Notes under the pieces: model-generated | What the model was told of the DNA's origin: nothing | What the model saw: only the letters and a program-made list of their open reading frames with translations | Database searches by the model: none | Source: Acidimicrobiaceae bacterium | GTDB taxonomy: Bacteria; Actinomycetota; Acidimicrobiia; Acidimicrobiales; Aldehydirespiratoraceae | Reading direction: 5' to 3' | DNA length: 62,284 nucleotides | Assembly (NCBI GenBank): GCA_009843735.1 | Contig: VYCW01000128.1 | Coordinates: 1 to 62,284 of the forward strand | Shown here: piece after piece, positions 1 through 62,284 of the stretch | Layout: every line of letters starts with the position of its first letter | How positions within the stretch are numbered: the first letter of the stretch is position 1 | Program-made: the position numbers and the translations under genes

Positions 1-133
1 CCCCTAATCCATGGCCCGCCCCACCCGCCAGGGCGGCGGAATTCACCTCGCCACCGGCGCGAGGCCACTGAGGTCGAAGCTGAACCGCTCTTTGCGATCC
101 CGCAGCACGACGGGCCCTCAGGATTACTGAACG
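1..133. other. Leading region, no confident gene
   Basis: No recognisable product. One plus-strand frame is open from base 1 to a TAG near base 155. It could be the tail of an upstream gene overlapping the next start, but its translation shows no family signature and does not resemble a HicA C-terminus. Confidence 0.3.
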
Positions 134-532
134 ATGACGGGAGATGCGACTCGTAGCGGCTACCGGGTCGAGGTCGTCCGCTCCGGCGACTGGTGGGCAA
201 TCACCGTGCCCGACCTACGGGGCGTCTTCTCGCAGGTTAAGCGCCTCAACCGGGTAGAGGCGACCGCCCGGGAGGCGATAGCCATGATGCTCGACGTTGA
301 GGAGTCCGAGATCGGGCCGATCGACGTTCGGGTTCACCCGCCCGAGGATGTGGCCGGCCTGCTCGATGAGCTCCGGCACTCGATGGCTGCCGCCAGCCAG
401 GCGACGGCGGCAGCCACCCGGGCGAGACGCGAAGCTGCCAGGCAACTGAGCGAGGCCGGCTTGCCGATGCGTGACATCGGCCAACTGCTAGGGGTTTCCC
501 ACCAGCGCGTCAGCCAGATTCTGTCTCAGTAA
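134..532 (+). CDS. HicB-like antitoxin with C-terminal HTH
   Basis: 132 residues. The N-terminal 60 residues have the HicB-type partial RNase-H fold signature (an YRVEV strand, then WWAITVPDLRGVFSQ, then an AREAIAMMLDV helix). An alanine/arginine-rich helix follows, then a C-terminal helix-turn-helix (MRDIGQLLGVSHQRVSQIL). HicB proteins neutralise the HicA mRNA interferase and autoregulate through such a domain. No HicA-like ORF is visible in the 133 bases upstream or directly downstream, so it may be an orphan regulator, or its partner may lie outside the window. The fold call is good; the antitoxin role is inference. Confidence 0.7.
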   Translation: MTGDATRSGYRVEVVRSGDWWAITVPDLRGVFSQVKRLNRVEATAREAIAMMLDVEESEIGPIDVRVHPPEDVAGLLDELRHSMAAASQATAAATRARREAARQLSEAGLPMRDIGQLLGVSHQRVSQILSQ

Positions 533-737
533 GTCCAACACACGTGCAGGCGACCGGCAGCAGAGTGATCTCGCAGCTGAAGCTCACCGATGAGCTCAGC
601 ACCGACCAATAGGCGTGCAGGCAACCGGCGGGGAGCGATCCCCAGGAGCGTGCTCGAGGAGCACTTCTGCAACGTCTGATCGCGGGTGTGGTCTACCGCG
701 GCAATCTGCTGGCGACTTGGCGTGGCATGATCGCGAT

Positions 738-1520
738 GTGGGTGAGCCCGAGGATCAGTCGGGGCGGGCAGCTTCTGTCGCCTGGGTGAGCGACATCGGG
801 CCTCGGCGGGTGAACGAGGACCGGGCGTCGGCGACAATCTCGGACGAAGACGGGAGCTGGGTCATCGCCGTGGCCGACGGGCTGGGCGGGCACACCCGCG
901 GTGACGAGGCCGCCCAGGCTGCCATCGAGGGACTGCCCCCACGGATCGCCAGCCCCGACGAGATGGCGGTCGCCTTCGGGGAGGCCAACGAGCGGGTGCT
1001 CGCGCTCACCGGCCCCGAGGCCTGGCAGCGGCGCCTACCTCTGTTCATGTTCCCCATGAGCACCCTGACCGTGGCCGCCTGGACGCCCGACGGCGGCCTC
1101 CTCATCGGTTGGATGGGCGACACCCTGCCGTTCGTCGCCACTGCCGGACCGGACGGTTTCAAGGGGTTCTGCTGCGGCCGGCCCCACCGGCAACCCGACG
1201 GCAGCATCGACATCTGCCTCGGGATGCCGCCCATGGATGCCGAGGCCAGAGCCGGGTTCGTCGAGGTCGAGATAGTGGGGGAGTCCGGCGAGGGATCACG
1301 GCCCGACGCGGTGATTCTCGCCAGCGACGGTGCCTGGGAGCCCTTCGTGTACCGGCACGGCGCCGATTGGCTGTCGGACGACTCGGCCGCCGGGGGCATC
1401 GGAGCGGCCTGCGGCCCCGGCGCCGACACGGCCGAGGAAGTGGCCGATCACATCCTGACCGAGGCGCTGGACCTTGGCCTCAACGACAACGCCACCATCG
1501 CAGTCGCCCTCTGGCGCTGA
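738..1520 (+). CDS. PP2C-family serine/threonine phosphatase
   Basis: Stand-alone protein phosphatase 2C-type domain of about 260 residues, a Mn/Mg-dependent dephosphorylase acting in the cytosol. Visible motifs are VSDIGPRRVNEDR near the start, the metal-binding VADGLGGH, ILASDGAWE in the second half and the terminal DNATIAVAL, in normal order. I chose the GTG at 738 because homology starts just after it; an in-frame GTG at 615 would add 41 unrelated residues. Neither start has a convincing ribosome-binding site. No kinase partner gene is adjacent. Confidence 0.8.
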   Translation: MGEPEDQSGRAASVAWVSDIGPRRVNEDRASATISDEDGSWVIAVADGLGGHTRGDEAAQAAIEGLPPRIASPDEMAVAFGEANERVLALTGPEAWQRRLPLFMFPMSTLTVAAWTPDGGLLIGWMGDTLPFVATAGPDGFKGFCCGRPHRQPDGSIDICLGMPPMDAEARAGFVEVEIVGESGEGSRPDAVILASDGAWEPFVYRHGADWLSDDSAAGGIGAACGPGADTAEEVADHILTEALDLGLNDNATIAVALWR

Positions 1521-1644
1521 CCGGCCCCGACCGGCTCGACCGGGCAGGTAGTGGTTAGCCCATCACGGGCTCGACACGCTGAGAGCCGACAACCGCATCC
1601 GCGTCTCCCGGAGACCAGGGACCGGCGAGGCAAACGCAGGAAAT

Positions 1645-1656
1645 GAACATATGTTC
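1645..1656. promoter_or_regulatory. LexA/SOS box upstream of uvrA
   Basis: GAACATATGTTC is a perfect 12-bp palindrome matching the Gram-positive/actinobacterial LexA consensus GAAC-N4-GTTC. It lies 36 bp before the uvrA start, where a repressor would block the promoter. Binding is predicted from the consensus, not shown. Confidence 0.8.
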
Positions 1657-1691
1657 GCCAGGCTCGTGGACCCAGCGGGTAGAGTCTGAGC

Positions 1692-4573
<2,882 letters not shown>

Positions 4574-4580
<7 letters not shown>

Positions 4581-6430
4581 AGCGGCCGTCGGCGGGGTCC
4601 ATCCCGGACGCGCCCGGGTCCTACCAGTTCCTCGACGCCGACGGCCGGGTCATCTACGTCGGCAAGGCCAAGAGCCTGCGTTCCAGGCTGAACAACTACT
4701 TCGGCTCGCACCTGCCGCTGCGCACCCGCCAGATGGTGGACGCGGCCGCCTCGGTGGAGTGGATCCAGGTGGCCAACGAGGTCGAGGCCCTGATGCTCGA
4801 GTTCTCGCTGATCCAGCGCCACAAGCCCCGGTTCAACGTGCGCTACACCGACGACAAGTCGTACCCGTTCCTGTGCGTGACCATGGTCGACGAGTGGCCC
4901 CGGGCCATGGTGATGCGGGGCCGGCGACGCAAGGGCAACCGCTACTTCGGTCCCTACGGCCACGCCTACGCCATCCGCGACACCCTCGACCTGCTGCTGC
5001 GCACGTTCCCGATCCGCACCTGCACCGACGGCAAGTTCCGCCGCTACGCCAGCCTGGGCAAGCCGTGCCTGCTGTATCACATCGAGAAGTGCTCGGGGCC
5101 GTGCGTGGGCGACGTGTCCGCTGACGACTACGCCGAGATGGTGGCCGAGCTGCTGCGCTTCCTGGAGGGTGACAGCGATCCGGTGCTCGACCGCCTTGAA
5201 GAAGAGATGTCGGCCGCGGCCGACGAACTCGACTACGAGCGGGCCGCCCGCGTGCGCGACCGCCTGGCCGCGGTGCGCAAAGCGGTCGAGACCCAGCAGA
5301 TGGTCGGTTCCCGCAACGAGGACTTCGACGTGATCGGACTGGTGGACGACGCCCTGGAGGCCGCGGTGCAGGTGTTCTTCGTGCGCCGGGGCCGGGTGAT
5401 GGGACGCCGGGGCTTCATGATCGACAAGGTCGAGAATCTCGACCGGGCCGAGCTGGTGAGCCGGACCCTCGAGCGGCTCTACTTCGACGACAACCCGCTG
5501 GGCTGGCCCAAGACGGTGCTGGTGCCCGACATGCCCGCCGAGGCGGCCCTCTACACCGAGTGGCTCACCGAGATGCGGGGCTCCCGGGTGCAGATCCGGG
5601 TGCCCCAGCGGGGCCCCAAGCGGGCGCTGCAGCAGACCGTGACCCGCAACGCCGAGGAGTCGTTCACCCGGCACCGACTCAAGCGCAGCACCGACCACAA
5701 CAGCCGGGCCCGGGCCCTCAACGAGCTCCAGGAGCACCTGGCTCTGGCCGAGGCCCCGCTGCGCATCGAGTGCTACGACATGAGCCACCTGTCGGGCCAG
5801 GACTATGTGGGCTCGATGGTGGTGCTCGAGGACGGCTTGCCCAAGAAGGCCGACTACCGGCGGTTCCGGCTGCGCTCGGTGCCCGGCAACGACGACTTCG
5901 CAGCCATGCACGAGGTCCTGACCCGGCGACTGAGCGGCTACCTGGAGCAGCGGGCCCGGCCGGCGGCCGAGCGCGACGGAAAGTTCTCGTACCCTCCGCA
6001 GCTGCTGCTGGTGGACGGCGGCAAGGGCCAACTGGGCGTGGCGGTGCGGGTCCTGGAAGAGCTCGGCCTCCACGACGAGATCCCGGCCGCGGCGCTGGCC
6101 AAGCAGTTCGAGGAGGTGTTCCTGCCCGGCCGGGCAGAACCGGTGCGCCTCCCTCGCCAGTCCGAGGCGCTCTACATGCTGCAGCGCATCCGCGACGAGA
6201 GCCACCGCTTCGCCATCTCCTACCACCGCACCCTGCGGGGCAAGCGCATGACCGGATCGGCCCTCGACGGGATCGCCGGCCTCGGGCCGGTCCGCAAGGC
6301 CCGGCTCACCAAGGAACTCGGGGGCGTGCGGGCCGTCCAGAGAGCGGAGCTGCACGAGCTGAAGGCGCTGGACTGGCTGCCCGACGCCGTAGCCGAGAAC
6401 GTCCATGCCGCGTTCAACCGCGGCACCTGA
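4574..6430 (+). CDS. uvrC: Excinuclease ABC subunit C
   Basis: About 618 residues. UvrC is the dual-incision nuclease of nucleotide excision repair. In order: GIY-YIG domain ([19 protein letters not shown], about residues 13-95), a four-cysteine segment (CTDG...CLLY...CSGPC), the UVR motif that contacts UvrB ([14 protein letters not shown]), the RNase-H-like 5' nuclease domain ([19 protein letters not shown]) and C-terminal helix-hairpin-helix repeats ([15 protein letters not shown]). The GTG at 4574 overlaps the end of uvrA by 7 nt, giving translational coupling; the open frame extends far upstream but is non-homologous there. Confidence 0.97.
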
Positions 6431-6443
6431 GAGGATTGAGCCG

Positions 6444-7247
6444 GTGCACAACTCCCTGAGCGGCAAGATCGTCCTCGTCACCGGGGCCGGGCGTGGCATC
6501 GGTCGGGCCATCGCTGAACGCTTCGCCGACGTGGACGCGTCCGTGGCGGCCAACGACGTCGACGGCGAGGCTGCGGCCGCCACGGCAGAGGCGATCTCGC
6601 AGCGGGGTGGCAGTGCCATGGCTGCGCCGGCCGACGTGTCCGACAGCTCCCAGGTGGCTGCCATGGTCGACGCGGTCGTGGCCGCTCACGGCCGCATCGA
6701 CGTGCTGGTCAACAACGCCGGGATCGTCAGCCCCACCCGCCATTTCTTCGAGGCCGACGAGGCGTGGTGGCGGCGCATCATCGACGTCAACCTGACCGGC
6801 CATTTCCTGGTGTCGCACCCGGTGGCCCGCATCATGGCCAAGCAGGGGGGCGGCAGCATCATCAACATGAGCTCGGGCGGCGCCACCCGGGCCCACCGGT
6901 CCTTCACCGCCTACGACGCCACCAAGGGAGGGATCGAGGCCCTCACCCGGGCGATGGCGCTGGACCTCGGTCCGTACAACGTGAGGGTCAACGCCCTGGT
7001 TCCCGGCGCGATCGACACCAGCGGCATGTCGGCTGACGAGCGGGGGTTGCGGGGCGAGAACGTGCCGCTGGGCCGGGTCGGCGAGCCCCTCGACCTCACC
7101 GGTGCCGCGCTGTTCCTTGCCTCCGACGACGCCGGCTACATCACCGGCGAGACGCTGCGGGTGGACGGCGGGATGCTGGCCCAGCAGCGCTCGGCCACCG
7201 TCGACATCATCCCGCCGGGCACCTTCCCGGCGGTCGAGGATCTGTAG
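6444..7247 (+). CDS. SDR-family NAD(P)-dependent oxidoreductase
   Basis: 267-residue classical short-chain dehydrogenase. Cofactor motif TGAGRGIG, structural NNAG, catalytic Ser in the NMSSGG region and YDATK (YxxxK) are all present, and the C-terminus has the usual ITGETLRVDGG. The GTG at 6444 follows a GAGAGGA ribosome-binding site; an ATG 39 nt upstream lies inside uvrC and is less likely. It opens a three-gene cassette (SDR, fused hydantoinase, FAD oxidoreductase) between uvrC and rapZ. The substrate cannot be deduced. Confidence 0.9.
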   Translation: MHNSLSGKIVLVTGAGRGIGRAIAERFADVDASVAANDVDGEAAAATAEAISQRGGSAMAAPADVSDSSQVAAMVDAVVAAHGRIDVLVNNAGIVSPTRHFFEADEAWWRRIIDVNLTGHFLVSHPVARIMAKQGGGSIINMSSGGATRAHRSFTAYDATKGGIEALTRAMALDLGPYNVRVNALVPGAIDTSGMSADERGLRGENVPLGRVGEPLDLTGAALFLASDDAGYITGETLRVDGGMLAQQRSATVDIIPPGTFPAVEDL

Positions 7248-7259
7248 CCGGGGACGCCG

Positions 7260-10200
7260 GTGGCTGCCTCGCCGATCACGAGCCCCCGGATCGGAGTCGA
7301 CGTCGGCGGCACCTTCACCGATATCGCCCTGGAACGGGCTGACGGATCCTTCGCGTCCACGAAGGTGCTGACCACCCACGAACGGCCCGAGGAGGGGATC
7401 CTGGCGGGAATCGCTGCGGTCACAAGCCGCGAGGGCGTGGCCATCGACGAGATCGCGCAGATCATCCACGGCACCACCCTGGCCACCAACGCCCTGATCG
7501 AACGCCGGGGCGCCAAGACCGCGCTGGTCACCACCGCCGGATTCCGCGACGTGATCGAGACCCGCACCGAGAGCCGCTTCGAGCAGTACGACCTCCACAT
7601 CGTGCTGCCCGCCCCCCTGATCGAGCGCAAGGACCGCTTCGTCGTGCCCGAGAGGATCAGCGCCCGCGGCCATGTGCTGCTGCCCTTCGACGACCAGGCC
7701 GCCCGCGAGGTCGTGGACCGGGTGGTGGACGGGGGTTACGCCTCGGTGGCTGTCGGGTTCATGCACAGCTACCGGAACCCGGACCACGAGCGCCGCTTCC
7801 GCGAACTGCTACTGGAGGCGTCCGATGACATCGCGGTGTCGCTGAGCTGCGAGGTCTCGCCCCAGATGCGGGAGTTCGAGCGGTTCAACACGGTGTGCGC
7901 CAACGCTTATGTCCAACCACTCATCGCGTCCTACCTGCAGCGGCTCGAATCCGAGCTGCGCCGGATGGGAGCGGGCTGCCCGCTGCTGCTGATCCACTCC
8001 GGCGGCGGACTGATGAGCGCCGACGCGGCTGCGGCCTTCCCGGTGAGGCTGATCGAGTCGGGACCGGCCGGGGGAGCGATCTTCGCCGCCCACCTGGCCC
8101 GGACCCATCGCCGTGACCGGATCGTCTCGTTCGACATGGGCGGGACCACCGCCAAGATCGCCCTGATCGAGGACTGCTCGCCCCGCACGGCCAAGACCTT
8201 CGAGACAGCCCGCACGGCCCGCTTCAAGAAGGGCAGCGGAATGCCCATCTCCGTCCCGACCATCGAGATGATCGAGATCGGCGCGGGAGGCGGCTCCATC
8301 GCCACCGTCGACGCTCTGGGCCAGATACGGGTGGGGCCGCTGAGTGCGGGCGCCGATCCGGGCCCCGCCGCCTACGGCCTGGACGGCACGGCTGCCACCG
8401 TCACCGACGCCGATGTGCAGATGGGCCGGCTGCAACCCGACACCTTCGGCGCCTCCGGCATCTCGCTGTCGCCCGCACTAGCCGCCGAAGCCTTGGACTC
8501 CTCGGTCGGCGGGGCGCTCGGACTCGACACCGGCCCGGCCGCGGTAGGCGTGGCCGAGGTGGTGGACGAGAACATGGCCAACGCGGCCCGCACCCACGCG
8601 GTGGAGAGCGGCAAGGACCTGGCCGGCTACTCCATAGTCGCCTTCGGCGGCGCGGCCCCCCTGCACGCCTGCCGGCTGGTCGACAAGCTCGGCATAGGCG
8701 AGGTGCTGGTGCCGGTGGGCGCCGGAGTGGGCTCGGCGATCGGGTTCCTGCTCGCACCGTTCTCCTACGAGGCCACCCGCAGCTTCTACGCCATCTCCGA
8801 CGACTTCGACACCGAGGGCGTGAAGTCGGTACTCCACGAGTTGGCTGCCGAGGCCGAAGCGTTCGTCCGGATGGGCACAGCCGAGGCGGTGGCCATCGAA
8901 CGCGAGGTGCTGATGCGCTACCGGGGCCAGGGATGGGAGATCCCGGTGACGCTGCCTCAGGGCGAGTTCGACGACATCGCCGCCCAAGAACTCCTCAACT
9001 CCTTCGTCAAGGCCTACGAGGCCTTCTTCGGACGGGCCATCGACGGATTGACCATCGAGGCGGTGAGCTGGTCAGTCAGGGTGTCCTCGGTGCGCGAGGC
9101 ACCCCGCACGGTGGAGCCGGTCGCAGCCGGCGAGCCACCGAAGGCCGCGAGCACGCGGCTGGTGCACGACCGGGCCGCCGGCGGCATGGTGCCCACGGCC
9201 GTGTTCGACCGCGGCACCCTGGCCGCCGGGGACACAGTGGCCGGCCCGGCGCTGATTACCGAGGACCAGACCACCACCGTGATCGCCTCAGGCCACCAGG
9301 CCGTGGTGGAGGCCGACCTGACCCTGCGGATCGCCCGCAGCAACGGCCATGGCCGCGACGCGACGTCCAGTCCGACCACCTCCAGCCAGCGGCACCGAAG
9401 CGGGAAGTCAGCCGCTGCCCAACGCGGGGTTGCTCTGCAGATCATGTGGAACCGGCTCGTCTCGGTGGTGGAGGAGCAGGCGCTCACGCTCGTGCGGACC
9501 GCCTTCTCGACCTCGGTCCGCGAGGCCGGGGACCTGTCGGCGGGGGTGTTCGACCGCTCCGGCCGCATGATCGCCCAGGCCGTCACCGGAACCCCCGGCC
9601 ACGTCAACACCATGGCCGCGTCGCTCGGGCACTTCATCAACGAGATCGGCACCGACAGCATGAGGCCGGGCGACGTGTACCTCACCAACGACCCGTGGAA
9701 GGCCACCGGGCACCTCCACGACTTCACCGTGGCCACGCCAGTGTTCATGGAGCACAGCCCCGGTGAGCCCGGGAACCTGATCGGCTTCTTCGCCTCCACC
9801 GCGCACGTGGTGGACATCGGCGGGCGGGGCTTCGGGCCCGACGGGCGCGAACTCTACGAGGAGGGACTCCGCGTCCCGATCATGAGGTGGGCCGACCGGG
9901 GCCGGCTCAACCGGGACCTGGTCGAGATAGTGCGCTGCAACGTGCGGGAGCCCGACCAGGTGATCGGCGACATCCACGGCCTGGCCGCCTCCAACGAGAC
10001 CGGCCGGCGCCGGCTGCTCGACATGCTGGGCGAGTTCGGGCTGACCGACCTCGAGGAATTGGCCGGTTTCGTGTTCGACCGCACCCGCCGAGCCACCCTC
10101 GACGCGCTGGCGCGGGTGTCCGACGGCGTCTACCGCAACACCATGCGGGTGGACGGCTACGGCGACCCGGTGACCCTGTCGGCCTCGGTGACCGTGACCG

Positions 10201-11042
10201 GCACCGGCATGCACGCTGACTTCACGGGAACGTCACCGGTCAGCCCCTTGGGCATCAACGTCCCGATCACCTACGCGCAGGCCTACTTCACCTACGGGAT
10301 GCTGGTGGCGCTGGCTCCAGAACTGCCCAACAACTTCGCATCTCTGGAACCGTTCACCGTCAGTTCGCCGCAGGGCACCATCCTCAACGCGGTGGAGCCG
10401 GACCCGGTGGCCGTTCGTCACGTGATCGGCCACTTCGTGACCGATCTGTGCATGGGCGCAATCGCCGAGGCCCTGCCAGAGGTGGTGCCGGCTGAGGGGT
10501 CGGGTGCGCTGTGGAACTTCCAGGCCAGCGCCCGCAGCGCCGATCCCGCCAACCGGCGCCCGCCGGTCGAGATGCTCATGTTCAACAGCGGCGGCAGCGG
10601 TGCCCGGCCGGGCCTGGACGGGCTGACCGCCACCGCCTTCCCGTCGGGTGTGAGGACCATGAGCGTCGAGGCGACCGAGCAGGTCGGCCCGATCGTGGTG
10701 TGGCGCAAGGAGATACGCGAGAACAGCGGCGGCGCGGGCCGGTTCCGGGGCGGGCTGGGGCAGGTCATCGAGATCAGTCCCGCGGAGGGCTACCTGTTCG
10801 AGTTCTCGGCCATGTTCGACCGGGTGGACAACCCGGCCCGGGGCCGCGCCGGCGGAGCCGAGGGAGCCCGCGGCCGGGTCCGGCTCGACGACGGCACACC
10901 CTTCTCGGCCAAGGGCAAGCAGACCGTGGCGGCCGGCCGCCGGCTCATCCTCGAGCTGCCCGGCGGAGGAGGCTTCGGCGATCCGGCCGACCGCGACCCG
11001 GCCGCGGTTTCCAACGACATCGCCCAGGGCTACGTGACTTGA
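7260..11042 (+). CDS. Fused hydantoinase/oxoprolinase (HyuA-HyuB)
   Basis: 1260 residues. The first part is an ATP-dependent hydantoinase A/oxoprolinase subunit with the N-terminal actin-like ATPase signature RIGVDVGGTFTDIALE and IHGTTLATNALIERRG, plus the second phosphate-binding segment SFDMGGTTAKIAL. From about residue 725 a hydantoinase B domain follows (GDLSAGVFDRSGRMIAQA, DVYLTNDPWKATGHLHD, GGGGFGDP at the end). HyuA and HyuB are often separate genes; here a low-complexity Ser/Thr/Arg linker near residues 700-722 joins them. The family cleaves cyclic amides such as 5-oxoproline, N-methylhydantoin or acetophenone-type substrates. The exact substrate is unknown, but the flavin amine-oxidase-like gene downstream would suit an N-methyl amino acid product. 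Confidence 0.93.
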   Translation: MAASPITSPRIGVDVGGTFTDIALERADGSFASTKVLTTHERPEEGILAGIAAVTSREGVAIDEIAQIIHGTTLATNALIERRGAKTALVTTAGFRDVIETRTESRFEQYDLHIVLPAPLIERKDRFVVPERISARGHVLLPFDDQAAREVVDRVVDGGYASVAVGFMHSYRNPDHERRFRELLLEASDDIAVSLSCEVSPQMREFERFNTVCANAYVQPLIASYLQRLESELRRMGAGCPLLLIHSGGGLMSADAAAAFPVRLIESGPAGGAIFAAHLARTHRRDRIVSFDMGGTTAKIALIEDCSPRTAKTFETARTARFKKGSGMPISVPTIEMIEIGAGGGSIATVDALGQIRVGPLSAGADPGPAAYGLDGTAATVTDADVQMGRLQPDTFGASGISLSPALAAEALDSSVGGALGLDTGPAAVGVAEVVDENMANAARTHAVESGKDLAGYSIVAFGGAAPLHACRLVDKLGIGEVLVPVGAGVGSAIGFLLAPFSYEATRSFYAISDDFDTEGVKSVLHELAAEAEAFVRMGTAEAVAIEREVLMRYRGQGWEIPVTLPQGEFDDIAAQELLNSFVKAYEAFFGRAIDGLTIEAVSWSVRVSSVREAPRTVEPVAAGEPPKAASTRLVHDRAAGGMVPTAVFDRGTLAAGDTVAGPALITEDQTTTVIASGHQAVVEADLTLRIARSNGHGRDATSSPTTSSQRHRSGKSAAAQRGVALQIMWNRLVSVVEEQALTLVRTAFSTSVREAGDLSAGVFDRSGRMIAQAVTGTPGHVNTMAASLGHFINEIGTDSMRPGDVYLTNDPWKATGHLHDFTVATPVFMEHSPGEPGNLIGFFASTAHVVDIGGRGFGPDGRELYEEGLRVPIMRWADRGRLNRDLVEIVRCNVREPDQVIGDIHGLAASNETGRRRLLDMLGEFGLTDLEELAGFVFDRTRRATLDALARVSDGVYRNTMRVDGYGDPVTLSASVTVTGTGMHADFTGTSPVSPLGINVPITYAQAYFTYGMLVALAPELPNNFASLEPFTVSSPQGTILNAVEPDPVAVRHVIGHFVTDLCMGAIAEALPEVVPAEGSGALWNFQASARSADPANRRPPVEMLMFNSGGSGARPGLDGLTATAFPSGVRTMSVEATEQVGPIVVWRKEIRENSGGAGRFRGGLGQVIEISPAEGYLFEFSAMFDRVDNPARGRAGGAEGARGRVRLDDGTPFSAKGKQTVAAGRRLILELPGGGGFGDPADRDPAAVSNDIAQGYVT

Positions 11043-11055
11043 GAGACACCGCCTC

Positions 11056-12237
11056 TTGAAGGACAGCTACGACGTGGTGGTCGTGGGCGGGGCGATGATG
11101 GGCTCCGGCGTCGCCTGGTTCCTTTCTCGCAATCCCGACTTCGACGGCACTGTCCTGGTGGTGGAGCGCGACCCGTCGTACCAGGACAGCTCCACCGCCC
11201 GGACCAACAGCTGTATGCGCCAGCAGTTCTCAACTGAGGTCAACATCCGCATCTCGCAGTTCGGCGCCGAGTTCGTGCGGGACTTCAGGGCCTGGATGGA
11301 CGACCCGGAGGCGCCGGAGATCGCGGTCAACCACTTCGGGTACCTGTACCTGGCGGCCGATGAGGCCACCGCGGCCGTGCTGCGAGCCAACCAGCGGGTG
11401 CAGGCCTCGCTCGGCGCGGGCACCGTGATCATGACGCCCGACGAGATCGCGGCCGAATACCCGTTCTACAACCTCGACGGGATCGTGTGCGGCAGCCACA
11501 ACCCGGTCGACGAGGGCTGGTTCGACTCGGGGACCATCTTCGAGTGGTGGCGGCGACAGGCCCGCCGCAACGGCGTCGAGTACCACACCGACGAGGTGGT
11601 CGGAATCGATCGCCGCAACGACGCGGTGACCGGTGTGGCCCTCGCGTCGGGTGGCCGAATCGGCTGCGGCACCCTGGTCAACGCCACCGGTCCCCGGGCC
11701 GCCCGCACGGCCGCCATGGCCGGCTTGGAACTGCCGGTGGAGCCCCGCAAGCGGTTCACGTGGATCTTTGAGGCGGCCGAGCCGCTGGCCAGGGACCTGC
11801 CCCTCACCATCGACCCCACCGGCGTGCATGTCCGCAGCGACGGCGCCGCCTACCTGGCCGGCTGCCCGCCCGACATCGACCCGCCGGTCGACCCCGTCGA
11901 TCTCGACATGGACCACGACATCTTTGAGGACAAGGTGTGGCCCGCGCTGGCCCACCGCATCGCCGCCTTCGAGCGCATCAAGGTCACAAGCCGCTGGGCC
12001 GGGCACTACGCCTACAACCGCTTCGACCACAACGCGGTGGTCGGCCCCCACCCCGAGGTGTCGAACTTCCTCTTCGTGAACGGCTTCTCGGGCCACGGCA
12101 TGCAGCAGTCCCCGGCGATGGGGCGGGCCGTCTCCGAGCTGATCACCTACGGCCAGTACCGGACGCTCGATCTGTCGGCGCTCGGGTACGAGCGCATCGC
12201 CAGGGGCGAGCCGTTCGTGGAGACGGCCATCATCTAG
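11056..12237 (+). CDS. FAD-dependent oxidoreductase, DAO/sarcosine-oxidase-like
   Basis: 393 residues of the D-amino-acid oxidase superfamily. The N-terminal Rossmann motif reads VVVVGGAMMGSGVAWFL, with alanine where the second glycine of GxGxxG is usual. The C-terminal FVNGFSGHGMQQSPAMG is the family's second FAD-contact segment. Members oxidise secondary or tertiary amines such as sarcosine or dimethylglycine. It starts with TTG 13 nt after the hydantoinase gene and is probably in the same transcript. The specific substrate is unproven. Confidence 0.88.
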   Translation: MKDSYDVVVVGGAMMGSGVAWFLSRNPDFDGTVLVVERDPSYQDSSTARTNSCMRQQFSTEVNIRISQFGAEFVRDFRAWMDDPEAPEIAVNHFGYLYLAADEATAAVLRANQRVQASLGAGTVIMTPDEIAAEYPFYNLDGIVCGSHNPVDEGWFDSGTIFEWWRRQARRNGVEYHTDEVVGIDRRNDAVTGVALASGGRIGCGTLVNATGPRAARTAAMAGLELPVEPRKRFTWIFEAAEPLARDLPLTIDPTGVHVRSDGAAYLAGCPPDIDPPVDPVDLDMDHDIFEDKVWPALAHRIAAFERIKVTSRWAGHYAYNRFDHNAVVGPHPEVSNFLFVNGFSGHGMQQSPAMGRAVSELITYGQYRTLDLSALGYERIARGEPFVETAII

Positions 12238-12294
12238 GCCCAGGTGTCAGGAGCGACCGTTCGGGCGCTGCGCTCCAACTACCATGAACACCGA

Positions 12295-13149
12295 GTGAGT
12301 GCCTTCGTCGTCATTGCGGGGATGTCGGGAGCGGGTCGCAGCCACGCGGCCAACAACCTCGAAGACCTCGGCTGGTTCGTGATGGACAACCTGCCGCCGT
12401 CGCTCATCCCGAAGGTGGCCGAACTGGCCGGGCCGCCAGGCACCGGCACCGACCGGCTGGCGCTGGTGGTGGGCAGCGGTCGCTACCACGATGAGGCCGC
12501 GGGCATGATCGACGACCTGCGGACCCAGATACCGGGTTTGCGGATCCTGTTCCTCGACGCGGCGACCGACGTGCTGGTGCGCAGGTACGAGTCCACCCGG
12601 CGCCGCCACCCGTTCTCGGAGACCGGCACGCTGGCCGAGGCCATCGAGGCCGAGCGGATCGCGCTGGAGCCGGTGCGGGCCACCGCTGACGTGGTCGTCG
12701 ACACCACCGAACTCAACGTCCACCAGCTGCGCGACCGCATGTCCGAGCTGTTCGACGAGGGCGAGGGTCACGCCATGCGGGTCACGGTCCTGTCGTTCGG
12801 TTACATGCACGGCATCCCGCTCGACGTCGACATGGTGATCGACTGCCGGTTCCTGCCCAACCCCTACTGGGTGGAGGACTTGAAGCCGCTCAGCGGCCTG
12901 GACGCCGCGGTCGTCGACTTCGTGATGGCCCAGCCGGTGACCGCAGAGTTCCTGGAGCGCATGGGGTCGCTGCTGGCCCTGCTGGTGCCCCAGTACGTGG
13001 CCGAGGGCAAGTCGTACCTCACGGTGGCATTCGGCTGCACCGGCGGCCGGCACCGCTCGGTGGCCGTGACTGAGCACTTCGCCAAGGAGCTCGCGGCAAT
13101 GGGCCACGAGCCGGCGGTGGTGCACCGCGACATCGACAAGGACAAGTGA
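12295..13149 (+). CDS. rapZ: RapZ/YvcJ-family nucleotide-binding protein
   Basis: 284 residues, the usual length. RapZ proteins bind nucleotides and, in enterobacteria, adapt RNase E to small RNAs; the actinobacterial role is less clear. Walker A is GMSGAGRS, with Arg in place of Lys. This is followed by EDLGWFVMDNLPPSLIP and the C-terminal CTGGRHRSVAV signature. I use the GTG at 12295 because homologues begin with this hydrophobic strand; an upstream in-frame GTG at 12244 would add 17 residues without similarity. The usual downstream neighbours yvcK and whiA are missing. Confidence 0.93.
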   Translation: MSAFVVIAGMSGAGRSHAANNLEDLGWFVMDNLPPSLIPKVAELAGPPGTGTDRLALVVGSGRYHDEAAGMIDDLRTQIPGLRILFLDAATDVLVRRYESTRRRHPFSETGTLAEAIEAERIALEPVRATADVVVDTTELNVHQLRDRMSELFDEGEGHAMRVTVLSFGYMHGIPLDVDMVIDCRFLPNPYWVEDLKPLSGLDAAVVDFVMAQPVTAEFLERMGSLLALLVPQYVAEGKSYLTVAFGCTGGRHRSVAVTEHFAKELAAMGHEPAVVHRDIDKDK

Positions 13150-13161
13150 CCGCCCGGCTCA

Positions 13162-13212
13162 CGAACTTCTGTCGCTTATCCACCTCTGCGGTGGATTATT
13201 GACAGGAGTTCG
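13162..13212 (+). terminator. Large stem-loop between rapZ and gap
   Basis: A 12-bp outer stem (13162-13173 with 13201-13212, one G-U wobble as RNA) encloses a 4x4 internal loop and a perfect 7-bp inner stem ATCCACC/GGTGGAT with a 5-nt loop. There is no U-tract, so it may be a factor-assisted terminator for the uvr-rapZ transcript or a leader structure for gap. The structure itself is plain in the sequence; its role is inferred. Confidence 0.5.
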
Positions 13213-13290
13213 ACGGCGCCTGTGGGAGGCCGATGACCAGCGCTCGGACATCCCCCCGGATGCGGCCCGGCTGGGCCTAGCCTCTGGCTC

Positions 13291-14301
13291 ATGAGCATTC
13301 GAGTAGGCATCAACGGCTTCGGCCGCATAGGCAGGAACTTCTACCGAGCCGCCCGGAGCCAGGGCGCCGACCTCGACGTGGTGGCCGTCAACGACCTCGG
13401 GTCGATCGAGACCATGGCCCATCTGCTGGCCTACGACTCGGTCCACGGCCGTCTCGGGTCCGGCGTGTCGGTCGACGGGGACGTGCTGAGCGTCGGGGAC
13501 GACTCGCTGCGGGTGCTGTCGGTGCGCAACCCCGAGGAGCTGCCGTGGGGCGATCTCGGAGTGGACGTGGTGGTGGAGTCCACCGGCATCTTCACCAAGC
13601 GCGACGCCGCGGCCCGCCACCTCGACGGGGGTGCTCCCCGGGTGCTGGTCTCGGCGCCCTGCTCGGGGGCGGACGCCACCTTCGTGGTCGGCGTCAACGA
13701 CGACCAGTTCGACCCGGAGGTGCACACCGTGGTGTCGAACGCGTCGTGCACCACCAACTGCTTCGTGCCCATGGTCAAGGTGCTCGACGACGCCTTCGGG
13801 GTCGATCGGGGCCTGATGACCACCGTCCACGCCTACACCGGCGATCAGGCCCTGGTGGACGGTCCCCATTCCGACCTGCGCCGGGCCCGCGGCGCCGCTG
13901 TGAACATCGTGCCGACCTCCACCGGCGCGGCCCGGGCCACCGGGCTGGTGCTGCAAGCGATGCAGGGACGCCTCGACGGGATCTCCCTCAGGGTGCCCAT
14001 CCCCGACGGCTCCATCACCGACTTCACGGCCAGGCTGGCCGCCGAGCCCAGCGTCGACGCGATCAACCAGGCCTTCGCCGAGGCCGCCGCCGACGGTCCG
14101 CTGGCCGGTGTGCTCGACTACAGCGAGGCCCCACTGGTGTCGGCCGACATCGTCGGCTCGCCCGCATCCTGCACCTTCGACGCGGGGCTGACCATGGCCA
14201 TGGGCGACCTGGTGAAGGTCAACGGCTGGTACGACAACGAGTGGGGCTACTCGAACCGGCTGGTGGACATGGCCAAGATCGTCGGCGCGGCCAACCTCTG
14301 A
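13291..14301 (+). CDS. gap: Glyceraldehyde-3-phosphate dehydrogenase, type I
   Basis: 336 residues, full length. NAD-binding GINGFGRIGR is at the N-terminus, catalytic Cys153 lies in SNASCTTNC, and the C-terminal signature NGWYDNEWGYSNRL is intact. It catalyses oxidative phosphorylation of glyceraldehyde-3-phosphate in glycolysis. ATG start. It heads the gap-pgk-tpiA-secG unit, with the rapZ-gap stem-loop in its upstream region. Confidence 0.98.
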   Translation: MSIRVGINGFGRIGRNFYRAARSQGADLDVVAVNDLGSIETMAHLLAYDSVHGRLGSGVSVDGDVLSVGDDSLRVLSVRNPEELPWGDLGVDVVVESTGIFTKRDAAARHLDGGAPRVLVSAPCSGADATFVVGVNDDQFDPEVHTVVSNASCTTNCFVPMVKVLDDAFGVDRGLMTTVHAYTGDQALVDGPHSDLRRARGAAVNIVPTSTGAARATGLVLQAMQGRLDGISLRVPIPDGSITDFTARLAAEPSVDAINQAFAEAAADGPLAGVLDYSEAPLVSADIVGSPASCTFDAGLTMAMGDLVKVNGWYDNEWGYSNRLVDMAKIVGAANL

Positions 14302-14329
14302 GCGGTCGCGCCGCCGTATCGCCCAGCCT

Positions 14330-15452
14330 GTGCTGCCCGTTCCCTGTCTGGAGGACCTGGGCGCGCTGGAGGGCCGCTCGGTACTGGTGCGGGTCGACTT
14401 CAACGTCCCGCTCACCAACGGCACGGAGATCGCCGACGACCTGCGCATCCGGGCTGCGCTTCCCACGCTGCGCTGGCTGCTGGCCCGCGGGGCGACCGTC
14501 ACCGCCTGCACCCATCTGGGCCGCCCGAAGGGACGACCCGATCCCCGCTACTCGGTGCAGCCGGTCCGCCGGCGGCTGGAGGAGCTGGCCGCGGAGGTGG
14601 AGCTGCTCGAGAACCTGCGCTTCGAGCCGGGCGAGACCGCCAACGATCCGGGTCTCGCCGAGCGCCTGGTGGAGGGCCACGACGCCTACGTGAACGACGC
14701 CTTCGGGGCGTCGCACCGGGCTCATGCCTCCATCGTGGGCCCGCCCCGATGGCTGCCGTCGGCCGCGGGCCGGCTGCTGGCCCGGGAGGTGGAGGTGCTG
14801 GGCGGCCTGCGGGACGCGCCCCGGCGGCCGTTCGTGGCCGTGCTGGGCGGGGCCAAGGTGTCGGACAAGCTCGGCGTGATCGACGCGCTGCTGGAGACGG
14901 TGGACTCCCTGGTGATCGGCGGGGCCATGTGCTTCACGTTCCTCAAGGCGCAGGGACACAGCGTGGGTGCCTCGCTGTGCGAGGACTCGATGGTGCAGCG
15001 CTGCCGGGAGCTTCTCGCGGGCCCGACCTCGGTCCATCTTCCCTATGACCTGACCGCACTCGGTCCCGGCGGTGTGCCCGGCGACCCGGGCGCGGGCGGG
15101 GACGTGCGCCAGATCGGAGCGAGCGTCCCCGACGGCTGGATGGGGGTGGACATCGGGCCCGGCAGCGCGGCCGCTTTCGGCGACGTGATCCACGAGGCGG
15201 GAACGGTGCTGTGGAACGGCCCGATGGGAGTGTTCGAGGACCTCCGCTTCGGCGGCGGGACCGGCGCGGTGGCCGCAGCCATGGCCGAGACCCGGGCCTT
15301 CACCGTGGTCGGCGGGGGCGACAGCGCGGCCGCGGCCCGGCGCTTCGGCGTGGACCGCGACATGGACCATGTGTCCACCGGCGGGGGAGCGTCGCTGGAG
15401 CTGATAGAGAAGGGCGACCTGCCGGGGCTGGCGGCACTGAGAGGAGCATCCA

Positions 15453-15463
<11 letters not shown>
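14330..15463 (+). CDS. pgk: Phosphoglycerate kinase
   Basis: 377 residues, slightly shorter than the usual 390-400. It transfers phosphate from 1,3-bisphosphoglycerate to ADP. Signature VLVRVDFNVPL is at the N-terminus, followed by THLGRPKG, FVAVLGGAKVSDKL, LWNGPMGVFE and the terminal GGGDSAAA and STGGGASLELIE loops. GTG start 28 nt after gap; its end overlaps the tpiA start by 11 nt. Confidence 0.97.
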
Positions 15464-16286
<823 letters not shown>

Positions 16287-16349
16287 GCCACCGGCGCGCT
16301 GCGGCGGGACGTGACGGCAGCGGAGCGGGGCACTGGTAGCCTCAGCGCC

Positions 16350-16574
16350 GTGATCTGGTTCATCGCCCCGGTGCAGGTGATCTCCGCGCTCGTGCTGGTG
16401 TTCCTGGTGCTGCTCCACAGCGGCAAGGGCGGCGGTCTGTCGGACATGTTCGGCGGCGGACTCGGTGCCCAGGCAGCCGGATCCACGGTGGTTGAGCGCA
16501 ACCTGGACCGCATCACCGTCATCGCCGCTCTGGTCTTCGCCTTCTCGTCCATCTCCTACTCGCTCGTCGCCTGA
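16350..16574 (+). CDS. secG: Preprotein translocase subunit SecG
   Basis: 74 residues with two membrane segments (FIAPVQVISALVLVFLVLL and the C-terminal VIAALVFAFSSISYSLV) flanking the conserved loop LLHSGKGGGLSDMFGGG. SecG helps SecYE drive protein export across the cytoplasmic membrane. GTG start chosen because the first helix begins directly after it. Its position after tpiA is the common actinobacterial arrangement. Confidence 0.92.
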   Translation: MIWFIAPVQVISALVLVFLVLLHSGKGGGLSDMFGGGLGAQAAGSTVVERNLDRITVIAALVFAFSSISYSLVA

Positions 16575-16621
16575 GCTGAGCGAGAGCCGCAGGTTCTCGG
16601 GCCTCGAGCGTCCTCAGGCGA

Positions 16622-17305
16622 TCAGGCGACCGTGAAGGCGGCGACCTGGGCCATGTGACTGGGCTCGCTGCCGTCGGCGCCCTCCCACCCCTGGCAAAGC
16701 ATCACCTCCAGGCCTTCGATCACGCCGTCCGCCGCGTAACGCTCGAAGCGGTCCCCGAATCCCTGCGTCTCGAAGATGGCAGAGTTGACTGCGATCACAC
16801 CGGCCGAACCGGGTTGGGCCACCCGGAGCAGTTCCGACAGCGCTTCAGGCCCGAGATGGCCATGGGTAAAGGCGCCACAACTCAACACGCCCGAGTAGCT
16901 GTCGGACTCCAGGTCGATCGCGCCGGTGAGGTCGGCCACGATGAGGCCGCGGTACACGCTTTCACCGTCCGGCCGCGACAGGCTGCGAGCCCTGGCCAAC
17001 ATCTCCGGCGAGATGTCGATGCCGTCGATCGGCGCGACCCCGAGCCGGCACAGCTCCAATCCCACCCTGCCGGTGCCGCATCCCGCATCGAGAACCGCCC
17101 CTCCGCGTGGCGACCACCGCTCGCTGAAGATCTCAGCTACCAGCCGCGCCGCGATGTAGCGGTTCGCCTCCAGGAACTGGTCGTAGGTGGCGGCCCACTT
17201 GGCGTACAGTTGCCGGTTGTCGTCGGGGCTCCGGACCGCGTACGCCGCCTTGAGGCAGGCCGCCAGCTCGACTGTGGACTCCGGTGGTGATTGCTCGTTG
17301 GCCAT
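16622..17305 (-). CDS. Class I SAM methyltransferase, tandem copy 2
   Basis: 227 residues. SAM-binding motif I is VLDAGCGTGRVGLEL, followed by DGIDISPEML (motif II, acidic residue) and the FTHGHLGPEAL region. An N-terminal YAKWAATYDQFL segment resembles the TPR-associated or Williams-Beuren-type methyltransferases, which act on small molecules or proteins. It is the same length as, and collinear in sequence with, the upstream gene at 17381-18064, so the two are tandem duplicates. Substrate unknown. Confidence 0.85.
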   Translation of the reverse strand: MANEQSPPESTVELAACLKAAYAVRSPDDNRQLYAKWAATYDQFLEANRYIAARLVAEIFSERWSPRGGAVLDAGCGTGRVGLELCRLGVAPIDGIDISPEMLARARSLSRPDGESVYRGLIVADLTGAIDLESDSYSGVLSCGAFTHGHLGPEALSELLRVAQPGSAGVIAVNSAIFETQGFGDRFERYAADGVIEGLEVMLCQGWEGADGSEPSHMAQVAAFTVA

Positions 17306-17380
17306 CTACTGGAACCTACCGGTCTACTCATCAACGACCGCTGTCTTCCTCCACGCGGCGTGGGCAGCCCGCGACTCGTG

Positions 17381-18064
17381 TCAGCGGACGACGAACACCG
17401 CGATCTGGGCCATGTGGTCGGGCTCGCTGCCGTCGGCATCCTCGTACATGGGCCGCAGGGCAAGTTCCAGGCCGCCGATGGCACGGTCCGCCGAGTACCG
17501 GTCCAAGTGATCGCGGAACCCGTGCCCGTCGAAGTGGGCGGCGTTGATGCCGATAGAGCAGGCTGCGCCGGGCCGTGCGATCCGCAGCAGCTCGGCCAGC
17601 CCTTCGGGTCCCACGTGACCGTGGGTGAACGTTCCGGAGCTGACGATCCCCGCGTAGCTGTCCGAAGGGACTTCGAGCGGCCTGGTCAGATCGGCCTCGA
17701 TGAGCTGCCGGTAGACGGGGCTGCCGTCGGGTCCGGTCCGCTGCCGGGCCTTGTCCATCATCTCCGGCGAGATGTCGAGGCCGTCGATCACCGCCACGCC
17801 CATCCGGCGCAGTTCCACACCCACGACGCCGGTACCGCACCCGACGTCCAGAACGGGCTCGCCCCCGGCCGAGGACCGCTCGCAGAAGAACTCGGCGACC
17901 TGACGAGCGTAGATGTAGCGGCTCTGGTCCAGGAAGCCGTCGTAGGTGTCGGCCCACTTGGCGTACAGCGCACGGTTGTCGTCAGGAGTCTCGACCGAGT
18001 ACGCCTCCTCGAGCCCGAAGTCGCTCGCGCCCCCGGCCTCGCCCAGACTCAGTTCACCGTCCAT
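17381..18064 (-). CDS. Class I SAM methyltransferase, tandem copy 1
   Basis: 227 residues, paralogous to the next gene on this strand. Shared blocks are DDNRALYAKWADTYDGFL, VLDVGCGTGVVGVEL, DGLDISPEMM, SGTFTHGHVGPEGL and the C-terminal ADGSEPDHMAQIAVF. Motif I and the post-I acidic residue are intact, so it should be active. The 76-bp gap to the second copy contains no clear terminator. Substrate unknown; duplication with divergence suggests related but distinct acceptors. Confidence 0.85.
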   Translation of the reverse strand: MDGELSLGEAGGASDFGLEEAYSVETPDDNRALYAKWADTYDGFLDQSRYIYARQVAEFFCERSSAGGEPVLDVGCGTGVVGVELRRMGVAVIDGLDISPEMMDKARQRTGPDGSPVYRQLIEADLTRPLEVPSDSYAGIVSSGTFTHGHVGPEGLAELLRIARPGAACSIGINAAHFDGHGFRDHLDRYSADRAIGGLELALRPMYEDADGSEPDHMAQIAVFVVR

Positions 18065-18152
18065 GGGCCGGAGATGTTAACTCCGGCAGGCGACACCCCC
18101 GGCGGTGGCGCCAGCACCGACTGCTCTGCCTGTCTGGCAGCGGTCGTGACGG

Positions 18153-18326
18153 CTAGGCGGGTTGGGCGGGGCGGCGGTTCTCCCATTCGGCGAGCTGGCG
18201 ACGCACCCTCTCGACGTCCTCGCGACTGACAGGCCGGGAGATCGAGACGTGTTCGTCGCCGGCCCTGACGGTGAAGCGGAAGCCTCCGGAGGAGGCGGGG
18301 ACTGGGCCGCTGCCGTTGTTGGTCAT
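18153..18326 (-). CDS. Small hypothetical protein coupled to DUF3467 gene
   Basis: 57 residues, with hydrophilic ends and no membrane segment. It begins MTNNGSGPVPASSGG, then has a predicted strand FRFTVRAGDEHVSISRPV and a charged helix REDVERVRRQLAEWENRR. Its ATG overlaps the stop of the upstream DUF3467 gene (ATGA), and a perfect GGAGGA site lies 4 nt before it inside that gene, so translation is coupled and the reading frame is very likely real. No family recognised. Short length makes it easy to miss. Confidence 0.75.
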   Translation of the reverse strand: MTNNGSGPVPASSGGFRFTVRAGDEHVSISRPVSREDVERVRRQLAEWENRRPAQPA

Positions 18327-18616
18327 GTTTCCTCCTTAGGTGGTCGCGGCGTTATCCGCCCGTGTTGCTGCTCATACCGGTCGATGTTGGCCGACATGGC
18401 TTGAACGATCCGGAACATGGCACTGATGGGGATCTTCATTCGCGCCACCACCAGCACATCGTGGGCGTCGCCGTCATGAGTCGGTGAACGGTGCGACGTG
18501 AAGTCAATCGTGAACTCATGCGGGGTGTTCCACACGAGCGCGCCGTTGGCGTAGGTGCCGCCCATGGGAACCGATTCACTGAACGTGACATCCATGACTA
18601 TATCATCTGATGCCAT
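18323..18616 (-). CDS. DUF3467 domain-containing protein
   Basis: 97 residues. The segment GTYANGALVWNTPHEFTIDF and the following hydrophobic strand VLVVARMKIPISAMFRIVQAM match the DUF3467 family, found widely in bacteria and without assigned function. The start at MASDDIV is preferred because upstream in-frame residues are basic and non-homologous. Its end carries the ribosome-binding site of the small coupled gene. It is divergent from the CDF transporter gene. Confidence 0.75.
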   Translation of the reverse strand: MASDDIVMDVTFSESVPMGGTYANGALVWNTPHEFTIDFTSHRSPTHDGDAHDVLVVARMKIPISAMFRIVQAMSANIDRYEQQHGRITPRPPKEET

Positions 18617-18734
18617 GTTATGTACTCTACAGGGTTGGCATCTTCTTGTGCAACACATCTCCGATCGCCTTGGAATACGCCGCGATAGGTTCCCGGTTAT
18701 AGCCAACGCAGACGCTGAGCGAGGTAAGGGCTGG

Positions 18735-19370
18735 ATGGCGCGGACAAGGCCCATGACTCGAGATCGGGCCGTGACCCGTCAAAAGTGGCTGACGGCTGCC
18801 ACCATCGGCTGGAACACCGTCGAGGGCGTGGTCGCCATCGCTGCGGGTGTCGCCGCGGGGTCGGTCAGCCTCATCGGCTTCGGCCTGGACTCCGGCGTCG
18901 AGGTCTCGGCCGCGCTGATCCTGACATGGCGACTGGCCCAGGAGCGTCGCACCGGCTGCAAGCAGGACGCCGACAAGCGGGCCCAGCACCTGATCGCAGT
19001 GAGCTTCGCGGCCCTAGCCCTCTACGTCGGGGTGGAGTCGGTACGCGACCTGATCCTGGTCGACCAGCCCGAAGAGTCGCTGCTGGGCATCTTCATAGCC
19101 GCCCTGTCGCTTATGGTGATGCCGTCGCTGGCCCGGTTCAAGCGCCGGCTGGCCCCGCTTATCGGTTCGAAAGCGGTGGAGGCTGAAGCGACCCAGACCA
19201 TGCTGTGCGCGCTCATGTCGGGGGGACTGCTCATCGGGCTGGGCGCCAACGCGGCTCTCGGATGGTGGTGGGCCGACCCGCTGGCAGGGCTGTTCATTGC
19301 CTCACTGGCGGGTTACGAGACCGTCTCGGTTTGGCGGGCCGACTCGCTCGAGGACACCTGCTGCGGCTGA
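18735..19370 (+). CDS. Cation-efflux (CDF) family transporter, short form
   Basis: 211 residues with five to six hydrophobic segments. The first, WNTVEGVVAIAAGVAAGSVSLIGFGLDSGVEVSAALIL, carries the metal-site aspartate of CDF proteins, and the last, WWADPLAGLFIASLAG, carries the second. CDF proteins export Zn, Co, Fe or Mn across the inner membrane. The usual cytoplasmic C-terminal domain is absent. ATG at 18735 follows GAGGTAAGGG. The metal is not predictable. Confidence 0.82.
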   Translation: MARTRPMTRDRAVTRQKWLTAATIGWNTVEGVVAIAAGVAAGSVSLIGFGLDSGVEVSAALILTWRLAQERRTGCKQDADKRAQHLIAVSFAALALYVGVESVRDLILVDQPEESLLGIFIAALSLMVMPSLARFKRRLAPLIGSKAVEAEATQTMLCALMSGGLLIGLGANAALGWWWADPLAGLFIASLAGYETVSVWRADSLEDTCCG

Positions 19371-19421
19371 GTTCGGGGCCGTGGTGGCGGGCACGCCCGC
19401 CGCTAGCATCGGACAGCCCAC

Positions 19422-19509
19422 GTCGGAGTGGCGGAATTGGCAGACGCGCTAGCTTGAGGGGCTAGTGCCCTTATTGGGCGTGGGGGTTCAAGTCCCCCCT
19501 CCGACACCA
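19422..19509 (+). tRNA. tRNA-Leu (anticodon GAG)
   Basis: Complete cloverleaf: acceptor arms GTCGGAG/CTCCGAC, D arm starting at GCGGAATTGGCAGACGC, anticodon stem CTAGC/GCTAG with loop TTGAGGG (anticodon GAG at 19456-19458), the long variable arm expected for class II tRNA-Leu, T arm with GGTTCAAGTCC, discriminator A and encoded CCA at the 3' end. Confidence 0.97.
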
Positions 19510-19547
19510 GCAACGTCCCTGGCCAGAGCGTCCCCGGACAGGAAGAA

Positions 19548-20624
19548 CTAGCCGGCGGACCGTGGTGCTGTGACCGACCCTCGCTCGATTAGCGGGCATG
19601 GGAGGACCATCTGGGCAGGTTCGTCCGGTAGGTCATCGGTCAGCAGGTAGCTCACAGCCCAGTGCCCCATCGCGTAGTGGGGCAGGGCCATCGTCGTCAG
19701 TGGCGGCACGACCTCAGCGGCGATGAGCTGTTGATCGTCGAACCCGACGACCGAGAGATCCTCCGGGATCCGGAGACCACGGTCACGAGCAGTCTGGTAG
19801 ACGCCCATCGCGGTCTGATCGTTGTAGCAGAAGACCGCTGTCGGAGGATCGTCCAGGTCAAGGAGGTCGCCGACTGCGGCCCGCCCCCCGCTGGTCGAGG
19901 AGACGCCGACGGCGACCAGATCGTCGTCGATCGCAATCGAGTGCGCACCGAGCGCGTCGCGGTAGCCCGACAGACGCGCCGGCGGCGCGGCGCTCGGGTA
20001 GTCGGTCGTGACGAATCCGACCCGTCGATGCCCGTATCCGATGAGATGATCAGTTGCGGCGAAGGCCGCACCGTGTTCGTCGGGGACTACAGAGGGCAAG
20101 GACCCGTCGGCGACGCAGGCGTCCAGCAGGACGGCGCGGGTCTCCTTCAGCGCCGGAGGTGGAGTGAGCACTCGATGGAACATCGCGGCGAGGACGATCC
20201 CGTCCACCTGCCGTTCGAGCATCTGGTCGATGGCCGCAGACTCCAGCTCGGCGTGCTCGGGATGGTCGACGGCTCCGGTGTTGACGATGAGCAGCAGCCG
20301 TCCTGCTTCCCAGGCGGCATCCTGAGCCCCCTTGATCATCTGGTTGGCGAAGGGAGTGGTGGCGACGTCGTCGGACACGAACCCGATGGTGTCGGTTCGA
20401 TCGAGGCGCATCGCCCTGGCCAGACGGTTGGTGCGATACCCGACTTGGCGGATGGCGTCGTGGATGCGCTCCTGGGTGGCGACCGGGATCCCGCAGTTCT
20501 CGGGGTCATTCAGGACGAGTGAGACAGCGCTCTGGGAGACACCAGCCACCCGGGCGACATCATGCATGGATGGTCGGCGCTGGCGCTTCGAGGGCTCCCG
20601 GTCCCCTTCTGACGCGTTCGTCAC
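19548..20624 (-). CDS. LacI-family transcriptional regulator
   Basis: 358 residues. N-terminal helix-turn-helix and hinge (MHDVARVAGVSQSAVSLVLND, about residues 19-40), then a periplasmic-binding-protein-like sensor domain with TIGFVSDDVATTPF, GYGHRRVGFVT and ICxDDQ-type VFCYNDQTAMG segments. Divergent from the sugar ABC operon, so it probably represses that operon and itself until a saccharide, perhaps a fructoside given the GH32 gene, binds. The operator is likely within 20625-20777. Confidence 0.93.
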   Translation of the reverse strand: MTNASEGDREPSKRQRRPSMHDVARVAGVSQSAVSLVLNDPENCGIPVATQERIHDAIRQVGYRTNRLARAMRLDRTDTIGFVSDDVATTPFANQMIKGAQDAAWEAGRLLLIVNTGAVDHPEHAELESAAIDQMLERQVDGIVLAAMFHRVLTPPPALKETRAVLLDACVADGSLPSVVPDEHGAAFAATDHLIGYGHRRVGFVTTDYPSAAPPARLSGYRDALGAHSIAIDDDLVAVGVSSTSGGRAAVGDLLDLDDPPTAVFCYNDQTAMGVYQTARDRGLRIPEDLSVVGFDDQQLIAAEVVPPLTTMALPHYAMGHWAVSYLLTDDLPDEPAQMVLPCPLIERGSVTAPRSAG

Positions 20625-20668
20625 GGGTTCCGAGGGTACCTGATCACACTCCCGCGGCCTCTTGCGCC

Positions 20669-20697
20669 TTGCAATTGGATCGTATTACTGTTACATA
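20669..20697 (+). promoter_or_regulatory. Predicted promoter of the sugar ABC operon
   Basis: TTGCAA (20669-20674), a 17-nt spacer and TACATA (20692-20697) resemble a sigma70-type promoter. The -10 half overlaps a tandem 13-bp repeat that could bind the LacI regulator. This AT-rich patch stands out against very GC-rich surroundings. Predicted only. Confidence 0.4.
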
Positions 20698-20713
20698 TTA
20701 CTGTTACATATTA
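20684..20713. repeat. Perfect tandem 13-bp repeat, candidate operator
   Basis: ATTACTGTTACAT occurs twice back to back (20684-20696, 20697-20709), followed by ATTA, the start of a third unit. It sits between the divergent lacI-type and binding-protein genes and overlaps the predicted -10 element. Confidence 0.7.
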
Positions 20714-20777
20714 GGACGTGGATCGCCGACGACCAGTCGCGGTTGATCCCGACGAGAGGAGAAGGAGACCAACTCCG

Positions 20778-22226
20778 ATGAAGAAGCACCTGCTGCTGAA
20801 GCTGCTGGGACTGTTCGCAGTCCTCGCACTGGCGGCGAGCGCGTGCGGTGGGGACGACGATGCCGACGGGACCGGTGCTGCGCCGGCCGACGACTCCGCC
20901 GCTCAGCCCGCCGCCGAGCCCGCCGACGACTCCGCCGCTGAGCCTGCCGCTGAGCCCGCCGACGACTCCGCCGCTGAGCCTGCTGACGACGGAGGCGATG
21001 CCGCCGCCGAGCCGGCCGGCGAGGCGGTCACCGTGACCATGTGGTGGCATACCGGAACGCCTGAGGAGATGGAGGCCACCGATGCCGCCGTCGCCGCGTT
21101 CAACGCGTCCCGGACCGACATCCAGATCGACAAGACCGACATCCCTGGAGGGGCCTACACGGATCAGGTCAATGCCGCCGCGCTCGCGGGTGACCTGCCC
21201 TGCGTCCTCGACTTCGACGGACCCTTCGTCTACAACTTCGCGTGGTCGGACTACCTGATCCCGATCGACGAGTATGTGTCCGACGAGATGCGGGCCGACT
21301 TCCTCCCGTCGATCATTGATCAGGGCACCTACAACGGCGAGCTCTACAGCCTCGGCCAATTCGACTCCGGCCTCGGGATGTACGCCAACCGCGCCTACCT
21401 CGACGCCGCCGGGGTCCGCATCCCGACGTTCGAGGAGCCCTGGACTCTCGAGGAGTTCGAGGCCGGCCTAGCCGCGCTCGCTGAGCTTCCCGAGGTCGAG
21501 TTCCCGCTGGACCTGAAGATCAACTACGGACAGGGGGAGTGGTACACCTACGGTTTCGCGCCGATCCTCCAGTCCTTCGGCGGCGACCTCGTCGACCGCA
21601 GCGACTACCAGAGCGCATCGGGAGTCTTGGACGGCCCAGAGTCAGTGGAGGCAATGGAGACCTTCCAGAGCTGGTTCGAGAACGGGTGGGTGGACCCCGC
21701 CACCCCGGCCGACGACTCCTTCTATGGATCGAAGACCGCGGCTATCAGCTTCGTGGGTCACTGGATGTGGACGCCCCATTCCGAGGCGCTCGGCGACGAT
21801 CTCCTGGTCCTGCCGATGCCGAACTTCGGGGGCGAGACGGTCACGGGGATGGGTTCCTGGAACTACGGGATCTCCAGCAACTGTGAGGATCCGGCAGCAG
21901 CCTTCGAGGTCCTCTCCCACCTCGTCTCCACCGAGGAGATCCTGCGAATGACCGCGGGCAATGGCGCGGTCCCAGCTCGGCTGTCCGCACTGGAGCAGTC
22001 CGATCTCTACAGCGCAGACGGTCCGCTGGCAATCTTCGCCCGGCAGCTGTCGGAGGGTCGAGCCGTGCCCCGGCCGATCTTCCCGGGCTACGCCACGGTG
22101 ACGGAGGTGTTCGCCCAGGCGGTCGCCGACATCATCGCAGGCGCCGACGTCCAGTCGGAGTTGAGCGACGCGGCCTCGACGATCGACCAGGACATCGAGG
22201 ACAACAGCGGGTATCCGACCGGCTGA
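20778..22226 (+). CDS. Sugar ABC transporter substrate-binding lipoprotein
   Basis: 482 residues. Signal peptide MKKHLLLKLLGLFAVLALAA with lipobox ASAC (about residue 24), then an Ala/Glu/Pro/Asp linker of 12-residue repeats to about residue 80, then an extracellular solute-binding protein family 1 domain starting VTVTMWWHTGTPEEM. It captures a saccharide at the outer face of the membrane and delivers it to the two permeases downstream. ATG at 20778 has GAAGGAG 10 nt upstream. Confidence 0.93.
   Translation: MKKHLLLKLLGLFAVLALAASACGGDDDADGTGAAPADDSAAQPAAEPADDSAAEPAAEPADDSAAEPADDGGDAAAEPAGEAVTVTMWWHTGTPEEMEATDAAVAAFNASRTDIQIDKTDIPGGAYTDQVNAAALAGDLPCVLDFDGPFVYNFAWSDYLIPIDEYVSDEMRADFLPSIIDQGTYNGELYSLGQFDSGLGMYANRAYLDAAGVRIPTFEEPWTLEEFEAGLAALAELPEVEFPLDLKINYGQGEWYTYGFAPILQSFGGDLVDRSDYQSASGVLDGPESVEAMETFQSWFENGWVDPATPADDSFYGSKTAAISFVGHWMWTPHSEALGDDLLVLPMPNFGGETVTGMGSWNYGISSNCEDPAAAFEVLSHLVSTEEILRMTAGNGAVPARLSALEQSDLYSADGPLAIFARQLSEGRAVPRPIFPGYATVTEVFAQAVADIIAGADVQSELSDAASTIDQDIEDNSGYPTG
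20886..20983. repeat. 36-bp in-frame tandem repeat in binding-protein linker
   Basis: Units start at 20886, 20922 and 20958; the third matches for about 26 bases. They encode the 12-residue pattern ADDSAAxPAAEP and form an acidic flexible spacer between the lipid anchor and the binding domain. Such repeats can vary in copy number by slippage. Confidence 0.8.
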
Positions 22227-22287
22227 CCTGCCGGTCGCCTCGGCGAGCGACGGCCGCCCTCCCTCCCTGCCGTCGCTGGCACAAGCG

Positions 22288-22319
22288 GGTCGGGTCCCTC
22301 CTGACGGGGGGACCCGACC
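22288..22319 (+). terminator. Stem-loop between binding-protein and permease genes
   Basis: GGTCGGGTCCC (22288-22298) pairs perfectly with GGGACCCGACC (22309-22319) across a 10-nt loop. There is no T-run. Position after the binding-protein gene suggests partial termination or RNA stabilisation that yields more binding protein than permease, a common ABC operon design. Confidence 0.6.
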
Positions 22320-22377
22320 GCAATCCTCATGAGCAACTGTTGGATAGGACTATCCGAAACACAGGCAGGCGGAGGAC

Positions 22378-23337
22378 GTGGCCACTGCAATCGAGCCTAT
22401 GTCTCGCGACCGGCTCTCTGATCGACGACGACGGAGGGGACGGGAGCTTCTCCAAGGATGGGGCTTCGCCGCCCCGGCGATCGTGCTGTTGGCGGTGTTC
22501 CTCGTGCTCCCGTTCATCCTGGCGATCTACTCGTCGTTCACGGATCAACGCCTGGTTCCGAACCCGAACCTACCGACCAAGTGGGTCGGCTTGCGGAACT
22601 ACCGCCGGCTCTTCGCAGACGAAGGCTTCCGGTCCGGTCTCATCTTCAACGGCATCTTCGTCTTTGTAGTAGTACCGCTGCAGACCGCGTTCGCGCTGGG
22701 CCTGGCCGTCTTGGTCAATCAGAAGCTGAGGTTCAGGAACGCGTTCCGGACGATCTACTTCGCTCCGGTGGCCGTCACGATGGTGGTCGTTGCCGTCATG
22801 TGGACGTCGTTCTTCAATCCGTCTGCGGGTCTGGTCAACACCGTTCTAGACACCATCTCGTTCGGCTTCCTCACCCCTGAACGGTTCGGCTTCCTGAATT
22901 GGGCCCTCGACCGTCATGGCGCCCGCGCAGCCATCATCATCCTGTCCATCTGGCAGGGCGTGGGATTCCAGATGGTGATCTACCTCGCGGGACTCCAGTC
23001 GATCCCCGGCAGCCTGTACGAGGCAGCCCGGATCGACGGCGCGAACCCGTGGCAGCAGTTTCGGCACGTCACGATCCCGCAGCTGCGCAACACCACGATC
23101 TTCGTGGTTCTGTCGACGACGATTCTGGCATTCGCGCTCTTCGACCAGGTCGAGATCATGACCCAGGGCGGCCCGCAGGACGCCACCCAGACCATGATCC
23201 TGCGCCTCATCACCTTCGGGTTCCGCCAGGGTCAGGTCGGAATGGGCTCCGCGCTCGGTGTCTTCTACTTCGTCCTCGTGGTCGTCGTCGCCTTCACGCA
23301 ACGACGGCTGCTCAGGGAAGAGCGGGCGGTGGCGTGA
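22378..23337 (+). CDS. Sugar ABC transporter permease (MalF/UgpA-like)
   Basis: 319 residues, six predicted membrane helices, first at about residue 30 (WGFAAPAIVLLAVFLVLPF). The EAA loop that contacts the ATPase is visible as EAARIDGANPWQQFRHVTIP. GTG start after a 151-nt spacer. It forms the membrane channel with the next gene product. No ATPase is encoded in the locus, so a shared MsiK-type ATPase is probably recruited. Confidence 0.93.
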   Translation: MATAIEPMSRDRLSDRRRRRGRELLQGWGFAAPAIVLLAVFLVLPFILAIYSSFTDQRLVPNPNLPTKWVGLRNYRRLFADEGFRSGLIFNGIFVFVVVPLQTAFALGLAVLVNQKLRFRNAFRTIYFAPVAVTMVVVAVMWTSFFNPSAGLVNTVLDTISFGFLTPERFGFLNWALDRHGARAAIIILSIWQGVGFQMVIYLAGLQSIPGSLYEAARIDGANPWQQFRHVTIPQLRNTTIFVVLSTTILAFALFDQVEIMTQGGPQDATQTMILRLITFGFRQGQVGMGSALGVFYFVLVVVVAFTQRRLLREERAVA

Positions 23338-24227
23338 TGGAAGTCATGGATGCAGCCAGACCCGTCGAGGAAGGCGTCGAGGTGCCGCAGCGCTCGCGGC
23401 GGCTGCGCCTCCGACGTCCGCTCACCTATGCGGTCATGGTCCTGTTGGCCGTCTTCTTCGTCTTCCCGGTCGTGGCGATGGTGGTGCTCTCGCTGCAACC
23501 GGACGAGACGCAGGTCATCGCCGACCAGGACTCGATTTGGGCGTTCTTCCCCCGTGCCCTGTCGCTGCAGAACTACGAGGACGTCTTCGCTCGCGACGTC
23601 GGCCGCGCCGTCTTCAACAGCGCGCTGATCACTGTCGTGACCGTGGGCTTGGGCCTCGTGGTCAACAGCATGTGCGCCTACGGCCTTGCCCGGCTCCAAT
23701 GGATCGGGCGGAGCGTCGTCATCGGCGCCGTGGTGGCACTGATGATCGTGCCCTTCCAGTCGGTCTCGGTCCCGCTCCTGTTGATCGTGAACCGGCTCGG
23801 GTGGCTCGACACGTATCACGTACAGATCATCCCGTTCGTGGCCAACCCGTTCTTCATCTTCCTCTTCTACCAGGCATTCATCGGGCTGCCGAAGGAGATC
23901 GAGGAGGCAGCCCTCATCGACGGGGCAGGGCGCTGGACCATCTACCGGCGAATCATCGCGCCGCTGTCACGACCCACGTTCGCCACCGTCGGCATCCTGC
24001 AGGCACTGTTCGTGTGGGGCTCGTTCTTCTGGCCGTTGATGGTCACCCGCGGCCCCGACGTGCGTCCGCTGCCGGTGGCGATGCAGGTGCTGTTCTCCGA
24101 CCCCAACGTGCCGCTGGGTGACGTGTTCGCGTTCGCGGCGGTCATGACCCTTCCGATCCTCGCTCTCTATCTCGCCTTCCAGAAGTGGTTCGTGCAGTCC
24201 GTCGCATCCCAGGGCTTGAAGGGGTGA
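23337..24227 (+). CDS. Sugar ABC transporter permease (MalG/UgpE-like)
   Basis: 296 residues, six predicted membrane helices, EAA loop EEAALIDGAGRWTIYRRIIAP. ATG at 23337 overlaps the stop of the upstream permease by 1 nt (TGATG), giving coupled translation. It pairs with the preceding permease to form the saccharide translocation path. Confidence 0.93.
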   Translation: MEVMDAARPVEEGVEVPQRSRRLRLRRPLTYAVMVLLAVFFVFPVVAMVVLSLQPDETQVIADQDSIWAFFPRALSLQNYEDVFARDVGRAVFNSALITVVTVGLGLVVNSMCAYGLARLQWIGRSVVIGAVVALMIVPFQSVSVPLLLIVNRLGWLDTYHVQIIPFVANPFFIFLFYQAFIGLPKEIEEAALIDGAGRWTIYRRIIAPLSRPTFATVGILQALFVWGSFFWPLMVTRGPDVRPLPVAMQVLFSDPNVPLGDVFAFAAVMTLPILALYLAFQKWFVQSVASQGLKG

Positions 24228-25627
24228 AGGCTCGGGAGGACGCCGACGCGTTCCGGAGGCCCCGATGGCACCTCACACCGCCATCGGGGTGGATGAACGA
24301 TCCCAACGGCCCCATTCGTCTCGGCGGCCGCTACCACCTCTACTACCAGCACAACCCCGACGCGCCGGTCTGGGGCAACCTCCACTGGGGCCACGCGAGC
24401 TCCACCGACCTCCTCCGTTGGCGCCATGAGCCGATCGCCCTCAGGCCCGACAGACACGGCCTCATGTTCACGGGCTCGGTCGTTCACGACACCGACGGCA
24501 CCGCCGGGTTCGGCGAGGGAGCGCTCGTGGCAGTGTTCACCCAGCACCTCGATGGGCTCGAACGCCAGAGCCTGGCGTGGAGTCTCGACGGAGGCCGGAC
24601 ATGGACGCCCTACCGGGACAACCCGGTACTCGAGGCGCCGCCCGGCTGTAGGGACTTCCGCGACCCGAAGGTCATCGCCCACGGAGCTGGCTGGCTGATG
24701 GGCCTGGCCGTGGGCTCGGAGCTCTGGTGGTACCGGAGCCCGGATCTCCGCCGTTGGGAGCTAGCCGCCAAGACGTCGCCGCCCGTCCCGTCCCCGCAGT
24801 CGATCATCGAGGTTCCGGACCTTGTGCGTGTCCCTGTCACAGGGACCGGGACGGCTGTTTGGACGCTCATCTACAGCGTCCAGCCACCGCGCGGCACGGC
24901 GAGCCACGCGCGGCAAGTCCACTGGACCCCGGGCGCCGTGTGCGATGCCGGATTCGCCGCGACCACCGCCCGGGGCGGGGGCGTGGTCGACGCCGGGACC
25001 GCCTACTACGCGGCCCTCACCTGGGACCTCGGCAGCGCTGAAGAGCCGATCGCCATCGGTTGGATGGACGAGCGAGCCGCGCCGGGCGGAGGCGGTCCGC
25101 GGTCCCGGTGCGGCCGCCAGTCGATTCCCCGCCGGCTCAGCCTTGTCCAACGAGGCGACGCATTCGTGCTGCGCCAGCGTCCCGTGCTCCCCGACTGGGC
25201 TCCGTCAGCCCGTGTGGTCATCGATCCCGGGGCAGCTGAGTCCGTAGCACTTGCACACGGGACGTTCGCCGCCAGAGTGACCGGGGGCGGAGCGGGCGAT
25301 CGGATTCAAGCGACCCGCCTGCGACTCGACTCCGGGCCTGCGACCACGGACTCGACCAGTGTCAGTCTGGGACCCAGGGCTCTCGAGGTCAGTAGTTCAG
25401 GCGTTGGCGTGCGGCGCGAACGCATGGCCGCCGATGCCGGCGACCTCATGCTGATCTCCGACTGCGGCTCACTCGAGGTCTTCGCCGACGCTGGACTCGG
25501 AGTCGCTTCGGTGCTGACGCCCGTCGCCGGCTCGACCGGGCGCATGGTGGTCGAGAACGACGGCCCGGATCCGGTTGTGGTCGAGATCATGTTCGCGACC
25601 GGCGACGCGGGAGACGAACAGCCGTGA
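24224..25627 (+). CDS. Glycoside hydrolase family 32 beta-fructosidase
   Basis: 467 residues. The GH32 five-blade propeller begins with HLTPPSGWMNDPNGP; Asp26 in WMNDPNG is the nucleophile. The RDP transition-state motif is FRDPK (Asp147), and the acid/base is Glu196 in IIEVPDLV, where the common form is ECPD. A C-terminal beta-sandwich follows. It would cleave sucrose, inulin- or levan-type fructosides. GTG at 24224 overlaps the permease stop by 4 nt. There is no signal peptide, so it acts in the cytosol on imported oligosaccharide. Confidence 0.9.
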   Translation: MKAREDADAFRRPRWHLTPPSGWMNDPNGPIRLGGRYHLYYQHNPDAPVWGNLHWGHASSTDLLRWRHEPIALRPDRHGLMFTGSVVHDTDGTAGFGEGALVAVFTQHLDGLERQSLAWSLDGGRTWTPYRDNPVLEAPPGCRDFRDPKVIAHGAGWLMGLAVGSELWWYRSPDLRRWELAAKTSPPVPSPQSIIEVPDLVRVPVTGTGTAVWTLIYSVQPPRGTASHARQVHWTPGAVCDAGFAATTARGGGVVDAGTAYYAALTWDLGSAEEPIAIGWMDERAAPGGGGPRSRCGRQSIPRRLSLVQRGDAFVLRQRPVLPDWAPSARVVIDPGAAESVALAHGTFAARVTGGGAGDRIQATRLRLDSGPATTDSTSVSLGPRALEVSSSGVGVRRERMAADAGDLMLISDCGSLEVFADAGLGVASVLTPVAGSTGRMVVENDGPDPVVVEIMFATGDAGDEQP

Positions 25628-26739
25628 GCGCCCGCCTCCGCGTTGTCGTCGACCCGCACTTCCGTGCCATGGACGAGATCTTCACCCCTGCTGACCGGGC
25701 CGAGCTGCACGAACTGGTCGATGTCGTGTGGGGTCTCGATCGACCGATGCCGCGAGACGACTTCCTCACGGAGGTAGCCGACGCTGACGCAGTCGTGTTC
25801 GGCGGGTGGCGGTACGGCGCGGACGCACTCGACGCCGCGACTCCCCGGTTGCGCGCGCTGCTGGAGGTCGCCGGCGGCCACGAGCACGCCGACCTCGACT
25901 ACGACAGGTGCCTCGACCGGGGCATCGCCGTCGGGTCGTGCGCACCGGCCTTCGGGCCCGCCGTCTCGGAGATGGCATTGGCCCTCGCACTGAGCTCGAT
26001 GCGCGGCGTGACCGAGGCGGATCGGCTCATGCGTACCGGGTCGGAACAGTGGCTCCACGCCGGCAACGCGGGCAACACTTCGCTTCAGGGCGCCTCCGTG
26101 GGGTTCGTGGGTTGCGGCCGGATCTCGGTGCACCTGCAGCGACTGCTTGAGCCCTTCGGGGCGAGGGTCCTCGGCTATGACCCTCCGATCTCAGACGAGA
26201 TCCTTCTCTCGCGGGGGATCGTCCCAGCCTCGCTCGAGACGATCATGGCGGACGCACGGGTTGTCTTCATCCTCGCCGCGCCGACGGCCAACAACCACGG
26301 GCTCATCAGCAGGCGGCTGCTGAGCATGCTCGCTCCGGACCAGACCCTGGTGCTTCTCAGCCGAGCTCGCCTCGTCGACTTCGATGCGCTCGTCGAGCTG
26401 GTCGCCCAGTGTCGATTCCGAGCAGCCATCGACGTGTACCCCGACGAGCCGCTGGACCCGAGCCATCCAGTTCGAACCCTCGACTGGGCCGTCCTGGCGC
26501 CGCATCTGGCCGGGGCCATGCCCGCAGCACTCTTCGAGATCGGACGCATGGTCGTGGCGGATTTGCAGGCACTCGCGCAGGGGCGCCGGCCGACGGTCAT
26601 GCAGTACCTGACGCCGGAGAACCGGGTCGGACTGCTCCAAGGAGGCGCGGTTCACCGCGACTTGGCCGGCTCCACCGGCGCGCCAACTGGGACCGAGACC
26701 GCTGAGACATCAGGGATAGAAGCAAAAGGCGGCCCTTAG
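25624..26739 (+). CDS. D-isomer-specific 2-hydroxyacid dehydrogenase family
   Basis: 371 residues. NAD-binding GFVGCGRISVHL near the middle, catalytic Arg region LLSRARLVDFDAL, Glu in IDVYPDEPLD and His in LAPHLAG match the hydroxyacid dehydrogenase family. GTG start overlaps the GH32 stop by 4 nt, so it belongs to the carbohydrate operon and may handle a sugar-acid intermediate. A hydrophilic tail of about 35 residues follows the catalytic domain. Confidence 0.87.
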   Translation: MSARLRVVVDPHFRAMDEIFTPADRAELHELVDVVWGLDRPMPRDDFLTEVADADAVVFGGWRYGADALDAATPRLRALLEVAGGHEHADLDYDRCLDRGIAVGSCAPAFGPAVSEMALALALSSMRGVTEADRLMRTGSEQWLHAGNAGNTSLQGASVGFVGCGRISVHLQRLLEPFGARVLGYDPPISDEILLSRGIVPASLETIMADARVVFILAAPTANNHGLISRRLLSMLAPDQTLVLLSRARLVDFDALVELVAQCRFRAAIDVYPDEPLDPSHPVRTLDWAVLAPHLAGAMPAALFEIGRMVVADLQALAQGRRPTVMQYLTPENRVGLLQGGAVHRDLAGSTGAPTGTETAETSGIEAKGGP

Positions 26740-27794
26740 GGCCCGAGCGACACCCATTCCCGGCTGGAGGCGGACCGCAGCGACGCGTCGACGAACGCCG
26801 CAGCACGCACGCCGAGCGAGAGAGGCGGGTACCACCCCGGTGAGGCCGCTCCAGTCACCGCCGCGTAGAAGTTCTCCAACAACGCCGCGAGCGGCGGGCG
26901 ATCCTCATCGACGACCCGCACGTCCCTCACGCGATCCGCACCCGATCGAGCCGCCGTTACGAGCTCGCTGGGCACCTCGGAGGACCACGACACAGAACCC
27001 GACCGCCCGGTCGCCTCGACGAGGATGTCGTTACGGTGCCCGTGTGACAGCTGGCTAACCACACAGCTCGCGATCGCGCCCCCCTCGAGGCGTAACGACA
27101 CGACGGCGAGATCGTCACCGCCCGGCTCGCCAGGCCGGGCCGCGATCACCGCACGGCGGACCGGCGTTTCCATTTCAGCCCGGACCGCGACCACCTCCTG
27201 CCCGGTGATGTGCTCGAGCAGCGCAAACCAGTGCGTCCCGATATCGGCCAACGCCTTAGAGGGCCCGTTCAGGTCCGGATCGCACCTCCAATCCTCGTCG
27301 GACTCCAACGCCAGCCAGTCCTGCAGGTAGTGGCCCCGCACCAGGACCACCGGCCCGATCTCGCCCGCCGCGACCAGTTCACGGGCCGCAGCTACCGCCC
27401 CGTGACCCAAGTAGGTGAAGCAGGTCATCCCACAGAGCCCCGCGGCGGAGACCTCCGATTCGATGCGCGCCGACTCACGCGCCGTGAAGGCGAGCGGCTT
27501 CTCGACGACGACATGCTTGCCGGACGCCGCGGCCGCCAGAGCGATCGGGACATGGTCGACATTGCGGCCCGCAACGTGGACGACATCGATTTCGCGGTCC
27601 GCCACCATCTCCGCCACCGAGCACCCCCGCGCAACCCCGTGCTGCTCCGCGACCTCGCTAGCCCGCCGCTGGTCGGAACCCGCGATAGCAACAACCTCAC
27701 CACCGACATCTCGGATGGCGTCGATGTGAGCGGGTACGACGCGCCCAGTTCCTGCGATCCCGACCCGTACCACCTCAAGCTCCTTCAGAGCCAT
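26736..27794 (-). CDS. Gfo/Idh/MocA-family oxidoreductase
   Basis: 352 residues. N-terminal Rossmann motif GIAGTGRVVPAHIDAI and the family EKPLAFT motif with the catalytic lysine are present; a DIGTHWFALLEHITGQ segment supplies the active-site His. These enzymes oxidise or reduce sugars and inositols with NAD(P). Convergent with the hydroxyacid dehydrogenase gene and overlapping it by 4 nt, so no room exists for a terminator. Probably part of the same sugar pathway. Confidence 0.9.
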   Translation of the reverse strand: MALKELEVVRVGIAGTGRVVPAHIDAIRDVGGEVVAIAGSDQRRASEVAEQHGVARGCSVAEMVADREIDVVHVAGRNVDHVPIALAAAASGKHVVVEKPLAFTARESARIESEVSAAGLCGMTCFTYLGHGAVAAARELVAAGEIGPVVLVRGHYLQDWLALESDEDWRCDPDLNGPSKALADIGTHWFALLEHITGQEVVAVRAEMETPVRRAVIAARPGEPGGDDLAVVSLRLEGGAIASCVVSQLSHGHRNDILVEATGRSGSVSWSSEVPSELVTAARSGADRVRDVRVVDEDRPPLAALLENFYAAVTGAASPGWYPPLSLGVRAAAFVDASLRSASSREWVSLGP

Positions 27795-27906
27795 GAGGTT
27801 ATTCGGAGACAGCTCGGAAGGCGGCGCGGTACCGGCTGGGTGTGGTCCTGATCTCGGCAGGGCACACTCGACGAACCCTCAGACCGACCGAAGGAGACAC
27901 AGGACA

Positions 27907-28317
27907 ATGGGTACGACGACCTCGAGCCACGTGACTGCGATCCCGGCCGCGGGCCCCGCGGAAGCCGCGGCTCACTTCGAGCGCCTGCTGGCGTTGGAGA
28001 CCGACTGCTGGGACGTGCACGAGGCGATGAAGGACGGAGCACCCGACTTCGTGCTCCTGCACGTCAACGGCGACCGGGCCGGCTTCGACTCCGGCCATGT
28101 TCCGGGGGCGACCTTCATGCACCACTCGACCATCAACGAGGCGACCCTGGCGCCCTACCCGGCGGCCACGCTGTTCGTGGTCTACTGCGCGGGGCCGCAC
28201 TGCAACGGCGCCGACCGGGCCGCGGCACGCCTGGCGCGGCTCGGACGGCCGGTCAAGAAGATGATCGGCGGCAAGATCGGATGGCTCGACGAAGGCTTCG
28301 AACTGGCCACATCTTGA
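27907..28317 (+). CDS. Rhodanese-like domain protein
   Basis: 136 residues, single rhodanese domain. Active-site cysteine lies in VVYCAGPHCNGADRAA, and the start of the fold is recognisable in DGAPDFVLLHVNG and GHVPGATFMHH. Such proteins carry sulfur (or, in some species, selenium) as persulfide or perselenide. ATG at 27907 follows AAGGAGACACAGGACA. It opens a plus-strand run of redox-type genes that ends in the AhpD-family gene. Confidence 0.88.
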   Translation: MGTTTSSHVTAIPAAGPAEAAAHFERLLALETDCWDVHEAMKDGAPDFVLLHVNGDRAGFDSGHVPGATFMHHSTINEATLAPYPAATLFVVYCAGPHCNGADRAAARLARLGRPVKKMIGGKIGWLDEGFELATS

Positions 28318-28401
28318 CGGACCCCGGAGCCCCCGGGCTGTACAGTCGGCAGGCGAGATCAGGCCCAACGGGACATAGGGGGAACCACGAGCGAGCCGCG
28401 G

Positions 28402-28824
28402 TTGAACGAGCATGGTGCCGAGATCACGTCCCAGCGGATCTTCAGCTGGGACGACCTCGACGGGGTCCGTTGGGACGAAGACGAGGTCGACGCCCAGATC
28501 CTGACCGGCGAGCACATGCACCTGATCCGGGCCGTCTACGGGCCGGGCGCGATCTACCCGATGCACAGCCATCCCCATGAGCAGTTCAGTCTGCTGCTGT
28601 CAGGGCGCCTTCTGGTAACCGTCGGGGACGAGACCCGCGAGATCGAGCCGGGCGACGGCTGGTACGCGCCCGGTGGGGTGCCCCACGGGGGCCGGGTCCT
28701 CGGCGACGAGCCGGCGGTCTTTCTCGACATCTACTCGCCGGCGACGACCTGGATCCTCGACGTGTTCGCGGCCGGGAGGCCGATCCCGGCTCCCGGCCGC
28801 AGTGAAGCCGAGCCGCAGGGTTGA
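28402..28824 (+). CDS. Cupin-domain protein
   Basis: 140 residues, one double-stranded beta-helix. Metal-site motif 1 is PMHSHPHEQFSLLLSG (two His, one Gln/Glu position) and motif 2 is YAPGGVPHGG. The start is a TTG with no nearby in-frame ATG or GTG. Function unknown; small cupins of this form include dioxygenases, isomerases and sensors. Confidence 0.78.
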   Translation: MNEHGAEITSQRIFSWDDLDGVRWDEDEVDAQILTGEHMHLIRAVYGPGAIYPMHSHPHEQFSLLLSGRLLVTVGDETREIEPGDGWYAPGGVPHGGRVLGDEPAVFLDIYSPATTWILDVFAAGRPIPAPGRSEAEPQG

Positions 28825-28826
28825 GC

Positions 28827-29741
28827 ATGGAGAACGTCTTCGAAGCCGATGCCAACAGGTCGGAGATTGCAGCTACGGTCACCCGCGATGGGTACGCGGT
28901 GGTGCACGACGCCGTCGACGCGGGCACCGTGGCGGCGGTCGCCGCCGACCTCCAGCCTCATCTCGACGCCGCCCACACCGGCCATGAAGAGTTCATGGGC
29001 AGCCTCACCAAGCGGTTCGGCGCGCTGGTCGCCAAGTCGACTGCGGTGCAGGCGCTGATCATGCATCCGACCGTGCTGGCTGTAGCCGACCATGCCCTGC
29101 TGCCGAGCTGTGCCGCATACCGGCTCCACTACACCGGCGTGATGCACCTCGAGCCGGGGGAGAGGCAGCAGGTCCTGCACCGCGACACGTCGGTGTATCC
29201 CTTCGCCAACCCGTGCCCGGCGCTCACGGTGGCCACCATGTGGGCGATCACGGACTTCACCCGCTCCAACGGCGGCACTCGCATCTGTCCGGGCAGCCAC
29301 AAGTGGGCCAGCGACCGGGTGCCGACCCGATCCGACGTCGTCGCGGCCGAGATGCCGGCCGGCTCGGTGCTGATGTACGTCGGCAACGTCATCCACGGCG
29401 GCGGGTCGAACCGGTCGGACCACTCCCGCACCGGCGTCGCGCTGCACTATTCGCTCGGGTGGCTGCGCCAGGAGGAGAACCAGTACCTGGCCGTCTCCCC
29501 GGAGCTGGCCCGCACATTGCCCGACAGGCTTCAGGAGCTGCTGGGGTACGCCCTCGGCTCGTCCCATCTCGGCTTCGTCGACCACGTGGCGCCCAGGGAC
29601 TACCTCCACGGCGTGCGCGACCCGTCCGAGAGCGACCTCAGCCCGGCCGGCATAAGCGACCGGGTGGACGGGCTGGAGCGCTTCCACGTGAGCCACACCG
29701 CCCGGGGCCCGGCCCGCCACTACGACGTCAACACCGACTGA
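28827..29741 (+). CDS. Phytanoyl-CoA dioxygenase (PhyH) family
   Basis: 304 residues, Fe(II)/2-oxoglutarate oxygenase. Iron ligands are His118 and Asp120 in LHRDTSVYP and His190 in NVIHGGG; the 2OG-binding Arg is in RTGVALHY. ATG at 28827 is chosen over a TTG 6 nt upstream. It shares blocks such as GWLRQEENQYLA with the second PhyH gene at 46118, so they are paralogues. Hydroxylates an unknown acyl or small-molecule substrate. Confidence 0.9.
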   Translation: MENVFEADANRSEIAATVTRDGYAVVHDAVDAGTVAAVAADLQPHLDAAHTGHEEFMGSLTKRFGALVAKSTAVQALIMHPTVLAVADHALLPSCAAYRLHYTGVMHLEPGERQQVLHRDTSVYPFANPCPALTVATMWAITDFTRSNGGTRICPGSHKWASDRVPTRSDVVAAEMPAGSVLMYVGNVIHGGGSNRSDHSRTGVALHYSLGWLRQEENQYLAVSPELARTLPDRLQELLGYALGSSHLGFVDHVAPRDYLHGVRDPSESDLSPAGISDRVDGLERFHVSHTARGPARHYDVNTD

Positions 29742-29799
29742 TCCCGCCCGGAGCCTCCGAGGCTAGAGTCCAAGGCCGGAGCTCTGAAAGGGGAGGATC

Positions 29800-30084
29800 A
29801 TGCGGCGCTTCGTCATCGAACGGGACATACCGGACATCGGCTCGGCCGAGCGCGAGCAGTTGCGGGCTGCGGCCGGGCAGTCCAACTCGGTCCTGCAGGC
29901 GATGCAGTCCGAGGGCAAGGCCATCCAGTGGGAGCACAGCTATGTGGCCGGAGACAAGACGTTCTGCATCTATGTCTGCGACCGGGCCGAGCTGATCGAC
30001 GAGCACGCCGAGCGCAGCGGGTTCCCGGCGACGATCGTCACCGAGGTCGGCAAGATCATCGACCCGACGACCGAGAAGGGCTAG
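29800..30084 (+). CDS. DUF4242-family small protein
   Basis: 94 residues, ferredoxin-like fold predicted. FVIERDIPDIGSA at the start and IQWEHSYVAGDKTFCIYVCD and ELIDEHAERSGFPA later are characteristic of DUF4242 proteins, whose role is unsettled. The ATG has a strong AAAGGGGAGG site. It ends 11 nt before the AhpD-family gene and is likely co-transcribed with it. Confidence 0.85.
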   Translation: MRRFVIERDIPDIGSAEREQLRAAAGQSNSVLQAMQSEGKAIQWEHSYVAGDKTFCIYVCDRAELIDEHAERSGFPATIVTEVGKIIDPTTEKG

Positions 30085-30095
30085 CTGCAGCCGCC

Positions 30096-30626
30096 ATGGC
30101 GCGCATCGACTTCGGTGACGGCGAGGGGCTCGAGCGCTTCCGGATGTGGAGCCTCCAGCCCGACGTGGGCATGGCCATGGGTGCGGCCGCCAAGACGCTT
30201 TACACCAAGATCTCCCTCGACGTGCGGGTCCGCGAGATCGCCCGCATGCGAGTGGCCCAGATCAACCGGTGCCACATTTGAATTGACACCCGGTCTGCAT
30301 CGGCGATGCAGCAAGGACTCGACGAGGACCTCTACCACCACGTCTCCGAGTACACCGAAATCGGGGCGTTCAGTGAGGCCGAGAAGCTGGCGGCCGAGAC
30401 GGCCGAGCGCTTCTGCTGGGATCACGAGGCGATGATGAGCGACGAGGACTACTGGGCCCGCATGAAGGAGCACTTCACCGACCAGCAGATCCTCGAGCTA
30501 CTGACGCTGATCGGCTACTGCGTGGCCATGGGCCGCACAATGGCGATTCTCGACATCGCCAACGACTGCCCGATCAACCAAACCCCCGACCCCGCCGAGG
30601 ATCCGTCGCACTACGTCCACGGCTGA
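30096..30626 (+). CDS. AhpD/carboxymuconolactone decarboxylase family, probable selenoprotein (UGA = Sec62)
   Basis: Read through TGA at 30279-30281 this is 176 residues of the AhpD-like CMD family. The upstream half ends EIARMRVAQINRCHI, and the same frame resumes after TGA with IDTRSASAMQQGLDED and the typical C-terminal FSEAEKLAAETAERF. AhpD enzymes use a C-x-x-C disulfide for peroxide reduction; Cys59 is present and the TGA is codon 62, the second cysteine's position, giving C-x-x-U. A 7-bp hairpin with a GGC loop starts 13 nt after the TGA and fits a bacterial SECIS. The family's usual downstream His is Arg here. If no selenocysteine machinery exists in the genome, this is a pseudogene or a two-part gene. 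Confidence 0.75.
30295..30311 (+). promoter_or_regulatory. Predicted bacterial SECIS hairpin
   Basis: CTGCATC-GGC-GATGCAG: a perfect 7-bp stem with a 3-nt loop whose first two bases are G. The loop begins 20 nt after the TGA, inside the spacing usual for bacterial SECIS elements, which recruit SelB to the following codons. The hairpin is also coding sequence. Confidence 0.65.
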
Positions 30627-30636
30627 CTGCCGCGGC
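30549..30636. repeat. 88-bp direct repeat, left copy
   Basis: Matches 33666-33753 with only two differences over 88 bases. It covers the last 26 codons of the AhpD-family gene, its stop and 10 bases beyond. The two copies bracket the McrBC cassette 3117 bp apart, which resembles attachment sites of an element that integrates at a gene 3' end. Confidence 0.95.
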
Positions 30637-30917
30637 ATCTCTGTTCTCGGTGCTAGTTGGCTTCTTGCTGCGCACCAACGTCCAAAAAAGGGTCTATTCC
30701 GGTGGTCTACCGGCGGCAAGAGACTTTGATTTGAATTGAATCGAATTGAATTGAACATACTCAAATATGCGCCAGAACTTTCTTATCAACAGATGTATCT
30801 AAGTGGTTCTTGATACTAGAGACTATGACATCATAAACGGGTGGCTTGGCAACCAGTCTTGCCTGGCCGCCAAGCACCGTAGAATCCGCTTCGTCGTTGC
30901 GCCAATAGAATCGTGCT
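30637..30917. other. AT-rich leader of the McrBC island
   Basis: No confident gene. It contains an irregular (TTGAA)n tract at 30731-30755 and an imperfect 14-bp hairpin at 30840-30878 (GGTG, bulge, CTTGGC, CCAG, 6-nt loop, CTGG, GCCAAG, CACC) about 40 bp before mcrB. These may be promoter/operator or recombination features. Confidence 0.5.
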
Positions 30918-32441
30918 ATGTCAAATGGAGCGCATGATTCAGGGACTGGCGTGCCACACACGGTCAGCTCGGCGATGCAGCGAGTGCTAGAGCTCCAATC
31001 GCATCACACCTCGACGAATACTGAACCGATGCAGGAGCGCGGGTTGCTAATCCGCGAGACGATACCGGACGCTGTTAAGGCGTGGGTCAGTCACGACGGC
31101 TGGGAGGTCGAGGGGAGCGACGGTGCAGGAAGAAAGAGCCGGGTCCCATGGGTGAGAGTCTACGATAAGGGACGGAGTCCAAGTGCCCAAAGCGGCTGGT
31201 ATGTTGTCCTTCTCTTCGCCTACGACGGTTCACTCGTCGCACTCTCACTGAACCAGGGAACCACCGGCAAGAGTGCTGACTATCTATCGGAACGAGTCGA
31301 GCAGGCGCGAGAGCATCTCGCAACCAATCGCGAGACAGACATAGGACTCGCGATGGTCTTCGACCTAGCCGATCACAATGGTCTGGGCAGCAAGTACGAG
31401 GCCGCCAACGTGGTCGCCGTCTGCCATCGACAAGGCAGTGTTCCGGAAGATAGCCAGCTCCGTGATGATCTACAGAAGTTGCTGCGGATGCTGCGCCTTC
31501 TCTATGACCTGGAGGATGCATCCGAGACAAGTGGGGGGAAATCCGCTCCAATGGACACCTCTCCCGAACTATCGATTGTCGCGTTGCCTGAAACCGAAGA
31601 CTCGACTAAGGATCTCGATTGGTTGCTCAAACAAACCCTGTGGACTGAGGACGACCTCAAGGAGATCATCAACACGCTCCACGCTCGACGCCAACAGGTT
31701 GTCTTGGCGGGACCACCGGGGACTGGCAAGACTTGGACCGCTGAGAACCTGGCGCTCTACCTGACGGGCGGGAGGAAGAAAGCAGTACATACAATCCAGT
31801 TCCACCCAACTTACGCCTACGAAGACTTCGTTGAGGGTCTCCGCCCGGTACCGTCGACATCAGGGTCGATCGTGTTCAACGTCGTCACAGGTGTGTTGAT
31901 TCATGCTGCCGACCAGGCCAGGGCAGTGAATCATCCCGTGGTCCTTGTTGTCGACGAGATGAATCGGGCAAATCTTCCGAGTGTGTTCGGTGAACTACTC
32001 TACCTTCTCGAGTATCGTGAGAAAGAAGTTCGACTTCTTCGCCGGCCCAAGTTCTCGCTCCCCAAGAACCTCTATCTCATTGGATCAATGAACACGGCGG
32101 ATCGCAGCATTAGGAGCATCGATAGCGCACTCAGACGGCGGTTTGACATAATCGAGTGCTCGCCAAGTGCTCACATACTTGAAGCATATTACGAGGAACC
32201 GTCACACTCAAATGCCGTGTCAGGGCTAGCGGACGGAATGAACCTACTCAACCAAGAACTGACCTCAAGAATTGATCGTCATCACGCAGTCGGTCATACC
32301 TACTTTATGCAGGAGAGCTTCGACCGGAACGAGCTAAGGCTTACATGGACACGACAGGTCCTGCCTCTCGTTGAGGAGTATTTCTTCGACCAGCCTGACA
32401 TTGCAGAGAACTTCTCAATGGAACGCTTTTGGCCTGCGTGA
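30918..32441 (+). CDS. mcrB: McrB-family GTPase of a type IV restriction system
   Basis: 507 residues. N-terminal MrcB-type domain (about residues 10-200, ending in a RMLRLLYDLED helix) likely recognises modified DNA. The AAA+ GTPase domain has Walker A GPPGTGKT (265-272), Walker B VVLVVDEMNR (Asp346) and the McrB-specific NTAD motif (392-395) in GSMNTADRS, followed by the ALRRRF arginine region. McrB hexamers translocate or switch and activate McrC to cut methylated foreign DNA. Codon usage is far less GC-rich than neighbours, a sign of transfer. Start context is weak. Confidence 0.93.
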   Translation: MSNGAHDSGTGVPHTVSSAMQRVLELQSHHTSTNTEPMQERGLLIRETIPDAVKAWVSHDGWEVEGSDGAGRKSRVPWVRVYDKGRSPSAQSGWYVVLLFAYDGSLVALSLNQGTTGKSADYLSERVEQAREHLATNRETDIGLAMVFDLADHNGLGSKYEAANVVAVCHRQGSVPEDSQLRDDLQKLLRMLRLLYDLEDASETSGGKSAPMDTSPELSIVALPETEDSTKDLDWLLKQTLWTEDDLKEIINTLHARRQQVVLAGPPGTGKTWTAENLALYLTGGRKKAVHTIQFHPTYAYEDFVEGLRPVPSTSGSIVFNVVTGVLIHAADQARAVNHPVVLVVDEMNRANLPSVFGELLYLLEYREKEVRLLRRPKFSLPKNLYLIGSMNTADRSIRSIDSALRRRFDIIECSPSAHILEAYYEEPSHSNAVSGLADGMNLLNQELTSRIDRHHAVGHTYFMQESFDRNELRLTWTRQVLPLVEEYFFDQPDIAENFSMERFWPA

Positions 32442-33664
32442 TGCGCACGGAGACAATCATCGAGTCTCGTAGTCGTCCGCTCGATCTCAGTCATGGTCAA
32501 GCAGATGATCTTAGGCGTCTCGGTCGGCAACTCGCCTCGGACAAGGATTGGTGGGGTTCTTCTTACAAGTCGACCCAAACTCGCACAGTCATACAGTGTG
32601 AGTTGACGAAGGCAGGCCAGTATCTCGTAAGGGTTCGTGATGCCATAGGCGTCATTGGTCTGGGCGATCTTCAGATTGTTGTCAAGCCCAAGATTCCACT
32701 TAAGCACTTTTTGTTTCTCATCAAACACAGTACGCGCCTACCGCGCAATGCAGAGGATGATGCCGAACTCGAGCCTGATAAGCACTTCTTTTTCTTAATC
32801 GCGCGATGGTTCCTAAACGCGTGTCAAGACACTCTCCGTAAGGAACTTGCTCGCGACTATCAGCACACAACCGCGAACCTCACAGTCGCTCGGGGCCGAG
32901 TTCACGCCCTCACAACGACTCAAGCGCTACTCGCAGGTAGACCTAAGATTCGCTGCTCATTTGATGACTTCGGAAACGATACTCCACTCAACCGGCTCCT
33001 GAACCATGCCCTTCGGACGGTCCAACGGAACTCTGAGTTTCCGGATGAGATTCGACGTCGCGCACGCCAAGCGCATGCGCGATTTAACGATGTTGGTGAA
33101 TACCACCCGTCAGATCTGTACGCTCGGACCGATGCCCGTACGAAGCACTATCGGCGCGCCGCCGCTCTTGCGCGCCTGATCCTGATTGGTAGGGGGATGG
33201 GCATCGTGCACGGCGGGAGTCCCGGAAGCACGTTCCTCTTCTACACACCGGAGGCTATCGAAGACGGGATCCGCCATCTCCTGCGGCTCGCGCTCGCGCC
33301 TGACTGGGATGTCAAGAAGAAGGGCCGCCAACTGCCAGGGGCGAAACTACGCACACTCAATCCAGACCTCGTCTTCAACGAGAATGAAGCAATCGGAGAC
33401 ATCAAGTATCGGCTCTCGTCCGGTTCCATCGAACGACGCCACATGAATCAAGTCACTACATTTGCAGCCGGATACAAGGCAACAAGGGGTCTGCTAGTGG
33501 AATTCGGCCGTGCGGGGCAGAGAGACCACGTCAGGGTGGGCGACATCAGGATCGACACCGTCAACTGGAATATCGCCCATCTTGACCCTGCGCAATCTGC
33601 TGAGGAGTTGATCACCGACGTCCGAGATTGGCTTTCAGAGTCTCCAGAGTCCGCAAATCCATAG
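32441..33664 (+). CDS. mcrC: McrC-family endonuclease subunit
   Basis: 407 residues. N-terminal McrB-binding region includes YLVRVRDAIGVIGLGDLQIVVKPKIP, and the C-terminal PD-(D/E)xK nuclease site is visible as Asp309 in LNPDLVF and Asp320-x-Lys322 in GDIKYR. ATG overlaps the mcrB stop by 1 nt (TGATG), ensuring coupled synthesis. The stop codon lies 2 nt before the right 88-bp repeat. Low-GC codon usage matches mcrB. Confidence 0.93.
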   Translation: MRTETIIESRSRPLDLSHGQADDLRRLGRQLASDKDWWGSSYKSTQTRTVIQCELTKAGQYLVRVRDAIGVIGLGDLQIVVKPKIPLKHFLFLIKHSTRLPRNAEDDAELEPDKHFFFLIARWFLNACQDTLRKELARDYQHTTANLTVARGRVHALTTTQALLAGRPKIRCSFDDFGNDTPLNRLLNHALRTVQRNSEFPDEIRRRARQAHARFNDVGEYHPSDLYARTDARTKHYRRAAALARLILIGRGMGIVHGGSPGSTFLFYTPEAIEDGIRHLLRLALAPDWDVKKKGRQLPGAKLRTLNPDLVFNENEAIGDIKYRLSSGSIERRHMNQVTTFAAGYKATRGLLVEFGRAGQRDHVRVGDIRIDTVNWNIAHLDPAQSAEELITDVRDWLSESPESANP

Positions 33665-33665
33665 G

Positions 33666-33743
33666 CTCGACATCGCCAACGACTGCCCGATCAGCCAAAC
33701 CCCCGACCCCGCCGAGGATCCGTCGCACTACGTCCACGGCTGA
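33666..33743 (+). pseudogene. Orphan 3' end of the AhpD-family gene (right repeat copy)
   Basis: Encodes the last 25 residues of the upstream AhpD-family protein (LDIANDCPISQ...HYVHG) in the right frame to the stop, but nothing upstream of it. The repeat continues to 33753. It is probably the original chromosomal 3' end displaced by the island, with one Asn-to-Ser difference from the functional copy. Confidence 0.85.
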
Positions 33744-33778
33744 ATGCCGCGGCTCGGCCCCGCCTAAGCAGGTTCGGT

Positions 33779-34381
33779 CTAGGGGTTGCTCACCAGCGCC
33801 GCGTCCGGCTCGACGGCGCCGGTCCAGCAGTACAGCAGCACGGTCGGTGTGGCGCCGAAGTCCTGAACATGTACTTGCCAGGGCGCGTGGTGGACGGCGT
33901 CGCCCGGCCGGGTGGCGCGCCTGTTGCCGTCGCGGCCGCTGAACAGCGGCTCGCCGGCCAGGACGTGGTACAGCTCCTCGGCCTCGTGGTGGTGGGCGGG
34001 GTAATGGAGGTGCGGGCCCCACACGCCGATCCCGACCCTCACGCCCGGGTGCTCGACGATCGAGTTCGGACCGAGAAGCTGCACGTAGCCGAAGTTGTCG
34101 AGGTAGTCCCGGCTCAACACGTCGAGGTAGCCGGCGGTATGGAGCCACGGCAGAGCCGGAGCGAGACGGAGGAACTCCTCGAGGACCGCGTCGATGGCGG
34201 CATTACCGCTCGGCTCGACCGCGTCGAGGTGCCGGATGACCGGGAGGGGGTCCGGCTCGACCGCAGCCGGACAGCGGGCATTATCGAGCGCGTCGAGCAC
34301 CGTCCCGACCATCGGCAACTCGGGGACCACCGGCCGGCTGCGGTGGAACCCGGCGATGCGCCGTAGCAGCTCGTCGATCAC
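33779..34381 (-). CDS. Cupin, DMSP-lyase (DddQ-like) family
   Basis: 200 residues. The motif HYPAHHHEAEELY reproduces the spacing of the metal and catalytic residues of DddQ: Tyr127, His130, His132, Glu136 and Tyr138, with a second-strand His171 in WQVHV. The GPNSIVEH...VGIGVWGP lead-in and C-terminal TVLLYCWTG also resemble this family. DddQ splits dimethylsulfoniopropionate into acrylate and dimethyl sulfide. All key residues are present, but related cupins act on other substrates, so the DMSP role is inference. Confidence 0.72.
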   Translation of the reverse strand: MIDELLRRIAGFHRSRPVVPELPMVGTVLDALDNARCPAAVEPDPLPVIRHLDAVEPSGNAAIDAVLEEFLRLAPALPWLHTAGYLDVLSRDYLDNFGYVQLLGPNSIVEHPGVRVGIGVWGPHLHYPAHHHEAEELYHVLAGEPLFSGRDGNRRATRPGDAVHHAPWQVHVQDFGATPTVLLYCWTGAVEPDAALVSNP

Positions 34382-34393
34382 GCCGCTCCAGCG

Positions 34394-34921
34394 CTAGTCG
34401 GCATCAGCAACGGGATCGAGTTCGAACAGACGGAACTCGCGATCTGTGACGGTCACGTACCGGGTCCAAACGGGGAACCAGGTCACCGCGGTCTGCCACC
34501 GCTGCTCGCGCTCGGCGCCCTCGAGGAGACGGGCCCTCACCCGCGTCCGCCTGCCGCGGAACACGATCTCGGCATCGGGGTTGGCGATCAGGTTGGCCGT
34601 CCAGGCCGGATGGTGCTCGCGCGCGAAGTTGCTGCCCACCAGCAGGAAGCGACCCTCTTCCAGAGGCACGGCGCCCAGCGGCGTCTCCCGGAGCCGGCCC
34701 GTCCTGGCGCCCATCGTGGTGAGCATGAGCATGGGCTGGGCCGGCGTGTCGAGCAGGGTGCGGCCCCCGGTGAGCCGGTTGATCGCCCGGTGGAGCGGAG
34801 GGAAGACGTGAGGCCCGACAACCCGGAAGGGCCGCGACACCAGCAGGCGGCCAGATCCGCGGAACCCCTTCGGAGGTGCCGGCGGCCGGCCGGGGTCGGA
34901 TTCGCCTGTCCCGCTGTCCAT
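34394..34921 (-). CDS. Deazaflavin (F420)-dependent nitroreductase family protein
   Basis: 175 residues, split-barrel fold of the Ddn family. Characteristic segments are MLMLTTMGARTGRLRETPL, FLLVGSNFAREHHPAWTANLIANPDAEI and a C-terminal WFPVWTRY. These proteins bind coenzyme F420 and reduce quinones or nitro compounds, and are typical of actinobacteria. It lies 12 nt upstream (on this strand) of the DMSP-lyase-like cupin and may share its transcript. Confidence 0.9.
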   Translation of the reverse strand: MDSGTGESDPGRPPAPPKGFRGSGRLLVSRPFRVVGPHVFPPLHRAINRLTGGRTLLDTPAQPMLMLTTMGARTGRLRETPLGAVPLEEGRFLLVGSNFAREHHPAWTANLIANPDAEIVFRGRRTRVRARLLEGAEREQRWQTAVTWFPVWTRYVTVTDREFRLFELDPVADAD

Positions 34922-34962
34922 CCAGCCGGACCGTACCAGCGAACAGGCTCGGTGCCCGGCAG

Positions 34963-35751
34963 CTACAGCCAGGCCACGCCGCCAGCGGAGGCCGCCACCA
35001 CCGCGAAGCCGAGCACCATCTGGCCGGCGCCGATGATCTTCACCGGGGCGACAGGCCTGCGCCGGCGGACCTGCTGGACAACGACGACCGCGACCAGGGC
35101 GACCGCGCCGACGATGATCCGCCCGTCGAGAACCACGGCGACCCCGGCGACGACTACCGCGGCCAGGTCGCTGACAAGGATGAGGCCCGGCTGCCAGTCT
35201 CTACCGTGCAGGCGGTCGATCTGGGCCCGCACGTGGGGAATGGAAGTCGTGACCCGGGCCGCCAGGATCAGCCAGAGCCCGGCGGCGAGGCGGGGGTCGC
35301 CGTCACCGGCGATGACCACCACCGCCGCCACCGCGGCGATAGCGACCGCGCCAGTGAGCTCGGGCACCAGGCGACGCCGTCGTGAGCGGATGTCGTAGGC
35401 GAGCTCCACCGCGACCAGCGGCGCCGCGACAGCCGCCGGAATCCACCAGCGGCTGTCATGGGCGGTTACCGCCGCCACTACGACCACGGCTGCTAGCAGC
35501 ACGGACTCGACAGCCGCGACGCGCTCGGCCATACGGGTGCGGGGAAGCCGACGGTGCCTGCGGCGGTCGACGAGGACCAGCTCCAGCGGGGTCCGCAGCA
35601 CGAACAACACGAGAGCGGCCACCGCCAGACAGGCTCCGGCCACGCTCGGCGCCACCAGCAGACCGAGCAGTCCGGGCTCGATGGTCAGGCCCCACCCGCC
35701 GTGCTCAGACGGCACGGCCACCGCACGGATCGGGTTGCGGGTCCTGTCCAC
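34963..35751 (-). CDS. YwiC-like membrane protein
   Basis: 262 residues, about seven hydrophobic segments. The N-terminal VPSEHGGWGLTIEPGLLGLLV is the hallmark of the YwiC-like family, an integral membrane group of unknown function. GTG at 35751 is preceded by GGAGAG 4 nt away. The frame stays open upstream but is unrelated there. Confidence 0.85.
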   Translation of the reverse strand: MDRTRNPIRAVAVPSEHGGWGLTIEPGLLGLLVAPSVAGACLAVAALVLFVLRTPLELVLVDRRRHRRLPRTRMAERVAAVESVLLAAVVVVAAVTAHDSRWWIPAAVAAPLVAVELAYDIRSRRRRLVPELTGAVAIAAVAAVVVIAGDGDPRLAAGLWLILAARVTTSIPHVRAQIDRLHGRDWQPGLILVSDLAAVVVAGVAVVLDGRIIVGAVALVAVVVVQQVRRRRPVAPVKIIGAGQMVLGFAVVAASAGGVAWL

Positions 35752-35829
35752 TCGCTCTCCGGTGTCGGGGCGGCCGATGATCCTCCGGGTACGTTTCTGA
35801 CCTGGCCCGACACAGAGAAGGTAATCGCC

Positions 35830-37122
35830 ATGCCAGACAATGCGGTTAGAGCGGAAGACTACGCTGGTCCCTTCGATTCTGAGTGGACGCTCGACCGCTT
35901 GTCGCGAGCCGCGCTGGCCCGCCTGTGCCGTGAGTACATGGTGGTGTCGATGTACCACGATCGGGCGCTGATGCCCCACATCGCGATCTCGGCGGGGCAG
36001 GAGGCGACCATCCGCCAGGCCGACAGCGAGTGGATGGGGGCGAGCCCGATCTACACCGAGCGCAACAAACGGAACCTGGGGATCGTGGGCGACGGTGTGG
36101 GCGAGGCCTTCAAGGGATTCCAGTTCGACGTCGGCGCGCCGCACCACTTCCTGGACTTCCATTTCGAGGTGATCGACCACGATCTCGGCTACTTCTGGCT
36201 GCCGTTCTGCGGTGCGCACCACTACCTGCGGGAGCTGACCAGCAACGACCCGCAGCTGGTGACCAACATGTGCCATCACATGGAGGACCGCACCTTCGAC
36301 GCCACCCTCGGGGTGACCAACCCGAAGCTGAGAGCGATCCCGGTGCATCGGCCGCCCAAGCCGGACGAATTCACCGGCGACCACTGCCGGTGGGAGGTCC
36401 GGGTGGTCGAGGACGAGCCCGGCCCCCGCGCCGGCGAGCCGTCCCTGGCGGTCGTGCGGCAGTCGGCTGCAGCCACGTTCACGTTCGAGTTGGGAGAATC
36501 TCGCGAGCCCGGCGGGATGGAGGACTACGCCGGGCCGATGCGGCCCGACTTCCGGCTGGAGGACCTGTCGCACGCGCTGCTGGTGAGGCAGGCCAAGGAG
36601 TTCGCGCTGGACGTACACCTGCTGATGCGGGCCGCCTACCTCTCGGTCGACGAGAACTTCGGTCCGGAACTACTCGACGAGATCGCGCCCCAGCACCGGG
36701 CTGCGATCGCCCCGGTCCTGGTGGCCCGCCTGCGGGAGGCGCTGGGCATCGAAGGCGACGATATGGCCGCGATCGGCAAGGTCCTTCAGGTCGACCCGTT
36801 CCTGGTCGACGACTACGTGGACTACTCGGTAGAGGTGCACGACGTCGCCAGCGGGTCGATCTCGTTCGGCGAATGCACCGGTATCGGCGACGACGCCTGC
36901 CGGAGCCCCCTCGACTGGATCGACGGGTTCATCCACATGGCCCAGAGCGTCAACCCCCGCTGCGTGGCAACCCGGACAAGCGATCGGTCGTGGGACCTGC
37001 GCATCGATCCCGAAGCTGAGCCGGTCAAGCCCCACTGGCTGGCCGAGATGTGCGGCGGGGGAGGTCTGCGCCACTTCGACCTCACCGAGCGCCGGGTAGA
37101 ACTCGGTCGTCGGGTTTCGTAG
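35830..37122 (+). CDS. Hypothetical protein with internal duplication
   Basis: 430 residues, no family recognised. It consists of two related halves: AEDYAGPF near residue 8 and MEDYAGPM near residue 232 each begin a helical segment (LDRLSRAALARLCREY and LEDLSHALLVRQAKEF). The N-terminal half is rich in His (APHHFLDFHFEVIDH, CGAHHYL, MCHHMED), suggesting metal or heme binding; the C-terminal half has SFGECTGIGDDACRSPLDW. No signal peptide or membrane helix. ATG at 35830 follows AGAAGG. Probably an enzyme or binding protein arisen by duplication. Confidence 0.8.
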   Translation: MPDNAVRAEDYAGPFDSEWTLDRLSRAALARLCREYMVVSMYHDRALMPHIAISAGQEATIRQADSEWMGASPIYTERNKRNLGIVGDGVGEAFKGFQFDVGAPHHFLDFHFEVIDHDLGYFWLPFCGAHHYLRELTSNDPQLVTNMCHHMEDRTFDATLGVTNPKLRAIPVHRPPKPDEFTGDHCRWEVRVVEDEPGPRAGEPSLAVVRQSAAATFTFELGESREPGGMEDYAGPMRPDFRLEDLSHALLVRQAKEFALDVHLLMRAAYLSVDENFGPELLDEIAPQHRAAIAPVLVARLREALGIEGDDMAAIGKVLQVDPFLVDDYVDYSVEVHDVASGSISFGECTGIGDDACRSPLDWIDGFIHMAQSVNPRCVATRTSDRSWDLRIDPEAEPVKPHWLAEMCGGGGLRHFDLTERRVELGRRVS

Positions 37123-37147
37123 CCGGGCAAGGTTGCCCACGATCCTG

Positions 37148-37564
37148 ATGCACAGGCGTTGGCGCCGCGGACATCGCGTGGCGGCGATTCTGATGGTCGT
37201 CGTGGGCGCGTGCAGCACGGCCAACGACGAGCCGGCGATGACGGGTGGGTCGACGACGGCCCAGTTCGAGGCTTCGCTCGGGTGCGAGGCGCTGGCCGAT
37301 CGGTGGGCCACACTGCAGCAGGAGTACCTGGACCGGCTGGGTACCGCCACCGCTGCGGACCTTGCCGAGCCGAGCGCCGCGGTGTCCCAGGCCAGCCAAT
37401 GGCTCGCCAACGCCATGATCGAACAGACACGAGACGCCGACGCCGTCGGTTGCACAGAACTCGTCTCGGGGTCCGACGCGCTGTGTGCCCGGATCGACGG
37501 ACTCACCGCTTCGGGCGAAGCCGGTGGGATCGTGCTGCAGAGTCTTCGCGCCGGCTGCGGCTGA
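37148..37564 (+). CDS. Small putative lipoprotein
   Basis: 138 residues. Basic N-terminus MHRRWRRGHR, hydrophobic core VAAILMVVV and lipobox-like VGAC near residue 22 predict a lipid-anchored secreted protein. The mature part has paired cysteines (LGCEAL, VGCTEL, ALCARI, AGCG) that could form disulfides. No family recognised. A TTG 15 nt upstream is an alternative start. Confidence 0.6.
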   Translation: MHRRWRRGHRVAAILMVVVGACSTANDEPAMTGGSTTAQFEASLGCEALADRWATLQQEYLDRLGTATAADLAEPSAAVSQASQWLANAMIEQTRDADAVGCTELVSGSDALCARIDGLTASGEAGGIVLQSLRAGCG

Positions 37565-37643
37565 ACCTGCCTACGAGGGCCTACGGGTAGGAGAGAACAC
37601 CGCCCGGCGAAAGAAACGGCAGTTCGCGGACAAGAAACCAGAG

Positions 37644-38183
37644 ATGAGCGACGATCAGCCGCATGATCCGCCTGGCACCAACCGGGAGTGGTTCCGCTCT
37701 CTGTTCCACGAGAATTACCGTCCGCTGCTTGCCTACGCGCGCCGGCGGGTGGATGCGGGAACCGCGGACGACGTGGTTGCCGAGACCTTCCTAGTGGCCT
37801 GGCGACGCCGCGATGCCGTGCCCTCGGGCCATGAGAGGCCGTGGCTCTACGGGATCGCCCGCAACGTGATCCGCAACTCGGCCCGTTCGGCGCGGCGCCA
37901 GCAGGCCTTCCATCAGACTCTTCGCGGCCTGCGTCAGCCGAAGCCCTCCGACTCAGAGGCGGTCGACGAGCAAGCCGAGGTCATGCGGTCGGCCCTGTGC
38001 GAACTCTCCGAGGACGATCGGGAGATCCTGATGCTGGTCACCTGGGAGGAGCTGTCCTATGCCGACGTCGGACGGGTGCTCGACATCTCCGCCAACGCCG
38101 TGGCGATCCGGGTTCACCGGGCTCGCAAGCGGCTGGCGGGACACGTCGCGACGTACCTCGGGAAAGATCCAACCGATGAATGA
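37644..38183 (+). CDS. ECF-type RNA polymerase sigma factor
   Basis: 179 residues. Region 2 is visible as SLFHENYRPLLAYARRRV and DDVVAETFLVAWRR, then RPWLYGIARNVIRNSAR, and region 4 as LSEDDREILMLVTWEELSYADVGRVLDISANAVAIRVHRARKRL. It directs transcription of an unknown, probably stress-related, regulon. The stop is followed by coupled short ORFs where an anti-sigma gene would be expected. Confidence 0.93.
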   Translation: MSDDQPHDPPGTNREWFRSLFHENYRPLLAYARRRVDAGTADDVVAETFLVAWRRRDAVPSGHERPWLYGIARNVIRNSARSARRQQAFHQTLRGLRQPKPSDSEAVDEQAEVMRSALCELSEDDREILMLVTWEELSYADVGRVLDISANAVAIRVHRARKRLAGHVATYLGKDPTDE

Positions 38184-38242
38184 CACAGGAGTTGACACCC
38201 GAACCTGAACCGTCAGTCTTCCAAACAAAGGGGGCAACATGA
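38180..38242 (+). CDS. Possible 20-residue ORF coupled to the sigma factor
   Basis: ATGA overlap with the sigma-factor stop at one end and with the next small ORF's start at the other. Encodes MTQELTPEPEPSVFQTKGAT. It may be a translational relay or a decayed anti-sigma N-terminus. Weak evidence: overlaps alone. Confidence 0.25.
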   Translation: MTQELTPEPEPSVFQTKGAT

Positions 38243-38415
38243 TCTGCGAAACACCAAAGCTGGGCGAGGAAGTGCTCGACGAGCTGCGTCAGGCCAACCC
38301 TGTGGACGCCGACGCCCTGCCGTCCTCGCGTAGCCCAGAACCCGTGGCGCGACTGGAGGCGATGCTCGAGTCGATCGACGGGCCACCCCCATCGGGCAGA
38401 ACCCGGACGACGTAG
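38239..38415 (+). CDS. Small protein downstream of ECF sigma, truncated anti-sigma-like
   Basis: 58 residues, with GGGGGC just before the ATG. The text LDELRQANPVDADALP and PVARLEAMLESIDG resembles the N-terminal segment of proteins that follow ECF sigma genes in actinobacteria, which normally continue into a membrane helix. Here it stops early, and another frame continues open beyond (GQNPDDVAPAVATGVLAVWQ), suggesting a frameshift. Could equally be a short stand-alone gene. Confidence 0.5.
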   Translation: MICETPKLGEEVLDELRQANPVDADALPSSRSPEPVARLEAMLESIDGPPPSGRTRTT

Positions 38416-38475
38416 CGCCCGCAGTCGCAACCGGTGTGCTCGCGGTCTGGCAGCGTCGCCGCCTAGCCAACCCCG

Positions 38476-38781
38476 TCAGATGTCGAAGCCGTTGGCCGCG
38501 ACAGGAGCCGTCATGGCCATGTCGGGCGGGCCGGCCAGCAGTGACATGAGTGCGGGCATGGCCGCCTGCATGGCCTCGTTGTTGGCGTGCTGCTGGGCCG
38601 CCTCCATGCTGGACATCAGTGCGAAGAACCAGTAGGTGCCGTCCTCGCCCCGGTGGTAGGAGTACGACTCCACCCCGTCCACCGACTCGCTGGCGGCGAC
38701 AACGGCCCGCAGCGCCTCATCCATCTCCTCGCCCTTGCCCTGGAGGCAGGAGAACTTCGCGAACACAGAAACCTTCGACAT
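38476..38781 (-). CDS. Antibiotic-biosynthesis-monooxygenase (ABM) domain protein
   Basis: 101 residues, dimeric ferredoxin-like fold. VSVFAKFSCLQGKGEEMDEAL, VDGVESYSYHRGEDGTYWFF and the AAQQHANNEAMQAAM helix match putative quinol monooxygenases of the YgiN/ABM type. Likely oxidises quinols or acts on a polyketide-like substrate; partner unknown. Confidence 0.85.
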   Translation of the reverse strand: MSKVSVFAKFSCLQGKGEEMDEALRAVVAASESVDGVESYSYHRGEDGTYWFFALMSSMEAAQQHANNEAMQAAMPALMSLLAGPPDMAMTAPVAANGFDI

Positions 38782-38879
38782 TTCCTCGCCCTTCCGATGA
38801 CGAACGGGCCGAGCCGGCCCAGCGCCGAGAAGCTAGCGCCCCGTGGCTAGAGTCGTCGGCCCGAACGGGAAGGAGCATC

Positions 38880-39404
38880 GTGGGGGAGAACCTGCGCTCG
38901 CGGATCGAGATGAGCGGCGACGAGGTCGCCCTGTTCCTCGACCAGTCGCGTACCTGCACGATGGCGACAGTCGGTCCCGGAGGGATGCCCCATCTGGTGG
39001 CCATGTGGTACGCCTGGCTCGACGGGCACGTTTGGCTGGAGTCGAAGGCCAAGGCTCAGAAGATCGTCAACCTGCGCCGGGACTACCGCCTGGCGGTGAT
39101 GGTCGAGGCGGGTAACACCTACGAGACGCTGAGAGGGGTGTCTCTGGAGGGCCGCGGCGTCATCGTGGAGGATCCCGACGAGATCTGGCGGGTCGGGGTC
39201 AACGTGTGGGAGCGCTACACCGGCCCCTACTCCGAGGAGTGCCGGCCCTTCGTGGAGGCCATGCTGCGCAAGCGGGTGGCGGTGCGTCTCGACGTGGAGC
39301 GGACCCGTACCTGGGACCATCGCAAGCTGAGCATGGGTCAGACCGAGCTCGGCGGCACGACCGGCCCGCATGTCGACGGGCCAGGCCTGCCGGGACCCGG
39401 CTGA
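38880..39404 (+). CDS. Pyridoxamine-oxidase-fold (F420/FMN) protein
   Basis: 174 residues. FLDQSRTCTMATVGPGGMPHLVAMWYAW and KAQKIVNLRRDYRLAVMVEAG are the split-barrel signatures of F420-dependent or FMN-binding PPOX proteins, cytosolic reductases common in actinobacteria. GTG at 38880 has AAGGAG close upstream; an upstream open extension is non-homologous. Divergent from the ABM gene. Cofactor choice is not decidable from sequence alone. Confidence 0.87.
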   Translation: MGENLRSRIEMSGDEVALFLDQSRTCTMATVGPGGMPHLVAMWYAWLDGHVWLESKAKAQKIVNLRRDYRLAVMVEAGNTYETLRGVSLEGRGVIVEDPDEIWRVGVNVWERYTGPYSEECRPFVEAMLRKRVAVRLDVERTRTWDHRKLSMGQTELGGTTGPHVDGPGLPGPG

Positions 39405-39437
39405 GCGCTGAACCGGTCGGGCCGCTAGGAAACGGGC

Positions 39438-39860
39438 ATGGAACTGTCACAAGCGATCGCCTGGGCGGCCGAACACCGTCTAGGGGTGTTGATTACCATC
39501 CGCTCCGACGGCCGGCCCCAGTCCTCCGACATCGTCTACGCGGTCAACGACGGCGCCTTCGTCATCTCGGTCACTGCGGGCCGGGCCAAGACGGCCAACC
39601 TGCGGCGCGACCCGAGGGCGGTGCTGCACATCTCCGATGAGAAGGCGTGGTCGTACGTGTCGCTCGACGGCACCGTCGAACTCTCGCCGCCTACAACCAG
39701 TCCCGGCGACGCCACCAGCGACGCACTGGTCGACTACTACGAGCGGGTCGCCGGAGGCCCGCATCCCGACTGGGACGAGTACCGCCGGGCCATGATCGAC
39801 GAGCGCCGCCTGATCGCCCGCTTCACCCCGACCAGCGCCGCCGGCCACATCCGCGGCTGA
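39438..39860 (+). CDS. PPOX-class F420-dependent oxidoreductase
   Basis: 140 residues. LGVLITIRSDGRPQSSDIVYAV, KTANLRRDPRAVLHIS and WSYVSLDGTVEL match F420-dependent biliverdin-reductase-like proteins. It follows another PPOX-fold gene by 33 nt and precedes an SDR by 6 nt, so the three form an operon of reductases. Substrate unknown. Confidence 0.88.
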   Translation: MELSQAIAWAAEHRLGVLITIRSDGRPQSSDIVYAVNDGAFVISVTAGRAKTANLRRDPRAVLHISDEKAWSYVSLDGTVELSPPTTSPGDATSDALVDYYERVAGGPHPDWDEYRRAMIDERRLIARFTPTSAAGHIRG

Positions 39861-39866
39861 TCGACC

Positions 39867-40655
39867 ATGGACACAGCCGGCGCGCATCCGGCCGACGACC
39901 TCTTCTCGGTGCAGGGCAGGGTGGCCATCGTCACCGGCGCCAGCGGGACCCTCGGCCGGCGTTACAGCCGGCTGCTGGCGTCGCGGGGAGCCGTCGTCGT
40001 GGCCGCGGCCCGTAGGCTGGACCGGTTGGAGGCCATGGCCGGAGAGGTCGCCGGGGTCGTGCCGGTGGGTTGCGACGTCACCGACGACACCCAGCTCCAG
40101 CGGTTGGTGGAGGTGGCGGCCGAGCACGGCGGTCCCGACATCGTTGTCAACAACGCCGGTACCAGCGACGCGGTGGTCCGGGCCCACGAGCAGGACCCGG
40201 CCCAGTTCCGGCACGTTCTCGAGGTGAACCTCACTTCGGCGTTCGTGCTGTCGTCGGCCGCGGCCCGCGCGATGATCGGCCACGGCCGGGGCGGCAGCAT
40301 CGTCAACGTGGCGTCGATGCTGGGGATCGTCGCCTCCGGCGGCAACCACCAGGCCGGCTACGTGGCCTCCAAGACCGGCATGATCGGGCTCACCCGCGAG
40401 CTGGCCAAGCAGTGGGCCTCCCATCAGATACGGGTGAACGCCATCGCCCCGGGCTACTTCCGCAGCGAGTTGACCGAGGAGATGTTCGCCGCCGACGACG
40501 CACCGGGTCTGCGCCACATCGAGCGCAACACCCTCATGCGGCGGGCCGGCGAGGTCGACGAGTTCGACGGGGCCCTGCTGCTGCTGGCCTCCGACGCGGG
40601 CAGCTACATGACCGGCCAGACCATCGTCATCGACGGCGGCTGGACCGCCCGCTAG
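39867..40655 (+). CDS. SDR-family NAD(P)-dependent oxidoreductase
   Basis: 262 residues, classical SDR. Cofactor motif TGASGTLG, NNAG, catalytic Ser in NVASMLG and YVASK (YxxxK), ending in the usual MTGQTIVIDGGW. Overlaps the convergent Rieske gene by 4 nt at its 3' end. Substrate not inferable; possibly an alcohol product of the neighbouring oxygenase. Confidence 0.9.
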   Translation: MDTAGAHPADDLFSVQGRVAIVTGASGTLGRRYSRLLASRGAVVVAAARRLDRLEAMAGEVAGVVPVGCDVTDDTQLQRLVEVAAEHGGPDIVVNNAGTSDAVVRAHEQDPAQFRHVLEVNLTSAFVLSSAAARAMIGHGRGGSIVNVASMLGIVASGGNHQAGYVASKTGMIGLTRELAKQWASHQIRVNAIAPGYFRSELTEEMFAADDAPGLRHIERNTLMRRAGEVDEFDGALLLLASDAGSYMTGQTIVIDGGWTAR

Positions 40656-41830
40656 GCGGCGCCGGCGCGGCGGTAGGCGTCGAGCACCAGACCGTGGAAA
40701 TGATGCACGCCGTGCTCGGAGAGGCCTGAGCCGCCCGGGTCGCAGACGATCCGGCCCTGGGTGAAGGCCGGGGTGCGCATACCCCGTTGCACGCTCTCCA
40801 CCAGGCCGATGTCCTCGGGCTGCAGCACCTCGTCCATATAGCGGATCGACTCCTCGTCGGCCTCGGTCAGCTCGGCTGTCTCGAAGTAGAAGTCGATGGT
40901 CTCCAGCGTGCGCTCCGGACCGGCCGGGATCATCTGCATCACGCTGAAGTTGCCCCGCCCCGGATAGCGCATCAGGCAGGTGTTGGGCCACACCCACAAC
41001 ACCGCCAGATCCTTGACGGTTGATCCGGTGACGTCGTAGGCCGCGTTGTCGGAGTAGCCCGCCCTCGCCATCTGGCTGGAGTAGATGCCGTAGGTGGCCA
41101 CCCGGTATGTGTCCATCTCCACCAGCGTCACGAAGTCGGGGTGGGCGACATGGCAGTGGTAGCACTCCAAGAAGTTGTCGACCACGTTCTTCCAGTTGGA
41201 GGCGATGTCGTAGTGGATGCGGCGGACGTGGGTGAGCTCCTCAACGTCTGGCGCACAGCGAGCGATCTCCGCTCCAAGCCCCTCGGACTGCCCCGCCAGC
41301 GACACCGCGCCGGGGTCGAGATTCACGTACACGAAGCCGCCGAACTCCTCGGCCTGCACCTCGCTCAGGCAGACGCTCGACCGGTCGAACCCGGCCACGT
41401 CCGCGGTGCGCCGGGCCTGGGCCAGCCGGCCCGTCAGCTCGTAGGTCCAGCCGTGATACGGGCACACGATGCTGTCGGTGCTGCCCGATCCTGTCAGTAG
41501 CTCGTGGGCCCGGTGTTGGCAGACGTTGTAGAAGGCCCGCAGCTCGGAGTCATGGCCCCGCACCAGAACGACCGGCATGCCTGCGACATCCAGGGCCACG
41601 TAGGAGCCGGGGTCGCGCAGCGACTCGACGTGACACACCCACTGCCAGCTGCGGGCGAAGACCTCCCGCTGCTCGATCTCATGCCATCGGGGCTCGACGT
41701 ATGCGTCGGCATGCAGGGACATCGACCGGGTGGGATCGGAGTCGTAGCCTGCTGCGATCCCGGACTCTGAGGCCACTCCGCCGTTGGAGGATGGGCCGGG
41801 CTCGGGCAGGCGCGTGTCGGCGCTCGTCAT
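40652..41830 (-). CDS. Rieske aromatic ring-hydroxylating dioxygenase alpha subunit
   Basis: 392 residues. Rieske [2Fe-2S] ligands are in CQHRAHELL and CPYHGW; the mononuclear iron site follows in the catalytic domain, with NWKNVVDNFLECYHCHVAHPDF supplying the bridging Asp/Glu and two His. These oxygenases hydroxylate aromatics or demethylate amines such as betaines, fed by a separate reductase that is not in this window. ATG at 41830 preferred over a TTG 9 nt upstream. Confidence 0.92.
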   Translation of the reverse strand: MTSADTRLPEPGPSSNGGVASESGIAAGYDSDPTRSMSLHADAYVEPRWHEIEQREVFARSWQWVCHVESLRDPGSYVALDVAGMPVVLVRGHDSELRAFYNVCQHRAHELLTGSGSTDSIVCPYHGWTYELTGRLAQARRTADVAGFDRSSVCLSEVQAEEFGGFVYVNLDPGAVSLAGQSEGLGAEIARCAPDVEELTHVRRIHYDIASNWKNVVDNFLECYHCHVAHPDFVTLVEMDTYRVATYGIYSSQMARAGYSDNAAYDVTGSTVKDLAVLWVWPNTCLMRYPGRGNFSVMQMIPAGPERTLETIDFYFETAELTEADEESIRYMDEVLQPEDIGLVESVQRGMRTPAFTQGRIVCDPGGSGLSEHGVHHFHGLVLDAYRRAGAA

Positions 41831-41908
41831 GGGGCCCAATCTAGGCCCATGTCGTTAGCGTTGGGATTCGAGCCCGCCAGCACCCGAGGGCCGCAGTTGG
41901 ACAGTCCA

Positions 41909-43198
41909 ATGAAACCCATATCCCGAAGACTCCTGTCAACAACCCTGGCTCTGATCCTGGCCGCGACGGCCTGCGGAGGATCGGACCCGGGCGATGATGC
42001 CTCGGCCGGCTCGTCCGACCCCACGCCGCCACCGACCCATGTAGACCCCGGGGCCGGCGACGACCCGGCGGGAGCGGGCCACGACATGGTCGGCGACGGC
42101 GACGGCGGTCACCACGGAGCCGGGGGCCACGGAGGCTCGCAGGAACTGGCCGCGGGCGTGCCCGTGCCGAGCATCACCATCGAGATCGCTGCGGACCCGG
42201 TGGACGGATGGAACCTCCGCATCCGCACCACCGACTTCAGGATCGTGCCTGAGAACGTCTCCACCACCCACGTCGACGGCGAGGGCCACATGCACCTCTA
42301 CGTCGACGGCAAGAAACTGTCGAGGATCTACGGCGAGTGGCACCACATCACCGGCCTGCAGCCCGGCAGCCATGATGTGCGGGTCGAACTCTCATCCAAC
42401 AACCACTCAGCGTTGAGCATCGACGGCGAGATCATCGACGCGACTGCCAAGATCTTCCAGGACAGGCGAACCAATCTCAGTCTCGTACGTGACGAGCCGG
42501 CCGAGGCCATTGAACCCCACCCATCGGTCAGCGTCCGACTGGTAAAGGACCCCGCAGGCGGCTGGAGCCTGCACGCCGTGCCCTCCAACTTCCGCCTCGC
42601 CCCTGAGAACGCCTCGACCGGCCATGTTGACGGCGAGGGCCACATGCGCCTCTATGTCGACGGCGAGCAAGTGGCACGACTCTACGAGACCTGGTACCAG
42701 ATGCCGCCGCTGGCGGACGGGGTCCACGAGATCAAGGTGGACTTGCGCACCAACGATCACGCGCCGCTCACCGTGAACGGCATCCCCGTCGAGACAGCGG
42801 TCACGCTGGAGGTGTCCGCGGCCGAGGCCACGATGCAGACCAGCCACGAGCACACCACCGGCGACGACCACGACCACGATCACGATCACGGGTCGGCGGG
42901 CGCGCCGACCCAGTATGACGCCGACGTGGCTGATGCCGTCCAGACGATCATGGTGAGTGCGGTCGGCGGGGCACCAGAGGGCGGCGTGCAGCGGGTAAAG
43001 GTCGATCTGGGCTCAGTGGTGGCCATGATGGTCACGTCCGATGTCGCGGAAGAGGTCCATGTCCACGGCTACGACATCCTGAGGGCCGTCTCCGAGGGCC
43101 ATCCGGCCCACTTCGCGTTCAACGCGGCCATCCCCGGGGTGTTCGAGGTTGAGTTCGAGGGCTCCGGTCGCCTGCTGCTGCTGCTCGAAGTCTCGTGA
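41909..43198 (+). CDS. Histidine-rich lipoprotein with two repeats and cupredoxin-like domain
   Basis: 429 residues. Signal peptide with lipobox LAATAC (Cys22), an Asp/Gly/His linker (HDMVGDGDGGHHGAGGHGG), then two homologous domains of about 100 residues (about 88-185 and 206-302) that both contain HVDGEGHM and a YVDG strand, then a second His cluster (HEHTTGDDHDHDHDHG, 313-328) and a C-terminal cupredoxin-like domain with EEVHVHGYD and VFEVEFE. Probably an extracytoplasmic metal-binding (copper or zinc) protein. Divergent from the Rieske gene, 78 bp apart. Confidence 0.8.
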   Translation: MKPISRRLLSTTLALILAATACGGSDPGDDASAGSSDPTPPPTHVDPGAGDDPAGAGHDMVGDGDGGHHGAGGHGGSQELAAGVPVPSITIEIAADPVDGWNLRIRTTDFRIVPENVSTTHVDGEGHMHLYVDGKKLSRIYGEWHHITGLQPGSHDVRVELSSNNHSALSIDGEIIDATAKIFQDRRTNLSLVRDEPAEAIEPHPSVSVRLVKDPAGGWSLHAVPSNFRLAPENASTGHVDGEGHMRLYVDGEQVARLYETWYQMPPLADGVHEIKVDLRTNDHAPLTVNGIPVETAVTLEVSAAEATMQTSHEHTTGDDHDHDHDHGSAGAPTQYDADVADAVQTIMVSAVGGAPEGGVQRVKVDLGSVVAMMVTSDVAEEVHVHGYDILRAVSEGHPAHFAFNAAIPGVFEVEFEGSGRLLLLLEVS

Positions 43199-43205
43199 AC
43201 CTCCG

Positions 43206-43724
43206 GTGACAACCGACTTCCATCCCAACGCCGGAGATCTCGTCGCCAGCAACGCCGCCTTCGGCCGGGACTTCGACGGCGCCGGGCTTCAAGCCGCTCC
43301 GGCGCGGCGGCTCGCAGTGGTCGCCTGCATGGACGCTCGGCTCGACACGCTGAGAATCCTCGGCCTGAGACCCGGAGAGGCCCACGTCATCCGCAACGCC
43401 GGGGGCGTGATCACCGACGACGTGATCCGATCACTGTGCCTGTCGCAGCGGCTGCTGGGCACACGGGAGGTCGTACTGGTCCATCACACCGACTGCGGGC
43501 TCCAGCATCTCGACGAAGACCGTTTCGTGGCCCGGCTCGAAGCCGAGACCGGCGTCAGGCCCCCATGGCCGTTGGAGGCCTTCGCCGATCCCCATGACGA
43601 TGTCGTCGAGTCGATTCGACGGCTGCGGGCCACGCCGTTCCTGTCCCACAAGGACCACATCGCCGGCTTCGTGTACGACGTCGCCGACGGCAAGCTCCAC
43701 GAAGTGCAGCCTCCGACCGCCTAA
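43206..43724 (+). CDS. Small beta-carbonic anhydrase-like protein
   Basis: 172 residues. Zinc ligands Cys41 (VVACMDARLD, with the Asp-Arg dyad), His94 and Cys97 (VHHTDCG) match the compact beta-class seen in mycobacteria. It hydrates CO2 to bicarbonate in the cytosol. GTG at 43206, only 7 nt after the lipoprotein gene, so probably co-transcribed; a shared zinc link is possible but unproven. Confidence 0.87.
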   Translation: MTTDFHPNAGDLVASNAAFGRDFDGAGLQAAPARRLAVVACMDARLDTLRILGLRPGEAHVIRNAGGVITDDVIRSLCLSQRLLGTREVVLVHHTDCGLQHLDEDRFVARLEAETGVRPPWPLEAFADPHDDVVESIRRLRATPFLSHKDHIAGFVYDVADGKLHEVQPPTA

Positions 43725-43773
43725 CGGGGTCCACCGCTACGGCCTCAGCCCTGTCGCGGCTAGCGTCGCCATC

Positions 43774-45501
43774 ATGTTCGACTTGCTCATCAGCGGCGGT
43801 GACGTGATCGACGGCCGGGGCGGGCCCCGCCGGCGGGCCGATGTCGGCATCACCGGAGACCGGATCTCAGCCATCGGTAACCTCGTCAACGGCGGGGGAG
43901 CGCAAGCTGCAGCCACCATCGACGCCACCGGCCTGGCGGTGACCCCGGGGTTCATCGACGTCCACACCCATTTCGACGCTCAGGTGTTCTGGGATCCGGA
44001 CCTGTCGCCTTCGCCGCTGCACGGCGTGACGACCATCATCGGCGGCAACTGCGGGTTCACCATCGCACCCTTGGGCGACGACCCGGCCCACGGCGACTAC
44101 CTGATGCGGATGCTGGCCCGGGTGGAGGGCATCCCGCTCGATGCATTGCAGCAGGGCGTGCCGTGGAGCTGGCAGACCACGGCCGACTACTTCGACGCCA
44201 TCGACGGCAACGTGGCGGTCAACGCGGGCTTCAAGGTGGGCCACTCAGCCGTGCGCCGCGTGGTGATGGGCGACGACAGTGTCGGCCGGGCCTGCACCGG
44301 CGAGGAGCTGGAGGAGATGAAGGGGCTGCTGCGCGACGGTCTGGAGGCCGGGGCGCTGGGCTTCTCGTCCTCGTGGTCGCGCACCCACAACGATCCGATG
44401 GGGAACATGGTGCCCAGCCGCTACGCCGACCGCGAAGAGCTGGTGGCTCTGTGCTCGGTGCTGGCCGGCTACGACGGCACCTCCATCGAGTTCAACCCCG
44501 CGCTGAGGCCGTTCGAACCCTGGGCCTACGACCTCATGGCCGACATGTCAGCCGCAGCCCACCGGCCGCTCAACTGGAACGTGTTGATGGTCAACGCTCG
44601 CTCGCTGGACACGAACCGGGCCGAGCTGGCCGCCGGAGACCAGGCTGCGGCCCGAGGCGGCAAGATCGTGGCCTTGACCGTGCCTCTCACGCTCTCACTG
44701 CACCTGAACTTCAACAGCGGCTTCGTGCTCGACGCCCTGCCCGGCTGGGAGGAGGTGATGCTCCTCGGAAAGGAGGAGAAGCACCGCATCCTGGCCGACC
44801 CGGCCGAGCGGCGCCGCCTCGACGAGCTGGCCCAGGGAGACCACCCTCTGCGCCGGTTGGCCCATTGGGCCCGCAAGGTCGTGTTCCACTCACCGGCCCC
44901 GGAGAACGAGGGCTGTGAGGGCCGCACCGTGGGTGAGATCGCGGCGGAGCGGGGCCAGGACCCCTGGGACACGCTGTGCGACATGGCCCTGGCCGACGAC
45001 CTGGAGACCTCGTTCGGGAATCCGGCCATGCCCGAGCCCACCGCCGACTGGGAGGCCCGGGTCGAGATCTGGCGCGACCCGCGGGCCGTGGTCGGCGCCT
45101 CCGACGCCGGGGCGCACCTCGACCTGTTCCTGTCGGCCAACTACGCGACCACCATGCTCAACGAGGCTGTCGTCAAGCGGGGGCTGCTACCGCTGGAGGA
45201 GGCCGTGCATCTGTTGACCGAGGTGCCCGCCGAGCTCTACGGCCTGGTCGACAGGGGGGTGCTGGCCGAGGGCGCCTACGCCGATGTGGTCGTTCTGGAC
45301 GAGGCCACCGTCGGCTCAGGGCCGACGACGTTCCGCTCCGACCTGCCCGCGGGAGCGTCCCGCCTGTACGCCGAGGCCACCGGCATCGAGCACGTGGTCT
45401 GCAACGGAGCCGAGATCGTCCGCGGCCGCGAATTCACCGGTGCACGGCCCGGCACCCTGCTGCGCTCCGGCACCCACACCACCGGCCCCAGCCTCGACTA
45501 G
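43774..45501 (+). CDS. N-acyl-D-amino-acid deacylase-type amidohydrolase
   Basis: 575 residues, amidohydrolase superfamily. Start MFDLLISGGDVIDGRGGPRRRADVGI is the usual beta-sandwich strand; metal ligands appear in VTPGFIDVHTHFD, and later GGNCGFTIAP, SSSWSRTHNDP and SDAGAHLD match the D-aminoacylase/dihydroorotase-like subgroup. It would hydrolyse N-acyl-D-amino acids or related amides. ATG at 43774, 49 nt after the carbonic anhydrase. Confidence 0.9.
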   Translation: MFDLLISGGDVIDGRGGPRRRADVGITGDRISAIGNLVNGGGAQAAATIDATGLAVTPGFIDVHTHFDAQVFWDPDLSPSPLHGVTTIIGGNCGFTIAPLGDDPAHGDYLMRMLARVEGIPLDALQQGVPWSWQTTADYFDAIDGNVAVNAGFKVGHSAVRRVVMGDDSVGRACTGEELEEMKGLLRDGLEAGALGFSSSWSRTHNDPMGNMVPSRYADREELVALCSVLAGYDGTSIEFNPALRPFEPWAYDLMADMSAAAHRPLNWNVLMVNARSLDTNRAELAAGDQAAARGGKIVALTVPLTLSLHLNFNSGFVLDALPGWEEVMLLGKEEKHRILADPAERRRLDELAQGDHPLRRLAHWARKVVFHSPAPENEGCEGRTVGEIAAERGQDPWDTLCDMALADDLETSFGNPAMPEPTADWEARVEIWRDPRAVVGASDAGAHLDLFLSANYATTMLNEAVVKRGLLPLEEAVHLLTEVPAELYGLVDRGVLAEGAYADVVVLDEATVGSGPTTFRSDLPAGASRLYAEATGIEHVVCNGAEIVRGREFTGARPGTLLRSGTHTTGPSLD

Positions 45502-45513
45502 GGAACGTCCTCG

Positions 45514-45840
45514 TCAGGCAGCCTCGGGTTCGATTACTACGGCGGTGCCGAACGCGAGGAGCTCGGCGCCGCCGGTGACGACCATGGAGGTGGCGAACCG
45601 GGTTCCGACGATGGCGTCGGCGCCGAGCTCGGTGGCCTCGGCGACCATGCGGTCGAGCGCCTGCTCGCGGGCCTCGGCCAGCAGCTTGGTGTACTCCGCG
45701 ATCTCACCGCCGACGATCTGCCGGCCGATGGCCTTCAGGTCCCTGCCCAGATGGCGGGCGCGGATGGTGTTGCCCCGAACCAGGCCGAGTGTCTGCGTGA
45801 TGCGATGCCCGGCGATGTGGGGGGTTGTCGAGACGATCAT
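45514..45840 (-). CDS. YbjQ-family (DUF74) heavy-metal-binding-domain protein
   Basis: 108 residues. GLVRGNTIRARHLGRD, AREQALDRMVAEATELGADAIVGTRF and a C-terminal AFGTAVVI are the YbjQ signature, a pentameric small protein of uncertain function sometimes called a heavy-metal-binding protein. Its ATG overlaps the upstream membrane-protein stop by 4 nt (ATGA). Confidence 0.9.
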   Translation of the reverse strand: MIVSTTPHIAGHRITQTLGLVRGNTIRARHLGRDLKAIGRQIVGGEIAEYTKLLAEAREQALDRMVAEATELGADAIVGTRFATSMVVTGGAELLAFGTAVVIEPEAA

Positions 45841-46121
45841 TTCTGAACCTTCCGGTAGGGGTCGGTCTTGCGGGTGTGCAGGCGGTCTATCAGCGCTGAC
45901 AGGATGATCAGTCCGATGGCCGCGAGCGGGACCAGGCCGAGCAGAGCGCCGGACCGGACCGATTCGCCCCCGGTAGCGGCCTGCCAGATGAGGACGGCGA
46001 CCAGCCCGACGGCCCAGACGATGGCCAGCGACCAGCCGGCGTACAGGCAGATCCGTGACACCCCGCTGCGGGGCGTCTCGTCCCACTGGGTGTCGTCGGG
46101 CACCTGGAACTCAGTCGTCAT
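45837..46121 (-). CDS. Small two-helix membrane protein
   Basis: 94 residues. Two hydrophobic segments, LYAGWSLAIVWAVGLVAVLIW and ALLGLVPLAAIGLIILSALI, with polar ends. No family recognised. It overlaps the PhyH gene upstream and the YbjQ gene downstream by 4 nt each, so it is the middle of a tight three-gene unit. Confidence 0.75.
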   Translation of the reverse strand: MTTEFQVPDDTQWDETPRSGVSRICLYAGWSLAIVWAVGLVAVLIWQAATGGESVRSGALLGLVPLAAIGLIILSALIDRLHTRKTDPYRKVQK

Positions 46122-47026
46122 AGCGGCCTCCTCGACCGGGCGATGTCATCGATGTCGGCGACGAAGCGGCGGGCGTCGGTGCTGTGCTCCGCCACCTCGC
46201 CGATGGTCCTGGCCTTGGCCGTCCCACCCCGCAACGCGGCCAGGGGGTCGGTCTGGTCACCAACGTACCCCAGCGCGAAGGCGCCCTGGGTGTAGCCCAT
46301 CATGCGCAGGAGGTCGTCGTCCAGAGTGCGGGCGATCTCGGGAGGGCAGGCCAGGTACTGGTTCTCCTCCTGGCGCACCCACCCGACGGCATAGGTGATG
46401 TTCACGCCCCGTCGCACACCGTCGGAGGTGTTGGCGCCTGCGCCGTGGAGCACCTTGCCCTCGTAGAACAGCACGCTGCCCCGGCTCATCTCGGCCTGCG
46501 CGCCGGCAACGCTCGCGGCGGCCTCGTCGTCGAGACCGGAGGTTCCGGGCAGGATCCAGGTGGCACCATTGTCGGCGCTGAAGTCGGTCAGCGCCCACAT
46601 GGTGTTGCACTGGACGTGGTAGTCGGCACCGAACTCGAAGAAGTCGAAGGCCATCTCGTCGCGGTGCAGCTTCTGCGCCGTCTCGCCCGGCTCGACCGAG
46701 ATGATCTGGGTCAGGTGCAGCTGCACCGCGCTGGCATGAGCGAGGAAATGCCCGACTGTTGCCACGACCAACGGATGCATCACGAGCGGGCGCGTCGACG
46801 GGCAGCGGGCCACCAGCGCGCCGGTACGGCGGGTGAAGCGACCGTCGTAGGTGTCACGTCCCACCGCCGATGCCTCGATGTAGGGACGGGCCTCAGACTC
46901 CAGCCGGTCCAGAAGCGCCGGATCGGCGACATCGTCGACGATGGCATAGCCGAAGCCGCGGATGTGCTCGCTCACCTCTACGGGATCGACGTCGGCAGCG
47001 AAGTGGTCCAGCCCCACGGCCGGCAT
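46118..47026 (-). CDS. Phytanoyl-CoA dioxygenase (PhyH) family, second copy
   Basis: 302 residues. Iron ligands His121 and Asp123 in KLHRDEM and His194 in KVLHGAGAN; the 2OG-binding arginine lies in RRGVNITYAVGW. RQEENQYLA and ARTLDDDL are shared with the PhyH protein at 28827, indicating paralogues with a related substrate class. Divergent from the YdjC-type gene with only 29 bp between starts. Confidence 0.9.
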   Translation of the reverse strand: MPAVGLDHFAADVDPVEVSEHIRGFGYAIVDDVADPALLDRLESEARPYIEASAVGRDTYDGRFTRRTGALVARCPSTRPLVMHPLVVATVGHFLAHASAVQLHLTQIISVEPGETAQKLHRDEMAFDFFEFGADYHVQCNTMWALTDFSADNGATWILPGTSGLDDEAAASVAGAQAEMSRGSVLFYEGKVLHGAGANTSDGVRRGVNITYAVGWVRQEENQYLACPPEIARTLDDDLLRMMGYTQGAFALGYVGDQTDPLAALRGGTAKARTIGEVAEHSTDARRFVADIDDIARSRRPL

Positions 47027-47055
47027 GCTAGGGCCACCGGTCTATTCTCATCCCC

Positions 47056-47952
47056 GTGTCATCCGCAGGTGACTCGCTGCCGGCCGGGGCGGCCACCCGG
47101 CTGGTCATCCACGCCGACGACGTCGGAATGAACCACGGCGCCAACCGGGCCTTCATCGAGCTGTCCCACTTCGGCACCATCACCGCCGGCTCGGTGATGG
47201 TGCCGTGCCCGTGGTTCAGCGAGGTCGCCGAGGCCGCCGCCGGCGATGCCGGCCTCGACTGCGGTGTGCACCTGACCCTCAACTCGGAGATGACCCACTA
47301 CCGGTGGGGACCGATCACCCGGCCCGGTGCCTCGTCGGGGCTCCTCGACAGCGACGGCTACCTGTGGCCCGATGTGGCCTCGGTGCGCCGCCACGCCCAT
47401 CCCGAAGCCATCGAGGCCGAATGGCGGGCTCAGGTCGAGCGGGCGCTAGCCGCGGGAGTCGACGTGACCCACTTGGACACCCACATGGGCTCGGCCCTCG
47501 CGCCCGAATGGTGCGACCGCTACGTGGCCCTCGGCATCGAACTGCGCATCCCTGCGCTGATAACGGGAGCGTTGAGCGCCTACGGCCCCATGAACCATCT
47601 CGCCGGAGCGGGCCACGGCCCCTTCCTGGAGGCGGTGTCCGAAGCGAGGTCCGCGGGCATGCCGGTGTTCGACGAGGTGCTGGAGACCGACTTCTCCCGG
47701 CCGCGGGATCAGCCCGCCGACTACCGCGACTTGCTGGGCGACCTCGACCAGCGGCTCGTGTACTGCGCGTTCCACCCCAACGCTCCGGGCGGAGCTGAGA
47801 TTGAGGTGATCGAGCCCGCCAAGTTCCATGTCCGCACCGAGGAGTACGAGCTGTTCAGCACGGCTCGGTGGAAGGAATGGCTCGAATCCCAGCCCTACAC
47901 CCTGACCGGGATGCGTGAACTCAGGGACACTTGGCGCTCGCTGACCGGCTAG
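47056..47952 (+). CDS. YdjC/ChbG-family carbohydrate deacetylase
   Basis: 298 residues. LVIHADDVGMNHGANRAF gives the metal-binding Asp-Asp, and LDCGVHLTLNSE and VTHLDTHMGS the metal His residues, as in ChbG, which deacetylates chitobiose-type sugars. The C-terminal FHPNAPGG is also typical. GTG start. Substrate may be an N-acetylated oligosaccharide, but the family is broader. Confidence 0.9.
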   Translation: MSSAGDSLPAGAATRLVIHADDVGMNHGANRAFIELSHFGTITAGSVMVPCPWFSEVAEAAAGDAGLDCGVHLTLNSEMTHYRWGPITRPGASSGLLDSDGYLWPDVASVRRHAHPEAIEAEWRAQVERALAAGVDVTHLDTHMGSALAPEWCDRYVALGIELRIPALITGALSAYGPMNHLAGAGHGPFLEAVSEARSAGMPVFDEVLETDFSRPRDQPADYRDLLGDLDQRLVYCAFHPNAPGGAEIEVIEPAKFHVRTEEYELFSTARWKEWLESQPYTLTGMRELRDTWRSLTG

Positions 47953-48125
47953 CAAGAACCGACTTGCGGACGAGCCCCGGTCGGTGGTTAGAGTCAGCAG
48001 CCGGTCCCGCACGCCGCAGGCGGCGGGCTCGACCCCCTGGGTCGGAGCGCCCGGACGAAGCCTCGCTCCCTTCGCTGCTGTCGAAACCGCCGCAGCACTC
48101 TCCCCCTCGCGAAAGGAGCTCGCGC

Positions 48126-48728
48126 ATGACCTCACCCGCCCCTACGGCCGGAGCCCTCCAGATTGCAGCCGCACTGGTGTTCCACCTTCCCGGTGCCCGG
48201 CTCGAGCTGTCCACCAGCAGCGGCCTGCACTGCACCATCGGACCGATGACCGACCCTCGCTGCACGCTGCATCCGGCTGAGTTCCGTGAGCTGGTCCTGG
48301 CTGCCGGCAACTACCGGCTGCTGGGAACCATGCTGGGAATCGCCCTGACGGATGAGCCGACGCTGACCCTCACCTCCTCCGGGGACGACGTGGAACACCT
48401 CGGTGGGGGCCTGTACCGCGTCACGGGCCGCGAGGCCGTCTCGTATGCCTTCACGACCTCGCTGTCAGCCCACCATGTCGACACCCTGCTGTCGAGCCTC
48501 GACAGCTCCCCGACAGAATGCTGTGCCCGCGCCGACGACCACGACGGCGGTCTGACAGTGTGCGTGAACCTCGTTCAGGACGACGGCCTCGGGGTCACAC
48601 TTGTCGCCATGAGCTCCCCGGGCGCCGCCGAAGCAGCCTGCGTCGAGGCGGTGGCTGCGACCGCCGCGGCCAAGTGCCTGGTCGCGGAGATGGAGCGGTT
48701 GACCAGCTCGCAGCCTTCACCGGGGTGA
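48126..48728 (+). CDS. Hypothetical protein, cysteine-containing
   Basis: 200 residues, no family recognised, soluble, no signal peptide. ATG at 48126 follows AAAGGAG, the clearest start evidence. Predicted alpha/beta content; several cysteines in the second half (TECCARAD, LTVCVN, EAACVEA, AAKCL) could bind metal. The 173-bp leader before it is structured but shows no riboswitch I can name. Confidence 0.7.
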   Translation: MTSPAPTAGALQIAAALVFHLPGARLELSTSSGLHCTIGPMTDPRCTLHPAEFRELVLAAGNYRLLGTMLGIALTDEPTLTLTSSGDDVEHLGGGLYRVTGREAVSYAFTTSLSAHHVDTLLSSLDSSPTECCARADDHDGGLTVCVNLVQDDGLGVTLVAMSSPGAAEAACVEAVAATAAAKCLVAEMERLTSSQPSPG

Positions 48729-48748
48729 GTGCCGCGGGGCCGGGCTGC

Positions 48749-49840
48749 TCAGCCGTTGGGGAGCAGGACGGTGCGGGCCTCGGCGCCGGTCTTGAGGGCG
48801 TCGAAGGCGTCCTGCAGGCCGTCGAGGCCCGCAGTGCGGGAGATCATCTCGTCGAGCTTGAGGCTGCCCCGCATGTAGAGGTCGGCCAACATCGGGAAGT
48901 CCCTGCGGGGACGGGCACCGCCGGCCCGGATGCCGAGCAGGCTCTTGTTCTGGTGCAGGTCGAGGAACGGGTAGGTGACCCTCGCCCCCAGATCGGGCAC
49001 CCCGACAGCACACACGTTGCCGCCGGGGCGGGTCATGGATATGGCCTGGGCCAGCAGCGCGGTGCTGCCCACCACCTCGAAGGCGTGGTGAACGCCGGAG
49101 GGGCACAGGGACTTGACCGCGATCACCGGGTCGAAGTCGTCTCCTTCGGCCAGCACGAAGTCGGTGGCACCGAACTCGCGGGCGAGCGCCTCCTTGGCCG
49201 CGACCCGGTCGATAGCGATGATGGCGGAGGCCCCGACGAGCCTGGCAGCCTGGATCACGTTGAGCCCGACCCCGCCAGCGCCGATGACGGCAACCGTGTC
49301 ACCGATCTGCACTCGGGCCCGGTTGAACACCGCGCCGGTGCCGGTCACCACCCCGCAGCCGATCAGAGCAGCCGCGGCCAGCGGCATCGCCGCGGGGATC
49401 GGGATGCACTGGTTCTCGCCGACCACGGTCTGCTGGGTGAACGCCCCGATGTTGGCGAAGTTGTAGACGGGCCGGCCATTCTCCGCGTAGGGCTGGCTGA
49501 GCGATCCCAGCGCCACGTGGGTGCAGTTGCCCGGATCGCCACCCTCGCAGTCACCGCAGTGGCCACAGTTGCCGAAGGTGGACAGGACCACATGGTCGCC
49601 CACCGAGCAGTAGGTGACGGCCGAGCCGACCTCTAGCACCACCCCGGCGGCCTCGTGGCCGGGTACCAGCGGAGTGGGCATGTAGTACTTCCCCAGCACG
49701 CAGCTCAGGTCACTGCCGCACACTCCGGCCGCCCGAACCTCGACCCGCACCTGGCGGGGCGCCAGCGAGCCCACGAGCTCCAGGTCGTCGGACAGGCGGA
49801 CAGTGTCCTCTCCTGCGCCCTCGAGTATCAGTCCTTGCAC
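48749..49840 (-). CDS. Zinc-binding alcohol dehydrogenase
   Basis: 363 residues, medium-chain dehydrogenase. Catalytic zinc ligands in RAAGVCGSDL and PGHEAAG, structural zinc cysteines in GNCGHCGDCEGGDPGNC, and Rossmann VIGAGGVGLNVIQAA. Likely NAD-dependent oxidation of a terpenoid or aliphatic alcohol. GTG at 49840 has GAGGGG upstream. Last gene of the acyl-CoA catabolic operon. Confidence 0.92.
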   Translation of the reverse strand: MQGLILEGAGEDTVRLSDDLELVGSLAPRQVRVEVRAAGVCGSDLSCVLGKYYMPTPLVPGHEAAGVVLEVGSAVTYCSVGDHVVLSTFGNCGHCGDCEGGDPGNCTHVALGSLSQPYAENGRPVYNFANIGAFTQQTVVGENQCIPIPAAMPLAAAALIGCGVVTGTGAVFNRARVQIGDTVAVIGAGGVGLNVIQAARLVGASAIIAIDRVAAKEALAREFGATDFVLAEGDDFDPVIAVKSLCPSGVHHAFEVVGSTALLAQAISMTRPGGNVCAVGVPDLGARVTYPFLDLHQNKSLLGIRAGGARPRRDFPMLADLYMRGSLKLDEMISRTAGLDGLQDAFDALKTGAEARTVLLPNG

Positions 49841-49884
49841 CGGTGTCCCCTCTGTCTCGCGGCGGTTCGGTGGAAGGGGTCCTA

Positions 49885-50982
49885 TCAGATGTGGGCCTTC
49901 ATGCGCTCGGTGGCGTCCCAGCGCTCGGCCCCGGCGATGGTGCCCTCCAGCATCGCCTTGAAGCGGCGATGAAAGCGGAACTCCTCGCCGAATTGAACCG
50001 TCTCCATGTAGGGAACATGCGAGACCGACACCCAGAAGAAGGCGGCCCACGCCAGATCCTCGGCCAAGTCCTCGGTGCTCCACTGGGGCCCGCCGGCCGC
50101 GGCCAGCTCCCGACGGTAGTGGTCGAGCAAGTCGGACTCGCGGGAGAGGGTCTCCTCGTTGTGGCTGGCCATCAGCAGCCAGCCCAGATCCATCCCCGGG
50201 AACGACCGCATCGGCGACTGCCAGTCGACTATCACCGGGCCGTCGTCCCGGAACAGGACGTTGTCCAGCTCGTAGTCCTGGTGGATGAGCGTCCAGGGTC
50301 GCTCGGCGAAGCGCCCGAGCCACGCCGGGACGTCGGCCAGGAAGACATCCGCCATCGCGACGAGGTCGTCGGAGTGGTACTGCGGGTACTGCTCGCGCAT
50401 GTTGCGCCAACACTCCTGGGTTCGCGGGATTCCCGCCAGCAGCGTCGGTGCATTCCAGTCGATCAGCCAGTTCTGCTCGTTCAGCGACCCGTCCATCCAG
50501 TAGGCGCCGTGCATCCCGGCCAGGTCGCCGACCAGCGTGCGCATCCGCTCGAAGGTGGTGCCGTCGAGGATGTCGCCCTTGCTGGCCGGGTGGATCCGCT
50601 CGATGACCAGCGTGGCGGCGTGGGTCTCCGGGTCGAACAAGTTGACGAAGCATGTGGGGATGCTGATGCTCGTGCGGGCCGCGACCTGGGTCGCCAGGTG
50701 GTCGTAGAAGCCGTTCTCGCGCTGGTAAGACAGCATCACCGCGGCGTTCTGGCGGGCGAACTCGTTGTCCATGGGGCACTTGGCCACGAACTCGTCCGGT
50801 AGGTCGGTGTCGTCGGCGTAGCTGACGGACACGATCACAACCTCACCCATCGCGCCCAGAAAGTCGTCCATGGGGCGCACCTCCACCGCGGTCACCGGCG
50901 GCGGGGAGTGTCCCGCCTCCGCGAGTGCACTCTCCAGCCATTGCGGAGTCATTGCCGACAGTGAATTGAGGATCTCGGTCAT
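49885..50982 (-). CDS. Aminoglycoside phosphotransferase/ecdysteroid-kinase-like protein
   Basis: 365 residues. The kinase-like catalytic loop WTLIHQDYELDNVLF and metal-binding IVDWQSP are clear; the N-lobe is less conserved. In acyl-CoA catabolic operons such proteins are often of the ACAD10/11-type kinase, acting on hydroxyacyl-CoA intermediates. Its ATG overlaps the enoyl-CoA hydratase stop by 4 nt. Confidence 0.85.
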   Translation of the reverse strand: MTEILNSLSAMTPQWLESALAEAGHSPPPVTAVEVRPMDDFLGAMGEVVIVSVSYADDTDLPDEFVAKCPMDNEFARQNAAVMLSYQRENGFYDHLATQVAARTSISIPTCFVNLFDPETHAATLVIERIHPASKGDILDGTTFERMRTLVGDLAGMHGAYWMDGSLNEQNWLIDWNAPTLLAGIPRTQECWRNMREQYPQYHSDDLVAMADVFLADVPAWLGRFAERPWTLIHQDYELDNVLFRDDGPVIVDWQSPMRSFPGMDLGWLLMASHNEETLSRESDLLDHYRRELAAAGGPQWSTEDLAEDLAWAAFFWVSVSHVPYMETVQFGEEFRFHRRFKAMLEGTIAGAERWDATERMKAHI

Positions 50983-51764
50983 CGGTTCTCCCCGGTGTCC
51001 GGCACCCACCCAGGGGTGCGTTTGTTGAGGAATGCGTCCATGCCTTCGGCCGCCTCGTCGCCTGCGAACAGCTCGGTCGAGAGCTGTTGCGCCCAGGCGA
51101 GGGCGTCGTCGAAGGGCATCTCAGGGACTCGGTCCAAGAGTTGCTTGGTCGCGGCCAGCGCCGATGGTCCGCCCTTGAGCAAGTCTGTGACGACCGCCTC
51201 CACCTCGTCGTCCAGGCTCTCGGCGGGCACAGCCGTGTTGATCAGGCCTAGACGGGCGGCCTCGGTGGCATCGAAGCGGTTGCCCCTGAGGAAGGCCGCC
51301 GCCGCATCGGCCCGGCGCATCCTGGGAATGCACAGGACCGAGATCATGGCCGGCGCGACGCCGACCCGGACCTCGGTGAAGCCGAATCTGGCGTCGGCGC
51401 TGGCGATGGAGATGTCCATGGCCGCGGCCAGCCCGATCCCGCCGGCCACACAATGGCCCGCGATGCGTCCAACGTAGGGCTTCGGGGACCTCCGGAACCG
51501 CCCGTAGAGATCGCCGGCCTTGATCCCTACGGGATTGCTGCCTTCCCACCGGGCGGAACTCTCCCGCAGGTCAGCCCCGGCGCAGAACACCCGTCCCGAG
51601 TTGGTGAACACGACCACACGCACCGCTGGGTCGGCCTCAACCTCGTCGAGCGCGGCGGTGAGTTCGGCCAGCAGGCGACGGCTCAGCGCGTTGCGGTTGG
51701 CCTCGTCAGCCAGGGTGACCGTGACCACGCCGCGGTCGTCGCGGGACGTCTCGACCAGGCTCAC
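50979..51764 (-). CDS. Enoyl-CoA hydratase, methylglutaconyl/isohexenylglutaconyl type
   Basis: 261 residues, crotonase fold. Oxyanion-hole segments FCAGADLRES and HCVAGGIGLAAAMD are present; FGFTEVRVGVAPAMIS holds the glutamate characteristic of LiuC/AtuE-type 3-methylglutaconyl-CoA hydratases, whereas the first crotonase Glu is replaced by Gly. With the carboxylase subunits upstream it would hydrate the carboxylated enoyl-CoA. Overlaps both neighbours by 4 nt. Confidence 0.88.
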   Translation of the reverse strand: MSLVETSRDDRGVVTVTLADEANRNALSRRLLAELTAALDEVEADPAVRVVVFTNSGRVFCAGADLRESSARWEGSNPVGIKAGDLYGRFRRSPKPYVGRIAGHCVAGGIGLAAAMDISIASADARFGFTEVRVGVAPAMISVLCIPRMRRADAAAAFLRGNRFDATEAARLGLINTAVPAESLDDEVEAVVTDLLKGGPSALAATKQLLDRVPEMPFDDALAWAQQLSTELFAGDEAAEGMDAFLNKRTPGWVPDTGENR

Positions 51765-52600
51765 GACCGGCTCCGGGCCGTCTGCGCCGGTTCGCGGCGC
51801 TCACGGGCGGGGGAGGGGCCATCGGTCGGCGGGCCGGCGAAGGCCTGGGCCTTGGACAGCCAGTCGGCGGCGTGCTCGCCGGTCACCTCCAGAGCGGTGT
51901 CGGCTACATGGCGGCGTTGCGTGACCACGAGGCAGAAGTCGAGAGCCGGTCCGGTTACCGAGTTGCCTCCGGCCGCGCCGGCGTCGCCCCAGGTCCAGGT
52001 CTCCCTTGACGGAGCGGTGAGCTCGACTCGCACGTCCGTCTCGGGGACGGGCTGCCCCCGGTTGATATAGGTCCAGGCCCGGGTGATGCAGCCCAGCTGG
52101 GCGACGTGGCGGAGCCGGTGGGTGGGCTCGCGGTGCCCGCCCACGGTGTCGCACACGTCGGTTCCGTGGGCCCAGGCCTCCATCAGGCGGGCGGTGACGA
52201 ACGACTTGGCCCCCATGGAGGGGCCGTACCAGGCCACCCGGTCGCGCTCGCCGAGCGTGCCGGCCGCCTCAGCCAGTTCGGCGCGCCCCTGCCGCCAGCG
52301 TTCCAGGCGCTCCGCGGGGGCCAGACTGCGGAACTCGCCCAGTGTGAAGTCGTCGCCTGAGGTCTCACTCACCAGCGACGCCTCCATCAGCCTGCCCGCC
52401 TCCGTCGAGAACGCCTCGGGGTCGCGGATAGCGAGGGCGGCCGCCCGGTCGAAGTAGCACAGGTGACCGATCTGATCGCTCACCGACCAGCGGGGGCTGG
52501 GGGTGGGCAGGTCCCAGCCGGAATCGCCCAGAGGGGCCACGACGTCGTCGAGGCTTGCCTGCTCGTCAAGCAGATCCTCCAGCAGGTCGGCCAGGTCCAC
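51761..52600 (-). CDS. TIGR03084-type DinB-like metal-binding protein
   Basis: 279 residues. DinB/maleylpyruvate-isomerase fold: WSVSDQIGHLCYFDRAA and ARLMEAWAHGTDVCD give the three-His metal site (HLCYFD, EAWAHG with a further His). TIGR03084 proteins usually accompany actinobacterial acyl-CoA carboxylase clusters, role unknown. GTG at 52600 lies just downstream (on this strand) of a palindromic repeat, so this gene may have its own operator/promoter. Confidence 0.85.
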   Translation of the reverse strand: MDLADLLEDLLDEQASLDDVVAPLGDSGWDLPTPSPRWSVSDQIGHLCYFDRAAALAIRDPEAFSTEAGRLMEASLVSETSGDDFTLGEFRSLAPAERLERWRQGRAELAEAAGTLGERDRVAWYGPSMGAKSFVTARLMEAWAHGTDVCDTVGGHREPTHRLRHVAQLGCITRAWTYINRGQPVPETDVRVELTAPSRETWTWGDAGAAGGNSVTGPALDFCLVVTQRRHVADTALEVTGEHAADWLSKAQAFAGPPTDGPSPARERREPAQTARSRS

Positions 52601-52620
52601 AGCTCCGTCAGTCCCTTCCC

Positions 52621-52648
52621 AGGAAGATACCTTCCTAGGAAGATACCT
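52621..52648. promoter_or_regulatory. Repeated palindromic operator-like sequence
   Basis: AGGAAGATACCT is repeated directly at 52621-52632 and 52637-52648, separated by TCCT, forming the 12-bp palindrome CTTCCTAGGAAG at the centre. It overlaps the 3' end of the AtuA-family gene and precedes the TIGR03084 gene. It resembles a repressor operator. Confidence 0.5.
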
Positions 52649-54437
52649 CAGAATCCTGCTGCGCGTGGTCTGAGCCTCCGAGTAGGGCCTCGGGAACATC
52701 GACCACCCGGGCCCGGAGCCATTCGCCGAGGCTCTTGGCCTGCGGGTCTTGCCGATCCGAGGCGGCCACCCCATCGCCGAGAAGGCCGTGGATCACGAAG
52801 TTGAGCGACCAGATGTTGGGGAGCCGGTGCCGATCCACCCTCAGCGGGCCGGCCTCGGGGAGCAGCTCCCGCAGCCTGCCGGTGCTCAGATAGCCGTCGA
52901 GCCATTCGAAGGCGTCCATGGAGCGGGCGAACACTCCCAGGTTGGCGTTTCCGCCCTTGTCTCCGGAGCGGGTGCCCACCACCCGGCCCAGCGGCGACGG
53001 CGACACGGGACCCCAGTCACGTTCACCGGCCGGTGGGGAGGGGGAGGAGACCGGCGCAACCGGCTCATCGGTGGGCGGCACGGGATCGACGACCGTGCGC
53101 TCGCCATCGAGGAACGTGACGTACTGAGGCACCACCGCGGCGGGCACAGTGGCGGGCCGGTAGATGCCGAAGGCCCTCGGCCGGGCCGCCGATCCGGGTG
53201 AGAACATTCCCGGGATGGTGGCCAGAGCCAGCTCGTTCATGGCGTCGGACAGCGTGCGCCCGAGGCGGTCCTCGTCATGGTCGAACACGCTGAGCCGCCA
53301 CACCGCGGTGGCCTCCTCGTTGGTGGCCGGGTCGGCCTTGTCGGTTCGCACGACCCGCTCGGTGACCTTGGCATAGTCGCCGGGATCGTGGGGACAGGCC
53401 CGCCAGAAGGCGTCGTGCACTAGGGCGGCCTTGGCCTCGATGTCGAGCCCGGTGAGTCCGATGTTGATCTCGCTGCGGTAGCCGCCGAGCTCGTTGGTGG
53501 CCACCTTGAGGGTGGGCGGGGGCGGCTCACCCCGCACCGAGTCCATGAGCACCCGGTCGGGACCGGCCTGGGTGAGCCGGATGGTGTCGAAACGGGTGGT
53601 CACATCGGGCCCCAGGTAGCCGGGGGCGTCGATCTCGTAGAGAAGCTGGGCCGTGACCGTCCCGACGGTGACCGCGCCTCCGGTGCCCTCGTGCTTGCCG
53701 ATCACCGAGGAGCCGTCGGACGCGATCTCGGCCCACGGGAAACCGGTGCGGGCCATGCCGGGTACCTCGGTGAAGAACGAGTAGTTGCCGCCGGTGGCCT
53801 GGGTGCCGCATTCGATCACATGCCCGGCTGCTACCGCGCCGGCCAGCGCGTCCCAGTCGTCGATCGCCCAGTCGTGGTGCCAGGCCGCGGGACCGCAGGC
53901 CACCGCGGCGTCGGTGACCCTGCCGGTCACCACGATGTCGGCGCCGCGGCGCAGGGCCTCGGCGATGCCCCACCCGCCCAAGTAGGCGTTGGCGGTGATC
54001 AGCTTGGCCGTGTCGACCATCGGCTCGCCGGTCGTGAAGGAGCGAAGCGTCACCGCGTCGGCCCCGTCCGGGTCCAGCCGCGACATGAGATCGTCCCCGG
54101 CCACGCACGCGATCCGAGGTGCCAGACGCAGGCGGTCAGCCACCTCGGCAACCGCCTCGGCACACCCTCGGGGATCCAGCCCGCCCGCGTTGGACACCAC
54201 CTTGATGCCCCCGTCGAGACAGGCACCCATCACCTGCTCCATCTGCCTGACGAAGCTGCGGGCGTAGCCGCCGCCAGGGCGCCTCTCGCGGGTCCGTGCC
54301 AGGATCAGCATGGTCAGCTCGGCCAGCCAGTCACCGGTGAGGATGTCGATGGGCCCGCCCTCCACCATCTCGGCCGCAGCCGACAGGCGGTCGCCGTAGA
54401 AGCCGGAGCAGTTGGCGATCCGGATCGGCTCAGCCAT
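52635..54437 (-). CDS. AtuA-family (DUF1446) protein
   Basis: 600 residues. IANCSGFYGDRLSAAAEMV, GGPIDILTGDWLAELTM and VVSNAGGLDPRGCAEA match the DUF1446 core, and VVGTRSGDKGGNANLGVF the second domain, as in AtuA of the acyclic terpene utilisation pathway. Precise chemistry is unknown; it is always linked to carboxylase and hydratase genes. Its start overlaps the biotin carboxylase end by 8 nt. A Ser/Pro-rich stretch near residue 465 joins the two domains. Confidence 0.9.
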   Translation of the reverse strand: MAEPIRIANCSGFYGDRLSAAAEMVEGGPIDILTGDWLAELTMLILARTRERRPGGGYARSFVRQMEQVMGACLDGGIKVVSNAGGLDPRGCAEAVAEVADRLRLAPRIACVAGDDLMSRLDPDGADAVTLRSFTTGEPMVDTAKLITANAYLGGWGIAEALRRGADIVVTGRVTDAAVACGPAAWHHDWAIDDWDALAGAVAAGHVIECGTQATGGNYSFFTEVPGMARTGFPWAEIASDGSSVIGKHEGTGGAVTVGTVTAQLLYEIDAPGYLGPDVTTRFDTIRLTQAGPDRVLMDSVRGEPPPPTLKVATNELGGYRSEINIGLTGLDIEAKAALVHDAFWRACPHDPGDYAKVTERVVRTDKADPATNEEATAVWRLSVFDHDEDRLGRTLSDAMNELALATIPGMFSPGSAARPRAFGIYRPATVPAAVVPQYVTFLDGERTVVDPVPPTDEPVAPVSSPSPPAGERDWGPVSPSPLGRVVGTRSGDKGGNANLGVFARSMDAFEWLDGYLSTGRLRELLPEAGPLRVDRHRLPNIWSLNFVIHGLLGDGVAASDRQDPQAKSLGEWLRARVVDVPEALLGGSDHAQQDSEVSS

Positions 54438-56406
54438 CGGGGGTCCCGGCCGCCTGGAACACCAGCAGCGGGGTGCCGTTGTCGACCTGGTCTCCCGCAG
54501 CGACCAGCACTTCGGTCACCGTGCCGTCACTCGGGGCACTGACGTGGTGCTCCATCTTCATGCCCTCCATCACCACCAGGGTGCTTCCTGCGGTCACCTG
54601 CTCGCCGGGTTGGACCCGTACCTCCACGATCACGCCCGGCATGGGCGCGGCGAAGCCCCCCGTCGCCCGGCCGCCTTCCGGGGCGCCGAAGCGGGGCACG
54701 ACCCTCACCGTGACCGTCTCGGAGTCGCCGGTGAGGTGCACCCGGTCGCCGTCCGCGGTGACCGCGTACCGGACCCGGCGGCCGTCCCACTCGATGTCGA
54801 GCGCTTCAGGCGACCAGGCCGCGATTCTTGCTTGAGCCTCAATCGCGTCGTCGCCGCATACGGATCGGACGACGAAGGAGCCATCGCGTTGAGGCCGGTA
54901 GGAGACGGTCACCTCCGCCGGGCCCTCGCAAGCGTCGACCGCCAGCTCCACCCGCTCGGGAGGGAGGCGGCCATGGCGCCACCCGCTGGGCATCCACCCC
55001 AACGTTCGGGCCTCGAGCCGCTCGGCGGCCTGGAGCCACATGGCGGCCGCGGACGCGGCCCGCTGGCAGTCAGCCACCGGCAGCCTGGCCCTCCGGCTCG
55101 GTTCCACTCGCTCGATGAAGTCGGTGGTGGTGTCACCGGCCAGGAAGGCCCCGGACCGCAGGACGGACGCCAGGAAGTGCCGGTTGGTGGTCACACCGGC
55201 GATGTGAAGGCGCTGGAGAGCCAACGCCAAGCGTCCGGCTGCCTCGTCCCGGGTGGGGGCATGGGCGATGACCTTGGCCAGCATCGGGTCGAAGTCGAGT
55301 CCGACGACGCTGCTGGCCTCCACGCCGCTGTCCCACCGCACGGCGGGTTCGGGCGGCGGAGTGAACGCGGCCAGGGTGCCCACCGCGGGCAGGAACCCGG
55401 CCGCAGGATCCTCGGCGTACAGCCGAGCTTCGATGGCATGGCCCACGAAAGCGACATCGGCCTGGCTGTACTCCAACGGCTCGCCCGCGGCCACTCGCAA
55501 CTGCTCGCGCACCAGGTCGATGCCGGTGACCCCTTCGGTGACTGGGTGCTCCACCTGCAGGCGGGTGTTGACCTCAAGGAAGAAGAACTCGCCGGTGTCG
55601 TCGTCGAGCAGCAGTTCCACCGTGCCGGCCGAGCTGTAGCCGATCGACTTGGCCAGACGGACCGCGGCGTCGCCCATCGCGTCCCGTAGGCCGGCGTCAA
55701 CCGCAGTCGACGGCGACTCCTCGATGATCTTCTGGTGGCGACGCTGGATCGAGCACTCCCGCTCACCCAGGTGGACGACGTTGCCGTGAGCATCGCCCAG
55801 TATCTGGACCTCGATGTGTCGGCACCTCGGCAGGTAGCGCTCGAGGAACACGGTGTCGTCGCCGAAGCCGCCGAGCGCCTCGCGCCGGGCTGCCTCCACC
55901 GCCGCCTCCAGGTCGGCGGGATCCGACACGAGCCGCATCCCCTTGCCGCCCCCGCCCGCGGCCGCCTTGACCATCAGTGGGAAGCCGACACCGGCAGCAT
56001 CACCCGGATCCTCCGAGGACGGCAGGGTGGGCACGCCCGCTGCCGCGGCTGCGGCCTTGGCGGCCAGCTTGTCGCCCATGGTCTCGATCGCATGCGGAGC
56101 GGGCCCGACCCATACCAAGCCGGCGCCGGTCACGGCCCGGGCGAAGTCGGCGTTCTCGGCCAGGAAGCCGTAGCCGGGATGGACGGCGTCCGCGCCGGCC
56201 GAGACCGCGGCAGCCACGACCGCTTCGCCGTCGAGGTACCCGCCGGGGAGTCGCAGGGCCACATCGGCCTCGGCCACGAACGGCGCGGTTGCGTCGGCGT
56301 CGGTGAACACGGCCACGCAGCGCATGCCCATGTACCGGGCCGTGCGGAACACCCGCCGGGCGATCTCACCCCGGTTGGCCACCAGCAGCGTGCCGATGAC
56401 GCTCAC
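54430..56406 (-). CDS. Acyl-CoA carboxylase biotin carboxylase/BCCP subunit
   Basis: 658 residues. Biotin carboxylase domain (TLLVANRGEIARRVFRTAR, the GGGGKGMR ATP-binding loop, FFFLEVNTRLQVEHPVTE) then a C-terminal biotinyl domain with EGMKMEH, the biotin-attached lysine. It carboxylates biotin with ATP and bicarbonate and works with the upstream beta chain. GTG start overlaps the beta-chain stop by 4 nt. Substrate (3-methylcrotonyl-, geranyl- or propionyl-CoA) is not fixed by this subunit. Confidence 0.95.
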   Translation of the reverse strand: MSVIGTLLVANRGEIARRVFRTARYMGMRCVAVFTDADATAPFVAEADVALRLPGGYLDGEAVVAAAVSAGADAVHPGYGFLAENADFARAVTGAGLVWVGPAPHAIETMGDKLAAKAAAAAAGVPTLPSSEDPGDAAGVGFPLMVKAAAGGGGKGMRLVSDPADLEAAVEAARREALGGFGDDTVFLERYLPRCRHIEVQILGDAHGNVVHLGERECSIQRRHQKIIEESPSTAVDAGLRDAMGDAAVRLAKSIGYSSAGTVELLLDDDTGEFFFLEVNTRLQVEHPVTEGVTGIDLVREQLRVAAGEPLEYSQADVAFVGHAIEARLYAEDPAAGFLPAVGTLAAFTPPPEPAVRWDSGVEASSVVGLDFDPMLAKVIAHAPTRDEAAGRLALALQRLHIAGVTTNRHFLASVLRSGAFLAGDTTTDFIERVEPSRRARLPVADCQRAASAAAMWLQAAERLEARTLGWMPSGWRHGRLPPERVELAVDACEGPAEVTVSYRPQRDGSFVVRSVCGDDAIEAQARIAAWSPEALDIEWDGRRVRYAVTADGDRVHLTGDSETVTVRVVPRFGAPEGGRATGGFAAPMPGVIVEVRVQPGEQVTAGSTLVVMEGMKMEHHVSAPSDGTVTEVLVAAGDQVDNGTPLLVFQAAGTPDG

Positions 56407-58097
56407 AGCCGGAACACCCCGTAGCCCTCGGCGCCGGTGATCGGCGTGTTGCCCACTACCGACAGGCACATGCCGAGCACGGCCCGGGTGTCGCGGGGGT
56501 CGATGATGCCGTCGTCGCTGATGGCGCCGGTGGCCCGCAGCGCCAGCGAACCCCGCTCCTGGATGGCCTCGGCCTGGGCCACGATCCGGGCGTCCTCGTC
56601 CTCGTCGAAAGGCTCGCCCTTGCGGGCCGCCCGGGCCCGGCGCACCTGCGACATCACCCCGGCGATCTGCTTGGGGCCCATCACCGCGATCTTGGCCGTG
56701 GGCCACAGCCAGGTGAAGCGGTTGCCGAAGGCCCGCCCCGACATGCCGTAGGTCCCCGCTCCGTAGGACGAGCCGATGATCACCGTCAAGTGGGGGACCG
56801 TGGAGTTGGTCACCGCGTTGATCATCTGCGAGCCCTTCTTCACCATGCCGTCGGCCTCGTAGTCCCGCCCCACCATGTAGCCGGTGATGTTCTGGAGGAA
56901 CACCAGCGGCACGTCGATCTGATTGCACAACTGGATGAAGGTGGCCCCCTTCTGGGCCGAATCGGGGTAGAGCACGCCGTTGTTGGCCAGGACCCCCACC
57001 GGGTGGCCGCAGATCGACGCCCAGCCGCACACCAGCGTCGTCCCGTAGCGGGCCTTGTACTCCTCGAATCGGGAACCGTCCACCACCCGGGCGATCACCT
57101 CGCGCATGTCGAAGGGCTGGCGCAGGTCACGGCTCACCAGCCCCAGCAGCTCCTCGGGATCATGGACCGGCGGATCGACGGCCATGGTCGGGGCGGGATG
57201 GGGCTTGCGCCGATTGAGGTGCGAGACCACCTCGCGGCACATGCGGATGGCGTCCATCTCGTCCACCGCAAAGTAGTCGCCCAGACCGGACACCTCGGCG
57301 TGGAGGCGGGCGCCGCCCAGAGTCTCGTCGTCGGACTCCTCGCCGGTGGCCATCTTCACCAGCGGCGGGCCGGCCAGGAAGATCTTGGACTGGTCGGCCA
57401 CCACGATGTTGTAGTCGGACAGGCCCGGCTGGTAGGCGCCCCCCGCGGTGGACGATCCGAACACGACGCACACCGTGGGTATGCGCATCTTGGACAGCTC
57501 GATCATCTCGTAGAAGAACCGGCCCGACTCCGCGAAGTGGGTGGTCTGGACCCGGCTACTGCCCCCGCCGGTGAACTCCGAGCCGCCCTCTTCGCGACCG
57601 CCGAGGCGGAGGTCTGCGCCGGCGGACTCCACGAAGCTCACATAGGGGATGCGGTTGTCGCGGGCGATCTCGAGGGCACGCATCCACTTCTTGCTGGCGT
57701 AGGGCGTCAGCGCGCCGGCCAGGACGCTGGGGTCGTTGCCCATGATCACGCACTCGGTTCCGCCGATCACGCCGACGCCGACCACCATCCCGCCGCCCAT
57801 GGTGTAGTCGGAGTGGTAGGCGGCCAGCGAGCTGATCTCGAGGAACGGGCTGTTGGGGTCGATCACGTTGGCGATGCGCTCCCGGATGGGCAGCTTGCCC
57901 CGGCTGCGCAGCCGCTCCATGGCTGCGGGGCCGCCCCCGGCCTCGGCCTCGTCGAGCAGTCCCTCGATCTCGGCCAGCTGCTCCTGCACGTCGTCGCGGT
58001 TCTGGCGGAAGGTCTCGCTGCTCGCGTTCACCGCGGTCGGCAGCGCCGGCGCCAGCAGCCTCGGCATGCCGGTCGATACGCCCCCGTCGATCCTCAC
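56403..58097 (-). CDS. Acyl-CoA carboxylase carboxyltransferase (beta) subunit
   Basis: 564 residues, crotonase-like double carboxyltransferase domain. RERIANVIDPNSPFLEIS, GGSSRVQTTHFAESGRFFYEM, SSTAGGAYQPGLSDYNIVV and IIGSSYGAGTYGMSGRAF are typical of methylcrotonyl/geranyl-CoA carboxylase beta chains. It transfers the carboxyl group from biotin to an acyl-CoA. First gene of the operon; the 106-bp gap to the divergent gene must hold the promoter. Confidence 0.94.
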   Translation of the reverse strand: MRIDGGVSTGMPRLLAPALPTAVNASSETFRQNRDDVQEQLAEIEGLLDEAEAGGGPAAMERLRSRGKLPIRERIANVIDPNSPFLEISSLAAYHSDYTMGGGMVVGVGVIGGTECVIMGNDPSVLAGALTPYASKKWMRALEIARDNRIPYVSFVESAGADLRLGGREEGGSEFTGGGSSRVQTTHFAESGRFFYEMIELSKMRIPTVCVVFGSSTAGGAYQPGLSDYNIVVADQSKIFLAGPPLVKMATGEESDDETLGGARLHAEVSGLGDYFAVDEMDAIRMCREVVSHLNRRKPHPAPTMAVDPPVHDPEELLGLVSRDLRQPFDMREVIARVVDGSRFEEYKARYGTTLVCGWASICGHPVGVLANNGVLYPDSAQKGATFIQLCNQIDVPLVFLQNITGYMVGRDYEADGMVKKGSQMINAVTNSTVPHLTVIIGSSYGAGTYGMSGRAFGNRFTWLWPTAKIAVMGPKQIAGVMSQVRRARAARKGEPFDEDEDARIVAQAEAIQERGSLALRATGAISDDGIIDPRDTRAVLGMCLSVVGNTPITGAEGYGVFRL

Positions 58098-58203
58098 CGC
58101 AGAGAAACTACCGGCCCGGGGCTGGGACTCCGGCCACGCGTCCGCGCGTAGCTGCCGCCTCCTGTACCTCCGGCTGCCTGATCAACGGGTCTAGCCTTCG
58201 GGC

Positions 58204-59193
58204 ATGGGCGTGGCGGTGCCGTTCCCCGAGACGCGGCCGGCGGGTTACGAGTGGTTCGACGGTGAGCCGACGTTCGATCCCGAACTCCATCTTCAGTTGG
58301 AGGAGCCCCACGAGGTCGTCATGCTCTCGGACCTCGGCTACGGCAACGACGAAATCACTTCCAAGGCCACGCCGGTGGCGGCCTCGTCGCCGTTCCGGAT
58401 CCTCAGCGACGCGGGCGCGGCAGTCATGCTCGAAGTAGCCCGGCGGCTGCGGGCCTTCGCCCGGCCCGCCGGCAACCGGATCGAGCGGATGACCCGCAGC
58501 GGCTGCTACCGATCGCGCTGGCTGCGCGACCTGTGCACCAGCCAGGACGTGTGCAACCATCTCGAGCGCATCTACGGGACCGCCATCGCGCCCCATCCGA
58601 TGCCGGTTCACCTGGGCCACATCAACTACGAGCCGTCCCGCCTTGAGGCGGCCGTCGACAAGTGGCACCACGACACCCTCCCGCTCGACTACGTCATGCC
58701 GGTGACCGATCCGGCCCGAGTGCCGGGCGGGCGGTTCGAGTACTTCCTGGGCACCAGGCACGAGGCCGCCGCGCTGGCGGCCGAGGATCGCACGCCACCG
58801 CCCGAACGGGTCGTGGCGCCCGAGTTCGGGGGACCGGGCTACGCCATCGCCCTGCACGGCGACATGGTGGTCCATCGGGCCGCTCCCCTCGACGCGCTGG
58901 CCGAGCGGATCTCCATGGTGAACGGCTACGTGGCGCTCGACACCGCAATCGACGATCAGAGCCGCACCGCCGACCTGATCATCGTCGACGACCACGAGAC
59001 GCTCTGGACCGAATGGGCCAAGACGGCCGCCTGGCGGTCCAAGGGACGGCTCTCCAGCGTGATCGACAGCCTCGAGTTCACCAGCGACCGCGACGCGGTG
59101 ATCGCCTCCCTGGAAGCGGCCGTGAGCGATGTGCAGCGAGCCATCGACGAGATGCGGGCCGGCGCCAGGATGACGGAGCACTACGGCGGCTGA
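58204..59193 (+). CDS. 2-oxoglutarate-oxygenase-like hypothetical protein
   Basis: 329 residues. The segment KWHHDTLPLDYVMPV offers a His-x-Asp pair and HGDMVVHRAAPL a distal His, followed by ISMVNGY, an arrangement typical of Fe(II)/2-oxoglutarate oxygenases. Overall similarity to a named family is not apparent. ATG at 58204. Divergent from the carboxylase operon. Function inferred only from the facial-triad pattern. Confidence 0.7.
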   Translation: MGVAVPFPETRPAGYEWFDGEPTFDPELHLQLEEPHEVVMLSDLGYGNDEITSKATPVAASSPFRILSDAGAAVMLEVARRLRAFARPAGNRIERMTRSGCYRSRWLRDLCTSQDVCNHLERIYGTAIAPHPMPVHLGHINYEPSRLEAAVDKWHHDTLPLDYVMPVTDPARVPGGRFEYFLGTRHEAAALAAEDRTPPPERVVAPEFGGPGYAIALHGDMVVHRAAPLDALAERISMVNGYVALDTAIDDQSRTADLIIVDDHETLWTEWAKTAAWRSKGRLSSVIDSLEFTSDRDAVIASLEAAVSDVQRAIDEMRAGARMTEHYGG

Positions 59194-59256
59194 GCCCTGG
59201 GTCCGTGTCCGCCAATACGGGTGGGGGATCGCCGCGGCGGTGCCATGATGGGCGCC

Positions 59257-59955
59257 ATGACTGACACGGTCGACACGAGCGTGGTGGACTTCCACTTCGA
59301 CGTGCTGTGCCCCTGGGCCTACCAGACGTCCAAGTGGATACGGGACGTGCGGGCCCAGAACGGGCTGGAGATCAACTGGCGCTTCTTCAGCCTGGAGGAG
59401 ATCAACCGGTTCGAGGGCAAGAAGCACCCTTGGGAGCGGCCCTGGTCCTACGGCTGGTCGCTGATGCGCATCGGCGCGGTGCTGCGCCGCCAGAGCATGG
59501 ACCACCTCGACGCCTGGTACGAGCGCTCGGGCCGGGCCCTTCACGAGGAGGGTCTTAGGGTGCACGATCCCGACGTGGCCCGGGTGCTCGTGGGCGAGAT
59601 CGGCCTCGATCCGGCCACGGTGGACGAGGCCATCGAGGACGCCTCCACCCACGACGAGGTTCGGGCCGAGCACGACCGGGTGGTGGCCGCGGGCGGCTTC
59701 GGGGTGCCGACGCTGTTCTTCGGCGACCAGGCGCTGTTCGGTCCGGTGCTGATCGACCCGCCTACCGGTGCCGAGGCGCTGCGCCTGTGGACTGCGGTGA
59801 CCGCATGGCTGGAGTTCCCCCACCTCTACGAGATCCAGCGGCCCAAGTCCCGCCGCGACGAGCAGGTCATCGCGGACGTGTTCCGCCCCTACATCGAGGC
59901 CCGCGACTGGGTGAGCATCAACCGGGGCGAGGTCATCACGTTCGACCGTTCCTAA
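59257..59955 (+). CDS. DsbA/FrnE-family thioredoxin-fold protein
   Basis: 232 residues. [21 protein letters not shown] is the DsbA-like first strand and active-site region, with a single Cys (CPWA) instead of CxxC, and [16 protein letters not shown] carries the cis-Pro loop. This form resembles FrnE or 2-hydroxychromene-2-carboxylate isomerase rather than a disulfide oxidant. ATG at 59257 chosen because similarity begins there. No signal peptide, so cytosolic. Confidence 0.88.
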
Positions 59956-59977
59956 CCGCGGGCAGGAAGCCTCCGAA

Positions 59978-61879
59978 GTGGACCAGGACCAGATCGAGCG
60001 ACTGATCGGGGCATCCGATCTCCCCAGCCTGCTCGCGGCGCTGGCCCACGCCACCGGCGACCGCGACCTTGCCCCGTCGGATCTGTGGCTCGACCCGGCC
60101 CGAGCCCTGGAGCCTGAGGATGGATGGGACCCGGACCAGCTATCCCGGGCCCGAGAGCTAACCGTCGCCGGCGTGGAGCGCGTGCAGATGTCTGGGGCCG
60201 GTGCCGGCCGCGGACCCGACGATGCTCTGGTGCCGTCCCTGATCGACTGGCTGACGGGCGCCGACCTGGACGACGGCTACCGGCGGATGCTGGCCGAGGA
60301 GCTGGCGGTGACCGGTGACCTGCGCATCCCGGAGCCGATCGCTGCACCGGACAGGCCGGCCGCTGGCCGCAGCGACCACCCGGTGGCCGTCATCGGAGCA
60401 GGGATGTCAGGCATCCTGGCCGCCCACCGGCTCAAGCAGGCCGGTGTCGACTGCGTGGTGCTCGACAAGAACAGCGATGTGGGTGGAACCTGGCTGGAGA
60501 ACACCTATCCGGGCTGCCGTGTGGACGTGTTCAACCACGTGTACTCCTACTCGGGCGAGCAGCGCCCGGACTGGCCCGAGTACCACTCCAGCCAGCCGGT
60601 GCTGCTGGACTACTTCCGCGACTGCGCCCAGCGGTGGGGGATACGAGACCGGATCCGCTTCGGAGTCCGGGTCGAGTCACTGGAATGGGACGGCGGCGCC
60701 CACCGCTGGGTGATCCGTGTCGACACACCCACCGGGACCGAGGAGCTCACCGCCGGCGCGGTGGTGTCGGCGGTGGGCCAGCTCAACCAGCCACTGATGC
60801 CCGACATCGAAGGCGTCGACAGCTTCGCCGGCGAGCAGTTCCACAGCTCCGCATGGCGCCACGACATCGACTGGCGGGACCGGAGGGTGGCCGTGATCGG
60901 CACCGGCGCGAGCGCCCTGCAGTTCATCCCCCACCTGGCCGAGCGAGCCGCGCAGGTGACCGTGTTCCAGCGCACGCCGCCGTGGCTGATCCCGCGGCCG
61001 GTCTACCACGAGCCGCTGGCCGACGGTCTCCTGCGGCTGTTCGAGCTGGTGCCCGGCTACGCCCACTGGTTCCGGCTGCGGTTGTTCTGGTGCACTCACG
61101 AGGGCACGGTCGGCGCCCTGCGGCGCGACCCGGCGTGGGACGGGCCGCTCAATGAGGCGGTCAGCCCCCGCAACCACGAGACCCGCCGCCTGCTGACCCT
61201 GTATCTCGAGCATCAATTCGGCGACCGCCCCGACCTGCTGGCCAAGGTGGTGCCCGACTATCCGGTGGGCGCCAAGCGGGTGGTGCTCGACAACGGGATC
61301 TGGGCCAGCACGCTCAAGCGTCCCAACGTGGTGCTGGTGAGCGACCCGATCGAGCGCATAGAACCGGACGGTGTGCGGGGGTCGGACGGCCGGCTGCACT
61401 CGGCCGACGTGATCGTGTACGGAACCGGCTTCCGGGCCTCGGAGTTCCTGATGCCCATGCGAGTGACCGGCCGCGACGGAGCCGATCTGCACGAGGCCTG
61501 GAACGGCGACGCCCGGGCCTACAACGGCGTGTGCGTCCCCGGCTTCCCCAACCTGTTCTGCATCTACGGCCCCAACACCAACATCGTGGTGAACGGCAGC
61601 ATCATCTACTTCGCCGAGTGCGCCGCCCACTACGTGGTGGAGTGCATGCGCCTGATGGCCGAGCGAGGCGCGACGGCCATGGACTGCCGGCCCGACGCCT
61701 ACGAGCGCTACGCGGCACGGATGGACGAGCACAACTCGCAGATGGCGTGGGGGATATCGCCGGTCAACAGTTGGTACAAGAGCCCCAGCGGGCGGGTGGC
61801 CCAGAACTGGCCGCTGCCGCTCATCGACTACTGGCGCCAGACCCGCCGCCCCGACCCCGCCCACTTCGAACTGATCTGA
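59978..61879 (+). CDS. FAD-containing Baeyer-Villiger monooxygenase (HAPMO-like)
   Basis: 633 residues. An N-terminal domain of about 130 residues precedes the FAD motif VIGAGMSGILAAHRLK; the Baeyer-Villiger fingerprint FAGEQFHSSAW and the NADPH motif VIGTGASALQFIP are present. Length and the extra N-terminal domain resemble 4-hydroxyacetophenone monooxygenase. It would convert a ketone to an ester with NADPH and O2. GTG start 22 nt after the DsbA-type gene. Confidence 0.92.
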   Translation: MDQDQIERLIGASDLPSLLAALAHATGDRDLAPSDLWLDPARALEPEDGWDPDQLSRARELTVAGVERVQMSGAGAGRGPDDALVPSLIDWLTGADLDDGYRRMLAEELAVTGDLRIPEPIAAPDRPAAGRSDHPVAVIGAGMSGILAAHRLKQAGVDCVVLDKNSDVGGTWLENTYPGCRVDVFNHVYSYSGEQRPDWPEYHSSQPVLLDYFRDCAQRWGIRDRIRFGVRVESLEWDGGAHRWVIRVDTPTGTEELTAGAVVSAVGQLNQPLMPDIEGVDSFAGEQFHSSAWRHDIDWRDRRVAVIGTGASALQFIPHLAERAAQVTVFQRTPPWLIPRPVYHEPLADGLLRLFELVPGYAHWFRLRLFWCTHEGTVGALRRDPAWDGPLNEAVSPRNHETRRLLTLYLEHQFGDRPDLLAKVVPDYPVGAKRVVLDNGIWASTLKRPNVVLVSDPIERIEPDGVRGSDGRLHSADVIVYGTGFRASEFLMPMRVTGRDGADLHEAWNGDARAYNGVCVPGFPNLFCIYGPNTNIVVNGSIIYFAECAAHYVVECMRLMAERGATAMDCRPDAYERYAARMDEHNSQMAWGISPVNSWYKSPSGRVAQNWPLPLIDYWRQTRRPDPAHFELI

Positions 61880-61904
61880 CCGGGGCCGAGCTGATCAACT
61901 CCGG

Positions 61905-62284
61905 TCAGCCGGTGTTGCGCATGCCCGCCGCCACCCCGTTGACCGTGAGCAGCAGGGTCCGCAGCAGGCGCTCATCGGTGTCGGGGCTCGCGGCCTGCTT
62001 GCCGCGATGGCGAGCTAGGAGGTCGACCTGCAGCACGTTGATCGGGTCGAGGTAGGCGTCGCGCACCGCCAGCGCGCGCCGCAGGATCGGCAGATCCTCG
62101 AGCAGGCCCCGGCCCGTGAGCGCGGTCACCTCGGCCACGGTCCGGTCGTACTCGGCGCACACCGCGTCGAAGTGGCAGTGCAGGGCGGGATCGACCAGCG
62201 TGGCCACGTAGTGGTGAGCAATGGCCAGGTCGGTCTTGAACAGCGTCATCTCCACGTTGGACACGAAGGTGCGGAAGAACTGCC
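61905..62284 (-). CDS. ppc: Phosphoenolpyruvate carboxylase, C-terminal fragment
   Basis: The last 126 residues of the enzyme run into the window edge. [39 protein letters not shown] and the terminal [15 protein letters not shown] are diagnostic; the NTG end is the conserved C-terminus. The enzyme makes oxaloacetate from PEP and bicarbonate. The upstream part of the gene is outside the window. Confidence 0.95.

What the first reader, a model, noticed from the sequence alone, without database searches (positions are those of the whole stretch)
30096..30626. Probable AhpD-family selenoprotein with a C-x-x-U redox centre
One reading frame spans 176 codons with a single TGA at codon 62. Codons on both sides are clearly the same AhpD/CMD protein: EIARMRVAQINRCHI before, and IDTRSASAMQQGLDED and FSEAEKLAAETAERF after. 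The TGA sits exactly where the second Cys of the CxxC motif belongs. A perfect 7-bp hairpin with a GGC loop (30295-30311) starts 13 nt after the TGA and its loop 20 nt after, matching bacterial SECIS geometry. A random nonsense mutation would not be expected at the catalytic Cys with a SECIS-like hairpin behind it. AhpD-like selenoproteins are a known type elsewhere; automated annotation would split or discard this gene.
Basis: partly seen in the sequence, partly recalled or inferred. Interest (0 to 1): 0.88.

Follow-up and report, generated by a model that had tools for sequence, protein, structure and literature searches.

The report
Bacterial selenocysteine-containing AhpD-like enzyme
An apparently broken bacterial gene is almost certainly intact: its in-frame stop codon is read as the rare amino acid selenocysteine at the active site of an AhpD-like redox enzyme, a known type of selenoprotein found here across a large group of mostly uncultured bacteria.

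Summary
Window 30096-30626 (+) encodes a 176-residue CMD/AhpD protein with one in-frame TGA (codon 62) in a C-H-I-U motif, followed by a 7-bp hairpin that meets the published bacterial SECIS rules. The draft genome (84.6% complete) holds selA-selB, a selD with its own in-frame TGA, and the last 55 nt of selC (tRNA-Sec), cut by a contig end. Of 72 relatives in named genomes, mostly labelled Acidimicrobiia or Actinomycetota, 66 have TGA at this codon and 6 have Cys. The hairpin core GCATCGGCGATGC is in 62 of the 66 and 0 of the 6. The stem shows compensatory changes. A Cys clade nested among Sec genes keeps nearly the same peptide but has lost the hairpin. The fold is AhpD-like; the His found four residues after the CxxC in solved relatives is Arg in 72 of 72. 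AhpD-like CxxU selenoproteins have been known since 2005, so this is a new member of a known kind; no NCBIfam model reaches its cut-off for it. The substrate is unknown; a thiol/selenol peroxidase or reductase is most likely. In passing: the interval behind the gene is an insertion hotspot in this genus (McrBC here, toxin-antitoxin-type genes in four relatives).

The parts
30096..30626 (+). Selenoprotein gene: CMD/AhpD-like protein, 176 aa, C59-H-I-U62 redox centre
   Evidence: Frame with one internal TGA; Pfam CMD 39.4 bits; AlphaFold2 model (Cys in place of Sec) pLDDT 87.3; AhpD fold
30279..30281 (+). TGA codon 62, read as selenocysteine
   Evidence: Same codon TGA in 66 of 72 loci of named genomes, TGT/TGC in 6
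30295..30311 (+). Bacterial SECIS-like hairpin: 7-bp stem, GGC loop
   Evidence: rules of PMC13188914 Fig. 2A legend
29800..30084 (+). SCO4226-like protein, 11 nt upstream, same strand; probably co-transcribed (inference)
   Evidence: Pfam PF14026, 64.6 bits; match in 7 of 8 congener loci (L018 partial) plus the remnant locus L055, not in L024
28821..29741 (+). PhyH-type dioxygenase, upstream in the same direction
   Evidence: Pfam PF05721, 108.5 bits
28402..28824 (+). Cupin protein, upstream in the same direction, overlaps the PhyH gene start
   Evidence: Pfam PF07883, 68.5 bits

Best explanation
The gene encodes a selenoprotein of the CMD/AhpD superfamily. Shown by sequence: the UGA is at the second position of the CxxC-type redox motif, a SECIS-like hairpin follows, and the genome has the Sec machinery. 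Inferred: SelA, SelD and tRNA-Sec make Sec-tRNA; SelB binds the hairpin and inserts Sec at UGA 62; the full 176-aa protein folds as an AhpD-like helical protein in which Cys59 and Sec62 form a selenenylsulfide redox pair served by the invariant Glu47. Most likely it is a thiol/selenol peroxidase or disulfide reductase. The substrate is not known, and the gene neighbours (dioxygenase, cupin; in other clades CoA-transferase or molybdopterin oxidoreductase) hint at a role beside catabolic enzymes rather than at one fixed pathway. The confidence given is for the selenoprotein reading; for the enzyme activity named it is about 0.6.
For: In-frame TGA, CMD match across it. SelA 369 bits, SelB 297 bits and SelD 366 bits, all over cut-off; selA and selB are adjacent; selD reads GAGUGCK through its own TGA. 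tRNA-Sec 3' part at G000:C45:1-55, 100% over 55 nt to a congener's ARAGORN-confirmed tRNA-Sec. tRNA-Sec over cut-off in 101 of 149 genomes (own included, where it is not) and in 20 of 21 genomes reached through the 72 loci. TGA at this codon in 66 of 72 loci. All 7 stem pairs in 61 of those 66; core 13-mer in 62 of 66 and 0 of 6 Cys loci. Stem on 17 of 23 held TGA rows (16 distinct): 4 of 8 pairs with compensatory changes; 0 of 500 shuffles reach the covariation score. Cys clade nested in Sec genes, SH-aLRT 100, with the stem reduced to 2, 2, 4 and 2 of 7 pairs.
Against: Folding energy of the hairpin region is ordinary. No tRNA-Sec over cut-off in this assembly; the gene is cut at a contig end and its anticodon part is not seen. 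One congener with the TGA gene, G004 (86% complete), also shows no tRNA-Sec, as does G157, which holds the TGA copy L132. Silent-site conservation in the genus alone is weak: 0 of 8 silent columns vary, p about 0.016, and other stretches reach zero too. Six more distant TGA rows left out of the pair count include two (L056, L059) in which this stem register does not form. The outermost pair forms in only 6 of 16 rows. No protein or RNA data exist here. The enzyme activity is inferred from fold and motif only.
Confidence: 0.95

Rival explanations
1. The TGA is a nonsense mutation or a sequencing error; the gene is a pseudogene.
For: A standard ORF listing splits it (30306-30626 starts at an ATG after the TGA). 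What looks like a truly broken copy exists in congener G013, where only codons 1-29 match.
Against: The same TGA in 66 of 72 loci and Cys in the other 6, with one other in-frame stop in all 72 matched stretches, at codon 161 of L162. Protein constraint continues past the TGA: R66, A99, F106, G146 and R147 are invariant in 40 aligned rows.
Confidence: 0.01
2. The UGA is recoded another way: as Trp or Cys by a reassigned code or suppressor tRNA, or by SECIS-independent read-through.
For: Not excluded by sequence alone; no peptide data.
Against: Sec machinery in the genome. TGA is also the ordinary stop of this gene at 30624. In the 72 loci the hairpin goes with TGA and is absent with Cys. The aligned residue in relatives is Cys, the partner expected of Sec.
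Confidence: 0.02
3. The TGA ends a short functional protein and the downstream half is a separate protein.
For: An ATG at 30306 opens a 106-codon ORF.
Against: The CMD domain match crosses the TGA, and the model of the whole chain is confident except for its last 12 residues. That ATG is codon 71 of a continuous homologous protein; Cys relatives are one open frame across it.
Confidence: 0.01

Closest known systems
AhpD-like and CMD-domain CxxU selenoproteins of marine metagenomes (Sargasso Sea 2005, PMC1088965; Global Ocean Sampling 2008, PMC2398784; catalogue 2026, PMC13188914)
   Same: CMD/AhpD family, CxxU motif with Sec in place of the second Cys, bacterial SECIS just downstream, Cys homologues common (passages only)
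   Different: Those papers give families by COG/Pfam; their sequence figures are not held, so whether this very subfamily is among them could not be tested. The word Actinobacteria occurs in none of the three main texts, and Acidimicrobi- not in PMC13188914.
NCBIfam NF053654 GroundWater_YciW, YciW-related (seleno)protein
   Same: Matched by all 40 aligned members and the best NCBIfam match of the window protein; also annotated as a possible selenoprotein
   Different: 46.8-46.9 bits for the window protein against a cut-off of 310: a relative, not a member
PA0269 / AhpD of Pseudomonas aeruginosa (2o4d, 2ijc, 7xw1) and Atu0492 (2gmy)
   Same: Closest solved relatives by profile (E 7e-15 to 1e-12) and by fold (E 7e-6 to 6e-5)
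   Different: CxxC instead of CxxU; His instead of Arg four residues after the second Cys
Debrominase Bmp8 (6ohi, 6ohj)
   Same: Same fold family; matched by profile (E 1e-6) and by fold (E 3e-4 to 2e-3)
   Different: A more distant relative than PA0269; no sign that the window protein acts on halogenated compounds

Membership tests
Bacterial selenoprotein gene | In-frame UGA at a position that is Cys in homologues | tested here: met
   TGA 66, Cys 6 of 72 loci; 15 Cys rows in the tree of 89
Bacterial selenoprotein gene | bSECIS: loop 3-9 nt, stem 4-16 bp, G in the first two loop positions, 16-37 nt from UGA, energy at most -7.5 kcal/mol | tested here: met
   Loop 3, stem 7, loop GGC, 20 nt, -11.2 kcal/mol for 30290-30318; rules from PMC13188914 section 5
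Bacterial selenoprotein gene | selA, selB, selD in the genome | tested here: met
   All over the curated cut-off
Bacterial selenoprotein gene | selC (tRNA-Sec) in the genome | tested here: met
   Only in part: the 3' 55 nt at the start of contig C45, identical to a congener's tRNA-Sec; the anticodon part is missing from the assembly. Whole gene in 13 of 15 other congeners
Bacterial selenoprotein gene | Selenium in the full-length protein | not testable with these tools
   Needs 75Se labelling or mass spectrometry
CMD/AhpD superfamily (PF02627) | Profile score over the gathering cut-off | tested here: met
   39.4 bits, cut-off 23
CMD/AhpD superfamily (PF02627) | Mainly helical AhpD fold | tested here: met
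   Model pLDDT 87.3, pTM 0.84; best Foldseek hits are AhpD-type structures
AhpD proper (peroxidase with the Glu-Cys-x-x-Cys-x-x-x-His relay; the relay is recalled) | Glu 12 residues before the first Cys | tested here: met
   E in 72 of 72
AhpD proper (peroxidase with the Glu-Cys-x-x-Cys-x-x-x-His relay; the relay is recalled) | His four residues after the second Cys/Sec | tested here: not met
   Arg in 72 of 72; His in the four solved relatives whose alignments were shown
NCBIfam selenoprotein models (NF053654, NF041047) | Score over the curated cut-off | tested here: not met
   Window protein: NF053654 46.9 bits against 310, NF041047 no match at E 0.001; no NCBIfam model over its cut-off. Scores of the other 39 members of A4 against the cut-offs were not listed.

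The most novel reading that the evidence does not exclude
A distinct Acidimicrobiia-centred selenoenzyme family in which the AhpD proton-relay His has become an invariant Arg, so that the Cys-Sec pair does a chemistry other than peroxide reduction (for example reductive removal of a halogen, as by Bmp8 of the same fold, or reduction of an intermediate made by the neighbouring dioxygenase and other catabolic enzymes).
Probability: 0.12. Interest if true: 0.65.

Novelty: new member of a known kind. Interest (0 to 1): 0.42.

Why it matters
It recovers a gene that standard calling splits, and with it a selenoprotein subfamily spread through Acidimicrobiia, one bearer of which is a named Ilumatobacter strain that could be tested. 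The conserved SECIS core, and the nested clade that replaced Sec by Cys, kept nearly the same peptide and lost the hairpin while keeping tRNA-Sec, form a natural control that separates RNA constraint from protein constraint.

Tried and rejected
One search used the wrong Rfam family (RF00051, a microRNA) and says nothing about selC; nine tRNA-Sec matches in the own genome were all below cut-off; ARAGORN calls the eight that became loci ordinary tRNAs; the ninth was not checked. The second SelB-like match on contig C28 is EF-Tu, judged from its translation. One search translated selD in the wrong frame; one search is right. The second and third TGAs that one search counts in distant homologues (L041, L050, L051) lie near or after the end of the alignable protein and were read as ordinary stops; this was judged by eye and not tested. 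Folding energy as evidence for the SECIS was dropped. A fixed functional neighbourhood was looked for in the 72 loci and not found: neighbours differ between clades (two annotated). The Bmp8 resemblance was considered as a sign of dehalogenation and not adopted as the main reading, since ordinary AhpD-type proteins score better.

Rows left out. One search was given 17 of the 23 TGA rows held at that time. The six left out are more distant: all seven inner pairs form in L051 and L058, five in L050 and L052, two in L056 and L059; over all 23 rows 155 of 184 cells pair (84.2%) against 90.6% for the 17. MAFFT puts a 9-column gap into the stem for L051, so the 23 rows were counted in fixed register, without shuffles. 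The 112 rows hold some loci twice (genus genomes appear through the genome search and again through genome contigs; L018 and L092 have contigs of equal length); the counts used in the argument are those of the 72 loci alone. L157 (partial) was left out of the tree, which has 71 of the 72 loci plus 18 others. The tree used the quick method and flags long branches; only the well-supported nested Cys clade is relied on. The scan chose loci by two peptides, one of which is the stretch over the hairpin; it is present in 52 of 66 TGA and 0 of 6 Cys loci. That biases the 72 towards this peptide and towards Sec forms; it does not fix the codons.

Full report
OBSERVATION. The frame at 30096-30626 (+) is as described: 176 codons, one internal TGA at codon 62 (30279-30281), a final TGA stop, and the residues C59-H-I-U62. 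The hairpin CTGCATC-GGC-GATGCAG at 30295-30311 is real, 13 nt after the TGA, with its loop 20 nt after it. A standard ORF listing splits the gene. Pfam's CMD model matches residues 22-103, across the TGA, at 39.4 bits against a cut-off of 23.

SELENOCYSTEINE MACHINERY. The window is contig C30 of a draft genome of 3.43 Mb in 140 contigs, 84.6% complete. On contig C25 lie adjacent selA (420 aa, 369 bits, cut-off 268) and selB (572 aa, 297 bits, cut-off 242). selD on C15 has its own in-frame TGA in the motif GAGUGCK and scores 366 bits, so a second predicted selenoprotein is present. No complete tRNA-Sec is found (eight of the nine sub-threshold matches, checked, are ordinary tRNAs). A 3-kb stretch around a congener's tRNA-Sec, searched in the own genome, shows why: part of its upstream flank matches contig C96 (83%), and the last 55 nt of the 96-nt tRNA gene are the first 55 bases of contig C45, 100% identical (ARAGORN names the congener's gene tRNA-SeC with anticodon TCA). 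The contig breaks inside selC. tRNA-Sec over the cut-off is found in 13 of 15 other congeners and in 101 of 149 genomes of the order, own included.

CONSERVATION OF THE TGA. Of 16 genomes of the genus (own included), 9 hold the full-length gene, all with one TGA; one holds only a remnant of codons 1-29 (G013) and 6 show none. One search covered 149 genomes, own included; 85 had a match. Its 14 best matches, down to 44% identity and into other families of the order, all have one TGA. The next seven, at 42-49%, have Cys, and further down both forms occur. Of the 14 genomes of the best matches, 12 have a tRNA-Sec over cut-off; the two without are the own genome, with the cut copy, and G004, 86% complete. 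In named genomes, one scan gave 72 loci, mostly labelled Acidimicrobiia, Acidimicrobiales, Acidimicrobiaceae, Ilumatobacter or Actinomycetota, among them Ilumatobacter nonamiensis YM16-303. The codon is TGA in 66, TGT in 4 and TGC in 2. The peptide patterns of that scan came from TGA-form proteins, and one of them lies over the hairpin (52 of 66 TGA loci and 0 of 6 Cys loci carry it), so the ratio leans towards Sec forms. One other in-frame stop occurs in the 72 matched stretches, at codon 161 of L162.

THE HAIRPIN. On 17 of the 23 TGA rows held (16 distinct) an 8-pair stem has 90.6% standard pairs. Four of the 8 pairs show changes on both sides. The covariation score, the number of such pairs and the percentage paired are reached by 0 of 500 shuffles (further pair types: 8 of 500), and sliding the partner by 1-3 columns destroys the fit; the outermost pair forms in only 6 of 16 rows. 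RNAalifold finds the inner seven pairs unaided. Of the six more distant rows left out, two form all seven inner pairs, two form five and two form two; over all 23 rows 84.2% of cells pair. In the 72 loci, 61 of 66 TGA copies have all 7 pairs and 65 have at least 6; the 13-mer GCATCGGCGATGC is in 62 of 66 TGA copies and in 0 of 6 Cys copies. Counting identical 60-nt stretches once, it is in 58 of 62. The first loop base is G in all 66 TGA copies and in none of the 6 Cys copies. Given the peptide and local codon usage, 7 pairs arise in 0.2% of random codon draws. Silent sites of codons 66-74 are invariant among the 9 congeners (0 of 8 vary, p about 0.016; other windows also reach zero) and vary in 2 of 8 when two genomes of another family are added (p about 0.0014); codons 63-74 in three Cys genera are no more conserved than the rest of the gene. 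Against this, the folding energy itself is ordinary. The published bSECIS rules (loop, stem, loop G, spacing, energy; PMC13188914, section 5 read) are all met.

A NATURAL CONTROL. In a tree of 89 rows, four Cys copies (L129, L142, L144, L156) form a clade with SH-aLRT 100, nested in a clade of 21 rows with support 97 whose other 17 are Sec copies (quick method; the Sec/Cys label needs 5 changes on the tree, of which starred branches force 3). They keep NTRAASAM of their Sec neighbours; the next residue is Ala instead of Gln or Arg. Their codons differ, and the stem falls to 2, 2, 4 and 2 of 7 pairs. Their four genomes (1.8-2.0 Mb) still have tRNA-Sec. So Sec was replaced by Cys without loss of the machinery, and the hairpin then decayed while the protein stayed almost the same. 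This is the strongest argument that the hairpin is kept for its RNA function.

WHAT THE PROTEIN IS. The AlphaFold2 model (40 sequences, Cys in place of Sec) has mean pLDDT 87.3. Its best matches in the PDB are AhpD-type proteins: PA0269 and AhpD of Pseudomonas aeruginosa, Atu0492, several peroxidase-related proteins, and further down the debrominase Bmp8; a profile search agrees. The residues at Glu47, Cys59 and Arg66 are the same in 72 of 72 loci. In the four solved relatives whose alignments were shown, the position of Arg66 is His; in AhpD of Mycobacterium tuberculosis that His belongs to the proton relay (recalled, no call). So the protein is a CMD/AhpD-superfamily member but not AhpD proper. 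For the window protein no NCBIfam model reaches its cut-off; the nearest is NF053654, YciW-related (seleno)protein, 46.9 bits against 310. Function beyond a Cys-Sec redox centre is inference.

NEIGHBOURHOOD. Cupin, PhyH-type dioxygenase, SCO4226-like protein and the selenoprotein gene lie in one direction with an overlap or short gaps, probably one transcript (inference); parts of this order recur in the congeners. In other clades a near neighbour is a CoA-transferase family III protein or a molybdopterin oxidoreductase. No partner was found that is conserved throughout the 72 loci.

LITERATURE. AhpD-like (27 sequences) and CMD-domain (4) selenoproteins with CxxU were described in 2005 (PMC1088965; passages). 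AhpD-like 1 (299) and AhpD-like 2 (70) followed in 2008 (PMC2398784; passages), and a 2026 catalogue lists several AhpD/CMD CxxU families (PMC13188914; passages and section 5). Searches for Acidimicrobiia with selenoprotein and for Ilumatobacter with selenocysteine each gave one paper, neither about this by its listing. The passages found for Actinobacteria in PMC5029168 concern other organisms, and PMC12013277 does not mention AhpD or Actinobacteria. The other hits of the searches were seen as listings only. Whether this subfamily is among the unnamed marine sequences of 2005 and 2008 could not be tested. Verdict: a real selenoprotein gene, a new member of a known kind.

Noticed in passing
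30549-30636 and 33666-33753, with 30637-33665 between them: An McrBC-type restriction module (mcrB 30918-32441, mcrC 32429-33664) is flanked by 88-bp direct repeats, 98% identical, of the selenoprotein gene's 3' end. In congener loci L018, L021, L022 and L023 the gene's 3' end runs straight into the sequence right of the module, an empty site. In the 40 other genomes searched only short partial matches to its DNA were found, in 7 of them. It looks like a site-specific or repeat-mediated insertion that rebuilt the gene end.
   Followed up: partly
L019:2032-2826, L020:2032-2717, L024:2032-2467, L025:2047-2783 (gene-sense coordinates): In four other congeners the same interval behind the selenoprotein gene holds toxin-antitoxin type frames: PIN domain, ParE, ParD and ParE in that order. 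With the McrBC copy, 5 of 9 congeners with the gene carry an insert there, so the interval is an insertion hotspot.
   Followed up: partly
L060 (G000:C15:8228-9142): selD of this genome is itself a predicted selenoprotein (GAGUGCK), with a foldable stretch behind its TGA.
   Followed up: partly
L055 (G013:C240:11129-11212): In one congener only codons 1-29 of the gene remain; a match to window 34198-34261 follows directly, as if a deletion had removed the rest.
   Followed up: no
L104, L131, L138: Records titled Euryarchaeota archaeon ARS96, Bifidobacterium breve HRS-ES8-bin-26 and Planctomycetaceae bacterium RS383 carry copies that group among those of Acidimicrobiia or Actinomycetota records; these are probably mislabelled bins.
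   Followed up: no
For example G119:C27:3752-4195, G054:C60:14302-14586, G096:C316:17109-17474, G108:C27:541361-541684: More distant CMD paralogues in the order (26-33% identity) are also listed with one in-frame TGA, so several CMD selenoprotein subfamilies may coexist there; the position of these TGAs was not looked at.
   Followed up: no
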